Of a stretch of 62,461 bases of DNA, positions 1 to 62,461 are shown piece after piece. The notes under the pieces were generated by a model. It was not told where the DNA came from, made no database searches, and was given only the letters and a program-made list of their open reading frames with translations. This DNA is from Fidelibacterota bacterium (GTDB taxonomy: Bacteria; Fidelibacterota; Marinisomatia; SCGC-AAA003-L08; D37C17), in NCBI GenBank assembly GCA_002719095.1, contig PBGO01000023.1:5858-68318 (forward strand). The letters are read 5' to 3'. How positions within the stretch are numbered: position 1 is the stretch's first letter; every line of letters starts with the position of its first letter. The position numbers were made by a program, and so were the translations under genes.

Positions 1-315
1 CTGATATCAGAGATTGAAGATAAATTTGGTGTTTCTGCTGCTGCGCCAGTTGCTGTTGCTGCTGCGGGTGGAGATGCAGGTGCTGCAGGAGCGGCTGAAG
101 AAAAGACTGAGTTTGATGTTGAATTATCTGCAGCAGGCGAAAAGAAAATTAATGTCATTAAGGCAGTTAGAGAAATCACCTCGCTTGGCCTAAAGGAAGC
201 TAAAGAAATGGTAGATGGTGCTCCATCTGTTGTGAAAGAAGCTGTATCTAAAGATGAAGCTGAAGAAATGAAGAAGAAATTAGAAGAAGCAGGTGCTTCT
301 GTCAATCTCAAGTAG
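1..315 (+). CDS. rplL: Ribosomal protein L7/L12, C-terminal part
   Basis: Partial gene: the 5' end lies before the window. The visible 104 codons give the end of the N-terminal dimerisation region, an Ala/Gly-rich hinge (about bases 37-100) and the whole C-terminal domain, which recruits translational GTPases such as the EF-Tu and EF-G encoded downstream. The family signature around [15 protein letters not shown] is clear, and the protein ends in the typical VNLK with a TAG stop at 313-315. It sits 57 bases before rpoB, the classic rplJL-rpoBC order. No convincing terminator or attenuator hairpin lies in the 57-base gap. Confidence 0.97.
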
Positions 316-372
316 TTTTTTCTAATCATTACAATTTTCTTTAATACTAAAATTTCTAATAGGAGACTATAG

Positions 373-3300
373 ATGGATAATTCAGCTATTAAAAGACATT
401 CTTTTTCCAAAACTAAAACTATAAACGAAATACCTGACTTGTTATCATTGCAAGTATATTCCTGGGATGATTTTTTGCAGGAAGATATTCTTCCTGAAAA
501 AAGAGAGAATAAGGGGCTGCAGGCAGTTTTTAAAAATATTTTCCCAGTTGAAGATAACCATAAAAACTATATTTTGGAGTACAAGCACTATTATTTAGGA
601 CTTCCAAAGTATACTGTTAAAGAATGTTTAGAGAGACGAATTAGTTATTCGATCCCTCTGAAAGTTAGATTCGTCCTGCATATCACAGATGAAAATGATA
701 AATCTCAGTATGTCCAAAGTATAGAGCAGGATGTTTTTTTTGGAAATATTCCGTATATGACAGATAGTGGTACCTTTATTATAAATGGTGCTGAAAGAAT
801 AATAGTAAGCCAATTGCAGAGATCTCCAGGTGTGTTTTTTGACCAATCTATACATCCTAATGGTTCTAAGATTCACACAGCTCGAATAATTCCATTTAGA
901 GGTTCTTGGGTAGATTTCTCAACTGATATTTATGACTGTATGTACGCCATAATTGATAGAAGAAGAAAGTTTCCTGCAACATTACTTTTAAGAGCAATTG
1001 GTATTTCTACAAATAAAGATTTGTTTGATTCTTTTAATATGCTTGAAACACATAAGGTATCAAGTAAAAGTGTATTAGGAAAGTCAATAGTTGAAGATAT
1101 TGTTGATGATAAAACTGGCGAAATTATTTTGGAGTCTGATGCTTTATTAAATGAAGATAACATCAAACTACTAAAAAAATCTAAAATTAAAGAAGTAAGT
1201 GTTGTTGATTCGCAGGATAACATTGCTTATGAGTTACTAAACAACACTATCAAGAAAGATCCCACCAATAATTTCGAGGAAGCTGTGATGCTTCTTTACA
1301 AACATTTGAGAACAGGAGATTCTCCTAACCTAGAAATAGCTGCAAAATTTATTGAGAAAATGTTTTTTTCTACTAAAAAATATGATTTAGGAGCTGTCGG
1401 AAGATATAGAATAAATAAAAAGTTTGGTCTAAATGCACCAATTGAAGAGCCTGTTCTTATTAAAGATGACTTCATTGAAGTCTTTAAATATTTAGTTAAA
1501 ATGCGTACTGGATTAAAGGGACCAGATGACATTGACCATTTAGGTAATAGACGAGTTAGAACTGTTGGTGAGCAGCTTGCAAATCAGTTTAATATTGCTT
1601 TAAGTAGAATGTATAGAACTATAAGGGAAAGAATGAGTCAAAGAGAAGCAGAAAGCTTGACTCCGCAAGACCTTGTTAATTCTAGAATTGTTACAACAGT
1701 TCTTAATACTTTTTTTGGAACCAGTCAGCTATCTCAATTTATGGACCAAACAAACCCTCTTGCTGAGATAACCCATAAAAGGAGAATTTCTTCATTGGGC
1801 CCTGGAGGTCTGTCTAGAGAAAGGGCAGGGTTTGAAGTTAGGGATGTTCATTACACTCATTATGGTCGTCTTTGTCCGATCGAGACACCAGAGGGACCAA
1901 ATATTGGGCTTATCAATTCTTTGGCTTGTCATGCTATTGTGAATAAATTAGGTTTTATTGAATCTCCTTATAAATCTGTAGATGGTGGAAATATTGGAAA
2001 TGAGGTGTTTTATCTTTCGCCTGATGAAGAAGATAGGTCATATATTGCCCAAGCAAATGAGCCTACTCTGAAGAATAAATTTGCTGATAAAAATATCAGG
2101 GTTAGAAACGGCGACGACTTTCCAGTTATTGATTCTGAGAAAGTAAATTATATGGACGTTTCGCCTTCTCAAATTGTAAGTATTTCTGCTTCGTTGATTC
2201 CATTTTTAGAGAATGATGATGCAAACAGGGCATTGATGGGTTCAAACATGATGAGACAATCAGTTCCTCTTATGAATCCAGAGCCACCTATTGTTGCAAC
2301 TGGTATGGAAAAAGTAGTTGCAAAAGATTCGAGAGCTGCCATTTACTCAGAAGACGATGGGTTAATTAATTACGTTGATGCAGATAAAATTATTATTGAG
2401 ACATCAGGTGAGCCAGAAGAATTAGAGTTGATGAAAAAAGAGAAGTTTAAGGAATATAATCTCAGAAAGTTCCTTAGAACTAATCAAAATACATGTATAA
2501 ATCAGAAGCCTGTTGTAAATGTAGGGGATAAAATTTCCAAAGGACAGTTACTAGCTGATGGACATTCAACATGCGATGGCGAATTAGCACTTGGTAGAAA
2601 TTTAAAAGTTGCCTATATGCCATGGAGAGGCTATAACTTTGAAGATGCGATCATTATAAATGAAAGACTTGTCAAGGAAGATGTCTTCACTTCAATTCAT
2701 ATTAAAGAAGTAGAAGTAGAAATCAGAGATACAAAAAGAGGTGAGGAAGAGCTTACGCCAGAAATACCAAATGTAAGTGATGATGCTACAAGAAATCTTG
2801 ATTCAAGAGGTATAGTTAGAACTGGAGCAATAATAAATCCGGGAGATATATTGGTAGGTAAAGTAACTCCAAAAGGAGAAACTGATCCGACAGCTGAAGA
2901 AAAATTATTAAGAGCAATTTTCGGTGAAAAAGCAGGAGATGTTAAAGATGCATCTAAAAGATCAAGCTCTGGGGTGAAAGGTGTTGTGGTAGAAACTCAG
3001 CTTTTTGAGCGAAAAAGCATGGCATTACGAGCAGAAGAAAAAGTCATGATTAGAGAGCTGCAAAAAACTGCAAGAAACGATAGATTTAATCTGATAAATA
3101 AGAGAGATGAACTCCTTAAGGATCAGTTGCTTAACCAATATTGTGGTGGCATTAGAGACGCTTCAACGAACAAAACACTCGTTAAGGCTAAAACTCTTTT
3201 AACCAAAAAGCGAGTTTTGGAGCTTGATTTTGAAGAAATTTCCCTTAAATCCCCTTGGGTTGAAAACCCCCTCAATTGGCAAAAAATTCTAAGAATTTGG

Positions 3301-4116
3301 AAGAATTATCGAAGAAATCTAAAGCAGATTGAAGAAGATTTAGAAAAGCAAATTTTCAAATTACGAGTAGGAGATGAGTTGCAGCAGGGTGTAATGAAGC
3401 TCGCTAAAGTATATATTGCGCAAAAAAGAAAGGTTTCTATCGGAGATAAAATGGCTGGAAGGCATGGAAACAAAGGTATCGTTTCAATAATTGTTCCAGA
3501 AGAAGATATGCCATTCACTGAAGATGGTACGCCAGTTGACTTGATTCTTAATCCTCTTGGTGTTCCCTCCAGGATGAATCTTGGTCAACTTTATGAGACT
3601 ATGCTTGGATGGGCGGGAAATAAGCTTGGCAAATATTATGCTACACCAGTCTTTGATGGAGCGTCCCATCAAGACGTAATAAATGAAATGCTTGAAGCTA
3701 ATCTTCCTGAGTCTGGTAAGGTTTACGTTTATGATGGTAAAACAGGAGAAAAAATTCACAATCCTGTAGTTGTTGGAACCACTTACTTTCTTAAACTTTC
3801 TCATTTAATTGATGACAAAATGCATTCTAGGTCAACAGGTCCTTATTCGCTTATAACTCAGCAACCTTTAGGTGGTAAGGCACAGTCTGGTGGTCAGAGA
3901 TTTGGTGAAATGGAAGTTTGGGCTCTAGAGGCTTATGGAGCTGCTCATACCCTTCAGGAAATTTTAACAGTCAAATCTGATGATGTGCAGGGAAGAACGG
4001 AGCTCTACAATGCGCTTGTTAGGGGAGAAAATCCTCCAGAGCCAAATGTACCTGAATCGTTCAACGTTCTATGTAAAGAGCTAGAAGGTCTAGGTCTAAA
4101 CATTGTTTTGGGTTAA
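373..4116 (+). CDS. rpoB: RNA polymerase beta subunit
   Basis: Catalytic beta subunit of RNA polymerase, 1247 residues, near the usual bacterial length without large lineage insertions. The ATG is preceded by a good ribosome binding site (AGGAGA at 361-366). The rifampicin-binding cluster, about residues 448-490, reads SQLSQFMDQTNPL then THKRRISSLGPGG. The usual resistance positions (Asp, His, Ser) are wild type, so rifampicin susceptibility is inferred. The GDKMAGRHGNKG segment near residue 1023 and the C-terminal anchor that meets beta-prime are present. Residues about 915-990 are the least conserved part. It is followed 25 bases later by rpoC, presumably co-transcribed. Confidence 0.99.
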   Translation: MDNSAIKRHSFSKTKTINEIPDLLSLQVYSWDDFLQEDILPEKRENKGLQAVFKNIFPVEDNHKNYILEYKHYYLGLPKYTVKECLERRISYSIPLKVRFVLHITDENDKSQYVQSIEQDVFFGNIPYMTDSGTFIINGAERIIVSQLQRSPGVFFDQSIHPNGSKIHTARIIPFRGSWVDFSTDIYDCMYAIIDRRRKFPATLLLRAIGISTNKDLFDSFNMLETHKVSSKSVLGKSIVEDIVDDKTGEIILESDALLNEDNIKLLKKSKIKEVSVVDSQDNIAYELLNNTIKKDPTNNFEEAVMLLYKHLRTGDSPNLEIAAKFIEKMFFSTKKYDLGAVGRYRINKKFGLNAPIEEPVLIKDDFIEVFKYLVKMRTGLKGPDDIDHLGNRRVRTVGEQLANQFNIALSRMYRTIRERMSQREAESLTPQDLVNSRIVTTVLNTFFGTSQLSQFMDQTNPLAEITHKRRISSLGPGGLSRERAGFEVRDVHYTHYGRLCPIETPEGPNIGLINSLACHAIVNKLGFIESPYKSVDGGNIGNEVFYLSPDEEDRSYIAQANEPTLKNKFADKNIRVRNGDDFPVIDSEKVNYMDVSPSQIVSISASLIPFLENDDANRALMGSNMMRQSVPLMNPEPPIVATGMEKVVAKDSRAAIYSEDDGLINYVDADKIIIETSGEPEELELMKKEKFKEYNLRKFLRTNQNTCINQKPVVNVGDKISKGQLLADGHSTCDGELALGRNLKVAYMPWRGYNFEDAIIINERLVKEDVFTSIHIKEVEVEIRDTKRGEEELTPEIPNVSDDATRNLDSRGIVRTGAIINPGDILVGKVTPKGETDPTAEEKLLRAIFGEKAGDVKDASKRSSSGVKGVVVETQLFERKSMALRAEEKVMIRELQKTARNDRFNLINKRDELLKDQLLNQYCGGIRDASTNKTLVKAKTLLTKKRVLELDFEEISLKSPWVENPLNWQKILRIWKNYRRNLKQIEEDLEKQIFKLRVGDELQQGVMKLAKVYIAQKRKVSIGDKMAGRHGNKGIVSIIVPEEDMPFTEDGTPVDLILNPLGVPSRMNLGQLYETMLGWAGNKLGKYYATPVFDGASHQDVINEMLEANLPESGKVYVYDGKTGEKIHNPVVVGTTYFLKLSHLIDDKMHSRSTGPYSLITQQPLGGKAQSGGQRFGEMEVWALEAYGAAHTLQEILTVKSDDVQGRTELYNALVRGENPPEPNVPESFNVLCKELEGLGLNIVLG

Positions 4117-4141
4117 TAATTAAAAATAAATAAGGACTAAT

Positions 4142-7100
4142 ATGTACAAAATTAAAACAAAGTCTAACGCCATAAATAGAAAATCTAATTCATTTTCAAA
4201 AATAACCCTTGGATTGCTATCTCCTGAAGAAATTTTGGATAGATCAAAAGGAGAAATATTGAAGCCTGAAACTATAAATTACAGGTCTTATAAACCTGAA
4301 AAAGATGGTTTATTTTGCGAGAAAATCTTTGGACCAGTAAAAGATTGGGAGTGCAACTGTGGTAAATATAAAGGTATAAGGTATAGAAGTATAGTTTGTG
4401 ATCGTTGTGGAGTTGAGGTAACAAAAAAAACAGTTAGAAGAGAAAGAACTGGTCATATTACATTGGCTGTTCCTGTTGTTCATCTGTGGTATTTGAGATC
4501 GATTCCAAGTAAAATTAGTAATCTGCTTGGGTATACGACGAAGCAACTCGAAAGTGTTACTTACTATGAAAATTATGTTGTTTTGAATCCTGGCAAGGCT
4601 CCTGTTAAGTACGGAGAGCTTATTGATGAAGATACTTATATTGAATTAGAGGACGAGTATGGAATAATGAATTCTTCAGAAAAAGATATTGATGAAGATA
4701 ATTACTTTGTTGGCTCCATGGGTGGCGGTGCTATTAAGGAACTTCTTTCTAAATTAGATATTGTGCAAACAACCAAAGATTTGACTGAGATAGTAAATAA
4801 TGAAAAAACCTCTAATCAAAAAAGAGAAGATTGTCTTAAAAGATTGAGAATGTTGCGCAAATTCGATCCGCGTAAAGAGCGAGAATTATACAACAAGCCA
4901 GAATGGATGGTATTGAGTATTCTTCCTGTAATTCCACCTGAACTTAGACCGCTTGTTCCTCTTGATGGTGGAAGATTTGCTGCTTCAGATTTAAATGATC
5001 TATATAGACGTGTGATAATTAGAAATAATAGACTAAAGCAGCTGATTGAAATAAAAGCTCCTGACGTCATTCTAAGAAACGAAAAAAGGATGCTTCAAGA
5101 AGCGGTTGATTCTTTACTGGATAACAGTAGGTATCAGTCTGCTGTTAGAAGCGGTACTAGAAGGCCACTTAAATCCTTAAGCGATTCATTAAAGGGAAAA
5201 ACTGGTAGATTTAGACAAAATCTTCTTGGAAAGCGCGTTGATTATTCTGCTCGTTCAGTCATTGTTGTTGGTCCAGAATTAAACTTGCATGAATGCGGAC
5301 TGCCTAAAGAGATGGCAATGGAGCTTTACAAGCCAATCATTCTCCATGAGCTTATTAAACGTGATTATGCTAATACGCCAAAAAGTGCAAAAGTTTTAAT
5401 TGAAAATAAAGACGATTGTATTTACAAGGTGCTTGAATATGTTGTATCAGATCATCCAGTTTTGCTTAATCGTGCACCTACTCTACATAGATTGGGTATT
5501 CAGGCTTTTCAACCAAAGCTCATTGATGGCAAAGCTATAAGATTACATCCCCTAGTATGTTCTGCATTCAATGCTGATTTTGATGGAGATCAGATGGCAG
5601 TTCATGTCCCTCTATCATCAGAGGCTAAAATGGAGGCATGGTTTTTGATGTTATCAAGTCATAATATTTTACATCCTGCAACAGGAAAACCGATTGCTAT
5701 TCCTTCTCAAGATATGATTTTAGGGTGTTATTATTTAACCAGAAGAAGAACTGGTGAAGTCGGGGAAGGGACTGTCATATCTTCTTTTTCAGAAGCTAGA
5801 TTGGCATATGAAAATAACGAGATTTCTTTACATGCCATAGTTAAGTTCAATGATGGTAAAGGTAATATCATTGATACTTCTTTAGGAAGGATATTGTTTA
5901 ATGATATTCTGCCTCTAGATATGCCATTTATCAATCAACGGTTAGATAAAAAGAAATTGGTAAGTTTAGTCTATGATTGTTACACTAAAGTAGGTAATTA
6001 TGAAACTGTTTTATTTCTAGATCGCTTAAAAGATTTAGGTTTTGGATATGCTTTTCAGAGTGGTCTATCAATTGCAATTGACGATATTTTGATTCCTCAA
6101 AATAAAGATGATATTATTGATAAGGCAGCGGTTCAGGTAAAATCAATTAGAGATAAATTTTCAAAGAAAATTATAACTGAAGGTGAAAGATATAACAAAG
6201 TAATCGATATTTGGACTCATGCAACAACTGATGTAGCTAACGAAATGTTTCACGAACTTAAAAATGACGACCAAGGATTTAATGCTTTATATATGATGGC
6301 AGATTCTGGAGCAAGAGGTAGTCAAGATCAGATAAAACAGTTAGCTGGAATGCGTGGATTGATGGCTAAACCAAAAAAATCTATGTCTGGTTCAGCTGGA
6401 GAAATCATTGAAAATCCAATAGTTTCAAATTTTAAAGAGGGCTTATCTGTTTTTGAGTATTTTATATCTACTCACGGTGCGAGAAAAGGTCTTGCGGATA
6501 CAGCTCTTAAAACTGCTGATGCTGGTTATTTAACTAGACGTTTGGTTGATGTCGCTCAAGATTTAACAATAACTGAAGATGACTGTAAAACTGTTCAAGG
6601 AGTACTCCTTCAAGACATTAAAGAAGGCGAAGAGATTATAGAGCCGCTAGATGAAAGGATTCTTGGAAGATTTACTGTTGAGCCAATTATAGATTCAATC
6701 AGTGGCGAGATTATTTTAAAATCAAATAATCTAGTAACAGAAGAGGTTGTTGCTTCTATGAATAAAACTAATATTTACCAAGTTAGAGTGAGGTCTGTTT
6801 TGACATGTGAATCAACTAGGGGAATATGTAAAACATGCTATGGTACAAATCTTGCGACAAATAAAGTCCCTGAAATCGGTGATGCTATTGGAATTATGGC
6901 TGCACAATCGATTGGTGAGCCAGGTACACAGCTGACTTTAAGAACTTTCCATATTGGGGGAACTGCTTCAAGGATTATGGAAGAGTCTAATAGAAAAGCT
7001 AAAAGTGGTGGTGTAATCATTTACAGTAAAAAAATAAATGTCATAAAATCCAAGGATGATGATGGTAAAACTATTGATGTTTGTAATATTAGAAATTCAG

Positions 7101-8434
7101 AGATTGAGTTACATGATGATAAAGGCAATGTAATTACTACTTGGGTTGTACCTTACGGTGCAAAATTGCATATCAAAAATGGTAAAAAAGTAAGTGCTGG
7201 AGATGTTATATTTTCATGGGACCCTTATACAGATGTTATACTTGCTAGAACTGATGGTGTTATTGCATATAAAGATATGATTGAAGGCGAAACATATGCG
7301 GAAGACGCTGTTGATGACGGAAGAAAAATGGTTGTAATAACTGAATCAAAAAATAGAAATCTTAGTCCACACATTGAGATAGTTAGCGATAAAGGTGAAT
7401 CGATACTTGGCGGTGTAAGTATTCTCCCAATTAAAGCTACAGTGCTAGTAAAAGAAGGTGAAAAAGTCAAGGCAGGTCAAGTACTGGTTAAGATTCCTAA
7501 AGATATTGGAAAGACTATGGATATTACGGGTGGTTTGCCTCGAATTGCTGAGCTTTTTGAAGCAAGAAATCCATGGAATCCTGCAATCGTGACCGAGATT
7601 GATGGAAGAGTAAAATATGGAAAAATCAAAAGAGGTATTAGGGAGATTCATGTTGTTGGTAGCGATGTTGAAAAAATATATAAAATACCATATGGTAAGC
7701 ATGTATTGGTACACGATAATGATTTTATTTCCGCGGGTGATAAGCTATGTGAAGGTTCCGTTTCTCCAAAAGATATTTTAGCAATCAAAGGTTCTGCTAG
7801 AGTTCAAGAGTATTTAGTTGAAGCAATTCAGCAAGTTTATAGAATCCAAGGTGTAAGTATTAATGATAAGCATATAGAGGTTATTGTAAGACAGATGATG
7901 CTCAAGGTTCTTGTTTCTGATCCAGGTGATTCAAGTTTTTATAAAGGGGATAGAGTAAGTAAATATATTCTTAATAATGAAAACAAAGACCTGGCGAAAA
8001 AAAGAGTCGTTACTGATCCTGGAGAATCCGGTTACGAAGCTGGTGACGTGGTATATTTTTCTAATATCAAAGAACTAAATATTGAACTTAAAGAAGATGG
8101 AAAAAAAGAGATTAAGAGCAGGAAATGTAAGCCAGCCACGTTTACTCCTCTGCTTCTTGGTATTACAAGAGCATCTCTAAATACCGAAAGCTTTATTTCT
8201 GCGGCATCCTTTCAGGAGACTACACGAGTTTTAACAGATGCTGCAATTGAAGCAAAAACTGATAATTTAAATGGCCTTAAAGAGAATGTTATTATTGGAA
8301 GACTTATTCCTGCTGGAACTGGTAATCCAGTAAATAAAAATATATCAGTTAACGTAGATAATAGCAAAGCTAAACCAGATTCAAGTAGTTTAGATTTAGG
8401 GCAGAATATTGAAGAGAGTAAGGTAAAAGAATAA
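4142..8434 (+). CDS. rpoC: RNA polymerase beta-prime subunit
   Basis: Largest RNA polymerase subunit, 1430 residues. The N-terminal zinc ribbon has C71, C73, C86 and C89. The catalytic magnesium loop NADFDGD lies at residues 477-483. The second zinc site includes C889, C896 and C899. The trigger-loop region ([16 protein letters not shown]) follows soon after. The last 40 or so residues (Ser/Asn/Lys-rich) are a poorly conserved tail. It is paired with rpoB upstream. The 91 bases between its stop and rpsL contain long A and T tracts but no GC-rich terminator, so read-through into the str genes is plausible. Confidence 0.99.
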
Positions 8435-8525
8435 TTAAAAAGACAAAAAAAACATCAAATTAATCTTTTTTTTTTTGGATTAATAAATATGTTTTGTATT
8501 TTAACAGGCTATACATGGAGGCTAT

Positions 8526-8897
8526 ATGCCTACAATAAATCAATTAGTTAGAAAAGGTAGAAAAAAAATATTAAAGAAAAACAATGTTCCTGCTTTGATG
8601 GCTTGTCCACAAAGAAGGGGTGTATGTACTCGCGTCTATACTACAACGCCAAAAAAGCCCAATTCAGCTTTGAGGAAAGTAGCGAGGGTAAGACTTTCGA
8701 ATGGATTTGAAGTTGCTGCGTACATTCCGGGAGAGGGTCATAATTTACAGGAACACTCAATTGTGCTAATTGAAGGTGGAAGAGTAAAAGATTTGCCAGG
8801 TGTAAGGTATCATACCATAAGAGGTGTTCTTGACACATCTGGTGTTGAAGGAAGAAAAACTAGTCGCTCTCGTTATGGCGCTAAAAAAGGTAAGTAG
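8526..8897 (+). CDS. rpsL: Ribosomal protein S12
   Basis: Small-subunit protein of the decoding centre, 123 residues, normal length. The [10 protein letters not shown] loop and the [10 protein letters not shown] loop carry the lysines whose mutation gives streptomycin resistance. Both are wild type, and the aspartate that can be methylthiolated is present. A strong TGGAGG ribosome binding site (8516-8521) precedes the ATG by 4 bases. It is the first gene of the str group and is separated from rpsG by only 2 bases, indicating tight co-transcription. Confidence 0.99.
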
Positions 8898-8899
8898 CA

Positions 8900-9367
8900 A
8901 TGAGAAGAAGAAGACCAGAAAAAAGAACTATTAATCCTGATCCATTGTATGGAGATCTTATAATTGCAAAGTTTATTAATAATCTAATGAAAGATGGCAA
9001 AAAAAGTGTTGCAGAAAAGATAGTTTATGACTGTTTTTCCTTAATAAAAACCAAGGAAAAACAAGTTGAACCAGTTGATATTTTTAAAAAGGCATTGCGC
9101 AATGCTTCTCCAATGGTTGAGGTTAAATCAAGAAGAATAGGTGGAGCTACATATCAAGTGCCGATCGAAGTGCCAGAAAACAGAAGGTTGGCTTTAGCTA
9201 TGCGGTGGATAATTACTTATGCCAGATCTAGAAAAGGAAACAGTATGGTAGATAGATTGTCTGCAGAGCTTATTGCTGCATCAAAAAATGAAGGCTCCTC
9301 AATAAAAAAGAAAGAAGATACACACAAAATGGCTGATGCTAACAAAGCATTTGCGCACTTTAGGTAA
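8900..9367 (+). CDS. rpsG: Ribosomal protein S7
   Basis: Primary 16S rRNA-binding protein that nucleates assembly of the 30S head, 155 residues (family about 156). It has the basic N-terminus beginning MRRRRPEKR, the conserved core [17 protein letters not shown] near residues 73-89, and the usual C-terminal segment ending in [13 protein letters not shown]. It lies between rpsL (2 bases upstream) and fusA (3 bases downstream). In many bacteria S7 autoregulates the str operon, but no recognisable S7 operator can be made out in the 2-base rpsL-rpsG junction, so such control would have to act elsewhere. Confidence 0.98.
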
Positions 9368-9370
9368 AAA

Positions 9371-11455
9371 ATGCAAAAAGTTTCGTTAAAAAATGTAAGA
9401 AATATTGGAATTATGGCTCACATCGATGCTGGTAAGACAACAACAACCGAAAGAATATTGTATTACACAGGAAGATTACACAAGATGGGTGAAGTACATG
9501 ATGGTGGCGCAACCATGGACTGGATGGAGCAAGAAAAAGAAAGAGGTATTACAATTACATCTGCTGCTACAACTGCAATGTGGAAAGATAGTAGGATAAA
9601 CATAATAGATACGCCTGGTCACGTAGATTTTACTATTGAAGTTGAGAGGGCACTTAGAGTTCTTGACGGCGCGGTTGCATTATTTTGCGCTGTTGGTGGT
9701 GTTGAACCTCAGTCAGAAACTGTATGGAGACAGTCTAACAAGTATGGTGTCCCTAAAATTGCTTTTGTCAATAAGATGGATAGAACAGGAGCTGATTACT
9801 ATAATGTAATTAATATGATTAAGGAGAGATTGGGCGCCAATCCTGTCCCTCTTGCTTTACCTATTGGAGCTGGAGAAACTTTTAAGGGACTTGTTGATTT
9901 AATTGATATGAAGGCCATAATATATACTTCTGATGATGGATCTACATTTGACACAATAGATATTCCTGAAGATTTAAAAGAAAAAGCTGAAAAGTGGAAC
10001 AAACATTTAATAGAAGAAGTTGCATCATCAGATGACACATTGATGGAAAAATATTTATCTGACGAATCTATTTCAACTGAAGAAATTAAGTCCGCAATTA
10101 GAAAGGCGACCGTGCATGGAGATATTGTTCCTGCATTTTGCGGATCTGCTTTTAAAAATAAAGGTGTCCAACAGATTTTAGACGCTGTAATCGACTTTTT
10201 GCCATCTCCAATGGATCTTGGAGAGACTCAAGGTTTTTCTGAAGACGATAAGGAATTAACCAGGAAACCGTCTGAAGATGAGCCTTTTTCTGCATTAGCT
10301 TTTAAAATTGCCACTGATCCTTTCGTTGGGAGGTTGACATTTTTTAGAGTGTACTCTGGTTCGGTATCTACTGGTGAACACATTTATAATCCAAATTCGG
10401 GTAAAAAAGAACGTGTGGGTAGATTAATGTTGATGCATTCAAATAAAAGAGAGGAAAGAAAAACAGTTGTTGCAGGTGAAATTGCGGCTATGATTGGTTT
10501 AAAGAATACCAGAACAGGTCACACGCTTTGTGACTCATCTAATCCAATTATTTTGGAAAAAATTGAGATTCCCGAGCCGGTTATTTCGATATCTGTAGAG
10601 CCATCTACCAAGCAAGATCAGGAAAATTTATCTGATGGTTTAGTCAAGCTTGCAGAAGAGGATCCTACATTTAAAATTAAAAACGACGAGGAAACTGGTC
10701 AAATTGTAATTTCTGGTATGGGAGAGCTACATCTTGACATAATTGTCGACAGGCTCAAAAGAGAGTTTAACGTAGTTGTTAATACTGGCTCGCCACAAGT
10801 TGCATACAAAGAGTGTATTTCTCAAACTGTTGATAAGCAAGATACAAAATTTGCAAGACAGTCTGGTGGTAGAGGACAGTACGGTCACGTGATTATTAGT
10901 CTTGAGCCCAATGATACTGGTAAAGGATTTGAATTTGAGAACAAAGTGAAAGGTGGAAATATTCCTAACGAATACATTCCTGCAGTTGAAAACGGAATAA
11001 AAGAAACAATGAAGTCTGGTGTTCTTGCTGGCTATCCTCTTGAGGATGTAAAGATTACGCTGCTTGATGGTTCTTATCACGATGTTGATTCGAGTGAAAT
11101 TGCTTTTAAAATAGCTGGATCTATGGCATTTAAAGAGGCAGTTAAAAAAGCTGGTCCATATCTTGTTGAGCCAATAATGTCTCTTGAAATAATTTGTCCT
11201 GAAGATTTTGTTGGTTCTGTAAATGGAGATGTGACGTCTCGTAGAGGTCAAGTAAAAGGAATGCAGTTAAGGAGTGATGGTCAGGTTTTAGATTGTGATG
11301 TTCCATTAAGAGAGATGTTTGGTTATGCTACTGATCTAAGGTCAATGACGCAAGGAAGAGCATTGTTTACAATGCAATTTTCACATTATGCTAAAGTTCC
11401 GCAATCTATTGAAAAAGAAATTCTAGAAAAACTCAACGGTAAAATAGAAGCTTAA
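9371..11455 (+). CDS. fusA: Elongation factor G
   Basis: Translocation GTPase, 694 residues, standard five-domain length. The P-loop [12 protein letters not shown] lies near residues 16-27, followed by the DTPGHVDF switch II motif and NKMD specificity motif. Domains II to V are complete, with [10 protein letters not shown] in domain III and [10 protein letters not shown] in domain IV. Only one fusA copy is visible here. Its sequence suggests a housekeeping EF-G rather than the mitochondrial-type or recycling paralogues found in some bacteria, but this was not tested by phylogeny. It sits in the classic rpsG-fusA-tuf order. Confidence 0.98.
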
Positions 11456-11470
11456 AGGAGTAATATAAAT

Positions 11471-12661
11471 ATGTCAAAAGAAAAATTTGAAAGAACCAAG
11501 CCGCATGTCAATATTGGTACTATTGGTCACGTTGACCATGGTAAGACAACTTTGACAGCTGCTATAACAAAATGTTTATCATCTAAAGGTCTTGCAGAAA
11601 AGACTGATTTTGAAAATATCGACAATGCCCCTGAAGAAAGGGAGAGAGGTATTACAATTAATACAGCTCATGTTGAGTATGAGACTGAGCCTCGCCATTA
11701 TGCTCACGTTGATTGTCCTGGACACGCTGACTATATTAAAAATATGATTACTGGAGCTGCCCAAATGGACGGCGCCATATTGGTTGTAGCTGCAACTGAT
11801 GGACCTATGCAGCAAACCCGAGAGCATTTACTTCTAGCTAGACAGGTTAATGTCCCATCAATAGTTGTTTTTATGAATAAGTGTGATCAGGTTGATGACC
11901 CAGAGCTTCTTGAGCTTGTTGAGATGGAGCTAAGAGAATTGCTTGATGCTTACGATTTTCCTGGAGATGATACTCCGATAATACAGGGTTCAGCTCTTAA
12001 TGCTTTAAATTCGGATGGTACAGGCGCAGATGCAGATAAAATATATGAGCTTATGGATGCAGTAGATTCATTTGTTCCTACTCCAAAGCGTGATGTAGAT
12101 AAAAGTTTTCTAATGCCCGTAGAGGATGTTTTTTCAATTACTGGTAGAGGAACAGTTGCTACAGGACGAATAGAGTCAGGCATTGTAAAGGTTGGAGAAG
12201 AAGTTGAGATTGTTGGCATGGATGCAGATAAGAAGTCTACATGTACAGGAGTTGAGATGTTTAGAAAAATTCTTGATGAAGGTCAAGCTGGAGACAATGC
12301 TGGTTTATTATTAAGAGGTATCGATAAAGAAGATATTCAAAGGGGACAGGTGATAGTTAAGCCAGGATCCATTAAGCCTCACAAGAAATTTAAGGCCGAG
12401 GTATACGTACTTAAAAAAGAGGAAGGCGGAAGACATACTCCTTTCTTTAAGGGTTATAGACCACAATTCTACTTTAGAACAACAGATGTGACTGGTAGTT
12501 GTGAATTACCATCTGGAACTGAGATGGTTATGCCTGGAGATAATGTAACTTTAGACATAGAGTTAATAACTCCAGTAGCAATGGATAAAGAGCTAAGATT
12601 TGCTATTAGAGAGGGTGGTCATACAGTTGGAGCGGGTGTCGTAACAGAGATTGTAGAGTAG
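11471..12661 (+). CDS. tuf: Elongation factor Tu
   Basis: GTPase that delivers aminoacyl-tRNA to the ribosome, 396 residues. The P-loop [12 protein letters not shown] is at about residues 19-30, followed by DCPGHADY and NKCD. The beta-barrel domains II and III are complete and end in the expected GVVTEIVE. A purine-rich ribosome binding site (AAAGGAG, 11454-11460) lies 11 bases before the ATG. It is followed 2 bases later by rpsJ, so the str and S10 groups are physically fused. Whether a second tuf copy exists elsewhere cannot be seen. Confidence 0.99.
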
Positions 12662-12663
12662 TA

Positions 12664-12966
12664 ATGAATAAAATTCGAATCAAATTAAAGTCATACGATC
12701 ATAACTTACTTGACAAGTCCACTGAGCGAATCGTTAGAACAGCCAAAGATACGGGTGCATTAATACTAGGGCCTATACCCTTACCAACAAAGAAAACTAT
12801 ATACACTGTCAATAGGTCGGTTCATGTTGATAAAAAATCTAGAGAACAGTTTGAAGTTAGGATTCATAAAAGGATTTTAGATATTTTAAACTCTACTACC
12901 AAGACTGTTGACGCGTTAATGAAAATCGATATGCCTGCTGGCGTTGATATAGAAATAAGAACATAA
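12664..12966 (+). CDS. rpsJ: Ribosomal protein S10
   Basis: 30S head protein and, in many bacteria, the NusE antitermination factor that pairs with NusB. Length is 100 residues, normal for the family. The start [16 protein letters not shown] and the loop region GPIPLPTKK then YTVNRS are typical. It opens the S10 block and lies 2 bases after tuf and 2 bases before rplC, leaving no room for the long S10 leader used for L4 control in enterobacteria. That form of autoregulation is therefore unlikely here. Confidence 0.98.
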
Positions 12967-12968
12967 TT

Positions 12969-13808
12969 ATGACAGAAGATAAAAAAAATATTAAACCTGA
13001 AATCGAAATGGATAATAAAAACAAGGCTTCCTCCAGTGAAGCCCATTCGACAGAAAAAGTTGATAAAACCTCCTCAACCGAAAAAAATGTTCCAGTAGAA
13101 AAAAATAATACTTCTGAAAAAGATGTCGTTGATGTTAAATCAAATACGCCTGAAATAGATAAATCTAATGATTCTAAGATTTTTAATGAAGTATCCATTT
13201 TTGGTAAAAAAATTGGAATGACGCGGCTCTTTTTAGATGATGGGAACAATAGTTGTCCTGTTACTGTTGTTGAGGCGGGTCCATGTTATGTTACACAAAT
13301 AAAAACTCAAGAGTCTGATGGTTATGATTCAGTGCAAATAGCTTACGGAGATATAAAAGATTCAAAGACAAATAGCGCTCGAAAAGGACATTTTGCATTA
13401 TCAAATGTTTCTCCAATGCGTTACTTAAGAGAGTTTAAAGTTAAAAATATTGATGATTTTGCACTTGGTGACAAGATATCTGTTTCTTCTTTTTCAGAAG
13501 GTGATTATGTTAAAGTTAAGGGCAAATCTATTGGAAGAGGTTTTGCTGGACATATGAAACGTCATGGTTTTGGTGGTGGAAGAAAGTCTCATGGTAAAAA
13601 TAGTGTTATGAGAAAAGCAGGTTCTATTGGAGCCGGCTCTGATCCATCAAGAGTTTGGAAGGGAACCAGAATGGCTGGTAGAATGGGATTCGATAATGTT
13701 TCAGTTAAGAATCTGGCAATTGTTAAGGTTGATGAGGTTAAGAATTTATTATTTATCAGGGGTGCTGTTCCTGGTTCAAACAAAGGATTAGTTTTTATTA
13801 CTAAATAA
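12969..13808 (+). CDS. rplC: Ribosomal protein L3 with long N-terminal extension
   Basis: Large-subunit protein near the peptidyl transferase centre. The conserved domain begins near residue 74 (SIFGKKIGMTRLF) and runs to the C-terminus with the GHMKRHGFGGG and RVWKGTRMAGRMG loops intact. Length is 279 residues against about 205-215 usually. The excess is an N-terminal tail rich in Lys, Glu, Ser, Asn and Thr and poor in hydrophobics, probably disordered. No ATG, GTG or TTG lies in frame near the domain start and the tail is open from the ATG at 12969. The extension is therefore likely translated, though no clear ribosome binding site precedes it. Confidence 0.97.
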   Translation: MTEDKKNIKPEIEMDNKNKASSSEAHSTEKVDKTSSTEKNVPVEKNNTSEKDVVDVKSNTPEIDKSNDSKIFNEVSIFGKKIGMTRLFLDDGNNSCPVTVVEAGPCYVTQIKTQESDGYDSVQIAYGDIKDSKTNSARKGHFALSNVSPMRYLREFKVKNIDDFALGDKISVSSFSEGDYVKVKGKSIGRGFAGHMKRHGFGGGRKSHGKNSVMRKAGSIGAGSDPSRVWKGTRMAGRMGFDNVSVKNLAIVKVDEVKNLLFIRGAVPGSNKGLVFITK

Positions 13809-13810
13809 TT

Positions 13811-14431
13811 ATGAAACTCGATATATATAATCAGAATGGAAAGAAGTTATCCACAAAAGCAGATTTAAATAAAGATGTGTTTGGTATTGAGCCAAATGAA
13901 CACTGTGTTTATTTGACAATTAAGTCTGAACTAGCTTCAAAAAGACAAGGTACAAGCAAGTCTAAAAGTAAGTCGGAAGTTCAAGGTACTAAATCCAAGC
14001 CATTCAAACAGAAAGGCACTGGTAGGGCAAGAGTAGGGCTTGTTAGGAATCCCTCAAGAGTAAGTGGTGGTACTGCATTTGGCCCTCAACCCAGAACCTA
14101 TAATCTTAAAATTAATAGAAAAGTTAAGCTTATTGCTAAAAAAAGTATTCTATCGAGTAAACTTACTGCAAAAAAGCTTATCATACTGGATAAAATTAGT
14201 TTAGAAGACCATAGAACCAAAAATTTTAATAAAATTTTAATTAATCTGGGCCTTCAATCAACTAAAGTTACTTTCTTAACAAATAATAAAAATATAAATG
14301 CATTTAGAAGTTCTAGGAACATTCATAATGTCAAGGTGATTCCAAATGCTAATGTATCTTCATATGATCTCATAGATAATGATACATTGGTTATTGACAA
14401 AGAAACTTTAGGAAACTTTAACAAAATATAA
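13811..14431 (+). CDS. rplD: Ribosomal protein L4
   Basis: 50S protein with a globular rRNA-binding domain and an extended loop reaching the peptide exit tunnel, 206 residues. The loop is recognisable at about residues 60-100 through GTGRARVGLVRNPSRVSGG and the FGPQPR segment. The C-terminal half, VKLIAKKSILSSKL onward, matches the family fold. It lies 2 bases after rplC and 2 before rplW. L4 represses the S10 operon in E. coli, but no leader hairpin was found here to support that. Confidence 0.97.
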   Translation: MKLDIYNQNGKKLSTKADLNKDVFGIEPNEHCVYLTIKSELASKRQGTSKSKSKSEVQGTKSKPFKQKGTGRARVGLVRNPSRVSGGTAFGPQPRTYNLKINRKVKLIAKKSILSSKLTAKKLIILDKISLEDHRTKNFNKILINLGLQSTKVTFLTNNKNINAFRSSRNIHNVKVIPNANVSSYDLIDNDTLVIDKETLGNFNKI

Positions 14432-14433
14432 AT

Positions 14434-14748
14434 ATGAAAATAGAAAAAGTAATTATTGGACCATTGTTAACTGAAAAAGGTGCAGCTTTAACTCAGACTT
14501 TTAATAAGTATTTATTTAAAGTTGAAAAAAAATCTAATAAAATTCAAATCAAAAAAGCTGTTGAAACCAGATTTAATGTAAAAGTTGAAAAAGTAGCTAT
14601 TATAAATGTTAAAGGAAAGTCGAAGTCGATGAGCGTCAAAAGTTCTGGAAGAACTATTCGAACAGAAGGAAAAAGAAGTAGCTGGAAAAAAGCTGTAGTT
14701 ACTTTATCCAAAGATAACACCATAGATTTAACTAACATGGAATTTTAA
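14434..14748 (+). CDS. rplW: Ribosomal protein L23
   Basis: 50S protein at the tunnel exit that docks trigger factor and SRP, 104 residues. The typical start [14 protein letters not shown] and the segment [19 protein letters not shown] are present, as is the basic loop ending [13 protein letters not shown]. Its stop overlaps the rplB start in a TAATG junction at 14746-14750, which suggests translational coupling. Confidence 0.97.
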
Positions 14749-15581
14749 TGGGAAAAACTAATCAAAAAGCATACACTCCATCAAGAAGATATATGACTTT
14801 CTCAGATTTTAGTGACATTACTAAAAAAAAACCAGAGCGAAAGCTTCTGAAACCGCTGAAAAAAACCGGTGGTAGGAATAACCATGGTAAAATTACTATG
14901 AGACGTAGAGGTGGCGGTCACAAGAGAAAGTACAGACTAATAGACTTTAAGAGAAATAAATATGATATTTCTGCATCAGTTATATCAATAGAGTACGATC
15001 CTAACAGAACATCTAGAATCGCTCTTCTTGAGTATGATGATGGTGAAAGAAGATATATTATTGCAACTTCAGGTATGAAAGTTGGAGATAAAATAGTGTC
15101 ATCAAGGGAAAATAAAATACCTGTAAAAGATGGAAATGCAATGCCCTTAGCTTTTGTGCCAGATGGAATGCTTGTGCACAACATAGAGTTTAAGATTGGT
15201 AAGGGCGGTCAAATGGTTAGGAGTGCCGGTTCTTATGCGAGAATTATGGCTAAAGAAGACGGTCGTATTACTCTTAAACTGCCATCAGGTGAGATGAGAA
15301 TGGTAGATGAGAGATGTATGGCTACTATTGGATCTGTGGGGAACAGGCAACATGAAAATATTGTTCTTGGAAAGGCAGGAAGGTCAAGATGGAAGGGTAG
15401 AAGGCCAAAAGTTAGAGGTGTTGCAATGAATCCAGTTGATCACCCTATGGGTGGTGGTGAAGGAAGAACCTCTGGTGGAGGGCATCCAGTTTCACCTACC
15501 GGTGTGCCATCTAAAGGTTATAGAACAAGAAAGAAAAATAAACCATCAAATAAATTTATTGTTAAAAGAAGGAATGCATAA
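14748..15581 (+). CDS. rplB: Ribosomal protein L2
   Basis: Primary 23S rRNA-binding protein needed for subunit association and peptidyl transfer, 277 residues, standard length. The C-terminal segment [16 protein letters not shown] contains the conserved histidine next to the peptidyl transferase centre. The SH3-like core and the basic tail ending FIVKRRNA are complete. The ATG overlaps the rplW stop by one base. There is no separate ribosome binding site beyond the coding sequence of rplW, consistent with coupled translation. Confidence 0.99.
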
Positions 15582-15583
15582 TT

Positions 15584-15856
15584 ATGCCAAGATCGTTAAA
15601 AAAAGGACCATACATTAATTTCAAGTTAGAGAAAAAAATTGAAAAAATGGAAAGTGCGTCAAGCAAAAAAGTAATTAAGACCTGGTCAAGGTCATCGACT
15701 GTCGCACCAAACTTTGTAGGTCATACTTTCGCAGTTCATAACGGAAACAAGTTTATTCCTGTGTTTGTGACAGAGAATATGGTTGGCCATAAGCTAGGCG
15801 AATTTGCTCCAACTAGAACGTTTAGAATGCATTCAGGCGATAGGAAGGTAAAGTAA
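15584..15856 (+). CDS. rpsS: Ribosomal protein S19
   Basis: 30S head protein that contacts S13 and the A-site tRNA, 90 residues. The signature [11 protein letters not shown] at the start and [22 protein letters not shown] in the middle (each seen as consecutive parts of one conserved core) identify it with confidence. The C-terminus ends in the usual basic tail after [12 protein letters not shown]. Spacing to both neighbours is 1-2 bases. Confidence 0.98.
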
Positions 15857-15857
15857 G

Positions 15858-16205
15858 ATGTTAAAAGAGTCAAAATGTCAAGTTAAATTCATTAGACAGT
15901 CACCTTATAAGGTTAGGTTTGTTCTTGATTCGGTAAGAGGTAAAAAAGTTAATTATGCTCTCAGTTCCTTAAATTTTTCAAACAAGAAAGCAGCTGTGTT
16001 CATTCAAAAAGCTCTGAATTCAGCTGTCTCTAACTTTTCTCAGGCAAATGAGAATTTCGATTCGGATTTATTATATGTTAAAGAGGCTTTTGTGGACGAA
16101 GGACCCAAAATAAAAAGATTTAGACCGAGAGCTATGGGAAGAGCCTCCAAAATTCTTAAAAGAACAAGTCACCTCACTGTTGTAGTTGGTGAAAAGGGTA
16201 AATAA
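15858..16205 (+). CDS. rplV: Ribosomal protein L22
   Basis: 50S protein whose beta-hairpin lines the exit tunnel, 115 residues. The N-terminal helix region IRQSPYKVRFVLDSVRGKKV and the hairpin with GPKIKRFRPRAMGRASKI are both conserved, without the macrolide-resistance deletions known in the hairpin tip of some bacteria. The last base of the stop codon is shared with the rpsC start (TAATG), indicating coupling. Confidence 0.98.
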   Translation: MLKESKCQVKFIRQSPYKVRFVLDSVRGKKVNYALSSLNFSNKKAAVFIQKALNSAVSNFSQANENFDSDLLYVKEAFVDEGPKIKRFRPRAMGRASKILKRTSHLTVVVGEKGK

Positions 16206-16828
16206 TGGGACAGAAAACTAATCCAATCGGTTTAAGGCTAGGTGTAAATCGTACGTGGGATTCTATTTGGTATGATGAGAAACATTTTGCTGAAAAGCTT
16301 CATGAAGACATCATTATAAGAAATTATATAAGCAGTAAATTAAAAGAAGCAAGTATTAGTAAGGTAAACATTGAGAGAACGGCTAAAGATATTACGATAA
16401 CTATCTTTACATCAAGACCAGGAATTGTAATAGGTAAGGGTGGTTCTGAAGTTGAGAAGCTTAAAAAAAACTTAAGCAAATTAATTGGATACGACACTAA
16501 CGTAAATGTTTCAGAAATTAAAAGACCCGCTTTATCTGCATGTTTGGTTGGACAAAGTATCGCGCAACAATTAGAAAAGAAAATTAATTATAGGAGAAGT
16601 GTAAAAAAATCAATTCAATCTACTATGAGTATGGGCGCTGAAGGAATCAAAATTAGAGTTGCAGGTAGGCTAAATGGAATAGATATTGCTAGAGCAGAAA
16701 CCTTCAAAGAAGGAAGAATACCTCTTCATACCCTGCGATCAAATATTGACTATGCTCACGTTGAAGCATCAACAACATATGGGATTATAGGAATTAAAGT
16801 GTGGATTTTTAAAGGAGAGATTAGATAA
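16205..16828 (+). CDS. rpsC: Ribosomal protein S3
   Basis: 30S protein at the mRNA entry channel, 207 residues, near the short end of the family. The start MGQKTNPIGLRLG is textbook. A type II KH domain with the motif RPGIVIGKGGSEVEKL lies near residues 77-92, and the C-terminal domain carries IRVAGRLNGIDIARAE. The gene overlaps the rplV stop by one base and is followed by rplP after 3 bases. Confidence 0.98.
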   Translation: MGQKTNPIGLRLGVNRTWDSIWYDEKHFAEKLHEDIIIRNYISSKLKEASISKVNIERTAKDITITIFTSRPGIVIGKGGSEVEKLKKNLSKLIGYDTNVNVSEIKRPALSACLVGQSIAQQLEKKINYRRSVKKSIQSTMSMGAEGIKIRVAGRLNGIDIARAETFKEGRIPLHTLRSNIDYAHVEASTTYGIIGIKVWIFKGEIR

Positions 16829-16831
16829 AAA

Positions 16832-17245
16832 ATGTTATCACCTAAAAAAGTTAAATACAGAAAGCCACAAAAAGGAAAAAATAGGGGTCTTGCTTCAAGA
16901 GGCAACTATGTTGCATTTGGAACATATGGCCTTAAATGCTTAGATCATGGATGGATAACTAGTAGACAGATAGAGTCTTCAAGAATAGTAATTTCAAGAG
17001 CAGTGAGAAAAATTGGAAGAATGTGGATAAGAATATTTCCTCATAAATCAATTACAAAAAAACCAGCTGAAACCAGAATGGGTAAGGGAAAGGGTAGCCC
17101 TGAACTATGGGTTGCAGTTGTTAAGCCTGGAACAATTCTTTTTGAGGTAGATGGCTTGGATGAAAAGGGAGCTCAAGAGGCATTTAGGAAGTGTTCCAAT
17201 AAGCTGCCCGTAAAAACAAAAATGGTTTTTAGGAGACCTTTGTAA
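16832..17245 (+). CDS. rplP: Ribosomal protein L16
   Basis: 50S protein at the A-site tRNA elbow and a late assembly factor, 137 residues. It begins [15 protein letters not shown] and has the conserved centre [22 protein letters not shown], which includes the arginine hydroxylated by YcfD in E. coli. The adjacent [13 protein letters not shown] also fits. A one-base gap separates it from rpmC. Confidence 0.98.
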
Positions 17246-17246
17246 T

Positions 17247-17453
17247 ATGGATGTGAAAGAACTAAACAAACTAAGTAAGATAAAACTCGCAAAGCTATTA
17301 TCCGATAATGAAGATTCATTGCTTAATTTGAGATTTCAGCAAAAATTACAACAACTTGAAAACCCGCAATCAATTAAATTTTTAAAAAGAGAAATCGCCC
17401 AGATTAAAACAGTTCTAAATGAAATGAAATTAAACATAAGAGAAAGTAAATAG
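17247..17453 (+). CDS. rpmC: Ribosomal protein L29
   Basis: Small helical 50S protein at the tunnel exit next to L23, 68 residues. Recognised by MDVKELNKLSKIKLAKLL, the central LLNLRFQQKLQQLENP and the helix ending AQIKTVLNEMK. Assignment rests on this pattern plus the invariant rplP-rpmC-rpsQ order. Its TAG stop directly abuts the rpsQ ATG with no spacer. Confidence 0.96.
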   Translation: MDVKELNKLSKIKLAKLLSDNEDSLLNLRFQQKLQQLENPQSIKFLKREIAQIKTVLNEMKLNIRESK

Positions 17454-17705
17454 ATGGATAAAAGCTCAAGAAAGCAATTAAAAGGTATTGTCTTAGATTC
17501 TAAGATGGAAAAAACTGCCGTGGTTGAGGTCGCTAGAAGAATACCTCATCCGGTTTATAAAAAATATATTATTAAATCTAAAAAATATTACGCCCATGAT
17601 TCTGAAAATAAAACTACTGCTGGTGACAGAGTAGTCATCGTTGAGTCTAGGCCAAGAAGTAAAATGAAAAAATGGTTCGTTAAAGAAATACAAAAAAATA
17701 GCTAA
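17454..17705 (+). CDS. rpsQ: Ribosomal protein S17
   Basis: Primary 16S rRNA-binding protein with an OB fold, 83 residues. The motif [20 protein letters not shown] followed by HPVYKKYI is diagnostic, and the C-terminal [14 protein letters not shown] is typical. It starts immediately at the end of rpmC and is followed by rplN after 5 bases. Confidence 0.97.
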
Positions 17706-17710
17706 ATAAA

Positions 17711-18076
17711 ATGATACAACAAGAAACAAGATTAAAAGTAGCAGACAATACTGGAGCAAAAGAAATTCTTTGCATTAAAGTTTTAGGTGGATCAAAGAGA
17801 AAATACGCTAGTTTAGGTGATATTATTGTGGTTTCAGTAAAAAAAACTATTCCAGGAGGAATTAAAAAAGGTGAGATAGCTAAAGCTGTCGTCGTGCGAA
17901 CACGTAAAGAGTGTAGGAGAAAAGACGGTTCGTATATAAGATTTGATGACAATGCTGCAGTTCTTATCAATAATCAATCAGAGCCGATTGGAAGTAGAGT
18001 GTTTGGACCCATAGCTCGCGAATTAAGAGACAAGAGCTTTACAAAAATATTATCACTAGCTCCTGAGGTATTGTAA
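17711..18076 (+). CDS. rplN: Ribosomal protein L14
   Basis: 50S protein forming an intersubunit bridge and the target of RsfS silencing factor, 121 residues (family 120-124). The start [18 protein letters not shown] and the basic loop [20 protein letters not shown] are conserved, ending in the usual [10 protein letters not shown]. It marks the start of the spc-type block. No extra promoter was recognised in the 5-base gap after rpsQ. Confidence 0.98.
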
Positions 18077-18077
18077 T

Positions 18078-18383
18078 ATGAATATAAGAAAAGATGATTT
18101 AGTTAAAATAATTACTGGGAGAGACAAGGGTAAGTCCGGAAGAGTTATTAAAGTTTTTCCTTCAAAAAACAGGCTTATTGTGGAAGGCTTAAACTTAGTA
18201 AAAAAACATGAGAGACCAACGCAAGACAACCAACAAGGTGGAATTATTGAAAAAGAATCTAGTATACATAGGTCAAATGTAATGTTGATGAGCAATAATA
18301 AACCAACAAGGGTTAGTTTTAAAAAACTTGATAATGGAAAGAAAATAAGGTATTCAAAAAAGCTTAAAAGGAATATTGACTAA
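18078..18383 (+). CDS. rplX: Ribosomal protein L24
   Basis: Assembly initiator of the 50S subunit with a KOW motif, 101 residues. The KOW region DLVKIITGRDKGKSGRVIKV is at about residues 7-26, followed by the KKHERPTQDNQQGGIIEKE segment typical of L24. Its TAA stop overlaps the rplE ATG by one base, again a TAATG junction. Confidence 0.97.
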   Translation: MNIRKDDLVKIITGRDKGKSGRVIKVFPSKNRLIVEGLNLVKKHERPTQDNQQGGIIEKESSIHRSNVMLMSNNKPTRVSFKKLDNGKKIRYSKKLKRNID

Positions 18384-18958
18384 TGTCAAAAACTAATTAT
18401 AAACCAAGAATGAAGACATTGTATAATCAAGAAATACAAAGTCAATTAAAAACTCAACTTAAAATTGAGAACATTATGTTGGTGCCAAAAATTGAAAAAA
18501 TAGTCATTAACATGGGTTTAGGAAATGCTAAGACTAATAAGAATTCTTTAAAGCAAGCAGAACAAGAGCTAGCGCTAATTACGGGACAAAAGCCAGTTAT
18601 AACATATGCAAAAAAAGCTATTTCTAATTTCAAGACTCGTGAGGGTGATCCTGTTGGAATTAAAGTTACTCTAAGGTCTGATAATATGTATGATTTTTTG
18701 GATAGATTTATTTCAGTAGCTTCCCCCAGAATAAGAGATTTCAGGGGTATTTCATCCACTGGTTTCGATGGAATGGGAAATTATAATTTTGGAATTGATG
18801 AGCAAATTATCTTTCCTGAAATTGATTACGACAAAGTAAGCGAAGTGAGGGGATTTAATTGTACTATTGTTACAAATGTAGGTGATGATAATCAAGCATA
18901 CGCTTTAATTAAAGCTTTTGGATTCCCTATCAAAGATAAAAAAAATACTAAGGATTAA
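18383..18958 (+). CDS. rplE: Ribosomal protein L5
   Basis: 50S protein that carries 5S rRNA in the central protuberance, 191 residues (family about 180). The IEKIVINMGLGNAKTNK stretch, KPVITYAKKAISNFKTREG and the RDFRGISSTGFDGMGNYNFG region are conserved. A few extra residues at each end account for the length. It is translationally coupled to rplX and followed by rpsN after 3 bases. Confidence 0.98.
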   Translation: MSKTNYKPRMKTLYNQEIQSQLKTQLKIENIMLVPKIEKIVINMGLGNAKTNKNSLKQAEQELALITGQKPVITYAKKAISNFKTREGDPVGIKVTLRSDNMYDFLDRFISVASPRIRDFRGISSTGFDGMGNYNFGIDEQIIFPEIDYDKVSEVRGFNCTIVTNVGDDNQAYALIKAFGFPIKDKKNTKD

Positions 18959-18961
18959 ATA

Positions 18962-19267
18962 ATGGCAAAAAAATCAATGATTGTTAAGAATATTCGCAGA
19001 AAACAAATCGTAGAGCGATACAAAGTAAGAAGAGATGAGCTCAAAAATATTATAAAAAGCTCAAAGTCATCGGACTTAGAGAAATATGAAGCTAGACTGA
19101 AATTAGAAAAAATGCCTAGAGATTCTAACCCAATAAGAATTCGAAATCGATGTGTGGTTACGGGTCGTCCTAGGTCTTATTATAGAAAGTTCGGTCTTTC
19201 GCGAATCACTTTCAGAGAAATGGCCCTTAAAGGCCAAATCCCTGGCATAACAAAAGCAAGCTGGTAG
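18962..19267 (+). CDS. rpsN: Ribosomal protein S14, zinc-independent form
   Basis: 30S head protein, 101 residues. Length and sequence match the long zinc-free (C-minus) class: the C-terminal half [20 protein letters not shown] has a single cysteine instead of the paired CxxC knuckles of the 61-residue zinc form. The terminal GITKASW is the family signature. With S4 also lacking its zinc cysteines while L36 retains them, the ribosome has a mixed zinc requirement. Confidence 0.98.
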
Positions 19268-19285
19268 AAAATTAGGAGAAATGAG

Positions 19286-19684
19286 ATGTCTCAAACAGAC
19301 CCGATAGCAGATTTTATTACATGCATTAGAAATGCTCAAGCAGTCAAAAAACCTTGGGTTGATGTACCTTCTTCAAATCTAAAAAAGAGGATATGTTTTG
19401 TATTAAAAGAAGAGCATTTCATTAGGGATGCAATGTTGATAAAGGATGATAAGCAAGATACAATTAGAGTTTTTTTATCTTACGACAATAGCAATAATCC
19501 TGTTATAAATGGAATAACAAAAATTAGCAAGCCAGGCTGTAGGACTTATGTTTCTTCTTCAGAAATCCCAAGAGTGCTGAATGGTATGGGTATTTCGATT
19601 TTAACTACATCTAAAGGTGTAATTTCTAGTAAAAAAGCTGAATTATTTAAAGTTGGTGGTGAAATTTTATGTCAAGTATGGTAA
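19286..19684 (+). CDS. rpsH: Ribosomal protein S8
   Basis: Primary 16S rRNA-binding protein, 132 residues. It opens with the standard DPIADFITCIRNAQ and closes with GISILTTSKGVISSKKAE and GGEILCQVW. S8 is the spc-operon repressor in E. coli through an mRNA mimic of its rRNA site near rplE. No such structure was identified by eye in the rplX-rplE junction. A purine-rich AGGAGA (19275-19280) precedes the start. Confidence 0.98.
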   Translation: MSQTDPIADFITCIRNAQAVKKPWVDVPSSNLKKRICFVLKEEHFIRDAMLIKDDKQDTIRVFLSYDNSNNPVINGITKISKPGCRTYVSSSEIPRVLNGMGISILTTSKGVISSKKAELFKVGGEILCQVW

Positions 19685-19698
19685 TGAGAGGATAATAG

Positions 19699-20244
19699 AT
19701 GTCGCAAATTGGAAAAAAACCTATCAGCATTCCAAGTGGAATAGAGATAGAATATAAAAATAACTCTTTTCAGGCTAGTAAAGGTGGTAAAATTTTATCA
19801 TGTATCGTACATGATGAGGTTTCTCTTGATATAAATGAAAATGAGATTTTTGTAAAACGTAAAGATGATAGTAAGAAAGCTAAAGAGCTGCACGGTCTTA
19901 CCAGAGCTTTAATGAATAACATTCTCAAAGGACTGGATCAGGGCTTTCAAAAAGAGCTTAATCTTGTTGGTGTAGGTTATACGGTAGAGAATAAAAATGA
20001 ATTTTTATTGCTTAATCTTGGTTTTTCTCATCCAATATACTTCCAAAAGCCAGATGGAATTGATTTTGAAACACCAAACAATACCACAATTATTGTTAGA
20101 GGTATAGATAACCAATTAGTTGGAGATGTTTCTGCAAAAATTAGAGAATTAAGAAAACCTGAACCCTACAAAGGTAAAGGTGTAAAGTATAAGGATGAAA
20201 TTATCAGAAGAAAAGCAGGTAAAACTGTTGGAGGAGCTGCCTAA
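19699..20244 (+). CDS. rplF: Ribosomal protein L6
   Basis: 50S protein near the sarcin-ricin loop, 181 residues, two tandem alpha-beta repeats. The start SQIGKKPISIPSGIEIE and the C-terminal EPYKGKGVKYKDEIIRRKAGK are diagnostic. A GAGAGGA ribosome binding site (19685-19691) precedes the ATG. The terminal A of its TAA stop overlaps the rplR ATG. Confidence 0.98.
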   Translation: MSQIGKKPISIPSGIEIEYKNNSFQASKGGKILSCIVHDEVSLDINENEIFVKRKDDSKKAKELHGLTRALMNNILKGLDQGFQKELNLVGVGYTVENKNEFLLLNLGFSHPIYFQKPDGIDFETPNNTTIIVRGIDNQLVGDVSAKIRELRKPEPYKGKGVKYKDEIIRRKAGKTVGGAA

Positions 20245-20615
20245 TGCCTAACAAGATTTTAATGAAAAAAAGAGGATTAGCTAGAAGAAAAAAATCAATA
20301 AAAGGTAAGTTAACAATTGGCAAATATCCAAGACTTGTTGTATACAGGTCAAATTTACATTTATATGCCCAATTAGTAGATGATAATAAATCTGAAACAA
20401 TCATTTCAGTTTCAACAAATGACAAGTCTATGAGAGATGATTTAGCTAAAATCACATCAAAAGTTGAAAAGAGTAAATTTGTCGGCAAGAAAATTGGTTC
20501 TGACATTATAAAGAAAAAAATCAATAAAGTAATGTTTGATAGAAATGGCTATATGTATCATGGAAGAGTAAAGGCATTTGTTGATGCTGTTCGTGAGTCT
20601 GGGTTAAATATTTAG
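20244..20615 (+). CDS. rplR: Ribosomal protein L18
   Basis: 5S rRNA-binding 50S protein, 123 residues. The basic N-terminus with ARRKKSIKGKLT, then YPRLVVYRSNLHLYAQLVDD, and the C-terminal FDRNGYMYHGRVKAFVDAVR match the family. It is coupled to rplF by a one-base overlap and followed by rpsE after 7 bases that include AGGAGA. Confidence 0.97.
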   Translation: MPNKILMKKRGLARRKKSIKGKLTIGKYPRLVVYRSNLHLYAQLVDDNKSETIISVSTNDKSMRDDLAKITSKVEKSKFVGKKIGSDIIKKKINKVMFDRNGYMYHGRVKAFVDAVRESGLNI

Positions 20616-20622
20616 GAGAAAT

Positions 20623-21138
20623 ATGAGTAGATTGTATATAAATCCATCAGAAATTGAATTAAACGAAGAATCGGTAATATCAATAAATCGAGTTTCTAAA
20701 GCGACAACTGGAGGCAGGAGAATGCGATTCAATAGTCTTGTTGTAGTTGGAGATGGTAAGGGTCATGTAGGTATTGGTTTTGGTAAGGCTAATGATGTTG
20801 CTATGGCAGTCTCCAAAGCTAAAGAAAAAGCAAAAAAAAGAATCATCAAAGTACCATTAATAAAAGGAACGATACCACATAGAATGGATATAAAACATGC
20901 ATCTGTTAGGCTAATGCTTAAGCCAGCTGGTCCTGGTACCGGAATCATTGCAGGAGGTCCCGTAAGAGAAGTTTTAGCTCAATTAGGAGTAAAAAATATC
21001 TTATCTAAGAATACTGGTTCAACAAACTCAACAAATGTTGTAAGAGCACTTGAATTTGGGTTGTTGAAGCTTAAAGATCCATTGATGATTGCAAAACAAA
21101 GAGGTATTACTGTCAAACAATTGTTTAGTAAGGTTTAG
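20623..21138 (+). CDS. rpsE: Ribosomal protein S5
   Basis: 30S body protein involved in mRNA unwinding and decoding accuracy, 171 residues. The N-terminal domain contains RVSKATTGGRRMRFNSLVVV and the dsRNA-binding loop GHVGIGFGKANDV. The C-terminal part includes GPGTGIIAGGPVREVLAQLG. The N-terminus is slightly shorter than in E. coli. It has an AGGAGA ribosome binding site (20615-20620). Confidence 0.98.
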   Translation: MSRLYINPSEIELNEESVISINRVSKATTGGRRMRFNSLVVVGDGKGHVGIGFGKANDVAMAVSKAKEKAKKRIIKVPLIKGTIPHRMDIKHASVRLMLKPAGPGTGIIAGGPVREVLAQLGVKNILSKNTGSTNSTNVVRALEFGLLKLKDPLMIAKQRGITVKQLFSKV

Positions 21139-21143
21139 TTAAT

Positions 21144-21326
21144 ATGAAAAAAGTAAAAATAACACAAGTAAAGAGTGTAATAGGATACAGGCAAAGAACT
21201 AAAGATACTATGATTGCGTTAGGTTTAAGAAAAATCAATCATACTGTAACAAAAAATCTAGATGGTCCTATACAGGGTATGATTGACACGGTTTCTCATC
21301 TCGTAAAAATTGAGGAAAAAAAATGA
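21144..21326 (+). CDS. rpmD: Ribosomal protein L30
   Basis: Small 50S protein, 60 residues, present in most but not all bacteria. Recognised by KKVKITQVKSVIGYRQRTKD, the following TMIALGLRKINHTV and the terminal GMIDTVSHLVKIEE. Position between rpsE and rplO supports it. The stop overlaps the rplO start in an ATGA junction (21323-21326). Confidence 0.96.
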   Translation: MKKVKITQVKSVIGYRQRTKDTMIALGLRKINHTVTKNLDGPIQGMIDTVSHLVKIEEKK

Positions 21327-21775
21327 AATTAGGAAATATTAAGCCAGCAAAAGGTTCGGTTTCTAAAAATAAAAGATTAGGAAGGGGAAATGCTACTGGA
21401 CAGGGTAGAACCGCAGGTAAAGGACATAATGGCTATAAGTCAAGATCTGGTGCAAAAGCAAGACTTCATTTTGAAGGAGGGCAAACTCCTCTTGCTCGTA
21501 GATTACCAAAAATAGGTATGGGAACTGGTAAGTTCAATCACATGAGGACCAAGAGTACAGTTCAAATAGTTAGTTTGGCTAAATTAGTCAGTTTGAAAGA
21601 AACTGATATTACTCATGATTTATTACTTAAAAATGGTATAGTTAAAGATAACCGGCCTTATAAAATCCTATCTAGCGGTGATATTTCCGAACCTAAGAAT
21701 ATTTCTGCAAATATGTTTAGCAAAAAAGCAATAGAAAAAATTGAAAAAGCAGGAGGAAGCGTTAACTTCATATGA
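21323..21775 (+). CDS. rplO: Ribosomal protein L15
   Basis: 50S assembly protein, 150 residues. The Gly/Arg-rich N-terminus carries KRLGRGNATGQGRTAGKGHNG and GGQTPLARRLPKIG (adjacent conserved stretches), and the C-terminal domain ends in EKAGGSVNFI. Its stop overlaps the secY start (ATGA, 21772-21775), so membrane insertion machinery is translated in step with ribosomal proteins. Confidence 0.98.
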   Translation: MKLGNIKPAKGSVSKNKRLGRGNATGQGRTAGKGHNGYKSRSGAKARLHFEGGQTPLARRLPKIGMGTGKFNHMRTKSTVQIVSLAKLVSLKETDITHDLLLKNGIVKDNRPYKILSSGDISEPKNISANMFSKKAIEKIEKAGGSVNFI

Positions 21776-23082
21776 TAAGTAAGATAGCAAATATTTTCAA
21801 AGTAAAGGACTTAAGAAAAAAGATTTTCTTCACATTATCTTTGCTAGTTGTTTTTAGATTAGGTGGCCAAGTAACTCTTCCTGGTATTCAAAATCCAGAT
21901 ATGAGTGCTGCTGTAGGTGGATTATCTATTCTTGAGCTTTATGACCAGTTTGTAGGTAACTTTTTATCGCAAGCTTCTATTTTTTCTCTTGGAATCATGC
22001 CCTACATATCCGCATCAATTATTATTCAGCTTATGACAGCTATTGTACCATATTTTCAAAGATTAAAAAAAGAAGGGCCAGAAGGTAATAAAAAAATAAT
22101 CCAATTAACTAGGTACGGGACTGTATTTATTGCAGCAGTACAAGCTATTGGTGTTGCAACTTTGTGGTCAGGGCAAGCAGTCCCATTAGAGCAAGGCGGT
22201 ATGGGTACTGGATTGTTTTATTCAGTTACAATAATTTCTCTTGTTACAGGTACAATTTTTGTGATGTGGCTTGGAGAGCAGATCACTGATTATGGAATAG
22301 GGAACGGTATCTCGTTAATTATAACTGTGGGTATATTGGCAGGGGCTCCAACAGCCTTTTCAGATTTTTTTGGGTTAATGATGCAGAGCAGTACGCAAGC
22401 AGTAAAGGGTATTGTGCTATTTGCAATTTTGATAGGCATAGTAACATTTACTGTATTAATTACTTCAGCGCTTAGAAAAATACCCGTTCAATTTGCCAAA
22501 AGGGTTGTTGGTAGAAAAGTATATGGTGGCCAGGCATCACATATTCCCCTTAAAATTTTAACTGCTGGAGTGATGCCAATAATTTTTGCTCAAGCTCTTA
22601 TGTTTATTCCTCAGCTTCTTGGGCAATTTACCGAATGGTCATGGCTTTTAAATGGCTTCGCTCCAACAGCATGGGCTTACAACATTGTTTTTGCAGTCCT
22701 AGTGATTATTTTTACTTATTTCTATACTGCTATAGCATTTAATCCTGCTGATGTTGCAGATAATATGCAAAAGCAGGGTGGATTTATCCCTGGTGTTAGA
22801 CCAGGAAAAGCTACATCAGACTTTATTGATAACATTTTAACAAGAGTGACACTTCCGGCTTCAATTGCGTTAGCTTTCATTGCTATCTTACCCTTTATTT
22901 TTCAAAAATATGGTAATATCGATTATAGTTTTGCTATTTTCTTTGGTGGAACAAGCATTATAATCGCAGTAGGTGTAGCTTTGGATACTATGCAGCAAAT
23001 CGAAGGTCACCTTGTTAGTAGACATTATGATGGTTTTCTCAAGACAGGAAGAATAAAAGGAAGATCGAAAACAAGATTTTAA
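21772..23082 (+). CDS. secY: Protein translocase subunit SecY
   Basis: Channel-forming subunit of the SecYEG translocase in the inner membrane, 436 residues with about ten transmembrane segments. The plug region and the family motif GLSILELYDQFVGNFLSQ, GIMPYISASIIIQL (segment 2) and the C-terminal cytoplasmic loop NPADVADNMQKQGGFIPGVRPG, seen as separate conserved parts, are all present. Start overlaps the rplO stop. Adk, which separates secY from map in many bacteria, is absent from this cluster. Confidence 0.99.
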   Translation: MISKIANIFKVKDLRKKIFFTLSLLVVFRLGGQVTLPGIQNPDMSAAVGGLSILELYDQFVGNFLSQASIFSLGIMPYISASIIIQLMTAIVPYFQRLKKEGPEGNKKIIQLTRYGTVFIAAVQAIGVATLWSGQAVPLEQGGMGTGLFYSVTIISLVTGTIFVMWLGEQITDYGIGNGISLIITVGILAGAPTAFSDFFGLMMQSSTQAVKGIVLFAILIGIVTFTVLITSALRKIPVQFAKRVVGRKVYGGQASHIPLKILTAGVMPIIFAQALMFIPQLLGQFTEWSWLLNGFAPTAWAYNIVFAVLVIIFTYFYTAIAFNPADVADNMQKQGGFIPGVRPGKATSDFIDNILTRVTLPASIALAFIAILPFIFQKYGNIDYSFAIFFGGTSIIIAVGVALDTMQQIEGHLVSRHYDGFLKTGRIKGRSKTRF

Positions 23083-23083
23083 T

Positions 23084-23830
23084 ATGATTGGTATTAAAAA
23101 TAATAATGAAATTAAGCTTATGTCAGAAGCGTGTAGAATCGTTAAAGAGACGCTTCTATTATTAGAAAATTACATTAAACCAGGAGTTTCAACTATTGAG
23201 CTAGATGAAATTGCAGAGGATTATATTGCTAGTCAAAGAGATGCTGTGCCTGGGTTTAAAGGTCTTTATGGATATCCATCGACAATTTGTATATCTATTG
23301 AAGATGAAGTTGTTCATGGGTTACCAAGTAAAAAAAATCTTATTGAGGGTCAAATTGTTAGTATTGATGTTGGATGCATTTATAAAGGATATTATGGAGA
23401 TCATGCAAAATCATTCCCCGTCGGAAATATTAATGATGAAAAAAATAAGCTCCTGCAAGTGACTAGAGAATGTCTAAATAAAGGAATTCAAAAAGCAGTT
23501 CCTGGAAATCATATTGGTGATATAGGTAATGCAGTTCAGCAATATGCAGAGGTTAATGGCTATGGCGTAGTGAGAGAGCTTGTAGGGCATGGAATTGGTG
23601 CCAAATTACATGAAGAACCTCAGATACCAAATTTTGGAAAGATTGGAACTGGGCCTAGAATAGAATGTGGAATGTGTTTCGCTATTGAACCTATGATTAA
23701 TATGGGTGCTAAAGAGGTTTTTACTAGAGAAGATGGTTGGACAATATGTACAAAAGATGGGCTTCCTTCTGCTCATTTTGAACATACAATTTTAGTTACA
23801 GATAGTGGACCTGAAATTTTAACACAATAA
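23084..23830 (+). CDS. map: Methionine aminopeptidase, type I
   Basis: Removes the initiator methionine from nascent proteins, 248 residues. The metal ligands are readable: two aspartates in the segment [17 protein letters not shown], the histidine in ELVGHGIG, the glutamate in AIEPMI and the last glutamate in HFEHTI. There is no N-terminal zinc-finger extension. It is placed between secY and infA as in Bacteroidota-like and other adk-less clusters. Spacing to both neighbours is 1-2 bases. Confidence 0.98.
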
Positions 23831-23832
23831 TT

Positions 23833-24048
23833 ATGGCTAAAGAACCAAATATTGAAGTTGATGGAAGTATTCTCGAAGCATTACCAAACGCCATGTTTCG
23901 AGTAAAATTAGAAAATGGGCACATAGTTTTAGCTCATGTATCTGGTAAAATGAGAATGCACTACATAAAGCTTTTACCTGAGGACAAAGTTAAATTAGAA
24001 CTATCACCTTACGATTTAAGCAAGGGAAGGATTATTTTTAGGTATTAA
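23833..24048 (+). CDS. infA: Translation initiation factor IF-1
   Basis: A-site-binding initiation factor with a single OB (S1-like) domain, 71 residues, the usual length. The sequence begins [20 protein letters not shown] and ends in [12 protein letters not shown], both family signatures. It is followed 2 bases later by rpmJ. Confidence 0.98.
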
Positions 24049-24050
24049 AT

Positions 24051-24164
24051 ATGAAAGTAAGAGCATCAGTAAAGAAAATTTGTAATAAGTGTCAATTAAT
24101 TAAAAGAAGCGGTGTTTTGAGGGTTATCTGTGAAAACCCAAGACACAAGCAAAGACAGGGTTAA
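24051..24164 (+). CDS. rpmJ: Ribosomal protein L36
   Basis: Very small 50S protein of 37 residues. It has the zinc ribbon of the family: CNKC (C11, C14), C27 and H32, so this is the zinc-dependent type. It starts [11 protein letters not shown] and ends HKQRQG, both diagnostic. The ATG lies 2 bases after the infA stop, and the position between infA and rpsM is the standard one. Confidence 0.96.
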
Positions 24165-24170
24165 GGGAGG
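24165..24170 (+). promoter_or_regulatory. Ribosome binding site of rpsM
   Basis: The purine run GGGAGG directly follows the rpmJ stop and lies 8 bases before the TTG at 24179. It supports TTG as the true initiation codon of rpsM, because there is no in-frame ATG or GTG at the conserved protein start. Confidence 0.7.
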
Positions 24171-24178
24171 ATTAAAGC

Positions 24179-24553
24179 TTGGCAAGAATATCAGGTGTAG
24201 ATTTACCAAGAAATAAAAAAATTGAGTTTGCTTTACAATACATCTATGGTATTGGGAAGTTCCAATCAAAGTTAATACTTCAATCTGCAAAAATTGATTT
24301 AAATACCAGAGTCAATGAATTGAGTGAAGATCAAATTATAGCAATCAGAGATGAAATAGCTAAGAGTTTTACAGTTGAAGGTGAATTAAGAGCTGAAGTT
24401 GGCAGAAATATAAAAAGGTTAGTAGATATTGGAGCCTACAGAGGCATTCGTCACAAGAGAGGATTACCTACTAGAGGTCAGAATACAAAAAATAATTCAA
24501 GAACCAGAAAAGGTAGAAAAAAGACAATAGCTGGTAAAAAGAAAGTAATTTAA
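24179..24553 (+). CDS. rpsM: Ribosomal protein S13 (TTG start)
   Basis: 30S head protein contacting tRNA and S19, 124 residues. The N-terminus [13 protein letters not shown] is the invariant family start and is encoded from a TTG codon with a GGGAGG site 8 bases upstream. The helix-two-turn-helix core and the C-terminal [16 protein letters not shown] followed by a basic tail are intact. It opens the alpha-type block. A weak start codon on this gene could tune S13 output relative to its neighbours; that is inference. Confidence 0.98.
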
Positions 24554-24570
24554 AATTTTAGGAGTGAATT

Positions 24571-24948
24571 TTGGCAAAGTCAAATAAGAAAAAAATTAGA
24601 GTTAACCCAGAAGGAATTGCAAGTATCAAAGCTACCTTCAACAATACGATTATTACTTTATCTGATAAAAATGGTAACGCTATTGCTTGGGCGAGTGCAG
24701 GAGCTTTAGGGTTTAAGGGTTCTAGGAAAAACACACCATATGCTGCAACGCAAGCAGCTGATAAAGTTGCCCAAGAAGCAATGGCTATGGGATTGAGTAG
24801 TATAGTAGTAAAAATTAAAGGTCCAGGTGGTGGGAGAGAAGCAGCTGTAAGAGGATTGCAGGCAGCTGGTCTAAAAGTTACTAAAATAATTGATATTACG
24901 CCTGTCCCTCATAATGGGTGTAGGCCACCAAAAAAGAGAAGAGTTTAA
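24571..24948 (+). CDS. rpsK: Ribosomal protein S11 (TTG start)
   Basis: 30S platform protein that helps form the mRNA exit site, 125 residues. The sequence carries [20 protein letters not shown] and ends in [17 protein letters not shown], which are diagnostic. It starts at TTG with AGGAG (24560-24564) 6 bases upstream. No ATG or GTG is available in frame near the conserved start. This is the second consecutive ribosomal gene using TTG. Confidence 0.98.
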
Positions 24949-24967
24949 ATTAGGAGATTATTGTTAA

Positions 24968-25579
24968 ATGGCTAGATATACAGGACCAAGATCAAAAATA
25001 TGTAGAAGGTTAGAATTTGCCGCTTTTGAGTCACCAAAGTTTGGTAATCCAAGGAAAAATTATCCACCAGGACAACATGGAATGTCAAGGAGGAGAAAGT
25101 TATCTAATTATGGAATTCAGCTCAGAGAAAAACAGAGAATGAAATATCTTTATGAGGTGCTTGAAAAGCAATTTAGGAATTATTACAAAAAAGCACAAAG
25201 TAAAAGCGGTCCAACTGGTGAGAATCTTGTCATTTTACTTGAGTCTAGATTAGATAATTCAATTTATAGAATGGGATTGGCTTCGACTCGAAGATCTGCG
25301 CGTCAGCTTGTCGTCCATAAGCATTTTCTAGTAAATAATAGAGTAGTAAATATACCTTCGTTTCAGCTTAGTCCCGGTGACGTTGTTTCTGTACGTGATA
25401 AGAGTAAGAAGATGGAAGTTTTTCAAGAATCTTTAAGGAGAATAAAAGGAGATAATCCAACTGATTGGCTATCACTCAATAAAGCAAAACTAAGCGGATC
25501 CTTTATTAGTTACCCCGAAAGAGCTCAAGTTGAAGAGCCATTTGATGAGCAATTAGTAATTGAATTATATTCTAAATAA
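24968..25579 (+). CDS. rpsD: Ribosomal protein S4
   Basis: Primary 16S rRNA-binding protein and 30S assembly nucleator, 203 residues. N-terminal MARYTGPRSKICRRLEF, then the S4 RNA-binding domain near residues 93-155 (SRLDNSIYRMGLASTRRSAR). It lacks the paired zinc-binding cysteines of the C-plus form. An AGGAGA site (24953-24958) precedes the ATG. S4 autoregulates the alpha operon in E. coli, but no pseudoknot target was recognised here. Confidence 0.98.
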   Translation: MARYTGPRSKICRRLEFAAFESPKFGNPRKNYPPGQHGMSRRRKLSNYGIQLREKQRMKYLYEVLEKQFRNYYKKAQSKSGPTGENLVILLESRLDNSIYRMGLASTRRSARQLVVHKHFLVNNRVVNIPSFQLSPGDVVSVRDKSKKMEVFQESLRRIKGDNPTDWLSLNKAKLSGSFISYPERAQVEEPFDEQLVIELYSK

Positions 25580-25595
25580 AATTAATGGAGAAAAA

Positions 25596-26567
25596 ATGAC
25601 AAAAGAAAAACATTTTAATGATATAGCGGTAAAAATTGTAGATGAGGCTGAAACATATGCTAAATTAGTAGCTGAACCTTTCGAAAGAGGCTACGCAACT
25701 ACAATTGGTAATTCCTTAAGAAGAATTTTGATGACTTCTGTTCCTGGTGCAGCAATTACATCAATCAAAATTGACGGTGTGCAGCACGAATTTTCTAGTA
25801 TTAAAGGTGTAGTTGAAGATGTTTCGCAGATGATTCAAAACATGAAAGCAGTAAGATTTTCTCTTAATGATTTTGGTCCTGAAGTAGCAACTTTTGAAGT
25901 ACAGGGACCATGTAAGTTTACTGCAAAAGATATTGATAAACACATTACTCAATTTAATGTACTAAATAAAGATCTTGTTATTGCTAATATCACAGATAAA
26001 GTAAGTTTAAAAATTGATGTCCGAATTGCTAGGGGAAAAGGTTACGTTGGATCTGAAAAAAATAAAAGAAATGACGATGTGATTGGAATGATTCCAATTG
26101 ATTCAATATTTAACCCAATAACAAACGTTTCATGGAAAGTTGAGCCTATAGCTACTTCAACAGAAGAACAAGAAAGACTCATCATGGAAGTGGAATCTGA
26201 TGGTTCTACATCTCCGAAAGATGCAATAAATCATTCTGCAAGTATTGCAAGACAACATCTTGCGTTCTTCATGTTCAATGAATCTGGTAGTATCAAAGCA
26301 GTCAATGAAGAAGAAATCACTGAAGCGCTGGAGATAAAAGGATTGCTACTTAAAAGTATTGATGAAATGGAACTTTCAGTTAGAAGTCATAATTGTTTAC
26401 AAGCAGCTGGAATAGAAACTATTGCAGAACTTGTTGAAAAAGAAGAAGGTGAAATGCTCAGATATAAAAACTTTGGTAGAAAATCATTGACTGAGTTAGT
26501 CGAAAAATTAAGTGAGTTAAATTTAAAATTCGGTATGGACATTAGTCAATACCTTAATGCAGAGTAA
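25596..26567 (+). CDS. rpoA: RNA polymerase alpha subunit
   Basis: Assembly platform of RNA polymerase, 323 residues from the chosen start. An in-frame TTG 36 bases upstream overlaps rpsD, but the ATG at 25596 is preferred. It has GGAG 5 bases upstream and gives a normal length. The N-terminal domain includes FERGYATTIGNSLRRILM, which contacts beta. The C-terminal domain, about residues 250-320, has the helix-hairpin-helix region that binds UP elements and activators (LSVRSHNCLQAAGIETIAEL). It lies between rpsD and rplQ as expected. Confidence 0.98.
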   Translation: MTKEKHFNDIAVKIVDEAETYAKLVAEPFERGYATTIGNSLRRILMTSVPGAAITSIKIDGVQHEFSSIKGVVEDVSQMIQNMKAVRFSLNDFGPEVATFEVQGPCKFTAKDIDKHITQFNVLNKDLVIANITDKVSLKIDVRIARGKGYVGSEKNKRNDDVIGMIPIDSIFNPITNVSWKVEPIATSTEEQERLIMEVESDGSTSPKDAINHSASIARQHLAFFMFNESGSIKAVNEEEITEALEIKGLLLKSIDEMELSVRSHNCLQAAGIETIAELVEKEEGEMLRYKNFGRKSLTELVEKLSELNLKFGMDISQYLNAE

Positions 26568-26570
26568 AAT

Positions 26571-26990
26571 ATGAGACATTTAAAAAAAGGAAGAAAATTA
26601 AATAGAACCAGAAGTCATAGAAAAGCGATGCTTAGCAATATGGCTGCATCCTTAGTATTTTATAAAAGAATAAGGACTACATTACCTAAAGCAAAAACTC
26701 TTAGTCCATTTGTTGAAAGATTAATAACTTATTCAAAAAATGAAAATAAATTACACGCTAGAAGATTGATAATAAGCAAGATTATTGGACGTAATAGTAA
26801 AAAGATTGCAAATATATTGATGGATGAAATAGGTCCACAATATAATTCAAGAAATGGTGGTTATACTAGAATAATTAAACTAGAAAATAGAAAAAATGAT
26901 AATGCTAAAATGTGCATTCTAGAGTTTGTTAATCTTCATATTAGTAGTGATGAAATGTCTGATAAGAAAGAAGAATCTGAAACAAAATAG
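26571..26990 (+). CDS. rplQ: Ribosomal protein L17
   Basis: 50S protein at the tunnel exit surface, 139 residues. The start MRHLKKGRKLNRTRSHRKAM is diagnostic and the core is complete. A short charged tail of about 20 residues (DEMSDKKEESETK) follows the conserved domain. It closes the alpha block. Only 21 bases separate it from the next gene, with no hairpin plus T-run, so transcription may continue into the accessory genes downstream. Confidence 0.97.
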   Translation: MRHLKKGRKLNRTRSHRKAMLSNMAASLVFYKRIRTTLPKAKTLSPFVERLITYSKNENKLHARRLIISKIIGRNSKKIANILMDEIGPQYNSRNGGYTRIIKLENRKNDNAKMCILEFVNLHISSDEMSDKKEESETK

Positions 26991-27011
26991 AATCATCTCT
27001 TTCCACTTTTA

Positions 27012-28181
27012 ATGTTTGAAAAAGTAAAAATCAAATCAGTATTTTTTATATTTTTTGTATCTCTGTTATTTAATGTTGTATCTGGCTTAGAATTTGATAA
27101 GTGTATTTGGATTAAATCTGATTCTATGAAAACTAAGCAAACAATAGATAAAGCATTAATCACAGCTTATGAATATGGTTTTGATACGGTTTTTGTGCAG
27201 GTACGATACAGAGGTGAAGCTTTTTATGAATCAAAAATTGTTTCAAAAAGTAATTTAGTTTCGCCTGATTTTGATCCTTTGCTATATGCTGTGCAATTAG
27301 CTCATTCACTTGGTATAGAAATACATGCGTGGTTTAATACATATATTCTATGGTCAAGTAGTTATAAGCCATTTGACCATAATCATATTTATGTAACTAA
27401 ACCTGATTGGTTAGAATCTAACATTTATGGTAAATCAGATTCGAGTATTGATATTTCTGTACCTCAATCACAAAATTGGGAGGGTATATATTTATCACCT
27501 AATCATCCCAGTGTAAATAAATACTTAATCGAACTTATTTCAGAGATTATTGATTCGTACGATATTGACGGTATTCACCTTGACTATATCAGGTTTCAGG
27601 ATGATATTTATGGATTTAATGAGGTTGGTAGAAAAATTTTTAAAAATAATTATGGCTTTGATCCTCTTGATATTGAAAGAAACATTATATCTATTGAGCA
27701 AGGTTGGACCTTTAGTCAGATTGATTCCTTAAATGAAATTTGGAATAATTATAAAATTGGAAATATTAATACTTTGGTAGATAGTATTTCAGAGAAAATA
27801 AATATTATTGATAGAAATTTAAAACTAAGTGCTGCCGTAAAATCTAATCCAAATTTAGCTCGTAAAAAATGGTCACAGGATTGGAAAAATTGGATTCTTA
27901 ATGACTATTTGGATTTTGTTGTTGTAATGAATTATGCACCTAACATGATAGATTTTAATAATAATATCCAGTCAATTAAACAAGAAATAGATAAAAATAA
28001 ATTAAAAAAAATTATTATGGGAGTAAGTATTTATAATCAAGGATTCAATCAAGTTTCTGACAAAATTTATATATCATATATAAATGACTTCAAAGGTGTA
28101 AGCTTATTTTCATTTGATAATAAGAAAGAAGATATATATTGGTTTGATAATATTTTAGATATTTTTGAAATTATAAAGTAA
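27012..28181 (+). CDS. Secreted GHL10-type glycoside hydrolase-like protein
   Basis: Likely exported protein of 389 residues with an N-terminal hydrophobic segment (residues about 8-25) read as a Sec signal peptide. The body resembles the GHL10 / DUF187 TIM-barrel family (YngK-like). The barrel start is KCIWIKSDSM, followed by the strand GFDTVFVQVRYRGEA, the segment AHSLGIEIHAWFN and IDGIHLDYIRF. The HLDY stretch corresponds to the conserved acidic active-site area. A role in cleaving an envelope or algal glycan is inferred, as substrate cannot be read from sequence. It lies between rplQ and hutU, 11 bases before the latter, so its function may be unrelated to its neighbours. Confidence 0.8.
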   Translation: MFEKVKIKSVFFIFFVSLLFNVVSGLEFDKCIWIKSDSMKTKQTIDKALITAYEYGFDTVFVQVRYRGEAFYESKIVSKSNLVSPDFDPLLYAVQLAHSLGIEIHAWFNTYILWSSSYKPFDHNHIYVTKPDWLESNIYGKSDSSIDISVPQSQNWEGIYLSPNHPSVNKYLIELISEIIDSYDIDGIHLDYIRFQDDIYGFNEVGRKIFKNNYGFDPLDIERNIISIEQGWTFSQIDSLNEIWNNYKIGNINTLVDSISEKINIIDRNLKLSAAVKSNPNLARKKWSQDWKNWILNDYLDFVVVMNYAPNMIDFNNNIQSIKQEIDKNKLKKIIMGVSIYNQGFNQVSDKIYISYINDFKGVSLFSFDNKKEDIYWFDNILDIFEIIK

Positions 28182-28192
28182 GAGAGGTATAA

Positions 28193-29851
28193 ATGATTCA
28201 TACAAAAACAATAAAATCTCCTACGGGAACAAAACTAAGTTGTAAGGGTTGGCATCAGGAAGCAGCTTATAGAATGCTTCAAAATAATTTAGATTCAGAT
28301 GTTGCTGAAAATCCAGATGAACTCATTGTTTACGGAGGACTTGGTAAAGCAGCTAGAAATTGGGAATCTTATGAGGACATACTTGAATCTTTAAGAAATT
28401 TAGATAATGATGAAACCCTTTTGATTCAGTCAGGAAAGCCCGTTGCAATTTTCAGAACTCATGAATACTCTCCGAGAGTATTAATATCAAATTCAATGCT
28501 AGTTCCAAACTGGGCTAACTGGAAATACTTTCGAGAGCTCGATAAAAAAGGCTTAATGATGTACGGTCAGATGACAGCAGGTAGCTGGATTTATATAGGT
28601 TCTCAAGGAATTGTTCAAGGAACATATGAAACCTTAGCTGAAATTGCAAGAAGACATTTTAACGATTCTTTGAAAGGAACAATAACTTTAACTGCGGGTC
28701 TTGGAGGTATGGGTGGAGCTCAGCCGTTGGCAGTTACCATGAATGAAGGCGTAAATATAACTGTTGAAACAGATATTGAAAGAATTAAAAAAAGAATTGA
28801 GACCAAGTATCTAGATGTTTACTATCGCAATTTCGACAATGCTATAAAATGTGCATTAAAATACAAAAATAAAAAAAAACCTATATCAATTGGCCTGCTT
28901 GGTAATGCTGCTGATATTTATCCAAAATTTTTAAAAAGAAATATAATACCTGATATTGTGACAGACCAAACATCAGCACATGATGAATTGATTGGTTATA
29001 TACCTCATACTATGGATTATGAACAAGCTGTTGATTTAAGAAAAAATAACCCAGAGGAATATATAAAAAAATCATATGAATCAATGGCTGTTCATTGTAA
29101 AGCTATGCTAGAATTACAAAAAAAAGGTTCAATTGTTTTTGATTACGGTAACAATCTTAGAGGACAAGCACAAGAGAACGGAGGCATAAAAAATGCATTT
29201 GATATCCCAGGTTTTGTTCCAGAATATATTAGGCCTTTATTTTGTGAAGGTAAAGGTCCTTTTAGATGGGTAGCTTTATCAGGTGACCCAGAAGATATTT
29301 ATAAAACTGATAAAAAAGTTCTTGAACTTTTTCCAAATGATAAAGCATTGAACAGATGGATAACAATGGCACAGAAAAAAATTAAATTTCAGGGTTTACC
29401 GGCGCGGATATGTTGGCTTGGATATAAAGAAAGAAATATCTTTGCTGAAGCTATCAATGATATGGTAGCCTCCGGGGAGCTCAAAGCTCCAATTGTTATT
29501 GGACGAGACCATCTTGATTGTGGCTCTGTAGCTTCCCCAAACAGAGAGACAGAAAAAATGAAAGATGGATCTGATGCAGTAGCAGATTGGCCAATCCTTA
29601 ATGCTCTTCTAAGTGCATCAGGTGGTTCAAGCTGGACCTCATTACATCACGGAGGAGGTGTTGGTATGGGATTATCGATCCATAGTGGCTTAGTAATTGT
29701 TGCTGATGGTAGCCAAGAAACTAAAACGAGATTAAATCGTGTTCTTACAAATGATCCAGGAATTGGGGTGGCAAGGCATGTTGATGCTGGTTATGAGACT
29801 GCTGTAAACGTTGCTATTGAAAAAGGGCTTAAAATTCCATCATTGAAATGA
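28193..29851 (+). CDS. hutU: Urocanate hydratase
   Basis: Second step of histidine degradation: converts urocanate to imidazolonepropionate using NAD as electrophilic cofactor, cytosolic. 552 residues, the standard length. The Rossmann-type glycine motif [12 protein letters not shown] is near residues 166-178, and the conserved [18 protein letters not shown] and [15 protein letters not shown] blocks are present near the C-terminus. A GAGAGG site precedes the ATG. Its stop overlaps the hutI start (ATGA at 29848-29851), so hutU and hutI are coupled. HutH and a formimidoylglutamate enzyme are not in this window. Confidence 0.98.
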
Positions 29852-31062
29852 TTACAAAAATAAATAATATTAATCAAATTATTTCATGGGATGTTAAAAA
29901 TAATAATCTAAAAGTAATAAAAAATAGTGATATTCTAATTGAAAATGATAAAATAATAAAAATCGGTAAGAATTTAAACGATGATAAAATTAATAAAATT
30001 ATTGATGCTGAAGATGGAATAGTTTCTCCCGGTTTTATAGATTGTCACACGCATCCGATTTTTAATGATAATAGAAGTTTAGACTTTAAATCTCGAATTG
30101 AAGGAAAAAGTTATAAAGAGATATCAAATTCTGGTGGAGGTATAAATTCGAGTGTTGATTCTTTAAGGAGTATTTCTAAAAAATCGCTTTACCTAAAAAT
30201 TTTACCTAGAGTTATTTCCTTTCTTAAAAAGGGAACAACAACAATTGAAGCAAAATCTGGCTATGGACTTAGCACAGAATCTGAGATTAAATCCCTTGAG
30301 ATAGTAAAAGAATTAGATAATAATACGGAGTTAGATATTATTCCAACATTTATGGCGGCTCATGATTTTCCAAAAGAATATAAAATGAAAGAAGACGAAT
30401 ATGTTGATTTGATCTGCAAGGAAATGATTCCAGTCGTATCCAAAAAAAAATTAGCAATTTTTTGTGATGTGTTTTGCGAGAAAGGATATTTTTCTATAGA
30501 ACAGTCAAGGAAGATTTTAAAAACTGGTATTAAGTATGGGTTAAAACCAAAATTGCACGCTGATGAATTTATTGATTCCAATGCAGCAAATTTAGCAGCA
30601 GAAATTAATGCTGTGTCTGCTGATCATTTAATGTTTTCTTCTATAGAAAATTTAAAAAAAATGTCTAATAAAAATGTCATATCCGTCGTTCTACCAGGCA
30701 CAACTTTCTTTCTTGGGAAATCTGATTATGTTGATTGTAATAAAATAATCAAAGCTGGTGGAGAGGTAGCAATAGCAACAGACTTTAATCCAGGCAGCTC
30801 TTACATGCAATCAATGCCGTTTATAATGCTTTTATCAAATTTATATTGCAACCTGTCTTTAGATTTAAGTTTTAAGGCATGTACATATAATGCAGCTAGA
30901 GCTTTAGGTATCGAAAATTCATATGGGCTTATCGAAACAGGATATAAAGCAGACATGCTAATATGGAATCTTAAAAACATTCATTCAATTCCTTATTCTT
31001 TTGATGACCAAAATAAATTGAAACATGTAATTAAAAGTGGTAGGTTATTAAATTGGAATTGA
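29848..31062 (+). CDS. hutI: Imidazolonepropionase
   Basis: Third step of histidine degradation: hydrolyses imidazolonepropionate to formiminoglutamate. 404 residues, amidohydrolase superfamily. The metal motif HTH is in [11 protein letters not shown] near residue 67. Further conserved blocks are [25 protein letters not shown] with the metal histidine, and ATDFNPGSS with the catalytic aspartate. The start overlaps the hutU stop. With hutU it gives a partial route; the upstream histidase must be encoded elsewhere, if the route is complete. Confidence 0.96.
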
Positions 31063-31066
31063 CTTT

Positions 31067-31291
31067 TTGAAGACTTTGGATTTACATGGTAAACGTCATG
31101 ACGAAGCTGAAATATTAACTTCTTACTTTATTGAGAATAATTTAGATTATTTACCAGTCGAAATAATTACAGGAAACTCAGTTAAGATGAAAGAAATAGT
31201 AAATCGAATTGCTAAAAAATACAGGTTGTCAACCGAACCCAAAAATTACTATAATCTTGGCTGTCTTATATTAAGGAGCACTTCAAATTAA
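31067..31291 (+). CDS. Small Smr-domain protein (TTG start)
   Basis: A 74-residue protein that is essentially one Smr domain. It has LDLHGKRHDEA at residues 4-14 and the loop ITGNSVKMKEIVNRI in place of the usual TGxGxxS segment. Stand-alone Smr proteins can act as nucleases on DNA or stalled-ribosome mRNA; the activity here is inferred from the family only. It starts at TTG 4 bases after hutI, with no in-frame ATG available upstream. Its stop overlaps the proposed ATT start of the next gene. Confidence 0.75.
   Translation: MKTLDLHGKRHDEAEILTSYFIENNLDYLPVEIITGNSVKMKEIVNRIAKKYRLSTEPKNYYNLGCLILRSTSN
31273..31278 (+). promoter_or_regulatory. Ribosome binding site before a non-standard ATT start
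   Basis: A perfect AAGGAG lies inside the 3' end of the Smr gene, 8 bases before an ATT codon (31287-31289) that overlaps the Smr stop as ATTAA. No ATG, GTG or TTG stands at a useful distance: the nearest in-frame ATG is 113 bases downstream. The position and the open frame behind it suggest that initiation occurs at ATT. Confidence 0.55.
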
Positions 31292-32174
31292 TTTTCTCAA
31301 AAAAATAGTAAATCCTTTTGCAATTATTAAAGCATTCATCTATCATCGAAATCAAAAGAAATATGCAAAATCAGCAAATGATCTTGAGTTAATGTTATAC
31401 TCAAAGATTATAGATAACGATATGTTACATTATGGTTATTTTAAAAATATAGATATTTCTTCTGATGAAATTTCCATTAAAGAATTTCAGAATGCTCAAA
31501 TGAATTATATTAAACTAATAATAAATCAAATTAAATCTAAAGAGAGTAAAATACTTGATGTTGGATGTGGAATGGGTGGTTTATCAAAAGTATTGAAAGA
31601 TAATAAATACGAAGTTGAATCAGTCACTCCTGATGACAATCAGTTTAAGTATATTACATTAAAATATCCTGATCTGGTAGTTCACCACAAAAAATTTGAA
31701 GACTTTAATTCAGAAAATAAATTTGATGTAATTATAAATTCTGAATCAATACAATATATCAATTTAGATACTGCATTTAAAATTTGTTCGAAAATTATAA
31801 ATGATGATGGAAGATGGATTATAGTAGATTATTTTAGAAAAAATGATGACGGAATTAATAAATCTGGCCATTTGCTTACAAACTTTCTTAACAAAGTTGA
31901 TAGATGTGGATGGAAAGTTACCTATTCTGAAGATATTACTCAGAATGTTTTGCCAACGCTAAAATTTGCTATGCTCGTGGTTGATAGATTTATCAAGCCA
32001 ATTGCTAGTTTTGCTAGTATAAAAATTAAGATTAAGCAAGCATGGTTATACTATCTTTTAAGAGAATTTAGGAATGGTATCAAGAATAAAGCAGAAAAAG
32101 AACTATCTTCTCTCGACCCAATAAAATTTAGCAGAGAAAAAAAATATATGCTATATGTGTTAGAGAAAAAATGA
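31287..32174 (+). CDS. SAM-dependent methyltransferase, probable ATT start
   Basis: Class I methyltransferase with motif I ILDVGCGMGG and the usual acidic strand-end motifs downstream, then a basic C-terminal region. It resembles the cyclopropane-fatty-acid-synthase / type 11 group, but the substrate is unknown. From the first standard start (ATG 31392) it would be 260 residues. The same frame is open upstream to 31275 and encodes protein-like sequence (KKIVNPFAIIKAF, then YHRNQKKYAKSAND). A perfect AAGGAG 8 bases before the ATT at 31287 supports a 295-residue form. It ends 4 bases from the convergent beta-helix gene. Confidence 0.75.
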   Translation: MNFLKKIVNPFAIIKAFIYHRNQKKYAKSANDLELMLYSKIIDNDMLHYGYFKNIDISSDEISIKEFQNAQMNYIKLIINQIKSKESKILDVGCGMGGLSKVLKDNKYEVESVTPDDNQFKYITLKYPDLVVHHKKFEDFNSENKFDVIINSESIQYINLDTAFKICSKIINDDGRWIIVDYFRKNDDGINKSGHLLTNFLNKVDRCGWKVTYSEDITQNVLPTLKFAMLVVDRFIKPIASFASIKIKIKQAWLYYLLREFRNGIKNKAEKELSSLDPIKFSREKKYMLYVLEKK

Positions 32175-32178
32175 ACGC

Positions 32179-33093
32179 TTAATTTTCTAATACAAGATTA
32201 ATTAAGTTCACAACGTCAAGAACATTTGTAGCACCATCAGAGTTTACATCTGAACAAGAGCAATCACTATTACTACCCAATATACAATTATTTATTACAA
32301 AAACTATATCTAGTATTGAAATAGTTGAATCCTGATTACAGTCACCTAAGAGAATATTGTAAAATATGTTAGCTCCGATATCTCTTATTGTTCCATCCAA
32401 ATCAAATAAATCTGGATTTCCTGCATCTATACAAGGCGAATCTGATAAGTACTGAAAGTTAAGATTATCTGTATCGACAAATAGAGGATCCTGGTAAACT
32501 AAATTTAAATCTGAATCGTCAAACACCCACGGTGTCCAAATATTTCCTCAGCCCGGGCAATTCTCCCAATAATCTCCTTCAAGATTGCCCCACGAGTTTG
32601 AATGATTAACTGTAACTTGTGGATTTTCAGTGATGATTCCCAATCCATAAGTTCTATTACTTATAAAGTTACAATTTTCAATTTCAACTTGCGTGTAATC
32701 AAAAGCTTTCAAGCCAATATCATTATTATAAAAATTACAGTTTGAAACTTTACCAAAAGCTTCTCCTGAAAAGCTTAGTCCGTAAGTATCTCCATTAATA
32801 ATATTGCAATATTCTATGTGAAGTGAAGAGAGGTAGTTACTATCAGAGTACAACCATATCCCTGTTTGATTATTTAAATCAATAATTGATCCTTGGCAAT
32901 TAATATATACGTCTCCTGAAAATATTCCAATACCTCCATAGTATATTTGGTCTTTTTCTAAAACAAGATATTTTTCGAATTCTCCATTTGGACCTGATTC
33001 ATTATACGCCTCTTGAAGTGTGTACGGAACAAGCATACTAATTAAAAGTAAAATAATCATAAGATAATTTAATTTTACATTTAGCATTTCCAT
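32179..33093 (-). pseudogene. Secreted beta-helix protein with dockerin-like end, split by in-frame TGA
   Basis: One open frame of 305 codons interrupted by TGA at 32548-32550. The upstream part (32548-33093) has a signal peptide (hydrophobic residues 11-25) and repeated short strands with Asn/Cys turns typical of right-handed parallel beta-helices (YCNIINGDTYGLSF, NCNFYNNDIGL). The downstream part (32179-32547) continues in the same frame with a DPLFVD and SPCIDAG segment, then two dockerin-like calcium loops (GDCNQDSTISILDIV and SDVNSDGATNVLDVV). It reads as a single cell-surface or secreted protein with a nonsense change. Sequencing error or recoding cannot be excluded; a small hairpin (32523-32535) lies just after the TGA. 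Confidence 0.7.
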
Positions 33094-33116
33094 ACATATT
33101 TTACAAAATGTAATAT

Positions 33117-33662
33117 TTATAATTTTCTCCTATAATATGAAAAGGGAAATTTTGATTCATACCAGATTGGGAAAGTTTTTAAAATTTCAGTATTTGGAAA
33201 ATTTTTAGCAATGTCTGATCTTACATGGCCAGAAGTATATTTATATCCTCTTTTTTTTGCCCAACTCAAATAAATACTTTTAAGTGTCTTGGCGTATCTT
33301 CCTCTCTTAGTTTGGTATTCTCTGTCAATAACAAACGCGTAAGTGTATAAAGTATTATTTTCATTCAAATTTTGATCAAAATGCGACCAGGCCTCATCGC
33401 TGAAATATTCTAAGGGAACACCAATAATATATCCAATAATACTCTTATTGTGCCGAGCAATGAAAGGTAATGTCTCATCGTTAAAATATTTATTAATGTT
33501 ATTATCGTTTAACAAACTATTTTTTCCAAAAGTTTTGACCAATTGTTTAGATATTTCAAACAATTTAATTGAGTCATCATAGCCAATAGTCTCAATTTTT
33601 TCTATTTGAAAAGTATTGTATGTGGAAGCTATGATTTTTGATAAAGTCTTGGTTTCATTCAT
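33117..33662 (-). CDS. GNAT-family acetyltransferase-like protein
   Basis: A 181-residue protein from the preferred ATG at 33662. A TTG 75 bases upstream would add a poorly protein-like segment. Core strand FIARHNKSIIGYIIGVP, then LYTYAFVIDREYQTKRGRYAKTL resembles the GNAT acetyl-CoA loop, although the usual glycine spacing is only partly kept (RGRYAK). The C-terminal KRGYKYTSGHVRSDIAKN also fits GNAT folds. Substrate unknown. It lies upstream of the broken beta-helix gene on the same strand and is divergent from pyrF. Confidence 0.65.
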   Translation of the reverse strand: MNETKTLSKIIASTYNTFQIEKIETIGYDDSIKLFEISKQLVKTFGKNSLLNDNNINKYFNDETLPFIARHNKSIIGYIIGVPLEYFSDEAWSHFDQNLNENNTLYTYAFVIDREYQTKRGRYAKTLKSIYLSWAKKRGYKYTSGHVRSDIAKNFPNTEILKTFPIWYESKFPFSYYRRKL

Positions 33663-33788
33663 TTTTTTGGTATTAAAATTCACAATGTAATTTATTTTAG
33701 TAAATAGTTTTCTCAAATTAAAATACTTATAAATCAAAATTTATCTAGAACACTAAACTATGCAATTTTAAAAAAATTCGACTTAAAT

Positions 33789-33794
33789 TATAAT
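33789..33794 (+). promoter_or_regulatory. Candidate -10 box abutting the pyrF start
   Basis: A perfect TATAAT ends one base before the GTG called as pyrF start. No good -35 box is seen at 16-18 bases upstream. If used, transcription would begin near 33801, inside the annotated gene, at an in-frame ATT. This implies either that the box is fortuitous or that the mRNA is leaderless with a later start. Confidence 0.3.
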
Positions 33795-34598
33795 GTGGAA
33801 ATTTCATTTCATAAAAAACTGTATAAACAATCCGAAAACAAGAAATCATTGTTATGCATTGGATTAGACGTCGATAAAGAAAAATTACCTCCGCAATTTA
33901 GTAAAAACTTGCATGGAGTCTTCGATTTTATTAAAACAATAATTGATTCTACTGTTGATATATGTTTGTGCTACAAACTTAATATGGCATTTTTTGAGCA
34001 ATTTGGTTCTGATGGCTATAAAATAATGGAAAATGTTGTAGAATATATTGATGGACGTTGCGTAACAATCGCCGATGGTAAAAGAGGTGACATAGGCAAT
34101 TCATCGAGGATGTATGCAAAATCTATTTTTAATCAAATAGGTTTTGACTCTGCAACAATTTCTCCATACATGGGAAAAGATTCAATTTCTCCCTTTATTG
34201 AAGATTCCAGATTTGGTATATTCGTGTTGTGCTTGACTTCAAATCCTGGATCAAATGACCTACAAAAAAAAGAATTTTCAAATGAGCATTTATACGTTTC
34301 TGTAATTAATATGCTAAAAGAATTTAATAATGAGAATATAGGAATAGTTGTGGGTGCCACACGTTCAGATTACATGCAAAATATTAGATATCATTGCGGG
34401 AATATGAATTGGTTAATACCTGGAATAGGAAGTCAAGGTGGAGATATTGATAATTCTGTCAAAATTGGAAATAAAGCAGATGCACTAGGAATAATTACTA
34501 TTTCAAGAGATATTTTATACTACAATAATTCATCAGAAGATGACATTTATTGTAGAACTTTGTATTATCATAACAAAATAAAAAAAATACATGGATAA
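33795..34598 (+). CDS. pyrF: Orotidine 5'-phosphate decarboxylase
   Basis: Last step of UMP synthesis: decarboxylates OMP. 267 residues with the TIM-barrel signature ADGKRGDIGNSS, including catalytic K96 and D99. Length and the early LLCIGLDVDKEKLP strand fit the type 2 bacterial PyrF group. It starts at GTG (33795). No ribosome binding site is visible and a TATAAT directly abuts the GTG. The 3' end overlaps pyrE by 8 bases. Divergent from the acetyltransferase-like gene across a short AT-rich spacer. Confidence 0.95.
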   Translation: MEISFHKKLYKQSENKKSLLCIGLDVDKEKLPPQFSKNLHGVFDFIKTIIDSTVDICLCYKLNMAFFEQFGSDGYKIMENVVEYIDGRCVTIADGKRGDIGNSSRMYAKSIFNQIGFDSATISPYMGKDSISPFIEDSRFGIFVLCLTSNPGSNDLQKKEFSNEHLYVSVINMLKEFNNENIGIVVGATRSDYMQNIRYHCGNMNWLIPGIGSQGGDIDNSVKIGNKADALGIITISRDILYYNNSSEDDIYCRTLYYHNKIKKIHG

Positions 34599-35160
34599 GG
34601 AAATTTTAGAAATATTAAAAAAAACTGGTGCATTTATGGAGGGACATTTTCTACTCACTTCTGGCAGACATAGTAGTATCTACATTGAAAAGTTTAGATT
34701 GATGGAATCTCCTTATTATCTTGATAAGATTTGTAATAAAATGGCCAAACAATTTAAGAATTATAAAATTGATATAGTATTAGGTGCAGCTACGGGGGGA
34801 ATTCTTCTTTCTTTGGGTGTTGCTAAATATTTATCAACAAAAGGTATTTTTGCGGAACGATTAGAATCGAAAATGCTTTTGAGAAGAGGTTTTGAAATAA
34901 AAGAAAATTTTAATGTTCTAATTGTTGAGGATATTGTCTCTACAGGAGGTTCTATTTTTGAATTAATAGAAATTGTAAAAATGAACAAAGCAAATGTTTC
35001 GGGGATTACAAGTATAGTTGATAGGAATCATGTTGATACAAAATTTAATTCAGAATACAAGCCTTTGATTAGGTATCCAGTTCAGTCATGGAGTCCGGAT
35101 TCTATTCCTGGATGGTTAAAAAAAGTTCCTCTAACTAAAAGGGGAAGGTCGGGTAAATGA
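34591..35160 (+). CDS. pyrE: Orotate phosphoribosyltransferase
   Basis: Penultimate UMP step: joins orotate to PRPP. 189 residues, standard. The PRPP loop VLIVEDIVSTGGS is near residues 109-121. FLLTSGRHSSIYIEKF is the N-terminal signature. It overlaps pyrF by 8 bases and its TGA overlaps the next ATG (35157), so the three genes are probably one transcript. Confidence 0.96.
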   Translation: MDKEILEILKKTGAFMEGHFLLTSGRHSSIYIEKFRLMESPYYLDKICNKMAKQFKNYKIDIVLGAATGGILLSLGVAKYLSTKGIFAERLESKMLLRRGFEIKENFNVLIVEDIVSTGGSIFELIEIVKMNKANVSGITSIVDRNHVDTKFNSEYKPLIRYPVQSWSPDSIPGWLKKVPLTKRGRSGK

Positions 35161-36074
35161 AATTCGTACTTTTATTTAGTCTCTATCTAGTTTTCTGTAA
35201 ATCAGATTCATTAACCTTTCAGTCACTAAATAAGTTCCTGGATGCAAGAAAAATAGATACATCAAATATTAAAATAGACTTGTATAAAAAAAACGAGAAT
35301 AGTTCAATTTACATTCCTAAAAATCCTGATAAGGACCGTATTTCCGATTTCATCGTATCTGAAAAAGAAATCACAAGAATTAAAAAAAAATCACGAGATT
35401 ACAAAACATCTCCACTAAGAGATGATGAGCTTGTTATACTTAATACATCGAAAGGGACTATTAAGATTAAGCTTTATAATGATATAGCTCCAAATCATTG
35501 TTATAATTTTAAAAAACTTTGTAACAGTGGATTTTATGATCATACAAGTTTCCATAGAGTTGTGAGAAATTTTATGATTCAAGGTGGCGATATTCTAACA
35601 AGAGATAAAGATAGAGATAACGATGGAACAGGTTCTCCAGGATGGAATATTGATAATGAATTTAATAAAATTAATCACAAGAGAGGCATAGTATCTATGG
35701 CAAGATCATCAGATATCAATTCAGCAGGTTCACAGTTTTTCATCTGTACGAATGATAGTTATTTCTTAGATGAAAAATATACTGTTTTCGGAGAAGTAGT
35801 TGATGGCATGGATATAGTTGATGCAATCTCTAAAGTGCCAACAGATAGAGATTTAAGATTGCAAACATCAAATGTAAAAATTCCTGATAATGAAGATGTA
35901 AATAATTGGATAAAAGTAACTGATTATGATATGAAGAAAGATCTTTTTTATAAAATTCCAATTGGAGAAAATGCATCTTCTTTCAGGAATTTAGTAGTAA
36001 AAGATTTAAGAAGTAAAAATCCATATAGAAGAATTGAAATAAAAAAAGCGAGAGTATATGTCCAAAAAAACTAG
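35157..36074 (+). CDS. Exported cyclophilin-type peptidyl-prolyl isomerase
   Basis: A 305-residue protein with a short N-terminal hydrophobic segment (residues 2-14) ending near a cysteine. The lipobox fit is poor (F before C), so Sec export without lipidation is also possible. After a linker of about 75 residues, the cyclophilin domain runs from residue 93 (NTSKGTIKIKLYND) with the catalytic block FHRVVRNFMIQGGD and SAGSQFFICT. An acidic insert (DKDRDNDGTGSPG) sits in the usual loop. It likely folds periplasmic proteins. It overlaps pyrE upstream and dsbD downstream (17 bases), grouping it with envelope redox genes. Confidence 0.88.
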   Translation: MKFVLLFSLYLVFCKSDSLTFQSLNKFLDARKIDTSNIKIDLYKKNENSSIYIPKNPDKDRISDFIVSEKEITRIKKKSRDYKTSPLRDDELVILNTSKGTIKIKLYNDIAPNHCYNFKKLCNSGFYDHTSFHRVVRNFMIQGGDILTRDKDRDNDGTGSPGWNIDNEFNKINHKRGIVSMARSSDINSAGSQFFICTNDSYFLDEKYTVFGEVVDGMDIVDAISKVPTDRDLRLQTSNVKIPDNEDVNNWIKVTDYDMKKDLFYKIPIGENASSFRNLVVKDLRSKNPYRRIEIKKARVYVQKN

Positions 36075-38043
36075 TTATAAAATAAGTATTTTCTTTTCGT
36101 TATTTTATTTTTTATCATTTATGGTATCATCAGATCCTGTTGAACATAAAATTAAAATTTCCGATTATAATGTTGAAGATAAGCAATTTATAAACATTGA
36201 AATAAATGCGAAAATACTCGATGGATATTATATGTATTCTCAGGATACACTCAATCTTTTTCCAACACGAATCGAGCTTTTTGATAGCTCATTCTTTGTT
36301 AATATTGACCCAATGAAAAGTTCAAGGATTTCAAAAAAAAAATATGATAAATTTTTAAAATCTGATTTCTTCTTTTATGAAGATTCTATCTCATTTTACC
36401 AAACATTTGAAATTTCAAATTTACTTGACACTGATTCCATTTTGTTTGAAGGCGAATTTATATTTCAAGCATGCGATGACACAAAATGTATTCCGTATTA
36501 CTCTTCCTTTGAAAAAAATATTAATATTGACGTATCAAAAGAGATAAATAATTCTAAATCAAATAATTCAGTTCAAACAGGAAATGAAGGAATAGTCAAT
36601 AAATTCTTTTTTGCTTTCGTTGCTGGACTAGTTGCCATATTTACACCATGTGTATTTCCAATGATACCAATGACAGTTGCATTTTTTTCAAAAGGTAGTA
36701 ATAAAAGTAGAACCAAAGCTATAAAATCGGGTATCTCTTTTGGTGTGGCAATCATAAGCATTTTTATAACATTCGGTGTTCTTTTCTCTTTTATTTTTAA
36801 AACAGCCGATATTATGAATGAGATAGCGACGGCTGATTATATAAATATATTTTTTGCACTTATTTTTATATTTTTTGCTATATCATTTTTTGGGTTTTTT
36901 GAAATAAGACTGCCTAATAAATTTTTAAATAAAATTAACAGAAAAGCTGATAAATCAGCAGGAATACCAGGTATAATTTTTATGGCGCTAACCTTGGTTT
37001 TGGTATCTTTTTCATGTACTGCACCAATTGTTGGTACAGTTATGATTGATGCTGTGTCAGGTAATTTTTGGGGACCAATTTTGGCTATGTTTGGATTTTC
37101 TCTTGCATTTGCTATTCCCTTTTCATTGTTTGCTGTTTTTCCAAGTTGGCTTGAGAATCTTCCAAAATCTGGAGGATGGTTGAACACAATTAAAGTAGTT
37201 CTTGGTTTTATTGAATTGGGGCTTGCGATTAAGTTTTTAAGTATGCCAGACCAAGCATATCATTGGGGTCTTTTGCCCAGAAATACATTTTTGGTAATCT
37301 GGATTCTTATATCAGGATGCATGAGTTTATATTTATTAGGGTTTATAAAGTTCCCAAACGATTCTAAGAAAAAAATTAACTTTGGATTTGGTAGAGTCGT
37401 TCTAATTATCATTAATCTTTCGTTCATGATTTATATGTTTTTTGGAATTATGGGATATAAAGTAACTGCTTTAGCTGGAATTATACCACCTGAAAAGCTT
37501 TACTGCATGAATGATAATAATCTGTGTTCAGAAATGAATTCTAAATTTTGTGATAAATTATCACTTCCTCATGGGTTGTGTGGTTTTTTTGATTACGACC
37601 AAGCCCTTGAGTACGCAAAAAATAGAAAAATGCCACTATTTATTGATTTTACAGGTCACGCGTGCTTTAATTGTAGGAGAATGGAAGAAATTGTTTGGTC
37701 TAATCCTGAAGTACTTAATATATTAAAAAATGATTTCATAGTTGTTGCTCTATATGTTGACGATAGAACTTTACTTGAAAAAGAAGATTGGTATATATCA
37801 AGTGATTCTAAAGTTAGGAAAACAATTGGTAAAAAGAATTTCTTCATACAATACGATATGTTTCAAGCTAATGCTCAACCTTACTATGTTATTGTAAATC
37901 CATTTGAATCTGGATTAGAACAAAATAGGAACAAATTAATTAAACCTTTAGTTGAACCATTAGGGTATAATACAGATATTAATAATTTTATTAATTTTTT
38001 AAACTTAGGGAAAAGTAACTTTTATGATCAGATTAATAATTAA
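36058..38043 (+). CDS. dsbD: Thiol:disulfide interchange protein DsbD
   Basis: Moves reducing power from cytoplasmic thioredoxin to the periplasm. 661 residues: signal peptide, an N-terminal periplasmic domain (about 30-175), eight or so membrane segments (about 190-470) with membrane cysteines in FTPCVFPMIP and SFSCTAPIVG, and a C-terminal thioredoxin domain with C536-F-N-C539. Between the membrane part and the thioredoxin domain is an extra four-cysteine segment (about residues 482-505, CMNDNNLC and CDKLSLPHGLC). It overlaps the TlpA-like gene by 20 bases, consistent with a donor-acceptor pair. Confidence 0.92.
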   Translation: MSKKTSYKISIFFSLFYFLSFMVSSDPVEHKIKISDYNVEDKQFINIEINAKILDGYYMYSQDTLNLFPTRIELFDSSFFVNIDPMKSSRISKKKYDKFLKSDFFFYEDSISFYQTFEISNLLDTDSILFEGEFIFQACDDTKCIPYYSSFEKNINIDVSKEINNSKSNNSVQTGNEGIVNKFFFAFVAGLVAIFTPCVFPMIPMTVAFFSKGSNKSRTKAIKSGISFGVAIISIFITFGVLFSFIFKTADIMNEIATADYINIFFALIFIFFAISFFGFFEIRLPNKFLNKINRKADKSAGIPGIIFMALTLVLVSFSCTAPIVGTVMIDAVSGNFWGPILAMFGFSLAFAIPFSLFAVFPSWLENLPKSGGWLNTIKVVLGFIELGLAIKFLSMPDQAYHWGLLPRNTFLVIWILISGCMSLYLLGFIKFPNDSKKKINFGFGRVVLIIINLSFMIYMFFGIMGYKVTALAGIIPPEKLYCMNDNNLCSEMNSKFCDKLSLPHGLCGFFDYDQALEYAKNRKMPLFIDFTGHACFNCRRMEEIVWSNPEVLNILKNDFIVVALYVDDRTLLEKEDWYISSDSKVRKTIGKKNFFIQYDMFQANAQPYYVIVNPFESGLEQNRNKLIKPLVEPLGYNTDINNFINFLNLGKSNFYDQINN

Positions 38044-38620
38044 ATCGACACTAATTTTCTTGATTAATTTTTCAATTGCATCAGAAAATAATACATCAGG
38101 AGTTAATACTTTAGAAACGTCAAAGGATAGTTTAGATTCTATCATAGAAATATTATTAGATGATATTAATAAAGTTCCTGATTTTTCTCTTTATTCTTCA
38201 GATGACCAGTCATACAATATTAGGAACTTAGAAGGAAATGTAATCCTTCTAAATTTCTGGGCAACATGGTGTGGACCTTGTCGTGCAGAAATCCCTGAGT
38301 TAAACGAAATTCAAAAGTTATATGGAAATGAAAATTTCATTGTATTAGGAGTCAGCATTTCTGATACTAAAAAAGCTCTAAAAGATTTTATGGAAATATA
38401 TGATGTAAATTATCCATTATTGTATGGCTCAACAAAAGAAATTGAGAAAATTTTAATTGATTATGGAGGTATTTATTCAGTACCGACATCAATATTAATT
38501 AATAAGAAAGGTGAGATGGTTTTTAATTACCCTGGAGCAATTCTAAAAGAATATGATAAGTGGGACGGAGCTTATTCATACCTTAATACAAAAATACAGG
38601 AAGCACTAAAAGATAGCTAA
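38024..38620 (+). CDS. TlpA/ResA-like periplasmic thioredoxin
   Basis: A 198-residue exported protein: signal peptide (about residues 1-20), a short linker, then a TlpA-type thioredoxin fold with FWATWCGPCRAEIPEL (C83, C86) and cis-proline in SVPTSILIN. It probably reduces periplasmic disulfides, for example in cytochrome c maturation, using electrons from the overlapping dsbD. Target not identifiable from the window. Confidence 0.9.
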   Translation: MIRLIIKSTLIFLINFSIASENNTSGVNTLETSKDSLDSIIEILLDDINKVPDFSLYSSDDQSYNIRNLEGNVILLNFWATWCGPCRAEIPELNEIQKLYGNENFIVLGVSISDTKKALKDFMEIYDVNYPLLYGSTKEIEKILIDYGGIYSVPTSILINKKGEMVFNYPGAILKEYDKWDGAYSYLNTKIQEALKDS

Positions 38621-38621
38621 A

Positions 38622-39932
38622 ATGATTAAGTTAATTTTGCTTAACTTCGTATTTTTTTTTTTATATAGCTGCTCAGCTTCAAATGTAAATGATACTCTCA
38701 CTTCCTGGCAATCTGAATTTGATAATCAAAAATATTGGTATGGAATTGCAATCATTAATGATAGTAGTCAAGCAAATATTCATGATATTGCCAGAAATCA
38801 AGCTATAATTGATATTGCTAGTCAAATTAAGGTTGAAATAAATCAAAAGTATACTAGAAAATTAAACGAAGAAAATTACAATTTTACCGAAAATACATTT
38901 ATAGAGTTGAATTCAAATGTAGCTAATAATTTCGAAAATATTGAGATATTACATTATAAAAGTTTTACTGATTCTTACATGCTTCTTGCAAGATTATCTA
39001 AAAAAAAATACAACGATACAATCATAAAAAAGAAAAATAACACTAAAAAAATTATTTTAGATGTTTTGCAAAGATCAAAAGAAACAAGTTGGGAATCATT
39101 GAACGATTTAGCTTATTCTATTATGCTTTTGTCTCCTTTTGTTGATGATCCTATATACTATTTTTTTGAAGGTAAAGAGTATAATTTGCTAAATGTTGTT
39201 AACAAAAAAATCAATGAAATGATTGACAGTTTTAGTATAAAATCTGAATACTCAAAAGTTGATATAAAGAGTTTGTACCGAAAAAATAATATATTTAAAA
39301 TTAAAATTATAGATTCAAAGACAAATAAAGAATTAAAAAACGTGCCATTATACATGAACATTAATGATAATATTGTTGAATGTGTATCTGATGAGTTTGG
39401 TAATTGTGAATTTAAAATACTAAATGAATATTTATCTAAAGATACAAAGCAATATGGTTTTATAGCGTTAGATACGAATACTTTGTCTGGTCCTAAAATT
39501 GATAAAGTGACACAATTGTATAAATTTGATATCAATATTATAGATACTAAGATTCTTATCAGAATTAATGAAGAAAATCTTGGCAAAATAGTTTATAATT
39601 CTTTTCTTGAATCTGAAATAATAAAATTCTTTCGAAAAAACTACAATGTAATTTTTGTATCTGATGATGATTGTGATGTAAAGATTTTAATTGATATTAT
39701 AACACAAAAAAAAGATAGTTCGCCTAATGAGTACGGTCTATATCAAGCAAATGTAAAAGCAAGAATTAACTTAATATCTAAAAGCACATCTCTAATTAAA
39801 ATTTCAGTTAATGAATTAGGCTTAGATTTTAACTCGTTCGAAAATGCATCTGAAAATGCTATGAACAAAATTAGAGATAAAATTTTAGATGAAACTTTAG
39901 ATGAATTAGTTAGTATATTAATACAAAACTAA
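38622..39932 (+). CDS. LPP20-like lipoprotein, long form
   Basis: A 436-residue lipoprotein: hydrophobic start with lipobox LYSC (C17), then a domain matching the LPP20 pattern near residues 30-130 (WYGIAIINDSSQANIHDIARNQAIIDIASQI). The middle, about residues 230-300, looks like an Ig-like or carboxypeptidase-regulatory fold (IIDSKTNKELKNVPLYMNI). The C-terminal part is unassigned. Function unknown; LPP20 proteins occur in cell envelopes. It lies next to a shorter LPP20 relative 13 bases downstream. Confidence 0.7.
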   Translation: MIKLILLNFVFFFLYSCSASNVNDTLTSWQSEFDNQKYWYGIAIINDSSQANIHDIARNQAIIDIASQIKVEINQKYTRKLNEENYNFTENTFIELNSNVANNFENIEILHYKSFTDSYMLLARLSKKKYNDTIIKKKNNTKKIILDVLQRSKETSWESLNDLAYSIMLLSPFVDDPIYYFFEGKEYNLLNVVNKKINEMIDSFSIKSEYSKVDIKSLYRKNNIFKIKIIDSKTNKELKNVPLYMNINDNIVECVSDEFGNCEFKILNEYLSKDTKQYGFIALDTNTLSGPKIDKVTQLYKFDINIIDTKILIRINEENLGKIVYNSFLESEIIKFFRKNYNVIFVSDDDCDVKILIDIITQKKDSSPNEYGLYQANVKARINLISKSTSLIKISVNELGLDFNSFENASENAMNKIRDKILDETLDELVSILIQN

Positions 39933-39945
39933 TCAGGGAGAAAGA

Positions 39946-40536
39946 ATGGTATTTAATATTTTATCTTTAATATTTTTTTCAATTTTGACTTTTAATTGTG
40001 GATCGAACAATTCAGATTTATCACCTGAGGCATCAAAGTCAATCATCAAAGGAGCCCCAGATTGGTATTTAAATACCCCAATAAAACAAGGTTTTATTAT
40101 TGTTCCATCAAGCGCAACAAGCCAGGATATGCAACTTGCAGTAAATAAAGCTACTTTGGATGCTGCAAATACTTTAGCAAGCATGATTAACTCTGATATG
40201 AATGCTTTATTAAAGCGAGTTAGAGAAGAGATAGGTACAGATGATGACTCTAGTTTAGTAGATACATTCTCGCAGGTTCAAGAACAAGTCGTTTCAACAT
40301 CAATAAACAACTACAATATATCTAAAAAACAAATTCTTAGAGAAAAAAATAATGATGGAAAAAATATTTTTAGGGCATACGTTCTCATTGAGTGGGATGA
40401 AAATGCAGCGGATGAAAAGATTTTAGAGCAGATTAAAAGTGATAAAGCACTTTATGATTTGATGAGAACCACTGAATTATATGATGAAATGTCTAATAAA
40501 GTAGAAAAATACAAAAAGAAATATCGTAACCAATAA
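39946..40536 (+). CDS. LPP20-like lipoprotein, short form
   Basis: A 196-residue lipoprotein with a hydrophobic signal and cysteine in FNCGSNNS (about residue 21). The LPP20-like domain starts PDWYLNTPIKQGFIIVPSS and includes LAVNKATLDAANTLASMI. The C-terminus is charged and probably helical (KVEKYKKKYRNQ). A GGGAGA site (39936-39941) precedes the ATG. Its TAA stop overlaps the proposed ATA start of the RlmB-like gene. Function unknown. Confidence 0.72.
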   Translation: MVFNILSLIFFSILTFNCGSNNSDLSPEASKSIIKGAPDWYLNTPIKQGFIIVPSSATSQDMQLAVNKATLDAANTLASMINSDMNALLKRVREEIGTDDDSSLVDTFSQVQEQVVSTSINNYNISKKQILREKNNDGKNIFRAYVLIEWDENAADEKILEQIKSDKALYDLMRTTELYDEMSNKVEKYKKKYRNQ

Positions 40537-41321
40537 AAAAAAGAACAAAAAAAAAAAATAGCTCTAATGTACAGAAAGTTCATAGAGTTTATGGCTATAA
40601 CAGCTCAGTAGCTGTCTTGCAATCATCCAAGTGTAATATACTTGAAATCTATATTGATTATAAATCAAAACATTACGAAAATTTAAAAAAAATAATATTT
40701 GATAATAATTTATCGGATAAAATAAAAAAATTTCAATCATACAAAAGCACTACGACTGACACTTTTTTTAAAAGATCTCAAGGAATAATAATAGTATTTA
40801 AATTTAATGGTGTGGTTAATTCCATATCTTCTTTTTTCAGTAGTAAAGATAAAGATGACTGTATTCTAATTTTAGATCAATTAGAAGATCCTCAGAATTT
40901 AGGCCAAATATTAAGAACAGCCGAATGTGCAGGAGTAAAAAAAATAATTCTTCCAATTAATAAATCCGTAAAGTTATCTGATTCTGTAATGCAAGTTAGT
41001 CAAGGAGCTTTTTGTAATCTTAATTTTTTCATTTGTAATAATCTAAGAAACACAATCCGAGTTTTAAAAGAAAACGACTTTTGGATTGTTGCTTTAGAAA
41101 ATACTGAGAAAAGTAAAAATTGGTATGAAATTGATTTATCAGGGAGGATTGGAATCATATTGGGAAGCGAAGGTAAAGGTGTTAGAAGGCTAACCTTAGA
41201 TGACTCAGATTTTATTGCAAAAATACCAATGATGGGGAAAATAAACTCCTTAAATGTCTCTGCAGCAGGTTCTACGATTTTATTTGAGAGACTAAGACAA
41301 ATAACACTTGTTGAAGATTAG
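40533..41321 (+). CDS. rlmB: SpoU/TrmH-family rRNA methyltransferase (RlmB-like), probable ATA start
   Basis: 2'-O-methyltransferase of the SPOUT knot class; RlmB methylates 23S rRNA. The catalytic core has LILDQLEDPQNLGQILRTAE, LGSEGKGVRRL and the C-terminal SLNVSAAGSTILFE. The first standard start (TTG 40617) would cut off part of the N-terminal substrate-binding domain, including HRVYGYNSSVAVL. The frame is open to an ATA at 40533 that overlaps the previous stop as ATAA. From there it gives 262 residues beginning with a lysine-rich run across a 12-A tract (40547-40558). Initiation at ATA, or a slip in the A tract, would explain this. Confidence 0.82.
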   Translation: MKKRTKKKNSSNVQKVHRVYGYNSSVAVLQSSKCNILEIYIDYKSKHYENLKKIIFDNNLSDKIKKFQSYKSTTTDTFFKRSQGIIIVFKFNGVVNSISSFFSSKDKDDCILILDQLEDPQNLGQILRTAECAGVKKIILPINKSVKLSDSVMQVSQGAFCNLNFFICNNLRNTIRVLKENDFWIVALENTEKSKNWYEIDLSGRIGIILGSEGKGVRRLTLDDSDFIAKIPMMGKINSLNVSAAGSTILFERLRQITLVED

Positions 41322-42078
41322 TTATTTTTAGAATTATCGCTGCAAAAAAGAGGTATGGGCCAAAAGGCATCCTCCTATCAAGACCGAAATTAAATAATAT
41401 CCAAAGAGTAACCCAAGATAGTAAAGCAACAAATGAAGCTAGGAATAGACATAAAATAATGTTAATTGGACCTAACCATGCTCCCAGAGGTATTATTAAT
41501 AATATATCTCCAAAGCCCATAGGGGATTTGTTTTTCCGTTTAATGAGAATGAATTTTGTTACATAGTAGATTATTATTAAGAAAGCTATTCCATAAAAAA
41601 TACCAAAAAATGCTTCAAAATTATTATCAAACCAATAAGTTGAAAAAGCATATAAAATACCTATGAATATGGAAAAAAATAGCATTCCTTGTGGAAAATA
41701 TAGATATTTCATATCAATCAAGCACATTGGAATTAATAAAGTGATAATAAAAAAAGAAAATATAGACTCAATTAGCTCAAAATTATTAAATCCATGCATA
41801 AAGAATAACACATATATTAAACATGTAAATAATTCTACCAATGGATAGATAATTGATATACTTTGTTTACATTTATGACATTTACCTGATTGTAAACAAT
41901 ATGTTAGAATGGGAATATTCCTGTAAAAAGGAATTGAAGTTTTACATTTAAAACAAAAAGATCGTGGAAAAATAATTGAAATTCTCTTGGGAATCCTAAA
42001 GACAATAACATTGATAAAGCTGCCTACACAGAGACCAAAAATCGCAGTAAAAAATACTAATAAATTAATATCACCCAC
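41272..42078 (-). CDS. pilD: Type IV prepilin peptidase / N-methylase
   Basis: Inner-membrane aspartic protease that cleaves and methylates prepilins. 268 residues, GTG start. The N-terminal cytoplasmic zinc domain has two CxxC pairs (CFKCKTSIPF and KCHKCKQSIS). Catalytic aspartates are in LIDMKYLYFP and GFGDILL. About eight membrane segments. It is the last gene of the pilus operon; its start overlaps pilC by 8 bases. Its 3' end overlaps the convergent rlmB by 50 bases. Substrates would be the three or four pilin-like proteins encoded at the other end of the operon. Confidence 0.93.
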   Translation of the reverse strand: MGDINLLVFFTAIFGLCVGSFINVIVFRIPKRISIIFPRSFCFKCKTSIPFYRNIPILTYCLQSGKCHKCKQSISIIYPLVELFTCLIYVLFFMHGFNNFELIESIFSFFIITLLIPMCLIDMKYLYFPQGMLFFSIFIGILYAFSTYWFDNNFEAFFGIFYGIAFLIIIYYVTKFILIKRKNKSPMGFGDILLIIPLGAWLGPINIILCLFLASFVALLSWVTLWILFNFGLDRRMPFGPYLFFAAIILKITNLQQVLFVLVSQIKS

Positions 42079-43333
42079 GTTGATTCATAAATGTTGTTCC
42101 GAAGTCAAATATAGGCAAATAAGTTACAACAACAATAATGCCTATAACAACACCAACAACAACAATTAATACAGGTTCAATTAAAGAAGTAAGTCTATCA
42201 ACAATTGCATTAACCTGTTTTGTATAAAATTCTGATGCTCGCAGAGCGAGTGTATCAATTTCTCCAGTTTCTTCGCCTGTTTTAATAAGCTGAATCATAA
42301 TTGGTGGAAATTTATCTGTATTTTTAAGAGCTTGAGATATCGTTACTCCGTTCTCGATTTGCTTCGAAGATTGGTTGACCGCAATTTCATATACACGATT
42401 ATCAACTACTTTACTTATTAATTTCATTGAATCCAGAACAGAGACTCCAGCTCCGATTAATATTCCAAATGTTTTATTAAATTTACTCAATGCTCCTTGT
42501 TCAATAATTTTCCCAAATATTGGTACTTTTAAAAAGAAAGAATCCTTAATAAGGCTGCCTTTATCTGTTAGAGAAATAAGCCACAAGGTTATTGAAAAAG
42601 AGAAAAATATAGTCAAAATTGCAAATAAATTTTCTTTAGTTTTCGCTCCGAGCCATAACATTGCTTCAGTATAAACTGGTAAACCCTTTTCTCCACTTGG
42701 ATCCATACTTTTATAAACTCCTTCAAATGATGGTATTATAAAAGTAAAAGTCACAAAAAGCATGATGACGAGAAAACCTAAGATAAATGTTGGATAGTAC
42801 ATTGCCGACTTAACTTTTCTTTGTGTATCGTCCACACTTTCAAGGTACGTTGCAAGTTCTTCAAGTGTTTCTGAAAGTTGCCCACTAACTTCTCCCGCTC
42901 TTACAAGTGATACATATAAATTATCGAAAACTCCTGGATGTTTCTCAAGACAATCTGAAAGCTGAAGACCTCTTTTTATATTTAATTCTACATCAGTTAA
43001 TATTTTTTTAAATTTTTTATTTTTCTCTTCCTCAGAAAGAAAAAAAAAGGATTTCTCAATCGTTAATCCAGCTGCAAACATAGTAGAAAGTTGTCTTGTA
43101 AAAAAAACAAGTGTTTTGAGAGGTATTCGAGTTCTAAGTTTTTCAAGTTTTAGACTTAATCTATCTAAGAAAGGACCCATAAAATCAAATGAAGAATCCT
43201 TTTCTGAAATTTTAATGACAATAAGCCCTTGGCTAGATAATTTTTCCGAAGCTCGGTTTATGTTTTTTGCATCAATCGAGCCTTCTTTTCTTTTTCCATC
43301 TTGAGTTCTAGCTATATAATCAAACTGAGACAT
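42071..43333 (-). CDS. pilC: Type IV pilus inner membrane platform protein
   Basis: Polytopic T2SF-family platform protein that couples the PilB and PilT ATPases to pilin insertion. 420 residues: N-terminal cytoplasmic segment, then two repeated T2SF domains (about residues 70-195 and 275-400). These have LSTMFAAGLTIEKSFFFLSE and FGILIGAGVSVLDSMKLISK as the equivalent repeat cores and three membrane helices. 3 bases separate it from pilB. GspF of type II secretion is the same family; the presence of pilT and pilM-O favours a pilus. Confidence 0.95.
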   Translation of the reverse strand: MSQFDYIARTQDGKRKEGSIDAKNINRASEKLSSQGLIVIKISEKDSSFDFMGPFLDRLSLKLEKLRTRIPLKTLVFFTRQLSTMFAAGLTIEKSFFFLSEEEKNKKFKKILTDVELNIKRGLQLSDCLEKHPGVFDNLYVSLVRAGEVSGQLSETLEELATYLESVDDTQRKVKSAMYYPTFILGFLVIMLFVTFTFIIPSFEGVYKSMDPSGEKGLPVYTEAMLWLGAKTKENLFAILTIFFSFSITLWLISLTDKGSLIKDSFFLKVPIFGKIIEQGALSKFNKTFGILIGAGVSVLDSMKLISKVVDNRVYEIAVNQSSKQIENGVTISQALKNTDKFPPIMIQLIKTGEETGEIDTLALRASEFYTKQVNAIVDRLTSLIEPVLIVVVGVVIGIIVVVTYLPIFDFGTTFMNQRG

Positions 43334-43336
43334 TTT

Positions 43337-45034
43337 CTAATCTTCTACGGTTGCTCTCAAAACTTCATTTATATCTGTTTTTCCTGACAAAATCTTTTCA
43401 ATACCAGCTTCTCTAAGAGTTGTCATTCCTGATTTCTTTGCTGCTTCTTTAATTTGGTTTTGATTTGCATCTTCAAATATAAGTTGTTTCATATTTGTAT
43501 TAACTTCAAGAATTTCATGTATAGCAGTCCTTCCTTTATAACCCGTATTGTGGTTACTTTGGTTAGGTATACCTCTGTAAAAATCACTCGACCTTGATGC
43601 AGAAGGTATAGAAAGTAAATCTAATTCTTCATTTGAAGGTTTATAAGATTCTTTTGAATTTTCATCAATAGTTCTTACTAATCTTTGAGCCATTACCAAG
43701 TTGAGACATGAACCAAGCAAGAAAGGAGGAATACCTAAATCTAGAAGCCTAGCAATTGTTGATGGAGCATCGTTTGCGTGAACGGTACTAAAGACTAAGT
43801 GACCTGTAAGAGAAAATTTAACTGCAATATCTGCAGTTTCTTCATCTCTAATTTCTCCGATTAACAGCACATCTGGGTCTTGTCTTAGAATTGACCTTAG
43901 TGCTCCACTAAAGTTCAGACCAATTTCATCGTGCATTTGAACTTGATTTATACCCTGAAGTTGATATTCTACAGGATCTTCTACAGTTGTAATGTTAATA
44001 CCTTCTGAATGTATTTCTTTCAAAGCTGCATAAAGGGTTGTAGACTTACCACTTCCAGTGGGTCCTGATATTATAATCATACCATAAGGTTGTTTAATCC
44101 ATTTTTTGAAAACAGATAATTTTTTATCTGAAAACCCTAGGTTTGATAGATTTAAGGATAATTTTCCACTACCTAATAACCTTAATACAACTTTTTCTCC
44201 ATGAACTGTTGGAAGTATAGAAACTCTAACATCAATTTCTCGCTCAGACGTTTCAATTTTCATACGACCATCTTGTGGCAATCTTTTTTCTGCGATATCA
44301 AGTTTTGATAAAATTTTTAACCTTGATACAATACCATTCAGCGAATTTATTGGAGGTGACATTATTTTAACCAGTACTCCATCAATTCTAATTCTTACTG
44401 ACACCTCGTTCTTTGAAGGTTCAATATGTATATCAGAGGAGTCTTCTTTAATAGCTTCTTCTAGAATTAGATTTACTATTTTCACAAACGGAGCGTCTTC
44501 TGAAGATACTTTTTCTGAACCTAAAACTAATTTTTCTTGATTATCCTGAACGGCTCCCGAAGAATCATCAATGTTTGAAATTGCGCTCTCAACTTCACCA
44601 AACTGTTTAATCTTACCATAGATTTTATCGATTGCTTCAGTTAGTAATCTTTTTGAGGCAACAGCAACATCAACTTCTAAATTTGTAAGTTTTCTTATTG
44701 CGTCAATTGTAGGCATGTCCTCAGGGTCATACATAGCTACGAGTATTGCTCCTTCGGATTTTGAAATAGCTAAAACATTTTTTTCTTTTGCAAAATCTTC
44801 AGGAATAAGTTTAGTCACTTCTCTAGATGCTTGGTACAAATCATTTTCAGATATGGGCTTTGAACCAGTTTGAATCGCATACCCTTTTAGTAGATTTTCT
44901 TCTGTTAAATATTTCATCTCAACTAGTATTTCGCCTAATTTTTTTTCACTTTCTTTTTGATTTAAAATTGCTTCATTTAGGGCGTTGAGTGATATAAAAT
45001 TATTTTCTAGTAGTATTTCTCCAATTCTCTTCAT
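43337..45034 (-). CDS. pilB: Type IV pilus assembly ATPase PilB
   Basis: Hexameric ATPase for pilus extension, 565 residues. An N-terminal MshEN-type domain (about residues 1-130) precedes the core with Walker A SGPTGSGKSTTL near residue 322, the Asp box, Walker B LLIGEIRDEETA and the His box STVHANDA. Between AQRLVRTI and GYKGRTAIHE, where PilB and GspE usually hold four zinc-binding cysteines, there are none. Instead the segment is rich in Ser, Asn and Glu. Start ATG is at 45034, 9 bases after the giant lipoprotein gene. Confidence 0.93.
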   Translation of the reverse strand: MKRIGEILLENNFISLNALNEAILNQKESEKKLGEILVEMKYLTEENLLKGYAIQTGSKPISENDLYQASREVTKLIPEDFAKEKNVLAISKSEGAILVAMYDPEDMPTIDAIRKLTNLEVDVAVASKRLLTEAIDKIYGKIKQFGEVESAISNIDDSSGAVQDNQEKLVLGSEKVSSEDAPFVKIVNLILEEAIKEDSSDIHIEPSKNEVSVRIRIDGVLVKIMSPPINSLNGIVSRLKILSKLDIAEKRLPQDGRMKIETSEREIDVRVSILPTVHGEKVVLRLLGSGKLSLNLSNLGFSDKKLSVFKKWIKQPYGMIIISGPTGSGKSTTLYAALKEIHSEGINITTVEDPVEYQLQGINQVQMHDEIGLNFSGALRSILRQDPDVLLIGEIRDEETADIAVKFSLTGHLVFSTVHANDAPSTIARLLDLGIPPFLLGSCLNLVMAQRLVRTIDENSKESYKPSNEELDLLSIPSASRSSDFYRGIPNQSNHNTGYKGRTAIHEILEVNTNMKQLIFEDANQNQIKEAAKKSGMTTLREAGIEKILSGKTDINEVLRATVED

Positions 45035-45043
45035 AGTTACCTC

Positions 45044-48000
45044 TTAGTCTATACAAGTATTATTAAGAGTGACATTAACCTGTTCACTCGTTGCACCGTT
45101 CGGATTAAGCAAGTTAGCCTGAATAATTGGACTAGAACACTGCCATTGCTCAGGATTGTTACTTGTTTGAACGCATTCATCAATACTGAAAGTTACGTTG
45201 AAATATTTTAAACCATCTTCATCAGTCTGAATCGCGGTCGAACCGTATGTATCGAGTTCGTTTATCCAATTACTGTATCCCCATTCACCACCGGCTTCAG
45301 TGCAACTTTGTTGGTTAACAAAAGGTAATCCTGTTTCAGGATCGTTTTCAGTACATCCTCCACCTTCACGATTAGGACCACCTTGGGAATCAAATATTAT
45401 CAGTTCAACTAATGCTCCCTCAACTGGAACGTTATAGGAATCTAGCAACTGAGCTCTCATTTCGACATTGAATGGTGCTGGATTAAAACCACCTGCACAG
45501 TCGTTGAAATCATATTGCGTATCCGATAAGGGAACTAGTGACAATGTACAATCAACACAAACATTTTCATAGGTAACGATATTTGTTAAACTTGAAAAAG
45601 TAAGAGGCAGAGCAACTCCCCAATAACGTCCATTTCCATTTGGATCGTAACCAAAACCTGTAGCAGCTTCTAGCTCGCAGTCTGAACCATTTGTAGCGCA
45701 ATTATAATCTTCAGAATCGCATATTTCAGGATTAGTTCCTGATGGCATTGAACATAAACCATCTGTTTCAGAATTGATTGGAAGCCATACCATATCTAAC
45801 GCTTCACAATTAGCTCTGTTTGTTGCGATATTATTAATACAAACGTTACCTGTTGTTTGAGCAATTATTTCTGGAAATTCAAATAATTGGGCAGAGTTGT
45901 ATTGCGTTGTTGTCCACGCAACACCAGGCCAAGCCTCATCATCATTTGAATTAGGTTTAACATTTCCAGTTTTTGCTTCTGCTAAAATTGCTGCTGCTGT
46001 TGGGGGATTCATGCTAAAGTATACAGCAGTTGAATCTGAAACAGGATTTGACCAAGCATCCCAAAGCATTATTGATACTGGAAGTTCCGTGAGTCCTCCA
46101 CCAATATTTATCGCCTCGCCGAAAGCATATCCAATAACTGCACTCGTAGGGGGCCCAGTTGTTATTGTCACAGGGGTAGATTCTGCTACAATTTCAAAGT
46201 CAGGATCATAATTTTCGTTTAGAGGGTGGTCTTTCAAGGTCACTCTCATATGAACTGAACCTGGTTTAGTTCCTGAGTTTAAAGTGACTGATGCAGTTCC
46301 ATTTGAGCTAATTTCCGTTTCAATGGTATCTCCAGGTAAACCATTAAGGTGAACACCATCTAATTGCGGAGGAGTAACTTCGAAAGTTACCAAGTAAGGT
46401 TTGTTTACTAGATTTCCATTCCCATCTCTTATTTCAGCTGTTAGAATAGTAGATTCTTGTCCACCACCACCTTGAACAATGATTTCACTTGGAAATGGGG
46501 GTAGTATTTCAACGAATGAAGCTTCAGTAGAATTAATTTGAAGACCCAAAGTATCTGAAATTCCTTTATATGTACCTACAATTCTGGCTAAACCAGAAGA
46601 GTTTTCCATATTAAAGGTGGCACTAGCATACACTAACGATGATCCTTCAATATCAAAAGAATCAGGTAAATAGTTTTGAATATCGTTTATATCACCTTGT
46701 TCAAAAAAAGAATATTCTGGAGTAATAGACCCCACATCAAGCCATTCATTTTGATTTTCATCATATTGAATTGCCTCAAATGATATAATGTCATTAACAT
46801 CTGGTTGATTCCCTAATGAATCAGTATAAAAAGCGTATATGTTCGTACTTTGCAGTCCGAAACTATCTGGAAGACTATACTTCTCAGATACCAGTTTTAA
46901 TTGTTCAGTACAATCTGGACAATTAGGGATACTGTTAATATAGATTGTATCTTCATACAGAACTTCACTAGCATTATTAGGATTCAGCACATACGCTCTT
47001 AAAGCATCAATACCTTCAGAGATATTTGTATATTTAACGCTAGCAACCCCGTTCTGCCCAATGCTTGTTCCTCCGTTTGAGCTAACCGAACACGTAGAGC
47101 CATCTGGGCATGGTTCACCGACTGGATCGCAACTAGTTCCATCTGAACAGGAGTAAGAATCATTTCCATTAGAAGAGGAGCTGCTATCAGAATCACCACA
47201 ACAGGTGTACTCGTAACCTGTGCTCAATTCGCCATTTGAATTACGAGCTTGGTCAAGATCGAATCTAACAAGTACATTTGAAATACCAACTCCAGATCCA
47301 TTTTTTGCGATGACAGATACAGTTGTTTCGTCGAACAATGAATGACTTATTGTATCATTGTCAGGATAAAAATGAAATTCAGTAACATCTAGCTCAGGAT
47401 CTTGGCTACCTTCAATGAAATAGCTTAATGTTAAATTTTCTGATACAGATATATCTTGCGCAAGAAACACATTAAAATCAATATTTGCTGCTGCGCTGTT
47501 CAAGTTAAAATCAGCAGAATTGACAATGAAGGTTGATTCTGCTTTTCCAGTAGAATCAGTTAGTACTGATGTTGATGAAAGATATCCTCCAACTCCTGAT
47601 GTAGTCTTCTGAAAGTTTACCATTACAGGATCTGTTACTAAACCACCATAACTATCTATTGTTCTTGCGGTAATAACTGTTTCGTAAGTGACACTATTAT
47701 TGTTCTCAAAAGACTCTGTTTGACTAGTAGATATAAGAAGATCATCTATCGCTTCTATTATTGCATACTGTTCCGTCAATGCATCAACTTGAATAGTTCC
47801 CAGCGCTTCAGTTTCATCGCCATCAACATTAATGTCACCTTCGTTTATAATTAAGATTTTACTAAAATCAGCAGGATCGTGTATGCTAGCTTCAATTTCA
47901 ATTCTTCCTGAACCCAAAGGAATATCTGATCTATCTATAACTAATTCAGCCTGTGCAACACCAACAAGATTAGCATCTATTGCGCCATCATTAGTATAGG

Positions 48001-49084
48001 TAGGCATATTTGTAGTTATAGTTCCGTAATTACTTAGATTTCTGTAATAAACTGGAACATTTGGAACACCAATATTTGCAGAATCCTGTGTTGTAACCTC
48101 AAAAACAACTGTATAAGTGGAATCTGGTGCACTGTCAAGAAGCAATAAATCTTTGATACCATCATTATTATTATCCAGAAATAAGCTAGATTCAAGATTA
48201 AATGACTTAACATAATACTCTTGAGGATAAATTTCAGAAGTCACTGTTAACTGAAATTGATCAGAGCAATTATTTGCACAATTTTCAGGGCCACTAACAT
48301 TTACCGTAAAGGTTACTATATCATCACTTGTACCCGGAGCAGTTTGATATTCAACGGATGCAACCCCATCGCTTCCTGTTTGAGCAGTATTGGACGATAG
48401 GGAACCAGATCCTGAGACCTTGACAAAATTAACATTTATATTTGGTAAATTAACTCCTTGTTCATTAAGAACCCTTGCGTTAATATTGGTTGTATAAATA
48501 CTATTGTCAGGAACTTCAAGCGTGTTGTTTGGGGCACTTGTGTACCCAGCTACTGAGCTTATGAGACTTTCAGGAGATATTAAGGTTATATTGGCAGTTT
48601 GCTCAATAGAGGCTTGATATTGATCTGTATACGTAGCTTTAATTTCGAAATTTCCTAAATCAGATTCATCCTGCCATGTTCCTTTCACAACACCGTTTAC
48701 ATTAGTTACTCCAATATTTGTTACGCTTGAATTATTTGAAGATGGTAAGTAAGCTTGATCTATTTGGAAAAAACCATCTGCTGGAGTACCATCGTCTTTA
48801 ATCCAAGAGAAAATAATTTGTTGACCTTGGTGACCTCCATCCATAATACCATCATCATCATTGTCAATGGAGAGTTGAGCTGTTATTTCAATTTCACCTA
48901 ATGCATTATTTGCCGCATACTCGGTGATATTTTCACAGGAAGTATCATTACAAAATAATTGCAGCTCATAGCTTAATGTTGGTGGTGGAGAACTCACAGG
49001 AGTTCTTTCATCACATGACAAAAATAAAAACAACATCAAAAAACAAGTTGTTAGGGTTATATTGAAATATTTTAGTCTTATCAT
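45044..49084 (-). CDS. Giant Ig-like lipoprotein in the pilus operon
   Basis: A 1346-residue protein. A signal with lipobox LFLSC (C24) indicates a lipid anchor. The rest is a string of bacterial Ig-like (Big_1/invasin-type) units recognised by repeated patterns such as VLNEQGVNLPNINVNF...GSDGVASVEY, VIAKNGSGVGISNVLVRF and EIRDGNGNLVNKPYLVTFEV. There is a cysteine-rich insert near residues 625-675 (YTCCGDSD and SCSDGTSCDP). Other Cys clusters lie near 1090-1150 and 1265-1290. Likely a cell-surface stalk or adhesin working with the pilus. Its site between secretin and pilB is unusual. Function is inferred. Confidence 0.85.
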   Translation of the reverse strand: MIRLKYFNITLTTCFLMLFLFLSCDERTPVSSPPPTLSYELQLFCNDTSCENITEYAANNALGEIEITAQLSIDNDDDGIMDGGHQGQQIIFSWIKDDGTPADGFFQIDQAYLPSSNNSSVTNIGVTNVNGVVKGTWQDESDLGNFEIKATYTDQYQASIEQTANITLISPESLISSVAGYTSAPNNTLEVPDNSIYTTNINARVLNEQGVNLPNINVNFVKVSGSGSLSSNTAQTGSDGVASVEYQTAPGTSDDIVTFTVNVSGPENCANNCSDQFQLTVTSEIYPQEYYVKSFNLESSLFLDNNNDGIKDLLLLDSAPDSTYTVVFEVTTQDSANIGVPNVPVYYRNLSNYGTITTNMPTYTNDGAIDANLVGVAQAELVIDRSDIPLGSGRIEIEASIHDPADFSKILIINEGDINVDGDETEALGTIQVDALTEQYAIIEAIDDLLISTSQTESFENNNSVTYETVITARTIDSYGGLVTDPVMVNFQKTTSGVGGYLSSTSVLTDSTGKAESTFIVNSADFNLNSAAANIDFNVFLAQDISVSENLTLSYFIEGSQDPELDVTEFHFYPDNDTISHSLFDETTVSVIAKNGSGVGISNVLVRFDLDQARNSNGELSTGYEYTCCGDSDSSSSSNGNDSYSCSDGTSCDPVGEPCPDGSTCSVSSNGGTSIGQNGVASVKYTNISEGIDALRAYVLNPNNASEVLYEDTIYINSIPNCPDCTEQLKLVSEKYSLPDSFGLQSTNIYAFYTDSLGNQPDVNDIISFEAIQYDENQNEWLDVGSITPEYSFFEQGDINDIQNYLPDSFDIEGSSLVYASATFNMENSSGLARIVGTYKGISDTLGLQINSTEASFVEILPPFPSEIIVQGGGGQESTILTAEIRDGNGNLVNKPYLVTFEVTPPQLDGVHLNGLPGDTIETEISSNGTASVTLNSGTKPGSVHMRVTLKDHPLNENYDPDFEIVAESTPVTITTGPPTSAVIGYAFGEAINIGGGLTELPVSIMLWDAWSNPVSDSTAVYFSMNPPTAAAILAEAKTGNVKPNSNDDEAWPGVAWTTTQYNSAQLFEFPEIIAQTTGNVCINNIATNRANCEALDMVWLPINSETDGLCSMPSGTNPEICDSEDYNCATNGSDCELEAATGFGYDPNGNGRYWGVALPLTFSSLTNIVTYENVCVDCTLSLVPLSDTQYDFNDCAGGFNPAPFNVEMRAQLLDSYNVPVEGALVELIIFDSQGGPNREGGGCTENDPETGLPFVNQQSCTEAGGEWGYSNWINELDTYGSTAIQTDEDGLKYFNVTFSIDECVQTSNNPEQWQCSSPIIQANLLNPNGATSEQVNVTLNNTCID

Positions 49085-49108
49085 ATTTAATCTCCTTGCT
49101 TGAACATA

Positions 49109-50773
49109 TTAATATTTATTTAAGGACTCTTCTAACTTTAAGCTCCATTTGCCATCAATTTCGGAATCATCCATTTCTAAAGCCTTTTGTAGCTTTTTTA
49201 TATCACTGCTTTTGCTTTCACTGGTTATTGTCCTAATAAGAATGTATTTTTCTGTATTTGATCCCCATTTACCATCAATTTCGGAATCACTCATTCCTAG
49301 AGCTTTCTGTAATTTTTTTATCTGATCAGAATCACTTTTCGTATTAACTGTTAAAAGAAGCTCTGCAAGAACTTGTTGGTCAACATCATTCATTAAATCA
49401 GCTTCTAAGCCTTTAATAGCGTTGCTTATCTTTATACCTTTGTCCCCATCTTTGAGAATTTTTGGAGTAATTTGAATAATTAGATCAGTCTTACTTTCTA
49501 CTTCAGAAGAATGCGTGAAAAACTTTGGCCCAATCCAAGGAATTCTCCATAAAATAGGAAATTTACTTTGAACTTTCTTTTTATCTGCCGATAGAAGACC
49601 TGCTATGACTATTGTTTCATTATTCATAACTCGTATAGTTGTTGTTGAAGTTCTTTTTTTAATCCATGGGATGTTACGATCTGGACCAATAAAATCAAAA
49701 ATTGAACTTACTTCAGGAGTAACTTTTGTAGTGATAAAACCATCTTCATTGACACTTGGCAAAATATGTAATTTTATCCCAATTTCTTCACGTTGAACCT
49801 GAACTTGACCTCCCAAACCTCCACTTGAAAGTACGTAAGGAACTACATCAACCATTGATATTGTTGCTTCATGACCATTCAGAGTAACGACAGAAGAATT
49901 AGCTAGTATATCGGCTTTATTATTTTTCAATAAAAAGTCAAGAGTTACATCAAAAGCAGTAAGCTGACGGCTAAGCCCAAATTCGTTGTCAGAGCTTAAC
50001 CTCTGAAAGTACATCTCTCCAGGAAGTTCGCCAAAAGTTGTTGGGTTTAATGTTTCTACAATTTGAGCATCACCATTTGCATCTTGACCAATCGATGATG
50101 TTGATCCTGGAATAAGAGAGCCTGAAAAGTTTCCCCCTCCTAAATCGATGGGACTTCCAGCTTCAGCAAAAATGAGAGATAGTTGTGATAATTTTGCCCA
50201 ATCAATCCCCAATTTATCTTCATCGCCTAAACCTACCTCAATAAGCTTTGCTTCTAGCATAATTTGGATAGCTGGGACATCAATGTCAGTAATAATTTGT
50301 TCAATTTCAGCAATTTTTTTTGGGCTTGCATTAATGAGTAAGTTATTTCCAGTTTTATCAATAGTAATCTGATCAGTAATATTAACTAGAAGGTTAGCAA
50401 CTTCATTAGCATCTGCATATTTTAGGGAAATTACAGAAGGCATAATACCTGCATCTTGATTAAGCTTCTCTTGATTTGCAACAAGAATTGAATTTCCAAC
50501 AATCTCATAGCTAAGACCAGCGGCTCTTACAATTAAATTTATTGCTTGATCAATATCAACATTATCTAAATGTATTGTTAACATTTCACTTTCATTCACA
50601 TTGGGTCCAGTAACGATATTATAGCCGCTTTTTTCTGCAAGAATAGCAAGTAAATCTGGTAAACTTGTTTCAATCGCATGAATAGTTACTCTAACTTCTG
50701 GCTCGTCTTGAGCAACTAGGAATGCCGAAGCGAAGTTTATAATTAATAATGATATGAATATTTTAGTTTTCAT
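49109..50773 (-). CDS. pilQ: Type IV pilus secretin PilQ with C-terminal repeats
   Basis: Outer-membrane secretin pore, 554 residues from the ATG at 50773, chosen because GAGG lies just upstream; a TTG 15 bases earlier is also open. Signal peptide ends near VAQD. A STN/N0-type domain (about 25-95) precedes an N1-type domain (about 110-170), then the secretin core through VPYVLSSGG, RTSTTTIRVMNNETIVIAGL and SKTDLIIQITPKIL. After the core are two 40-residue repeats with KKLQKAL and SEIDGKW, resembling half of a peptidoglycan-binding (PG_binding_1) motif. Such a tail is not typical of PilQ. Confidence 0.92.
   Translation of the reverse strand: MKTKIFISLLIINFASAFLVAQDEPEVRVTIHAIETSLPDLLAILAEKSGYNIVTGPNVNESEMLTIHLDNVDIDQAINLIVRAAGLSYEIVGNSILVANQEKLNQDAGIMPSVISLKYADANEVANLLVNITDQITIDKTGNNLLINASPKKIAEIEQIITDIDVPAIQIMLEAKLIEVGLGDEDKLGIDWAKLSQLSLIFAEAGSPIDLGGGNFSGSLIPGSTSSIGQDANGDAQIVETLNPTTFGELPGEMYFQRLSSDNEFGLSRQLTAFDVTLDFLLKNNKADILANSSVVTLNGHEATISMVDVVPYVLSSGGLGGQVQVQREEIGIKLHILPSVNEDGFITTKVTPEVSSIFDFIGPDRNIPWIKKRTSTTTIRVMNNETIVIAGLLSADKKKVQSKFPILWRIPWIGPKFFTHSSEVESKTDLIIQITPKILKDGDKGIKISNAIKGLEADLMNDVDQQVLAELLLTVNTKSDSDQIKKLQKALGMSDSEIDGKWGSNTEKYILIRTITSESKSSDIKKLQKALEMDDSEIDGKWSLKLEESLNKY
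49141..49320 (-). repeat. Two tandem 120-bp coding repeats at the secretin 3' end
   Basis: Bases 49141-49200 and 49261-49320 align without gaps at about 49 of 60 positions with a period of 120 bp (40 residues). Encoded cores are KKLQKALEMDDSEIDGKW and KKLQKALGMSDSEIDGKW. The 60 bp between the cores are less similar. Suggests an internal duplication. Confidence 0.8.
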
Positions 50774-50800
50774 TTTTTCCTCTTTCAAATTATTGCTAAT

Positions 50801-52204
50801 TTATTTTTTATATCTAAGTGTATCAATATTAGAACTTTGTAAATTTTTACCTAAAAAATATTTTTGATTCATTTTCAGTATTTTATAACCTCCTATTGTA
50901 TCTCCAAGTGTAACAGTATAGGTTTGACCTTGATATTCAGCTAATCCTATGGGGTTTCCAAATCCTGACTGGTCAATTGTTATATTTGTAGGGACAACAG
51001 CTCTGAGTCTTTTACCTTGGTTGTAGCCATCTTGTCCATCAAAAATGACAATATTTGTTAAGTCCGAAGGGTCATTAGTTTCTAATTCAAAATAAAAATT
51101 TCTCTCTTTGATTTTAGCTCTAATGATTTCAAGCTCATTCAAATTTCTTTCATTGATATTAATATCGCACTTAAAACAAGTAACTTCAAATGCGTACTCA
51201 TCAAATTCATTGTTCGTTGATAAGTAGATTTCTAGATTTCCATCGTCATTTAACTTATTGTAAAAATAATTAGCATGGTTCATTAAGTCTTCATCATCAT
51301 AAACGAACGTATTAAGAAAATTCTTATCGTAAAGATTCCCCTTATCATAAAAATTAATATCGTTTATATCGTAATCAGTTTTAGGTTCTGAAAATTTTAA
51401 AAATAAACCTACACCTCTATTAATGAAACTATCATGTTTAGGGATACCAATGGTTCTTCCGGTTTCATTTTTAAGGATATGATAATTTGCAAGAATTTGA
51501 TCAGAAAAAAAATACCCATTACTTCCTTTGATATTCATGTTAAATTCAAATCCATAAACCCTTTCATCAAAACTGTACCAAATCTCACCATTATTTTTAA
51601 GGCATAATTTATTTCCATCAATATCTTTTTTATTATCACATGAATATTGATTTGATGATTTAAAGCTTATTAGAGGCGAACCGATAGTAGAATCATTTTC
51701 TTTAAGATATACATTTTTTAACAAAACATCTCCATTACAAGAGCTAGAAACTGACCCTTTAATTTCGGTTAAAAAGAACTCACCTTTTGTAATACTAGAA
51801 TCAATTAATGAAAATCCGTAAACTGAAGAATTTTTTGTTTTGGTTTTTGAATTTGAATATGTTTCTATAAATCCATGCTTATACATTTTTGTTTCAGTAT
51901 TTCTATAACCTTTTTGTGTTTCTTTAAGAATTTTTCTACTATTTAAACCATAAGATTCGATCACATTCAACATTTTTTTCTGAGTAATATGCTTCGCATC
52001 AAGTGAACCAGGGTATTTTTCAAATTCGTTAATATAATCAGTCATTCCCATATTTTTTTTACTCTCACCTTTCACATTCTCAGACCCATTAATATTTCTG
52101 TTTAATTTATTAAAGTCTTGAATCGATGTGTAAGTAAAGTACATTATCATAAATACACCAAGAATAGTAACTAATTTCCACACTGCCTTTTCTCTTTTAT
52201 TCAT
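50801..52204 (-). CDS. PilP-like pilus protein with large unassigned middle
   Basis: A 467-residue protein. An N-terminal membrane anchor (about residues 10-28, VWKLVTILGVFMIMYF) is followed by a long unassigned periplasmic region. The last 60 residues include GLAEYQGQTYTVTLGDTIGG and YKILKMNQKYFL, resembling the homology region of PilP/GspC that docks the secretin. It lies exactly where pilP is expected, between pilO and pilQ, but is more than twice usual PilP length and lacks a lipobox. Function as the inner-membrane to secretin connector is inferred. Confidence 0.6.
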   Translation of the reverse strand: MNKREKAVWKLVTILGVFMIMYFTYTSIQDFNKLNRNINGSENVKGESKKNMGMTDYINEFEKYPGSLDAKHITQKKMLNVIESYGLNSRKILKETQKGYRNTETKMYKHGFIETYSNSKTKTKNSSVYGFSLIDSSITKGEFFLTEIKGSVSSSCNGDVLLKNVYLKENDSTIGSPLISFKSSNQYSCDNKKDIDGNKLCLKNNGEIWYSFDERVYGFEFNMNIKGSNGYFFSDQILANYHILKNETGRTIGIPKHDSFINRGVGLFLKFSEPKTDYDINDINFYDKGNLYDKNFLNTFVYDDEDLMNHANYFYNKLNDDGNLEIYLSTNNEFDEYAFEVTCFKCDININERNLNELEIIRAKIKERNFYFELETNDPSDLTNIVIFDGQDGYNQGKRLRAVVPTNITIDQSGFGNPIGLAEYQGQTYTVTLGDTIGGYKILKMNQKYFLGKNLQSSNIDTLRYKK

Positions 52205-52207
52205 GAT

Positions 52208-52750
52208 TTATTTCTTGCCTTTATTGATATAGTTAAGCGATCTTACTTTAATTTCAAATTCCTTATTAGTTGATTGCTTTTTTGCGCTAAAATCATCATT
52301 GTCAAATTTTATTTCATGAATTATAAAAATCTTGTCATTTTTTTCAAGTTCGATAATAAATTGAGTGAATTTTTCAAAAGAACAAGTCAAAGTTAAGAAA
52401 TATTCAAAAAATGCATAATCACCCAACCGCTGAGGCTTGGAATTAGGCATTTTTGTGTTTTCATATTTTATATCAAGATTTTTCAATATTTCATCAATGT
52501 AATCAAAAATCTTAAGCGGATCATTATCAATATTGAGATTTAAATCTCTAAGAGATTCAACTCTGGGCCAAGCACCATTTTTTTCCATCGCCTGATTCCC
52601 AAAGACACCAAATAAATCGCCAATTCCTTTATTTTTTTGATTGAAATGAATTTTTGTTTCGTTAGATAAAGATTCTGACTTAAGGCTAAGTGTCGCAAGG
52701 ATTACGCCTGATATCAAAACGGAAATTAGCAATATAACATTTCTTTTCAT
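52208..52750 (-). CDS. pilO: PilO-like alignment protein
   Basis: A 180-residue bitopic protein. One N-terminal membrane helix (about residues 4-22) is followed by a helical linker and a small alpha-beta domain with YAFFEYFLTLTCSFEKFTQF and IELEKNDKIFIIHEIKF. These match the ferredoxin-like fold pattern of PilO, whose usual reading is that it dimerises with PilN. Identity rests on architecture and position more than on residues. Confidence 0.75.
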   Translation of the reverse strand: MKRNVILLISVLISGVILATLSLKSESLSNETKIHFNQKNKGIGDLFGVFGNQAMEKNGAWPRVESLRDLNLNIDNDPLKIFDYIDEILKNLDIKYENTKMPNSKPQRLGDYAFFEYFLTLTCSFEKFTQFIIELEKNDKIFIIHEIKFDNDDFSAKKQSTNKEFEIKVRSLNYINKGKK

Positions 52751-52755
52751 CTAGA

Positions 52756-53379
52756 TTACTTTCTCTTTCTTTTTTTTCTCTTCTTAGTAAGAACTTCTTT
52801 TGTTGTCCCTTCTATCGTGAATTTTACTAACTCAACATCTTTTTTCTTTTCAAGAGTGCTCTTCTTTGCGGATAAGCTGATGAACCCTTCAATAAAATCA
52901 CTATTTTTAAGAGATTCAAGTATTTCTGTGCCCTTTAAAAATAGAGTTTTTTTATCATCGGTCTCAATATTATCGTATCTTGCAAAAATTTCCATCTTAA
53001 AAGCTTTTCCTTTTGTATATTCCATTTTTGTTATGGTAACATCCTCAGGGAGAAACTTAATTAATGATACTAACTTTGGACCCCAAAATATTCTCTTTTG
53101 CTGTTCAAACTTTTTCAGAGTTTCAATGTCCTCGTAAGAAGTTTTAACGGATGTTTTTGTATCATCAATCATTTCGGTAAGGTGATTTTTAAATGATATT
53201 GCATCATTTTTTAAATTATTAGATTTGATGATTATAATTGTTTGAAATGTAATCAGAGCAATAAACGACAAAATGATTAACGAAAAAAAAGTCCATCGTA
53301 TATTTTCTGTTTTTCGCTCTTTTAATTCTGTTTTGGAAACAGTTTGATTTAAATCGACTGTTATTAGATTATCAATCAT
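52756..53379 (-). CDS. pilN: PilN-like alignment protein with basic tail
   Basis: A 207-residue bitopic protein. The cytoplasmic N-terminus contains ITVDLNQTV, equivalent to the PilM-binding INLLP motif of PilN. One membrane helix (about 29-52), a coiled segment and the periplasmic WGPKLVSLIKFLPEDVTITKM core follow. The last ten residues are almost purely Lys/Arg, which is unusual. Its start overlaps pilM by 4 bases (ATGA type). Confidence 0.82.
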   Translation of the reverse strand: MIDNLITVDLNQTVSKTELKERKTENIRWTFFSLIILSFIALITFQTIIIIKSNNLKNDAISFKNHLTEMIDDTKTSVKTSYEDIETLKKFEQQKRIFWGPKLVSLIKFLPEDVTITKMEYTKGKAFKMEIFARYDNIETDDKKTLFLKGTEILESLKNSDFIEGFISLSAKKSTLEKKKDVELVKFTIEGTTKEVLTKKRKKRKRK

Positions 53380-54431
53380 TTTAAACCTCTTAGCGCTAAT
53401 CCAACAGCTACAGAATATTGGTAAGAATTAACTAAGTCTGAACTACCCTCTAAGCTAATTTTTTCAAGAGGATCAAGTAATTCTACTTTTGAATTAAGTT
53501 CGCTGGAAATATAATCCTTTAAACCGACTAATTTTGCAGAACCCCCAGTTAGATAAATTGTGTTAAAAAAAGCTTGTGGATTTGACTTCATATAATATCG
53601 CAAAGACTTTCTTAGTTCATCGATAAGATTGCTTAACACTGTTTTTTCAGATACCTGAATACTAAACTCAGTGCTTTCATCTTCTGAGGAAGCACTAATT
53701 GATTTCACGCCAAGATCTAATTTCATTTTTTCAGCTTGTTCATAATCAATGTTACTTTTTTCCATGACTTCTTTTGTAAACGAGTGACCAGCGATATTGA
53801 GTTCGCGAGTGAAAAATTCTTGACTTTTCCCGTAGGCAACAATAGTTGATGATTTAGAGCCAATATTTAGTATAACATCGCAACCCTGTTCTGGAATACC
53901 TTTGTTGAAAATATGAAGATTAGTGAGTGCGATGGGAGTAGCATCAAATATGCCAGTTTTTCTAAATCCAATTTCCTTGATCATTTGATTGTGTTGGTTA
54001 ATTAGATTTTTAGTTGTTGCTACAAGCAGTACATCAATTTTGCCCACATCTCTTGTATTTTGACCTAGAATATGATAATCCATTATAACCTCTGTACCAT
54101 CAAGGGGTATATGTTTCTTCGCTTCAAATTCAAGAGATTGTGTAAGCTCATCTCCACTCAGCTCAAGAGTTACAATTTGTTTTATGGTTGTGCTTGAGCC
54201 AATTAAAGAGGATGATATCTTTTTTTGAGAGCGAGGATTAATTTTTAAAGATTTTAGTAGGTCTTGAATATTTGCAACCCACTGAGCTTTCGTCATCATT
54301 TCAGGGTCGAAAGATTTTATTTCGGAGAAACTTTCCTTTGAACCCAAATTTAGTGCTTTGTAATTATCTCCATCATTCGATAGTTGAATAACCTTCGATT
54401 TAAAATGTCCTATATCTAGTCCTAAACTCAT
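53376..54431 (-). CDS. pilM: Actin-like pilus protein PilM
   Basis: Cytoplasmic actin-like ATPase that anchors the PilN-PilO complex. 351 residues with the N-terminal phosphate-1 motif LGLDIGHFKSKVIQL, the connecting strand DVILNIGSKSSTIVAYG and the adenosine motif TIYLTGGSAKLVGL. Family length fits. It begins at the last base of the PilX-like gene stop (one-base overlap at 54431) and runs into pilN. Confidence 0.93.
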   Translation of the reverse strand: MSLGLDIGHFKSKVIQLSNDGDNYKALNLGSKESFSEIKSFDPEMMTKAQWVANIQDLLKSLKINPRSQKKISSSLIGSSTTIKQIVTLELSGDELTQSLEFEAKKHIPLDGTEVIMDYHILGQNTRDVGKIDVLLVATTKNLINQHNQMIKEIGFRKTGIFDATPIALTNLHIFNKGIPEQGCDVILNIGSKSSTIVAYGKSQEFFTRELNIAGHSFTKEVMEKSNIDYEQAEKMKLDLGVKSISASSEDESTEFSIQVSEKTVLSNLIDELRKSLRYYMKSNPQAFFNTIYLTGGSAKLVGLKDYISSELNSKVELLDPLEKISLEGSSDLVNSYQYSVAVGLALRGLK

Positions 54432-56593
54432 TAATTTGATTTCCTAAAGCTTGTTAAGTTAACACTAATTTCCCCAGTTCCATCATCATATTCTACGGCT
54501 GGATAAAATGGTGGAGAAGTACAAAATAAATTATTATCATAGTAATATTTTTTATCCATACCAATATCATGCATTGTTGTTTGATGGTAGTTAGAGATTC
54601 GATTTCTTAGCATGTAACCCCTATATTTTTGTACAACACTTCCCCAAAGGTATATTTCTTCTCGTTTATCATTGTTGGTAGTTTGGTTGTTAGATTGACC
54701 TCTTCCCCTTCCATCGCCGAAAGGTGGCTCATTTGTAAGGCCAGTAATGCTCCGACCTCCTTCAACAGGCAAAGTCTGAGGCATGTTCGTAGAATTTTGC
54801 CAAAAATGCATAACAAATGATTCATTCAATGCTAGAATAGCAGCATTGATGGAAATATTACAACCACCACCCAAACCACAACCCCTTTGGCCATTTTCGG
54901 GGGTGTTTGCTATAATCACATTTGCTCCTGATACTAGGCCCATAACATTCTGCGAACCTCCGAAACAATCATCGTTTGGCTGAAATTCAGATAAATTACC
55001 ATGAAGATGATTTACTGGTCCAGGTCCTGGAGAATTTTTAGCATCAGCATTGACTAAATCATCAACAATCCAAATGTTATTCCAAATAGTGTCTTCTGGT
55101 TCGGAAGCTATTTGATTGTGAGCGTGCCTTTTGTATGTTGTGTACTCATCTGTCACAATTGTGTATTGACCTTTGTAAAAGCCTTTGACTCTCACTGGAC
55201 CATCTTTAATGTATAATACAGTTGGGCTAGTAATGAAATATTCTGCATCAATCAATAAAGAGCTAGAATTTTCCTGACCTATTGAGTTTAGAGGCATAAA
55301 GTCATAATGCTGATTAAGTCCATGAGGACCTCTTACGTTTGGATCAATGAAGTTTTCCTGATTAGGTTGAAGATTATACCACTGATTTGGCATATTAGAT
55401 AAATTAGAAAGACCATTAACATAGCCTTTACCATGATAAAAAAATAATGAATCAATATATGGACGACACGTTCTAAGATCGTTAGTGTTACCGCAAATTG
55501 TATTGAATAAATTTGTAGAGCAATTATCGCATGAATTTCCATCACCATCAGTATCGTAGCACCAAGAATTTAAGTTACCATTATTACAATCTATATCTCC
55601 GTTATCAATTCCATCCAAATGTCGAGGAAAAGAAGATATCTGATCTTCTGGGTTTGTAACATCTTCATCTAGATGTGGAGGAACGAGGTACCACCACTGT
55701 TTTAGATTCATTCTGCCCGATTCAAAAAACTCAACCTCAGTCATAATTAAAGTATCTTTAGTGCCAAACTGGTTATAAATTTTTCTTCCAGAGTCGTAAA
55801 AGATTGTAGCGTTATTTTTAAGTGTCTCATATCCAGTCGGAGGTAGTTTTACAGCAGGTGTTGAAACTGTATCTATATCATCTGGGTTATTTGTTTGAAA
55901 AAGATCCAGATAATCGCATGTAAGACTTGGGTCATCACCGGGTCTAGTAATATAAAATGTTGCATTGGAAAAGTCTGGACATCCACCTGAAGACATTGAT
56001 ACGAGCGAATTTGACTGGACAATACCCTCAAGCGCATCATCAGGACCAAAATAAACAAATCTTCTAGCATCAAGGCCTTCGCTTGCAGCTTGGCCATATC
56101 CTCCAAATGACATAGGCGCGCCCCCAGCTTTTTCAGACTCAGTTAGATACATATATTTTGCAAGAGTTTGAGGCCTAGCTGAAATAGATACACTTTGTTT
56201 TACAGAATCTAATACGCCATTAGCATTAATTATAAAACTTACTCCCTCAACTGTAGCTTGTCTTTCTCCTGAATCAGAAAAACTTAATTTAGGTCCTAAG
56301 TATAAACCCATGTCTACATCATGATTATAATTTGAACTAAAATTTTGAATAAGTTCTCCAGTTAAGGTTGTATCAGCAGTAAATTCACTTCTAATCATAA
56401 ATGGATATGCTTTTTGAGCGACACCGGTTTCAGCATTATATAATGCCTTTGTTTTAGCAATTCTCATATTTATTCGAAGTGTTTCTGAAGGAATAGAAGC
56501 CATGAAAGATGATATAATCAAGGTTGTAGCCAAGGTTAAAGCCATTGAAACAAATAATATGTACCCACTGGTTTTAAAATTAGTTTTTATCAA
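54431..56593 (-). CDS. Large PilX/GspK-like minor pilus protein
   Basis: A 720-residue protein. The prepilin-like start has Gly10 and a hydrophobic helix (GYILFVSMALTLATTLIISS). Position +5 is Val, not Glu, as in GspK/PilX-type tip proteins. The long C-terminal part includes a calcium-loop-like DTDGDGNSCDNC (about residue 344) and many cysteines. A segment KDGPVRVKGFYKGQYTIVTD is common in such proteins in related taxa. It lies between pseudopilins and pilM. A role at the pilus tip is inferred from the family and place. Confidence 0.72.
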   Translation of the reverse strand: MIKTNFKTSGYILFVSMALTLATTLIISSFMASIPSETLRINMRIAKTKALYNAETGVAQKAYPFMIRSEFTADTTLTGELIQNFSSNYNHDVDMGLYLGPKLSFSDSGERQATVEGVSFIINANGVLDSVKQSVSISARPQTLAKYMYLTESEKAGGAPMSFGGYGQAASEGLDARRFVYFGPDDALEGIVQSNSLVSMSSGGCPDFSNATFYITRPGDDPSLTCDYLDLFQTNNPDDIDTVSTPAVKLPPTGYETLKNNATIFYDSGRKIYNQFGTKDTLIMTEVEFFESGRMNLKQWWYLVPPHLDEDVTNPEDQISSFPRHLDGIDNGDIDCNNGNLNSWCYDTDGDGNSCDNCSTNLFNTICGNTNDLRTCRPYIDSLFFYHGKGYVNGLSNLSNMPNQWYNLQPNQENFIDPNVRGPHGLNQHYDFMPLNSIGQENSSSLLIDAEYFITSPTVLYIKDGPVRVKGFYKGQYTIVTDEYTTYKRHAHNQIASEPEDTIWNNIWIVDDLVNADAKNSPGPGPVNHLHGNLSEFQPNDDCFGGSQNVMGLVSGANVIIANTPENGQRGCGLGGGCNISINAAILALNESFVMHFWQNSTNMPQTLPVEGGRSITGLTNEPPFGDGRGRGQSNNQTTNNDKREEIYLWGSVVQKYRGYMLRNRISNYHQTTMHDIGMDKKYYYDNNLFCTSPPFYPAVEYDDGTGEISVNLTSFRKSN

Positions 56594-57165
56594 GAGGACT
56601 CCAGGTTTAAAACAAATTTATTGATGGCAAAAATTCTCTTGGAAGATTTATAATTTTTCTGATAATTTGGGTTCTCTAATGATTCAATCAAAACATTGAT
56701 GTCTATATCATAAATAGAGGACATTAAATTTGGAACGCTGGATTCAAAAACTGAAAGTTCGCTTTCATTACATGCCAATGATATAGTAATATCAAAGGAA
56801 TCTGCCTCATTAACGAACAAAGATTCACCATAAATTTTTAATGGTATAGAATTTTCATATATTCTGTTATTAATAATTGAATAGATATAAGTTTCACTTT
56901 CACCATTTGCAGATGTTTCAACGGTTATTGTTGATGATCCTAGAACATTATTAATAGAAATATTATCGGCAGACCTCATTTTATCTGAGATTAGCTCTAA
57001 ACAACTTGTTGAGTAGTTCTTAACATCAAAAAGAATTTCCTCCATCTGGATATTTTTACTCCCGTTAGTGAAAACCAGATACATACCAATAGAAATTATT
57101 GAAGATATTACCAATGCAGTCATTGTCTCAATTAAAGTATGACCGGATGTTATATCAATCCTCAT
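56590..57165 (-). CDS. Pseudopilin (PilW/GspJ-like)
   Basis: A 191-residue prepilin-like protein. The leader ends at Gly8, followed by HTLIETMTALVISSIISIG with the conserved Glu at +5. His at +1 replaces the usual Phe. The remainder is a beta-rich globular part without clear signature. Overlaps the PilX-like gene and the next pseudopilin by 4 bases each. Probably a minor pilin that helps prime assembly. Confidence 0.78.
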   Translation of the reverse strand: MRIDITSGHTLIETMTALVISSIISIGMYLVFTNGSKNIQMEEILFDVKNYSTSCLELISDKMRSADNISINNVLGSSTITVETSANGESETYIYSIINNRIYENSIPLKIYGESLFVNEADSFDITISLACNESELSVFESSVPNLMSSIYDIDINVLIESLENPNYQKNYKSSKRIFAINKFVLNLESS

Positions 57166-57635
57166 TCGCTAAAAACCATTTGTTCAACATAGAAGTCTAT
57201 TAATTGAGTTGCCCCAAAAACTGTTTCCCATTCTATACGTGTTTTGACACCTTTCCTCTTTGCATTAGAATTTTGAGTATCAATTAAATTGATGTCGGCA
57301 AAAATAGTAGCTTCGTTTTTACACTCATTTTCTTGAAATGGTGGATTGTGGTCTAAACACACAACCTTACTGTAAGATAAATCACCCCCCTCTGATACAT
57401 CATCTGCAGCTATCTTTCCCTTCCAAAGTTCGGTGTAGCTTTTAAGTTCTTCAAAAGCTCTTTCTTTGATTCGTAATCTGTGCGAGCTCGTCTGAATGTA
57501 ATCAATCCCCGTGAACATGGCAAGAGAAGCAATAGCAACAATTACTGAACCAACAAGTAGTTCAATTAAAGTAAAACCCTCTAAACGACTATTCTTAATA
57601 AATGCCTTTTTCAAATTTTTCAGGATCATCAGCAA
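57162..57635 (-). CDS. Pseudopilin (PilV/GspI-like)
   Basis: A 157-residue prepilin-like protein. The cleavage site is at Gly20 then FTLIELLVGSVIVAIASLAM with Glu at +5. The ATG lies within the end of pilT (41-base overlap); a second ATG 6 bases later is equally possible. The C-terminal part includes a Cys pair (VCLDHNPPFQENEC). A minor pilin role is inferred from the family and operon position. Confidence 0.8.
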   Translation of the reverse strand: MLMILKNLKKAFIKNSRLEGFTLIELLVGSVIVAIASLAMFTGIDYIQTSSHRLRIKERAFEELKSYTELWKGKIAADDVSEGGDLSYSKVVCLDHNPPFQENECKNEATIFADINLIDTQNSNAKRKGVKTRIEWETVFGATQLIDFYVEQMVFSE

Positions 57636-58656
57636 TTTCTAGAGCAGCATCTCTGAGCACAACTCCCTGAGAAACTAATCTTTGTAAATCTTGATCTAGA
57701 GTCTGCATACCTTCATGACTACTTTGTTGAACAAGCGATGGAATTTGATATATCTTATCTTCACGAATAAGATTTTTTACAGCGGAATTAGCAACGAGAA
57801 TCTCGCAAGCGGGGACACGACCCTTACCGTCTTTTGTTATTAACAATTTTTGTGCAATTACTGCTTCAAGACTCTCTGATAACATTGATCGAATTTGATC
57901 TTTTTGGCCAGCAGGAAATACATCAATTATTCTATCAATAGTCTTAACTGCACTCGAAGTGTGTAATGTTGAGAGCACCAAATGACCCGTTTCAGCTGCA
58001 GTTAAAGCAAGTTGAACTGTTTCCAAATCTCTCATTTCTCCAACCAAAATGACATCTGGATCTTCTCTAAGAGCAGATTTGAGTGCGTTAGAGAAAGAGT
58101 GCGTTGACTGTCCTAACTCTCTTTGATTAATTAGCGATTTTTTCGATGAGTGATAATATTCGACAGGGTCTTCTACGGTAATTATATGTTTTGATTTATT
58201 TTCGTTAATATAATCAATCATTGCTGCCAAGGTTGTTGATTTTCCACTGCCCGTCGGTCCAGTAAGTAATATTAAACCTCTATCCTTAAGAGCGAGTTTA
58301 TTCATTATTGGAGCAATACCAAGCTCTTCGCTATTTTTTATTACAGAAGGAATAGTCCTGAAAACAGCAGATAAACCGTTTATTTGGTTGAAAAAATTCA
58401 CTCTGAAACGTCCTTTGTTTTCCAGAGAAGTAGAAAAATCAAGTTCTAGCTTTTCCTTGAATAGTTTTTTTTGATTATCATTCAAGACTTCATCGCGTAT
58501 CGAATTCATGGTTTCATGATCCATTACAGGTAATTGAAGTTTTTTCATTTCCCCATTGATTCTAACCATTGGAAACGAACCAACGCTTAAATGTAAATCT
58601 GAAGATCCACTTTCAAGTGCGTATCCTAACAAGTCATTAATTTTTAAATCAGACAT
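57595..58656 (-). CDS. pilT: Pilus retraction ATPase PilT
   Basis: Hexameric ATPase that powers pilus retraction and twitching. 353 residues. Walker A LTGPTGSGKSTTL is near residue 131, the Asp box TVEDPVE, Walker B VILVGEMRDLET and the His box STLHTSSA follow. A C-terminal AQKLL and a conserved Met/Gln helix (EGMQTLDQDLQRLV) fit PilT. It sits between the pilin gene (TAATG junction) and pseudopilins. Its presence argues for a retractable type IV pilus rather than a type II secretion system. Confidence 0.95.
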   Translation of the reverse strand: MSDLKINDLLGYALESGSSDLHLSVGSFPMVRINGEMKKLQLPVMDHETMNSIRDEVLNDNQKKLFKEKLELDFSTSLENKGRFRVNFFNQINGLSAVFRTIPSVIKNSEELGIAPIMNKLALKDRGLILLTGPTGSGKSTTLAAMIDYINENKSKHIITVEDPVEYYHSSKKSLINQRELGQSTHSFSNALKSALREDPDVILVGEMRDLETVQLALTAAETGHLVLSTLHTSSAVKTIDRIIDVFPAGQKDQIRSMLSESLEAVIAQKLLITKDGKGRVPACEILVANSAVKNLIREDKIYQIPSLVQQSSHEGMQTLDQDLQRLVSQGVVLRDAALEIADDPEKFEKGIY

Positions 58657-59096
58657 TAGCTACCTGATGAAGCGCCCTGACCATAACCAGTAAATTCTTC
58701 ATACTCAATATCAAATTCAACTGTATTGCCAGCACCGGCATTGTTTTCATCTGTCGATGTAGCAGAAACAGTTCCTAACATACCATCTGTATTATCCCAC
58801 TGCCATGAGCATTCAAATTCCCAATTTTCTGTAACGGCAGTTTTAATCTCAATGTGACCAGTTTCTTTCATAGTTTCCCAGCAATCTGGAGGTAGTTCAC
58901 CCTCATCAAGCTTGTATTGCCCCGCGCTTTTAACCATATTCTTGATTTGTATTTCCGCTTCTTTGGCGTAGGTGTTTTCAGTTAATTTAAAATAGGTTGG
59001 AATAGCTATTGCAGCCAAAATTCCAATAATAACAACAACCACTAGAATCTCGACAAGCGTGAAGCCTTCTTTTATTTTTTTTGATATATTAGTCAA
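58656..59096 (-). CDS. pilA: Type IV major-type pilin
   Basis: A 146-residue prepilin with a short positively charged leader ending at Gly11, followed by FTLVEILVVVVIIGILAAIA with Glu at +5, the class IVa signature. The C-terminal domain has a Cys pair (C69 and C97 by count, approximate) and a glycine-rich, Ser-rich end. A perfect AAGGAG site lies 7 bases before the ATG, the best in the pilus operon, consistent with high expression. It is the first gene of the operon and divergent from the C25 peptidase. Confidence 0.92.
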   Translation of the reverse strand: MTNISKKIKEGFTLVEILVVVVIIGILAAIAIPTYFKLTENTYAKEAEIQIKNMVKSAGQYKLDEGELPPDCWETMKETGHIEIKTAVTENWEFECSWQWDNTDGMLGTVSATSTDENNAGAGNTVEFDIEYEEFTGYGQGASSGS

Positions 59097-59108
59097 TTTG
59101 GTTACTCC

Positions 59109-59154
59109 TTAATTATTTTTTGTCATTATATGTAAAGATACAAAAAATAATTAA
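59109..59154. repeat. 15-bp perfect inverted repeat flanking the pilin -10 box
   Basis: TTAATTATTTTTTGT (59109-59123) is the exact complement of ACAAAAAATAATTAA (59140-59154), with a 16-base centre that holds the pilin TATAAT on the minus strand. It could be an operator for a dimeric regulator, or an RNA structure if transcription starts further upstream. The AT-rich composition makes chance less unlikely. Confidence 0.6.
59125..59130 (-). promoter_or_regulatory. -10 box of the pilus operon
   Basis: Reads TATAAT on the minus strand, 28 bases before the pilin ATG. No strong -35 box lies at 16-18 bases; the nearest TTGTTA is 21 bases away. This may mean the promoter depends on an activator, which would fit the palindrome around it. 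Confidence 0.45.
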
Positions 59155-59191
59155 CAAAACTAATAATTGGATTTCAAGAATTTGTAACGAA

Positions 59192-59219
59192 TTGTAAGAT
59201 TTTTATTATTGCGTATATA
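59192..59219 (+). promoter_or_regulatory. Candidate promoter of the C25 peptidase gene
   Basis: TTGTAA (59192-59197) and TATATA (59214-59219) are 16 bases apart, about 54 bases before the peptidase ATG. Plausible but weak evidence in very AT-rich DNA. It shares the 177-base divergent region with the pilin promoter. Confidence 0.35.
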
Positions 59220-59273
59220 ACATTATTTTTTTTTGTAAACTTTAACTGTTAAAAAAATGCTTAACTTTCATAT

Positions 59274-62200
59274 ATGTTCACTAAAACTTCAAACACAAAC
59301 CAAGTAATTATTTTCGTTATAATTATTTTTTTAGGACTCATTATCCCCGAAAGCTCTTTAAAATTTAAGTTTGACCTCATTGTTTCTAATGATGAAATCA
59401 TAAATGTTGCACAGGATTTTTCAGATCAAAAAAAAGCTAGCGCTAATTTTATGGTTGCTGCAGAAAGTTTAGATGATATAAAAATAAATATAATTATTAA
59501 TAGTAAAAAAAAGGAAGCAATCAGCAAACCTTACTCAAAAATTGACTATATTAAAAAAGATTCATATGAATTCATTACTGATGACGGTTTTAGACTTAAC
59601 TACCATATATCAAAAAAAATGTTGATGAGAGATATTGGGGTTTTTCAGGTTTCTGTGTTGCCTTATTTTAAGGACTTAGACAAGAATCAAATATTTTTAT
59701 ATAATGAATTTGAGGTAGAAGTCGACAGTACTTATTCCTATGCTAGCAGCAGTAAGCCTAACTCTACCGAGTTTAATAATTTATTGTCATCTCTATTAAC
59801 AAATTACAGTTTCAGACAAAATGAATCTAATATCAATCCTTCAATCCTATATATTTGTGGAGGAAATTCAATCAATCAGGCTAGTTTTGAAGAATTAATT
59901 CTTTGGAGGAAGCAGTTAGGATATGATGTAAATACTGTCTCAACAAGCGAATTGAACTATGATAGAGATTCAATAAAAAATTACATTCAAAATGCTTATC
60001 AAGATTGGCCCAATCCTCCTGAGTATGTTGTGCTTGTTGGTGATACAGATGGAAGTTATCAAATACCTTTTTTTAGTTCCACGGGGGGTTCCAGTGATTA
60101 CGATTATTCGCTGCTTGAAGGTGATGATTTGCTCCCAGAAATTATAATTGGAAGAATTTCTGCACAAGGACAATCAGATCTGACAAATATTATTAATAAA
60201 ACTCTCGCTTATGAAAAAGCGAGTTTTTTAAATTTTACTGGCTCTGATTGGTACGATCGTGCTGCATTAGTCGCAGACCCTTCATCATCCGGAAATTCTA
60301 CAATTATAACCAACGAATACATTGAAAATCTTTTACAAATTGGGCAATTTGGAAACATCCAAACAAATTATGGTGCTGGAAATTATTCGTCCTGGATGCA
60401 AAATGAGCTATCTCAAGGACTGTTATATTTTAATTATAGAGGCTATATTGGGACAAGTGGTTTCGGCTCTACTCATTTACAAAATGCAAATAATGGCTAC
60501 ATGACACCATTTGCAACCTTTATAACATGCTCAACGGGAGACTTTAATTATACATCATTGTCAGAAGATTTTGTCAGGGTAGGTTCTGCTACAAATCCAA
60601 AAGGTGCTGTTGCAGCTGTTGGCACAGCAACTTCTTCTACGCACACAGCTCCAAACAATATTGTGCAAATGGGTATTTATTCAGGTATATTTACAAAAAA
60701 TATTCAATCTGCTGGAGGAGCTTTAGTTAACGGCAAGCTGTCTTTGTATAATTCATATAATTCAAGCGCAACCGATATGATTAATAATTTTAGCCGTTGG
60801 AATAATCTTATTGGTGATCCTGCTTTAAAACTTTGGACGAGTGAACCGAAACAAATGATAGTTGATCACTCCCAATCTGTATCGATTGGTTCAAATTTTT
60901 TTCAGGTATCAATTAGTGATATTGAGGGCTATCCTGTTGAAAATGCTCTTGTTACAATCTTTGATGAATACTCTTCTGAATCTTTTACCTTACCGACAAA
61001 TGAATCAGGAGCTGTTTATTTCGAAATTACAATATATCCAATATCAGACTTATTTATTACTGTTTCAAAGAAAAATTTTGTTCCGTACCAATCGCAGTTG
61101 TTAATATCTAATTTTGAACCTACTTTTTCGGTTGATTCTTTCTATGTTGTTGAACCCCAAAATTCTCAAGATGGATACATTAATATTGATGAGACAGTCG
61201 ATATTTTTCTTAATATCTCAAATCAATCAGAATTTTTAGATTCATTTAATGTCTCATCTTCAGTATTAACTGATAATGCAAGCATCGCCAATTTTGATAT
61301 GAGTTTCGAAATTAACGAAAGTGCAACAATCGGACCATTTCAAATCAACCCAAATAGCATCAACAATCAAGATCTAATAAGCGTTATTTTTAATATTTCA
61401 AATGAATTTCAAACGATAGATTTTATTGTAAACCTTGAAGTTAGGGCTCCCAGTTTTCACATTAACGAGCAAGATTTGCTTGAAAATCTTCACCCAGGCG
61501 ATAGTATTGATTTATCTATGAGCTTAAGTTCAGATATGCTATCAATTGGTAATCAATATGAATTTGCTTTAATTTCATCAAATAATAATGTTGAAATATT
61601 AAATAATTATCATATTTTCAATTCAACAAACAATTATGAAACATTCTTAATTGAACCAATTTCTTTTAATTTCAGTAATAATATTATTAATGGATCAGTT
61701 ATAAATTTTTTCGTTGAAATATCCTCAGAGAATTTTTATCAATCGATACCCTTTTCAGCAACAGTTGGAATCGCTGATTCATTTGATCCTTTTGGCCCTG
61801 ATGAATACGGATATTATATTTATGATAATCTTGATTATGGATATGAACTCACACCAATTTACAACTGGATTGAAATAGATCCTTCAATTGGAGGAAATGG
61901 GACTGACTTATTAATATTCGATTCAGGAAATGGAGTCAATATACAAAACAGCACTAAGACTATTGATTTGCCTTTCGAATTTTGTTTTTATGGTGAATGC
62001 TATGCTGAAGTATCGATTAGTTCAAATGGCTGGATTTCGTTTGGATTATCTTCAATGGAATCGTTTAGAAATTATCCATTACCTGGCCCAGGAGGACCAT
62101 CCCCCATGATCGCTGCTTTCTGGGATGACCTTGTTACAACAAATGATAGTGGGATATTTAGTTATTTCGATGAGATAAATGATATTTTTATTATTGAGTG

Positions 62201-62461
62201 GTCAAACATGAGAACATTTAATCAAAATTCAATTGAAACATTTCAAATACTGCTCTTAAATACAAATACACCATCTGGTGATGGAGAGATTAAAATTCAA
62301 TACAAGGACTTCAATAACACATCCTCATCAAATAGTTTTCATCCAGTATTTTCAACAATCGGGATAGAAAATCATACTGGCGAAATTGGTTTGGAATATT
62401 CTTACAACAATCAATATCCTAATCAAGCTAACCCGATTACAAATCAATCAGCTATTTTTAT
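59274..62461 (+). CDS. C25 (gingipain-type) secreted peptidase, 3' end missing
   Basis: At least 1062 codons, open to the window edge. Signal segment (residues 11-27) is followed by a propeptide-like region to about residue 180. The C25 caspase-like domain follows (about 180-540) with LYICGGN, EYVVLVGDTDG, PEIIIGRISAQ and ITCSTGDF, in which C419 is the likely nucleophile. The expected His position reads NYRGYIG (387-393), with Tyr391 in place of the usual GHG histidine. After this come several beta domains, including PVENALVTIFDE. A C-terminal sorting domain, if present, lies outside. It may process surface or pilus proteins, or be inactive. Confidence 0.85.
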   Translation, partial: MFTKTSNTNQVIIFVIIIFLGLIIPESSLKFKFDLIVSNDEIINVAQDFSDQKKASANFMVAAESLDDIKINIIINSKKKEAISKPYSKIDYIKKDSYEFITDDGFRLNYHISKKMLMRDIGVFQVSVLPYFKDLDKNQIFLYNEFEVEVDSTYSYASSSKPNSTEFNNLLSSLLTNYSFRQNESNINPSILYICGGNSINQASFEELILWRKQLGYDVNTVSTSELNYDRDSIKNYIQNAYQDWPNPPEYVVLVGDTDGSYQIPFFSSTGGSSDYDYSLLEGDDLLPEIIIGRISAQGQSDLTNIINKTLAYEKASFLNFTGSDWYDRAALVADPSSSGNSTIITNEYIENLLQIGQFGNIQTNYGAGNYSSWMQNELSQGLLYFNYRGYIGTSGFGSTHLQNANNGYMTPFATFITCSTGDFNYTSLSEDFVRVGSATNPKGAVAAVGTATSSTHTAPNNIVQMGIYSGIFTKNIQSAGGALVNGKLSLYNSYNSSATDMINNFSRWNNLIGDPALKLWTSEPKQMIVDHSQSVSIGSNFFQVSISDIEGYPVENALVTIFDEYSSESFTLPTNESGAVYFEITIYPISDLFITVSKKNFVPYQSQLLISNFEPTFSVDSFYVVEPQNSQDGYINIDETVDIFLNISNQSEFLDSFNVSSSVLTDNASIANFDMSFEINESATIGPFQINPNSINNQDLISVIFNISNEFQTIDFIVNLEVRAPSFHINEQDLLENLHPGDSIDLSMSLSSDMLSIGNQYEFALISSNNNVEILNNYHIFNSTNNYETFLIEPISFNFSNNIINGSVINFFVEISSENFYQSIPFSATVGIADSFDPFGPDEYGYYIYDNLDYGYELTPIYNWIEIDPSIGGNGTDLLIFDSGNGVNIQNSTKTIDLPFEFCFYGECYAEVSISSNGWISFGLSSMESFRNYPLPGPGGPSPMIAAFWDDLVTTNDSGIFSYFDEINDIFIIEWSNMRTFNQNSIETFQILLLNTNTPSGDGEIKIQYKDFNNTSSSNSFHPVFSTIGIENHTGEIGLEYSYNNQYPNQANPITNQSAIF
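60204..60229 (+). terminator. Terminator-like hairpin inside the C25 gene
   Basis: Perfect 7-bp stem CTCGCTT / AAGCGAG with loop ATGAAA, followed at once by six T. It has the exact form of an intrinsic terminator but lies within the C25 coding frame (about residues 311-319). It may be chance, or may cause partial termination. Confidence 0.4.

Follow-up and report, generated by a model that had tools for sequence, protein, structure and literature searches.

Twelve genes of the Fidelibacterota genome studied here, infC among them, carry no ATG, GTG or TTG at their conserved N-terminus, and a near-cognate codon is found there instead, always close to the stop codon of an upstream open frame. 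The best explanation, and on balance a probable one, is that termination-reinitiation tolerates near-cognate codons and that AT-biased mutation has exposed this tolerance. Two of the genes, encoding a SAM-dependent methyltransferase and an RlmB-like protein, lie in the window, the whole stretch of 62,461 nucleotides that was analysed.

The methyltransferase gene (31287..32174, plus strand, 295 codons) was assigned from its translation, Pfam matches and homologues. Its product is a class I SAM-dependent methyltransferase of the CMAS or Methyltransf_11/23-like type, which contains the glycine-rich motif DVGCGMGG and exceeds the cut-offs of the Pfam models CMAS (36.0 bits) and Methyltransf_11 (31.8 bits). 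The gene is preceded by a listed ORF with a TTG start and a product of 74 aa (31067..31291, plus strand), to which the sequence-only reading had given the name Smr. The ORF and its stop are present as described, but the name holds only loosely, since the match to Pfam Smr (19.8 bits) is below the cut-off of 25.7; the ORF is called Smr-like here. The same reading had placed a ribosome-binding site eight bases in front of an ATT start fused to this stop, and each of these elements was recovered. The Shine-Dalgarno sequence AAGGAG (31273..31278, plus strand) is located within the Smr-like ORF, 8 nt from the putative start codon ATT (31287..31289, plus strand), and the last T of this codon also begins the TAA stop (31289-31291), which gives the junction ATTAA with an offset of -2. 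The hexamer is more than a chance occurrence: motif and spacing are enriched before ATG starts genome-wide, 50 of 931 such starts having AAGGAG no more than 22 nt away, compared with 2 of 922 codons picked at random inside genes.

The ATT frame opens at 31275, directly after an in-frame TAA (31272-31274), and runs on without ATG, GTG or TTG until the ATG at 31392..31394 (plus strand), which is codon 36, as had been read from the letters. This ATG does not mark the conserved N-terminus. Homologues of the methyltransferase are present in 87 of 150 genomes, and the closest and the distant ones alike start upstream of ATG 31392, whereas a uniform beginning at that position had been named beforehand as the result that would speak against the ATT start. 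The closest homologue, from the genome G018, shares 57% identity over residues 3-295; the alignment begins at residue 2-3, and its ATG and our ATT are no more than one codon apart, which places the ATG of the homologue 35-36 codons upstream of ATG 31392. About 28 distant homologues have their ATG near our residue 29, some 7 codons upstream of ATG 31392, a position at which the gene studied here has no canonical start. Judged by this homology, the N-terminal extension upstream of ATG 31392 is real protein.

The proposed ATA start of rlmB (40533..40535, plus strand) is, by the same kind of comparison, equally supported. The upstream gene (39946..40536, plus strand, from the ORF list and the sequence) ends in a TAA (40534-40536) which overlaps the ATA as ATAA, with an offset of -1; the earlier reading had likewise noted an ATA case at 40533. 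The rlmB-like gene itself (40533..41321, plus strand) encodes a putative 23S rRNA 2'-O-methyltransferase, whose score of 161.6 bits against TIGR00186 rRNA_methyl_3 is just above the cut-off of 160.15. No ATG, GTG or TTG occurs until codon 29. Where the 5' end of a family homologue can be read, ATG or GTG nearly always stands at the equivalent place, in front of the conserved [VI][YF]G motif; our genome has only ATA there. No good Shine-Dalgarno sequence stands in front of ATA 40533.

The remaining genes were found in a survey of the genome (1.455 Mb, 36 contigs, 30.8% GC), in which 1,245 ORFs were called with a codon model. Those with 90 or more codons and a first canonical start at least 13 codons into the open frame, 148 in all, were read without exception, and the recognition of genes among them relied on the analyst's judgement. 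For the named families, alignments to NCBIfam and Pfam models reach the proposed starts or come close to them. The infC gene has an ATA start at offset -1, which is of the known kind. The methyltransferase gene, yggS and namZ, the last with a signal-peptide-like N-terminus, share ATT at offset -2, all as ATTAA; rimM also has an ATTAA junction (offset -2), with ATT or ATA as an ambiguous start. The rlmB gene and a flippase gene have ATA at offset -1, overlapping the stop as ATAA or ATAG. Genes for an MlaF-like ATPase and a SufE-like protein are ambiguous between ATT and ATA, possibly at offset -1, and the sufE-like gene has a GTG 10-11 codons downstream. In lpxD (CTG, offset -5), panC (CTG, offset -11) and mutM (ATT, offset +13, with its own AGGAG) the start is near the stop and not on it. 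Most of the near-cognate starts in this genome have a weak Shine-Dalgarno sequence or none.

The cleanest of the putative starts in the survey is that of mutM. By established enzymology, the proline that follows the initiator methionine of MutM is the catalytic residue. The ATT stands directly before PELPEVET, and the first residue falls on the first position of the NCBIfam model fpg. Since this proline is the catalytic N-terminus, the position of the mutM start is fixed to the codon and can be nowhere else, and in 11 relatives the very codon that is ATT here is ATG or TTG. The panC start is likewise codon-exact against relatives, which carry ATG, TTG or GTG in place of CTG. In rimM, the TTG of the relatives is replaced by TAG, with ATT and ATA just downstream; in most genomes of the family (loci L153-L167) this TTG overlaps the upstream stop in a TTGAATAA-like arrangement.

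Several candidates were rejected. Reading panC as an ATTAG junction was abandoned, as its relatives put the start at the CTG. The ORF at C9 minus 47598 (LTA-synthase-like) was dismissed as an ATA start, its conserved N-terminus being in another frame that is joined at an A9 run, and recF (C5 minus 31771) is frameshifted at an A-run; these two frameshift-split genes reflect either sequencing error or slippage-tolerant A-runs. The ORF at C23 minus 17359 was set aside because it is a redoxin gene with an in-frame TGA, probably for selenocysteine. Two further genes have no canonical start at the N-terminus, a multihaem cytochrome gene (C22 plus 4325), where ACG is possible, and an RND-type transporter gene (C18 minus 81904).

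Each of the 12 starts has the stop of an upstream open frame on the same strand no more than 13 nt away, and each of these frames spans at least 79 codons. Overlap with the stop is probable for about 8 of the 11 genes other than infC, against 14.5-19% of canonical starts. This bears out in part the earlier proposal that such starts are joined to an upstream stop, which holds for the overlapping genes and not for mutM, lpxD and panC. For the nearness of all 11 to a stop p is about 3e-4, a value that takes no account of the part which the junction played in assigning the ambiguous codons. Such nearness also follows in part from the compactness of the genome: of 1035 genes with a clear canonical start, 47% begin no more than 12 nt from an upstream stop (14.5% with a -1 overlap). 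The genome-wide survey, which the earlier reading had suggested as a check, yielded further genes with near-cognate starts on or beside stops, but the tests of codon enrichment at junctions alone were weak (Fisher p = 0.17 for ATA and 0.046 for ATT). The link of the near-cognate starts to upstream stops is therefore likely, not proven.

The occurrence of these starts was compared among relatives. The rlmB, rimM, sufE, lpxD, mutM and panC genes have canonical starts in nearly all family members, so each case is probably recent in the lineage of our genome. The relative G003 contained no such gene among the 337 ORFs of a 384-kb sample, where about 3 would be expected at the rate of our genome. 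The exception is yggS, located downstream of gyrA, which has no ATG, GTG or TTG at its start in G001, G002 and G004; in G010 the only in-frame ATGs are far upstream, inside gyrA. In all four relatives the codon at the N-terminus is ATT, ATA or CTG. The infC gene starts with AUA across most of the family, which implies that AUA with a Shine-Dalgarno sequence is read there. From these comparisons, near-cognate starts appear to be a property of our genome that recurs for yggS in a few relatives, with no uniform lineage rule. The suggestion that the lineage as a whole allows near-cognate AUN starts at stop codons is accordingly narrowed: more such genes exist and yggS recurs, but most relatives have canonical starts, and CUG is used too, in lpxD and panC.

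In the mechanism that we propose, the methyltransferase would start at ATT 31287, with the ordinary initiator tRNA supplying fMet. A ribosome that ends the Smr-like ORF would stop at the TAA sharing a base with the ATT, and AAGGAG would hold the terminated ribosome at the ATT, allowing reinitiation despite the third-position mismatch. The same arrangement may serve about 10 other non-infC genes of the genome, the post-termination ribosome being kept by proximity and sometimes by a Shine-Dalgarno sequence, with a mismatch of the codon in the third base (AUU, AUA) or in the first (CUG). A canonical start would be damaged when the junction is rearranged or when AT-biased mutation turns ATG into ATA or ATT; being coupled to the upstream stop, the gene would still be expressed at a tolerable and probably lower level. 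The proposed mutational bias may explain why ATA and ATT are found and ATC in none of the 11 starts. We infer from the sequences that initiation takes place at the near-cognate codons, that termination-reinitiation rescues it and that expression is lowered. Published work supports the steps of this scheme one by one. In Staphylococcus aureus, AUU and AUA starts with a strong Shine-Dalgarno sequence work at about 10-30% of AUG (PMC13009471). Ribosomes left on mRNA by inactivation of RRF start at non-canonical codons, and reinitiation depends on the Shine-Dalgarno sequence and IF3; in E. coli, reinitiation remains subject to IF3, which counts against a simple loss of discrimination (PMC2268962). 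A broader form of the proposal has about even chances of being correct: in this bacterium, and sporadically in others of its family, terminating ribosomes may routinely accept AUU, AUA or CUG at or beside the stop, and ATAA, ATAG and ATTAA may be working junctions of housekeeping genes.

A general relaxation of start selection, through weak or scarce IF3 or altered recycling, is the strongest of the other explanations, though we regard it as unlikely. The codons would then work anywhere, and nearness to stops would reflect compactness. The position of mutM, 13 nt past the stop with its own AGGAG, fits this explanation, as do the use of CUG, the many normal starts near stops and the cytochrome gene, which is separated from the closest gene upstream by about 70 nt. 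The probable overlap with the stop in about 8 of 11 genes and the nearness of all 11 argue against it, and no clear case far from a stop was found among the 148 ORFs read. Furthermore, this genome encodes a full-length IF3 that can be aligned over its length with solved IF3, and its initiator tRNA has an ordinary appearance, so a changed factor is not favoured. Consensus errors of the metagenome assembly, with ATG as the true codon, are far less probable. The assembly does contain 13.7 kb of scattered N and at least the two genes broken at A-runs. However, for every start that random substitution converts to ATA, ATT, ATC or CTG, about 51 in-frame stops should arise, so that 11 cases predict hundreds of broken genes, and the surveys turned up few in-frame TGA codons, the majority of which look like selenocysteine sites. 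Were the third base of the ATT in ATTAA a G, the upstream stop would be lost as well, so the error must also have created that stop; the gene upstream of rimM ends at a conserved place, and the yggS pattern repeats in independent assemblies. Least probable, by a little, are real starts at downstream ATG, GTG or TTG codons with dispensable upstream homology or decaying genes: the SAM-binding core retained after ATG 31392 and the nearby GTG of sufE would allow this, but in yggS, namZ and lpxD a canonical start follows only after 131, 155 and 76 codons, respectively, the N-termini missing from mutM and panC would be catalytic or highly conserved ones, and the reading frames are intact and coding-like throughout.

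To our knowledge, the bacterial AUU and AUA starts known so far are isolated and are thought to be regulatory. The infC gene, encoding IF3, starts with AUU, AUC or AUA and is autoregulated. The starts proposed here resemble this type where an AUN codon is combined with a strong Shine-Dalgarno sequence, and infC itself has AUA in most of the family. They differ in that the methyltransferase gene, rlmB, mutM, panC and the others have no known feedback role, and that most family members give these genes canonical starts. IF3 autoregulation does not apply to the gene at 31287, as its product is a SAM methyltransferase and not IF3. In S. aureus, the starts of cvfC1 (AUU), ccpN (AUA) and citZ (AUA) were demonstrated by Ribo-Ret and reporters, and the four such sites, infC included, were explained by extended Shine-Dalgarno pairing (PMC13009471). 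These are also AUU and AUA starts on ordinary genes; the ones proposed here amount to about 11 beyond infC, lie beside upstream stops and mostly have a weak Shine-Dalgarno sequence or none. Genes are also translationally coupled by termination-reinitiation at ATGA-type and TAATG junctions, according to the available portions of PMC6728339 and PMC12548453. There too the start overlaps the upstream stop, and ATAA, ATAG and ATTAA may be regarded as near-cognate counterparts of ATGA; those portions describe NTG junction starts, and AUU or AUA junctions were not found in them. The GTC start of Streptomyces sigR is similarly non-canonical, missed by gene callers and IF3-sensitive, but it concerns a single regulated gene and another codon, and the accessible part of the source reports no stop-start overlap (PMC5472188). 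If true, the roughly 11 near-cognate starts on unrelated housekeeping genes would be natural tests of whether reinitiating ribosomes are less strict in their inspection of the start codon. They would also form a class of starts that standard gene callers do not consider, so that such genes would be truncated or missed in streamlined, AT-rich lineages.

In-frame TGA codons were observed in thioredoxin-like proteins of our genome and of G003, about two residues before a cysteine, as in UxxC selenoproteins. The sites are C23 minus 17359, C2 minus (ATW-TGA-GGCY) and C20 plus (GKQG-TGA-SMC) in our genome, and L223:1589 and L233:2318 in G003. The window has a further in-frame TGA at 32548-32550 (minus strand) in a beta-helix/dockerin-type ORF, ENCPG*GNIWTPWVF being read in the same frame, which is either a nonsense mutation or a recoded codon. 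The contig pairs C6/C32, C26/C34, C28/C36 and C4/C35 hold near-identical genes, which suggests that the assembly contains redundant strain contigs.
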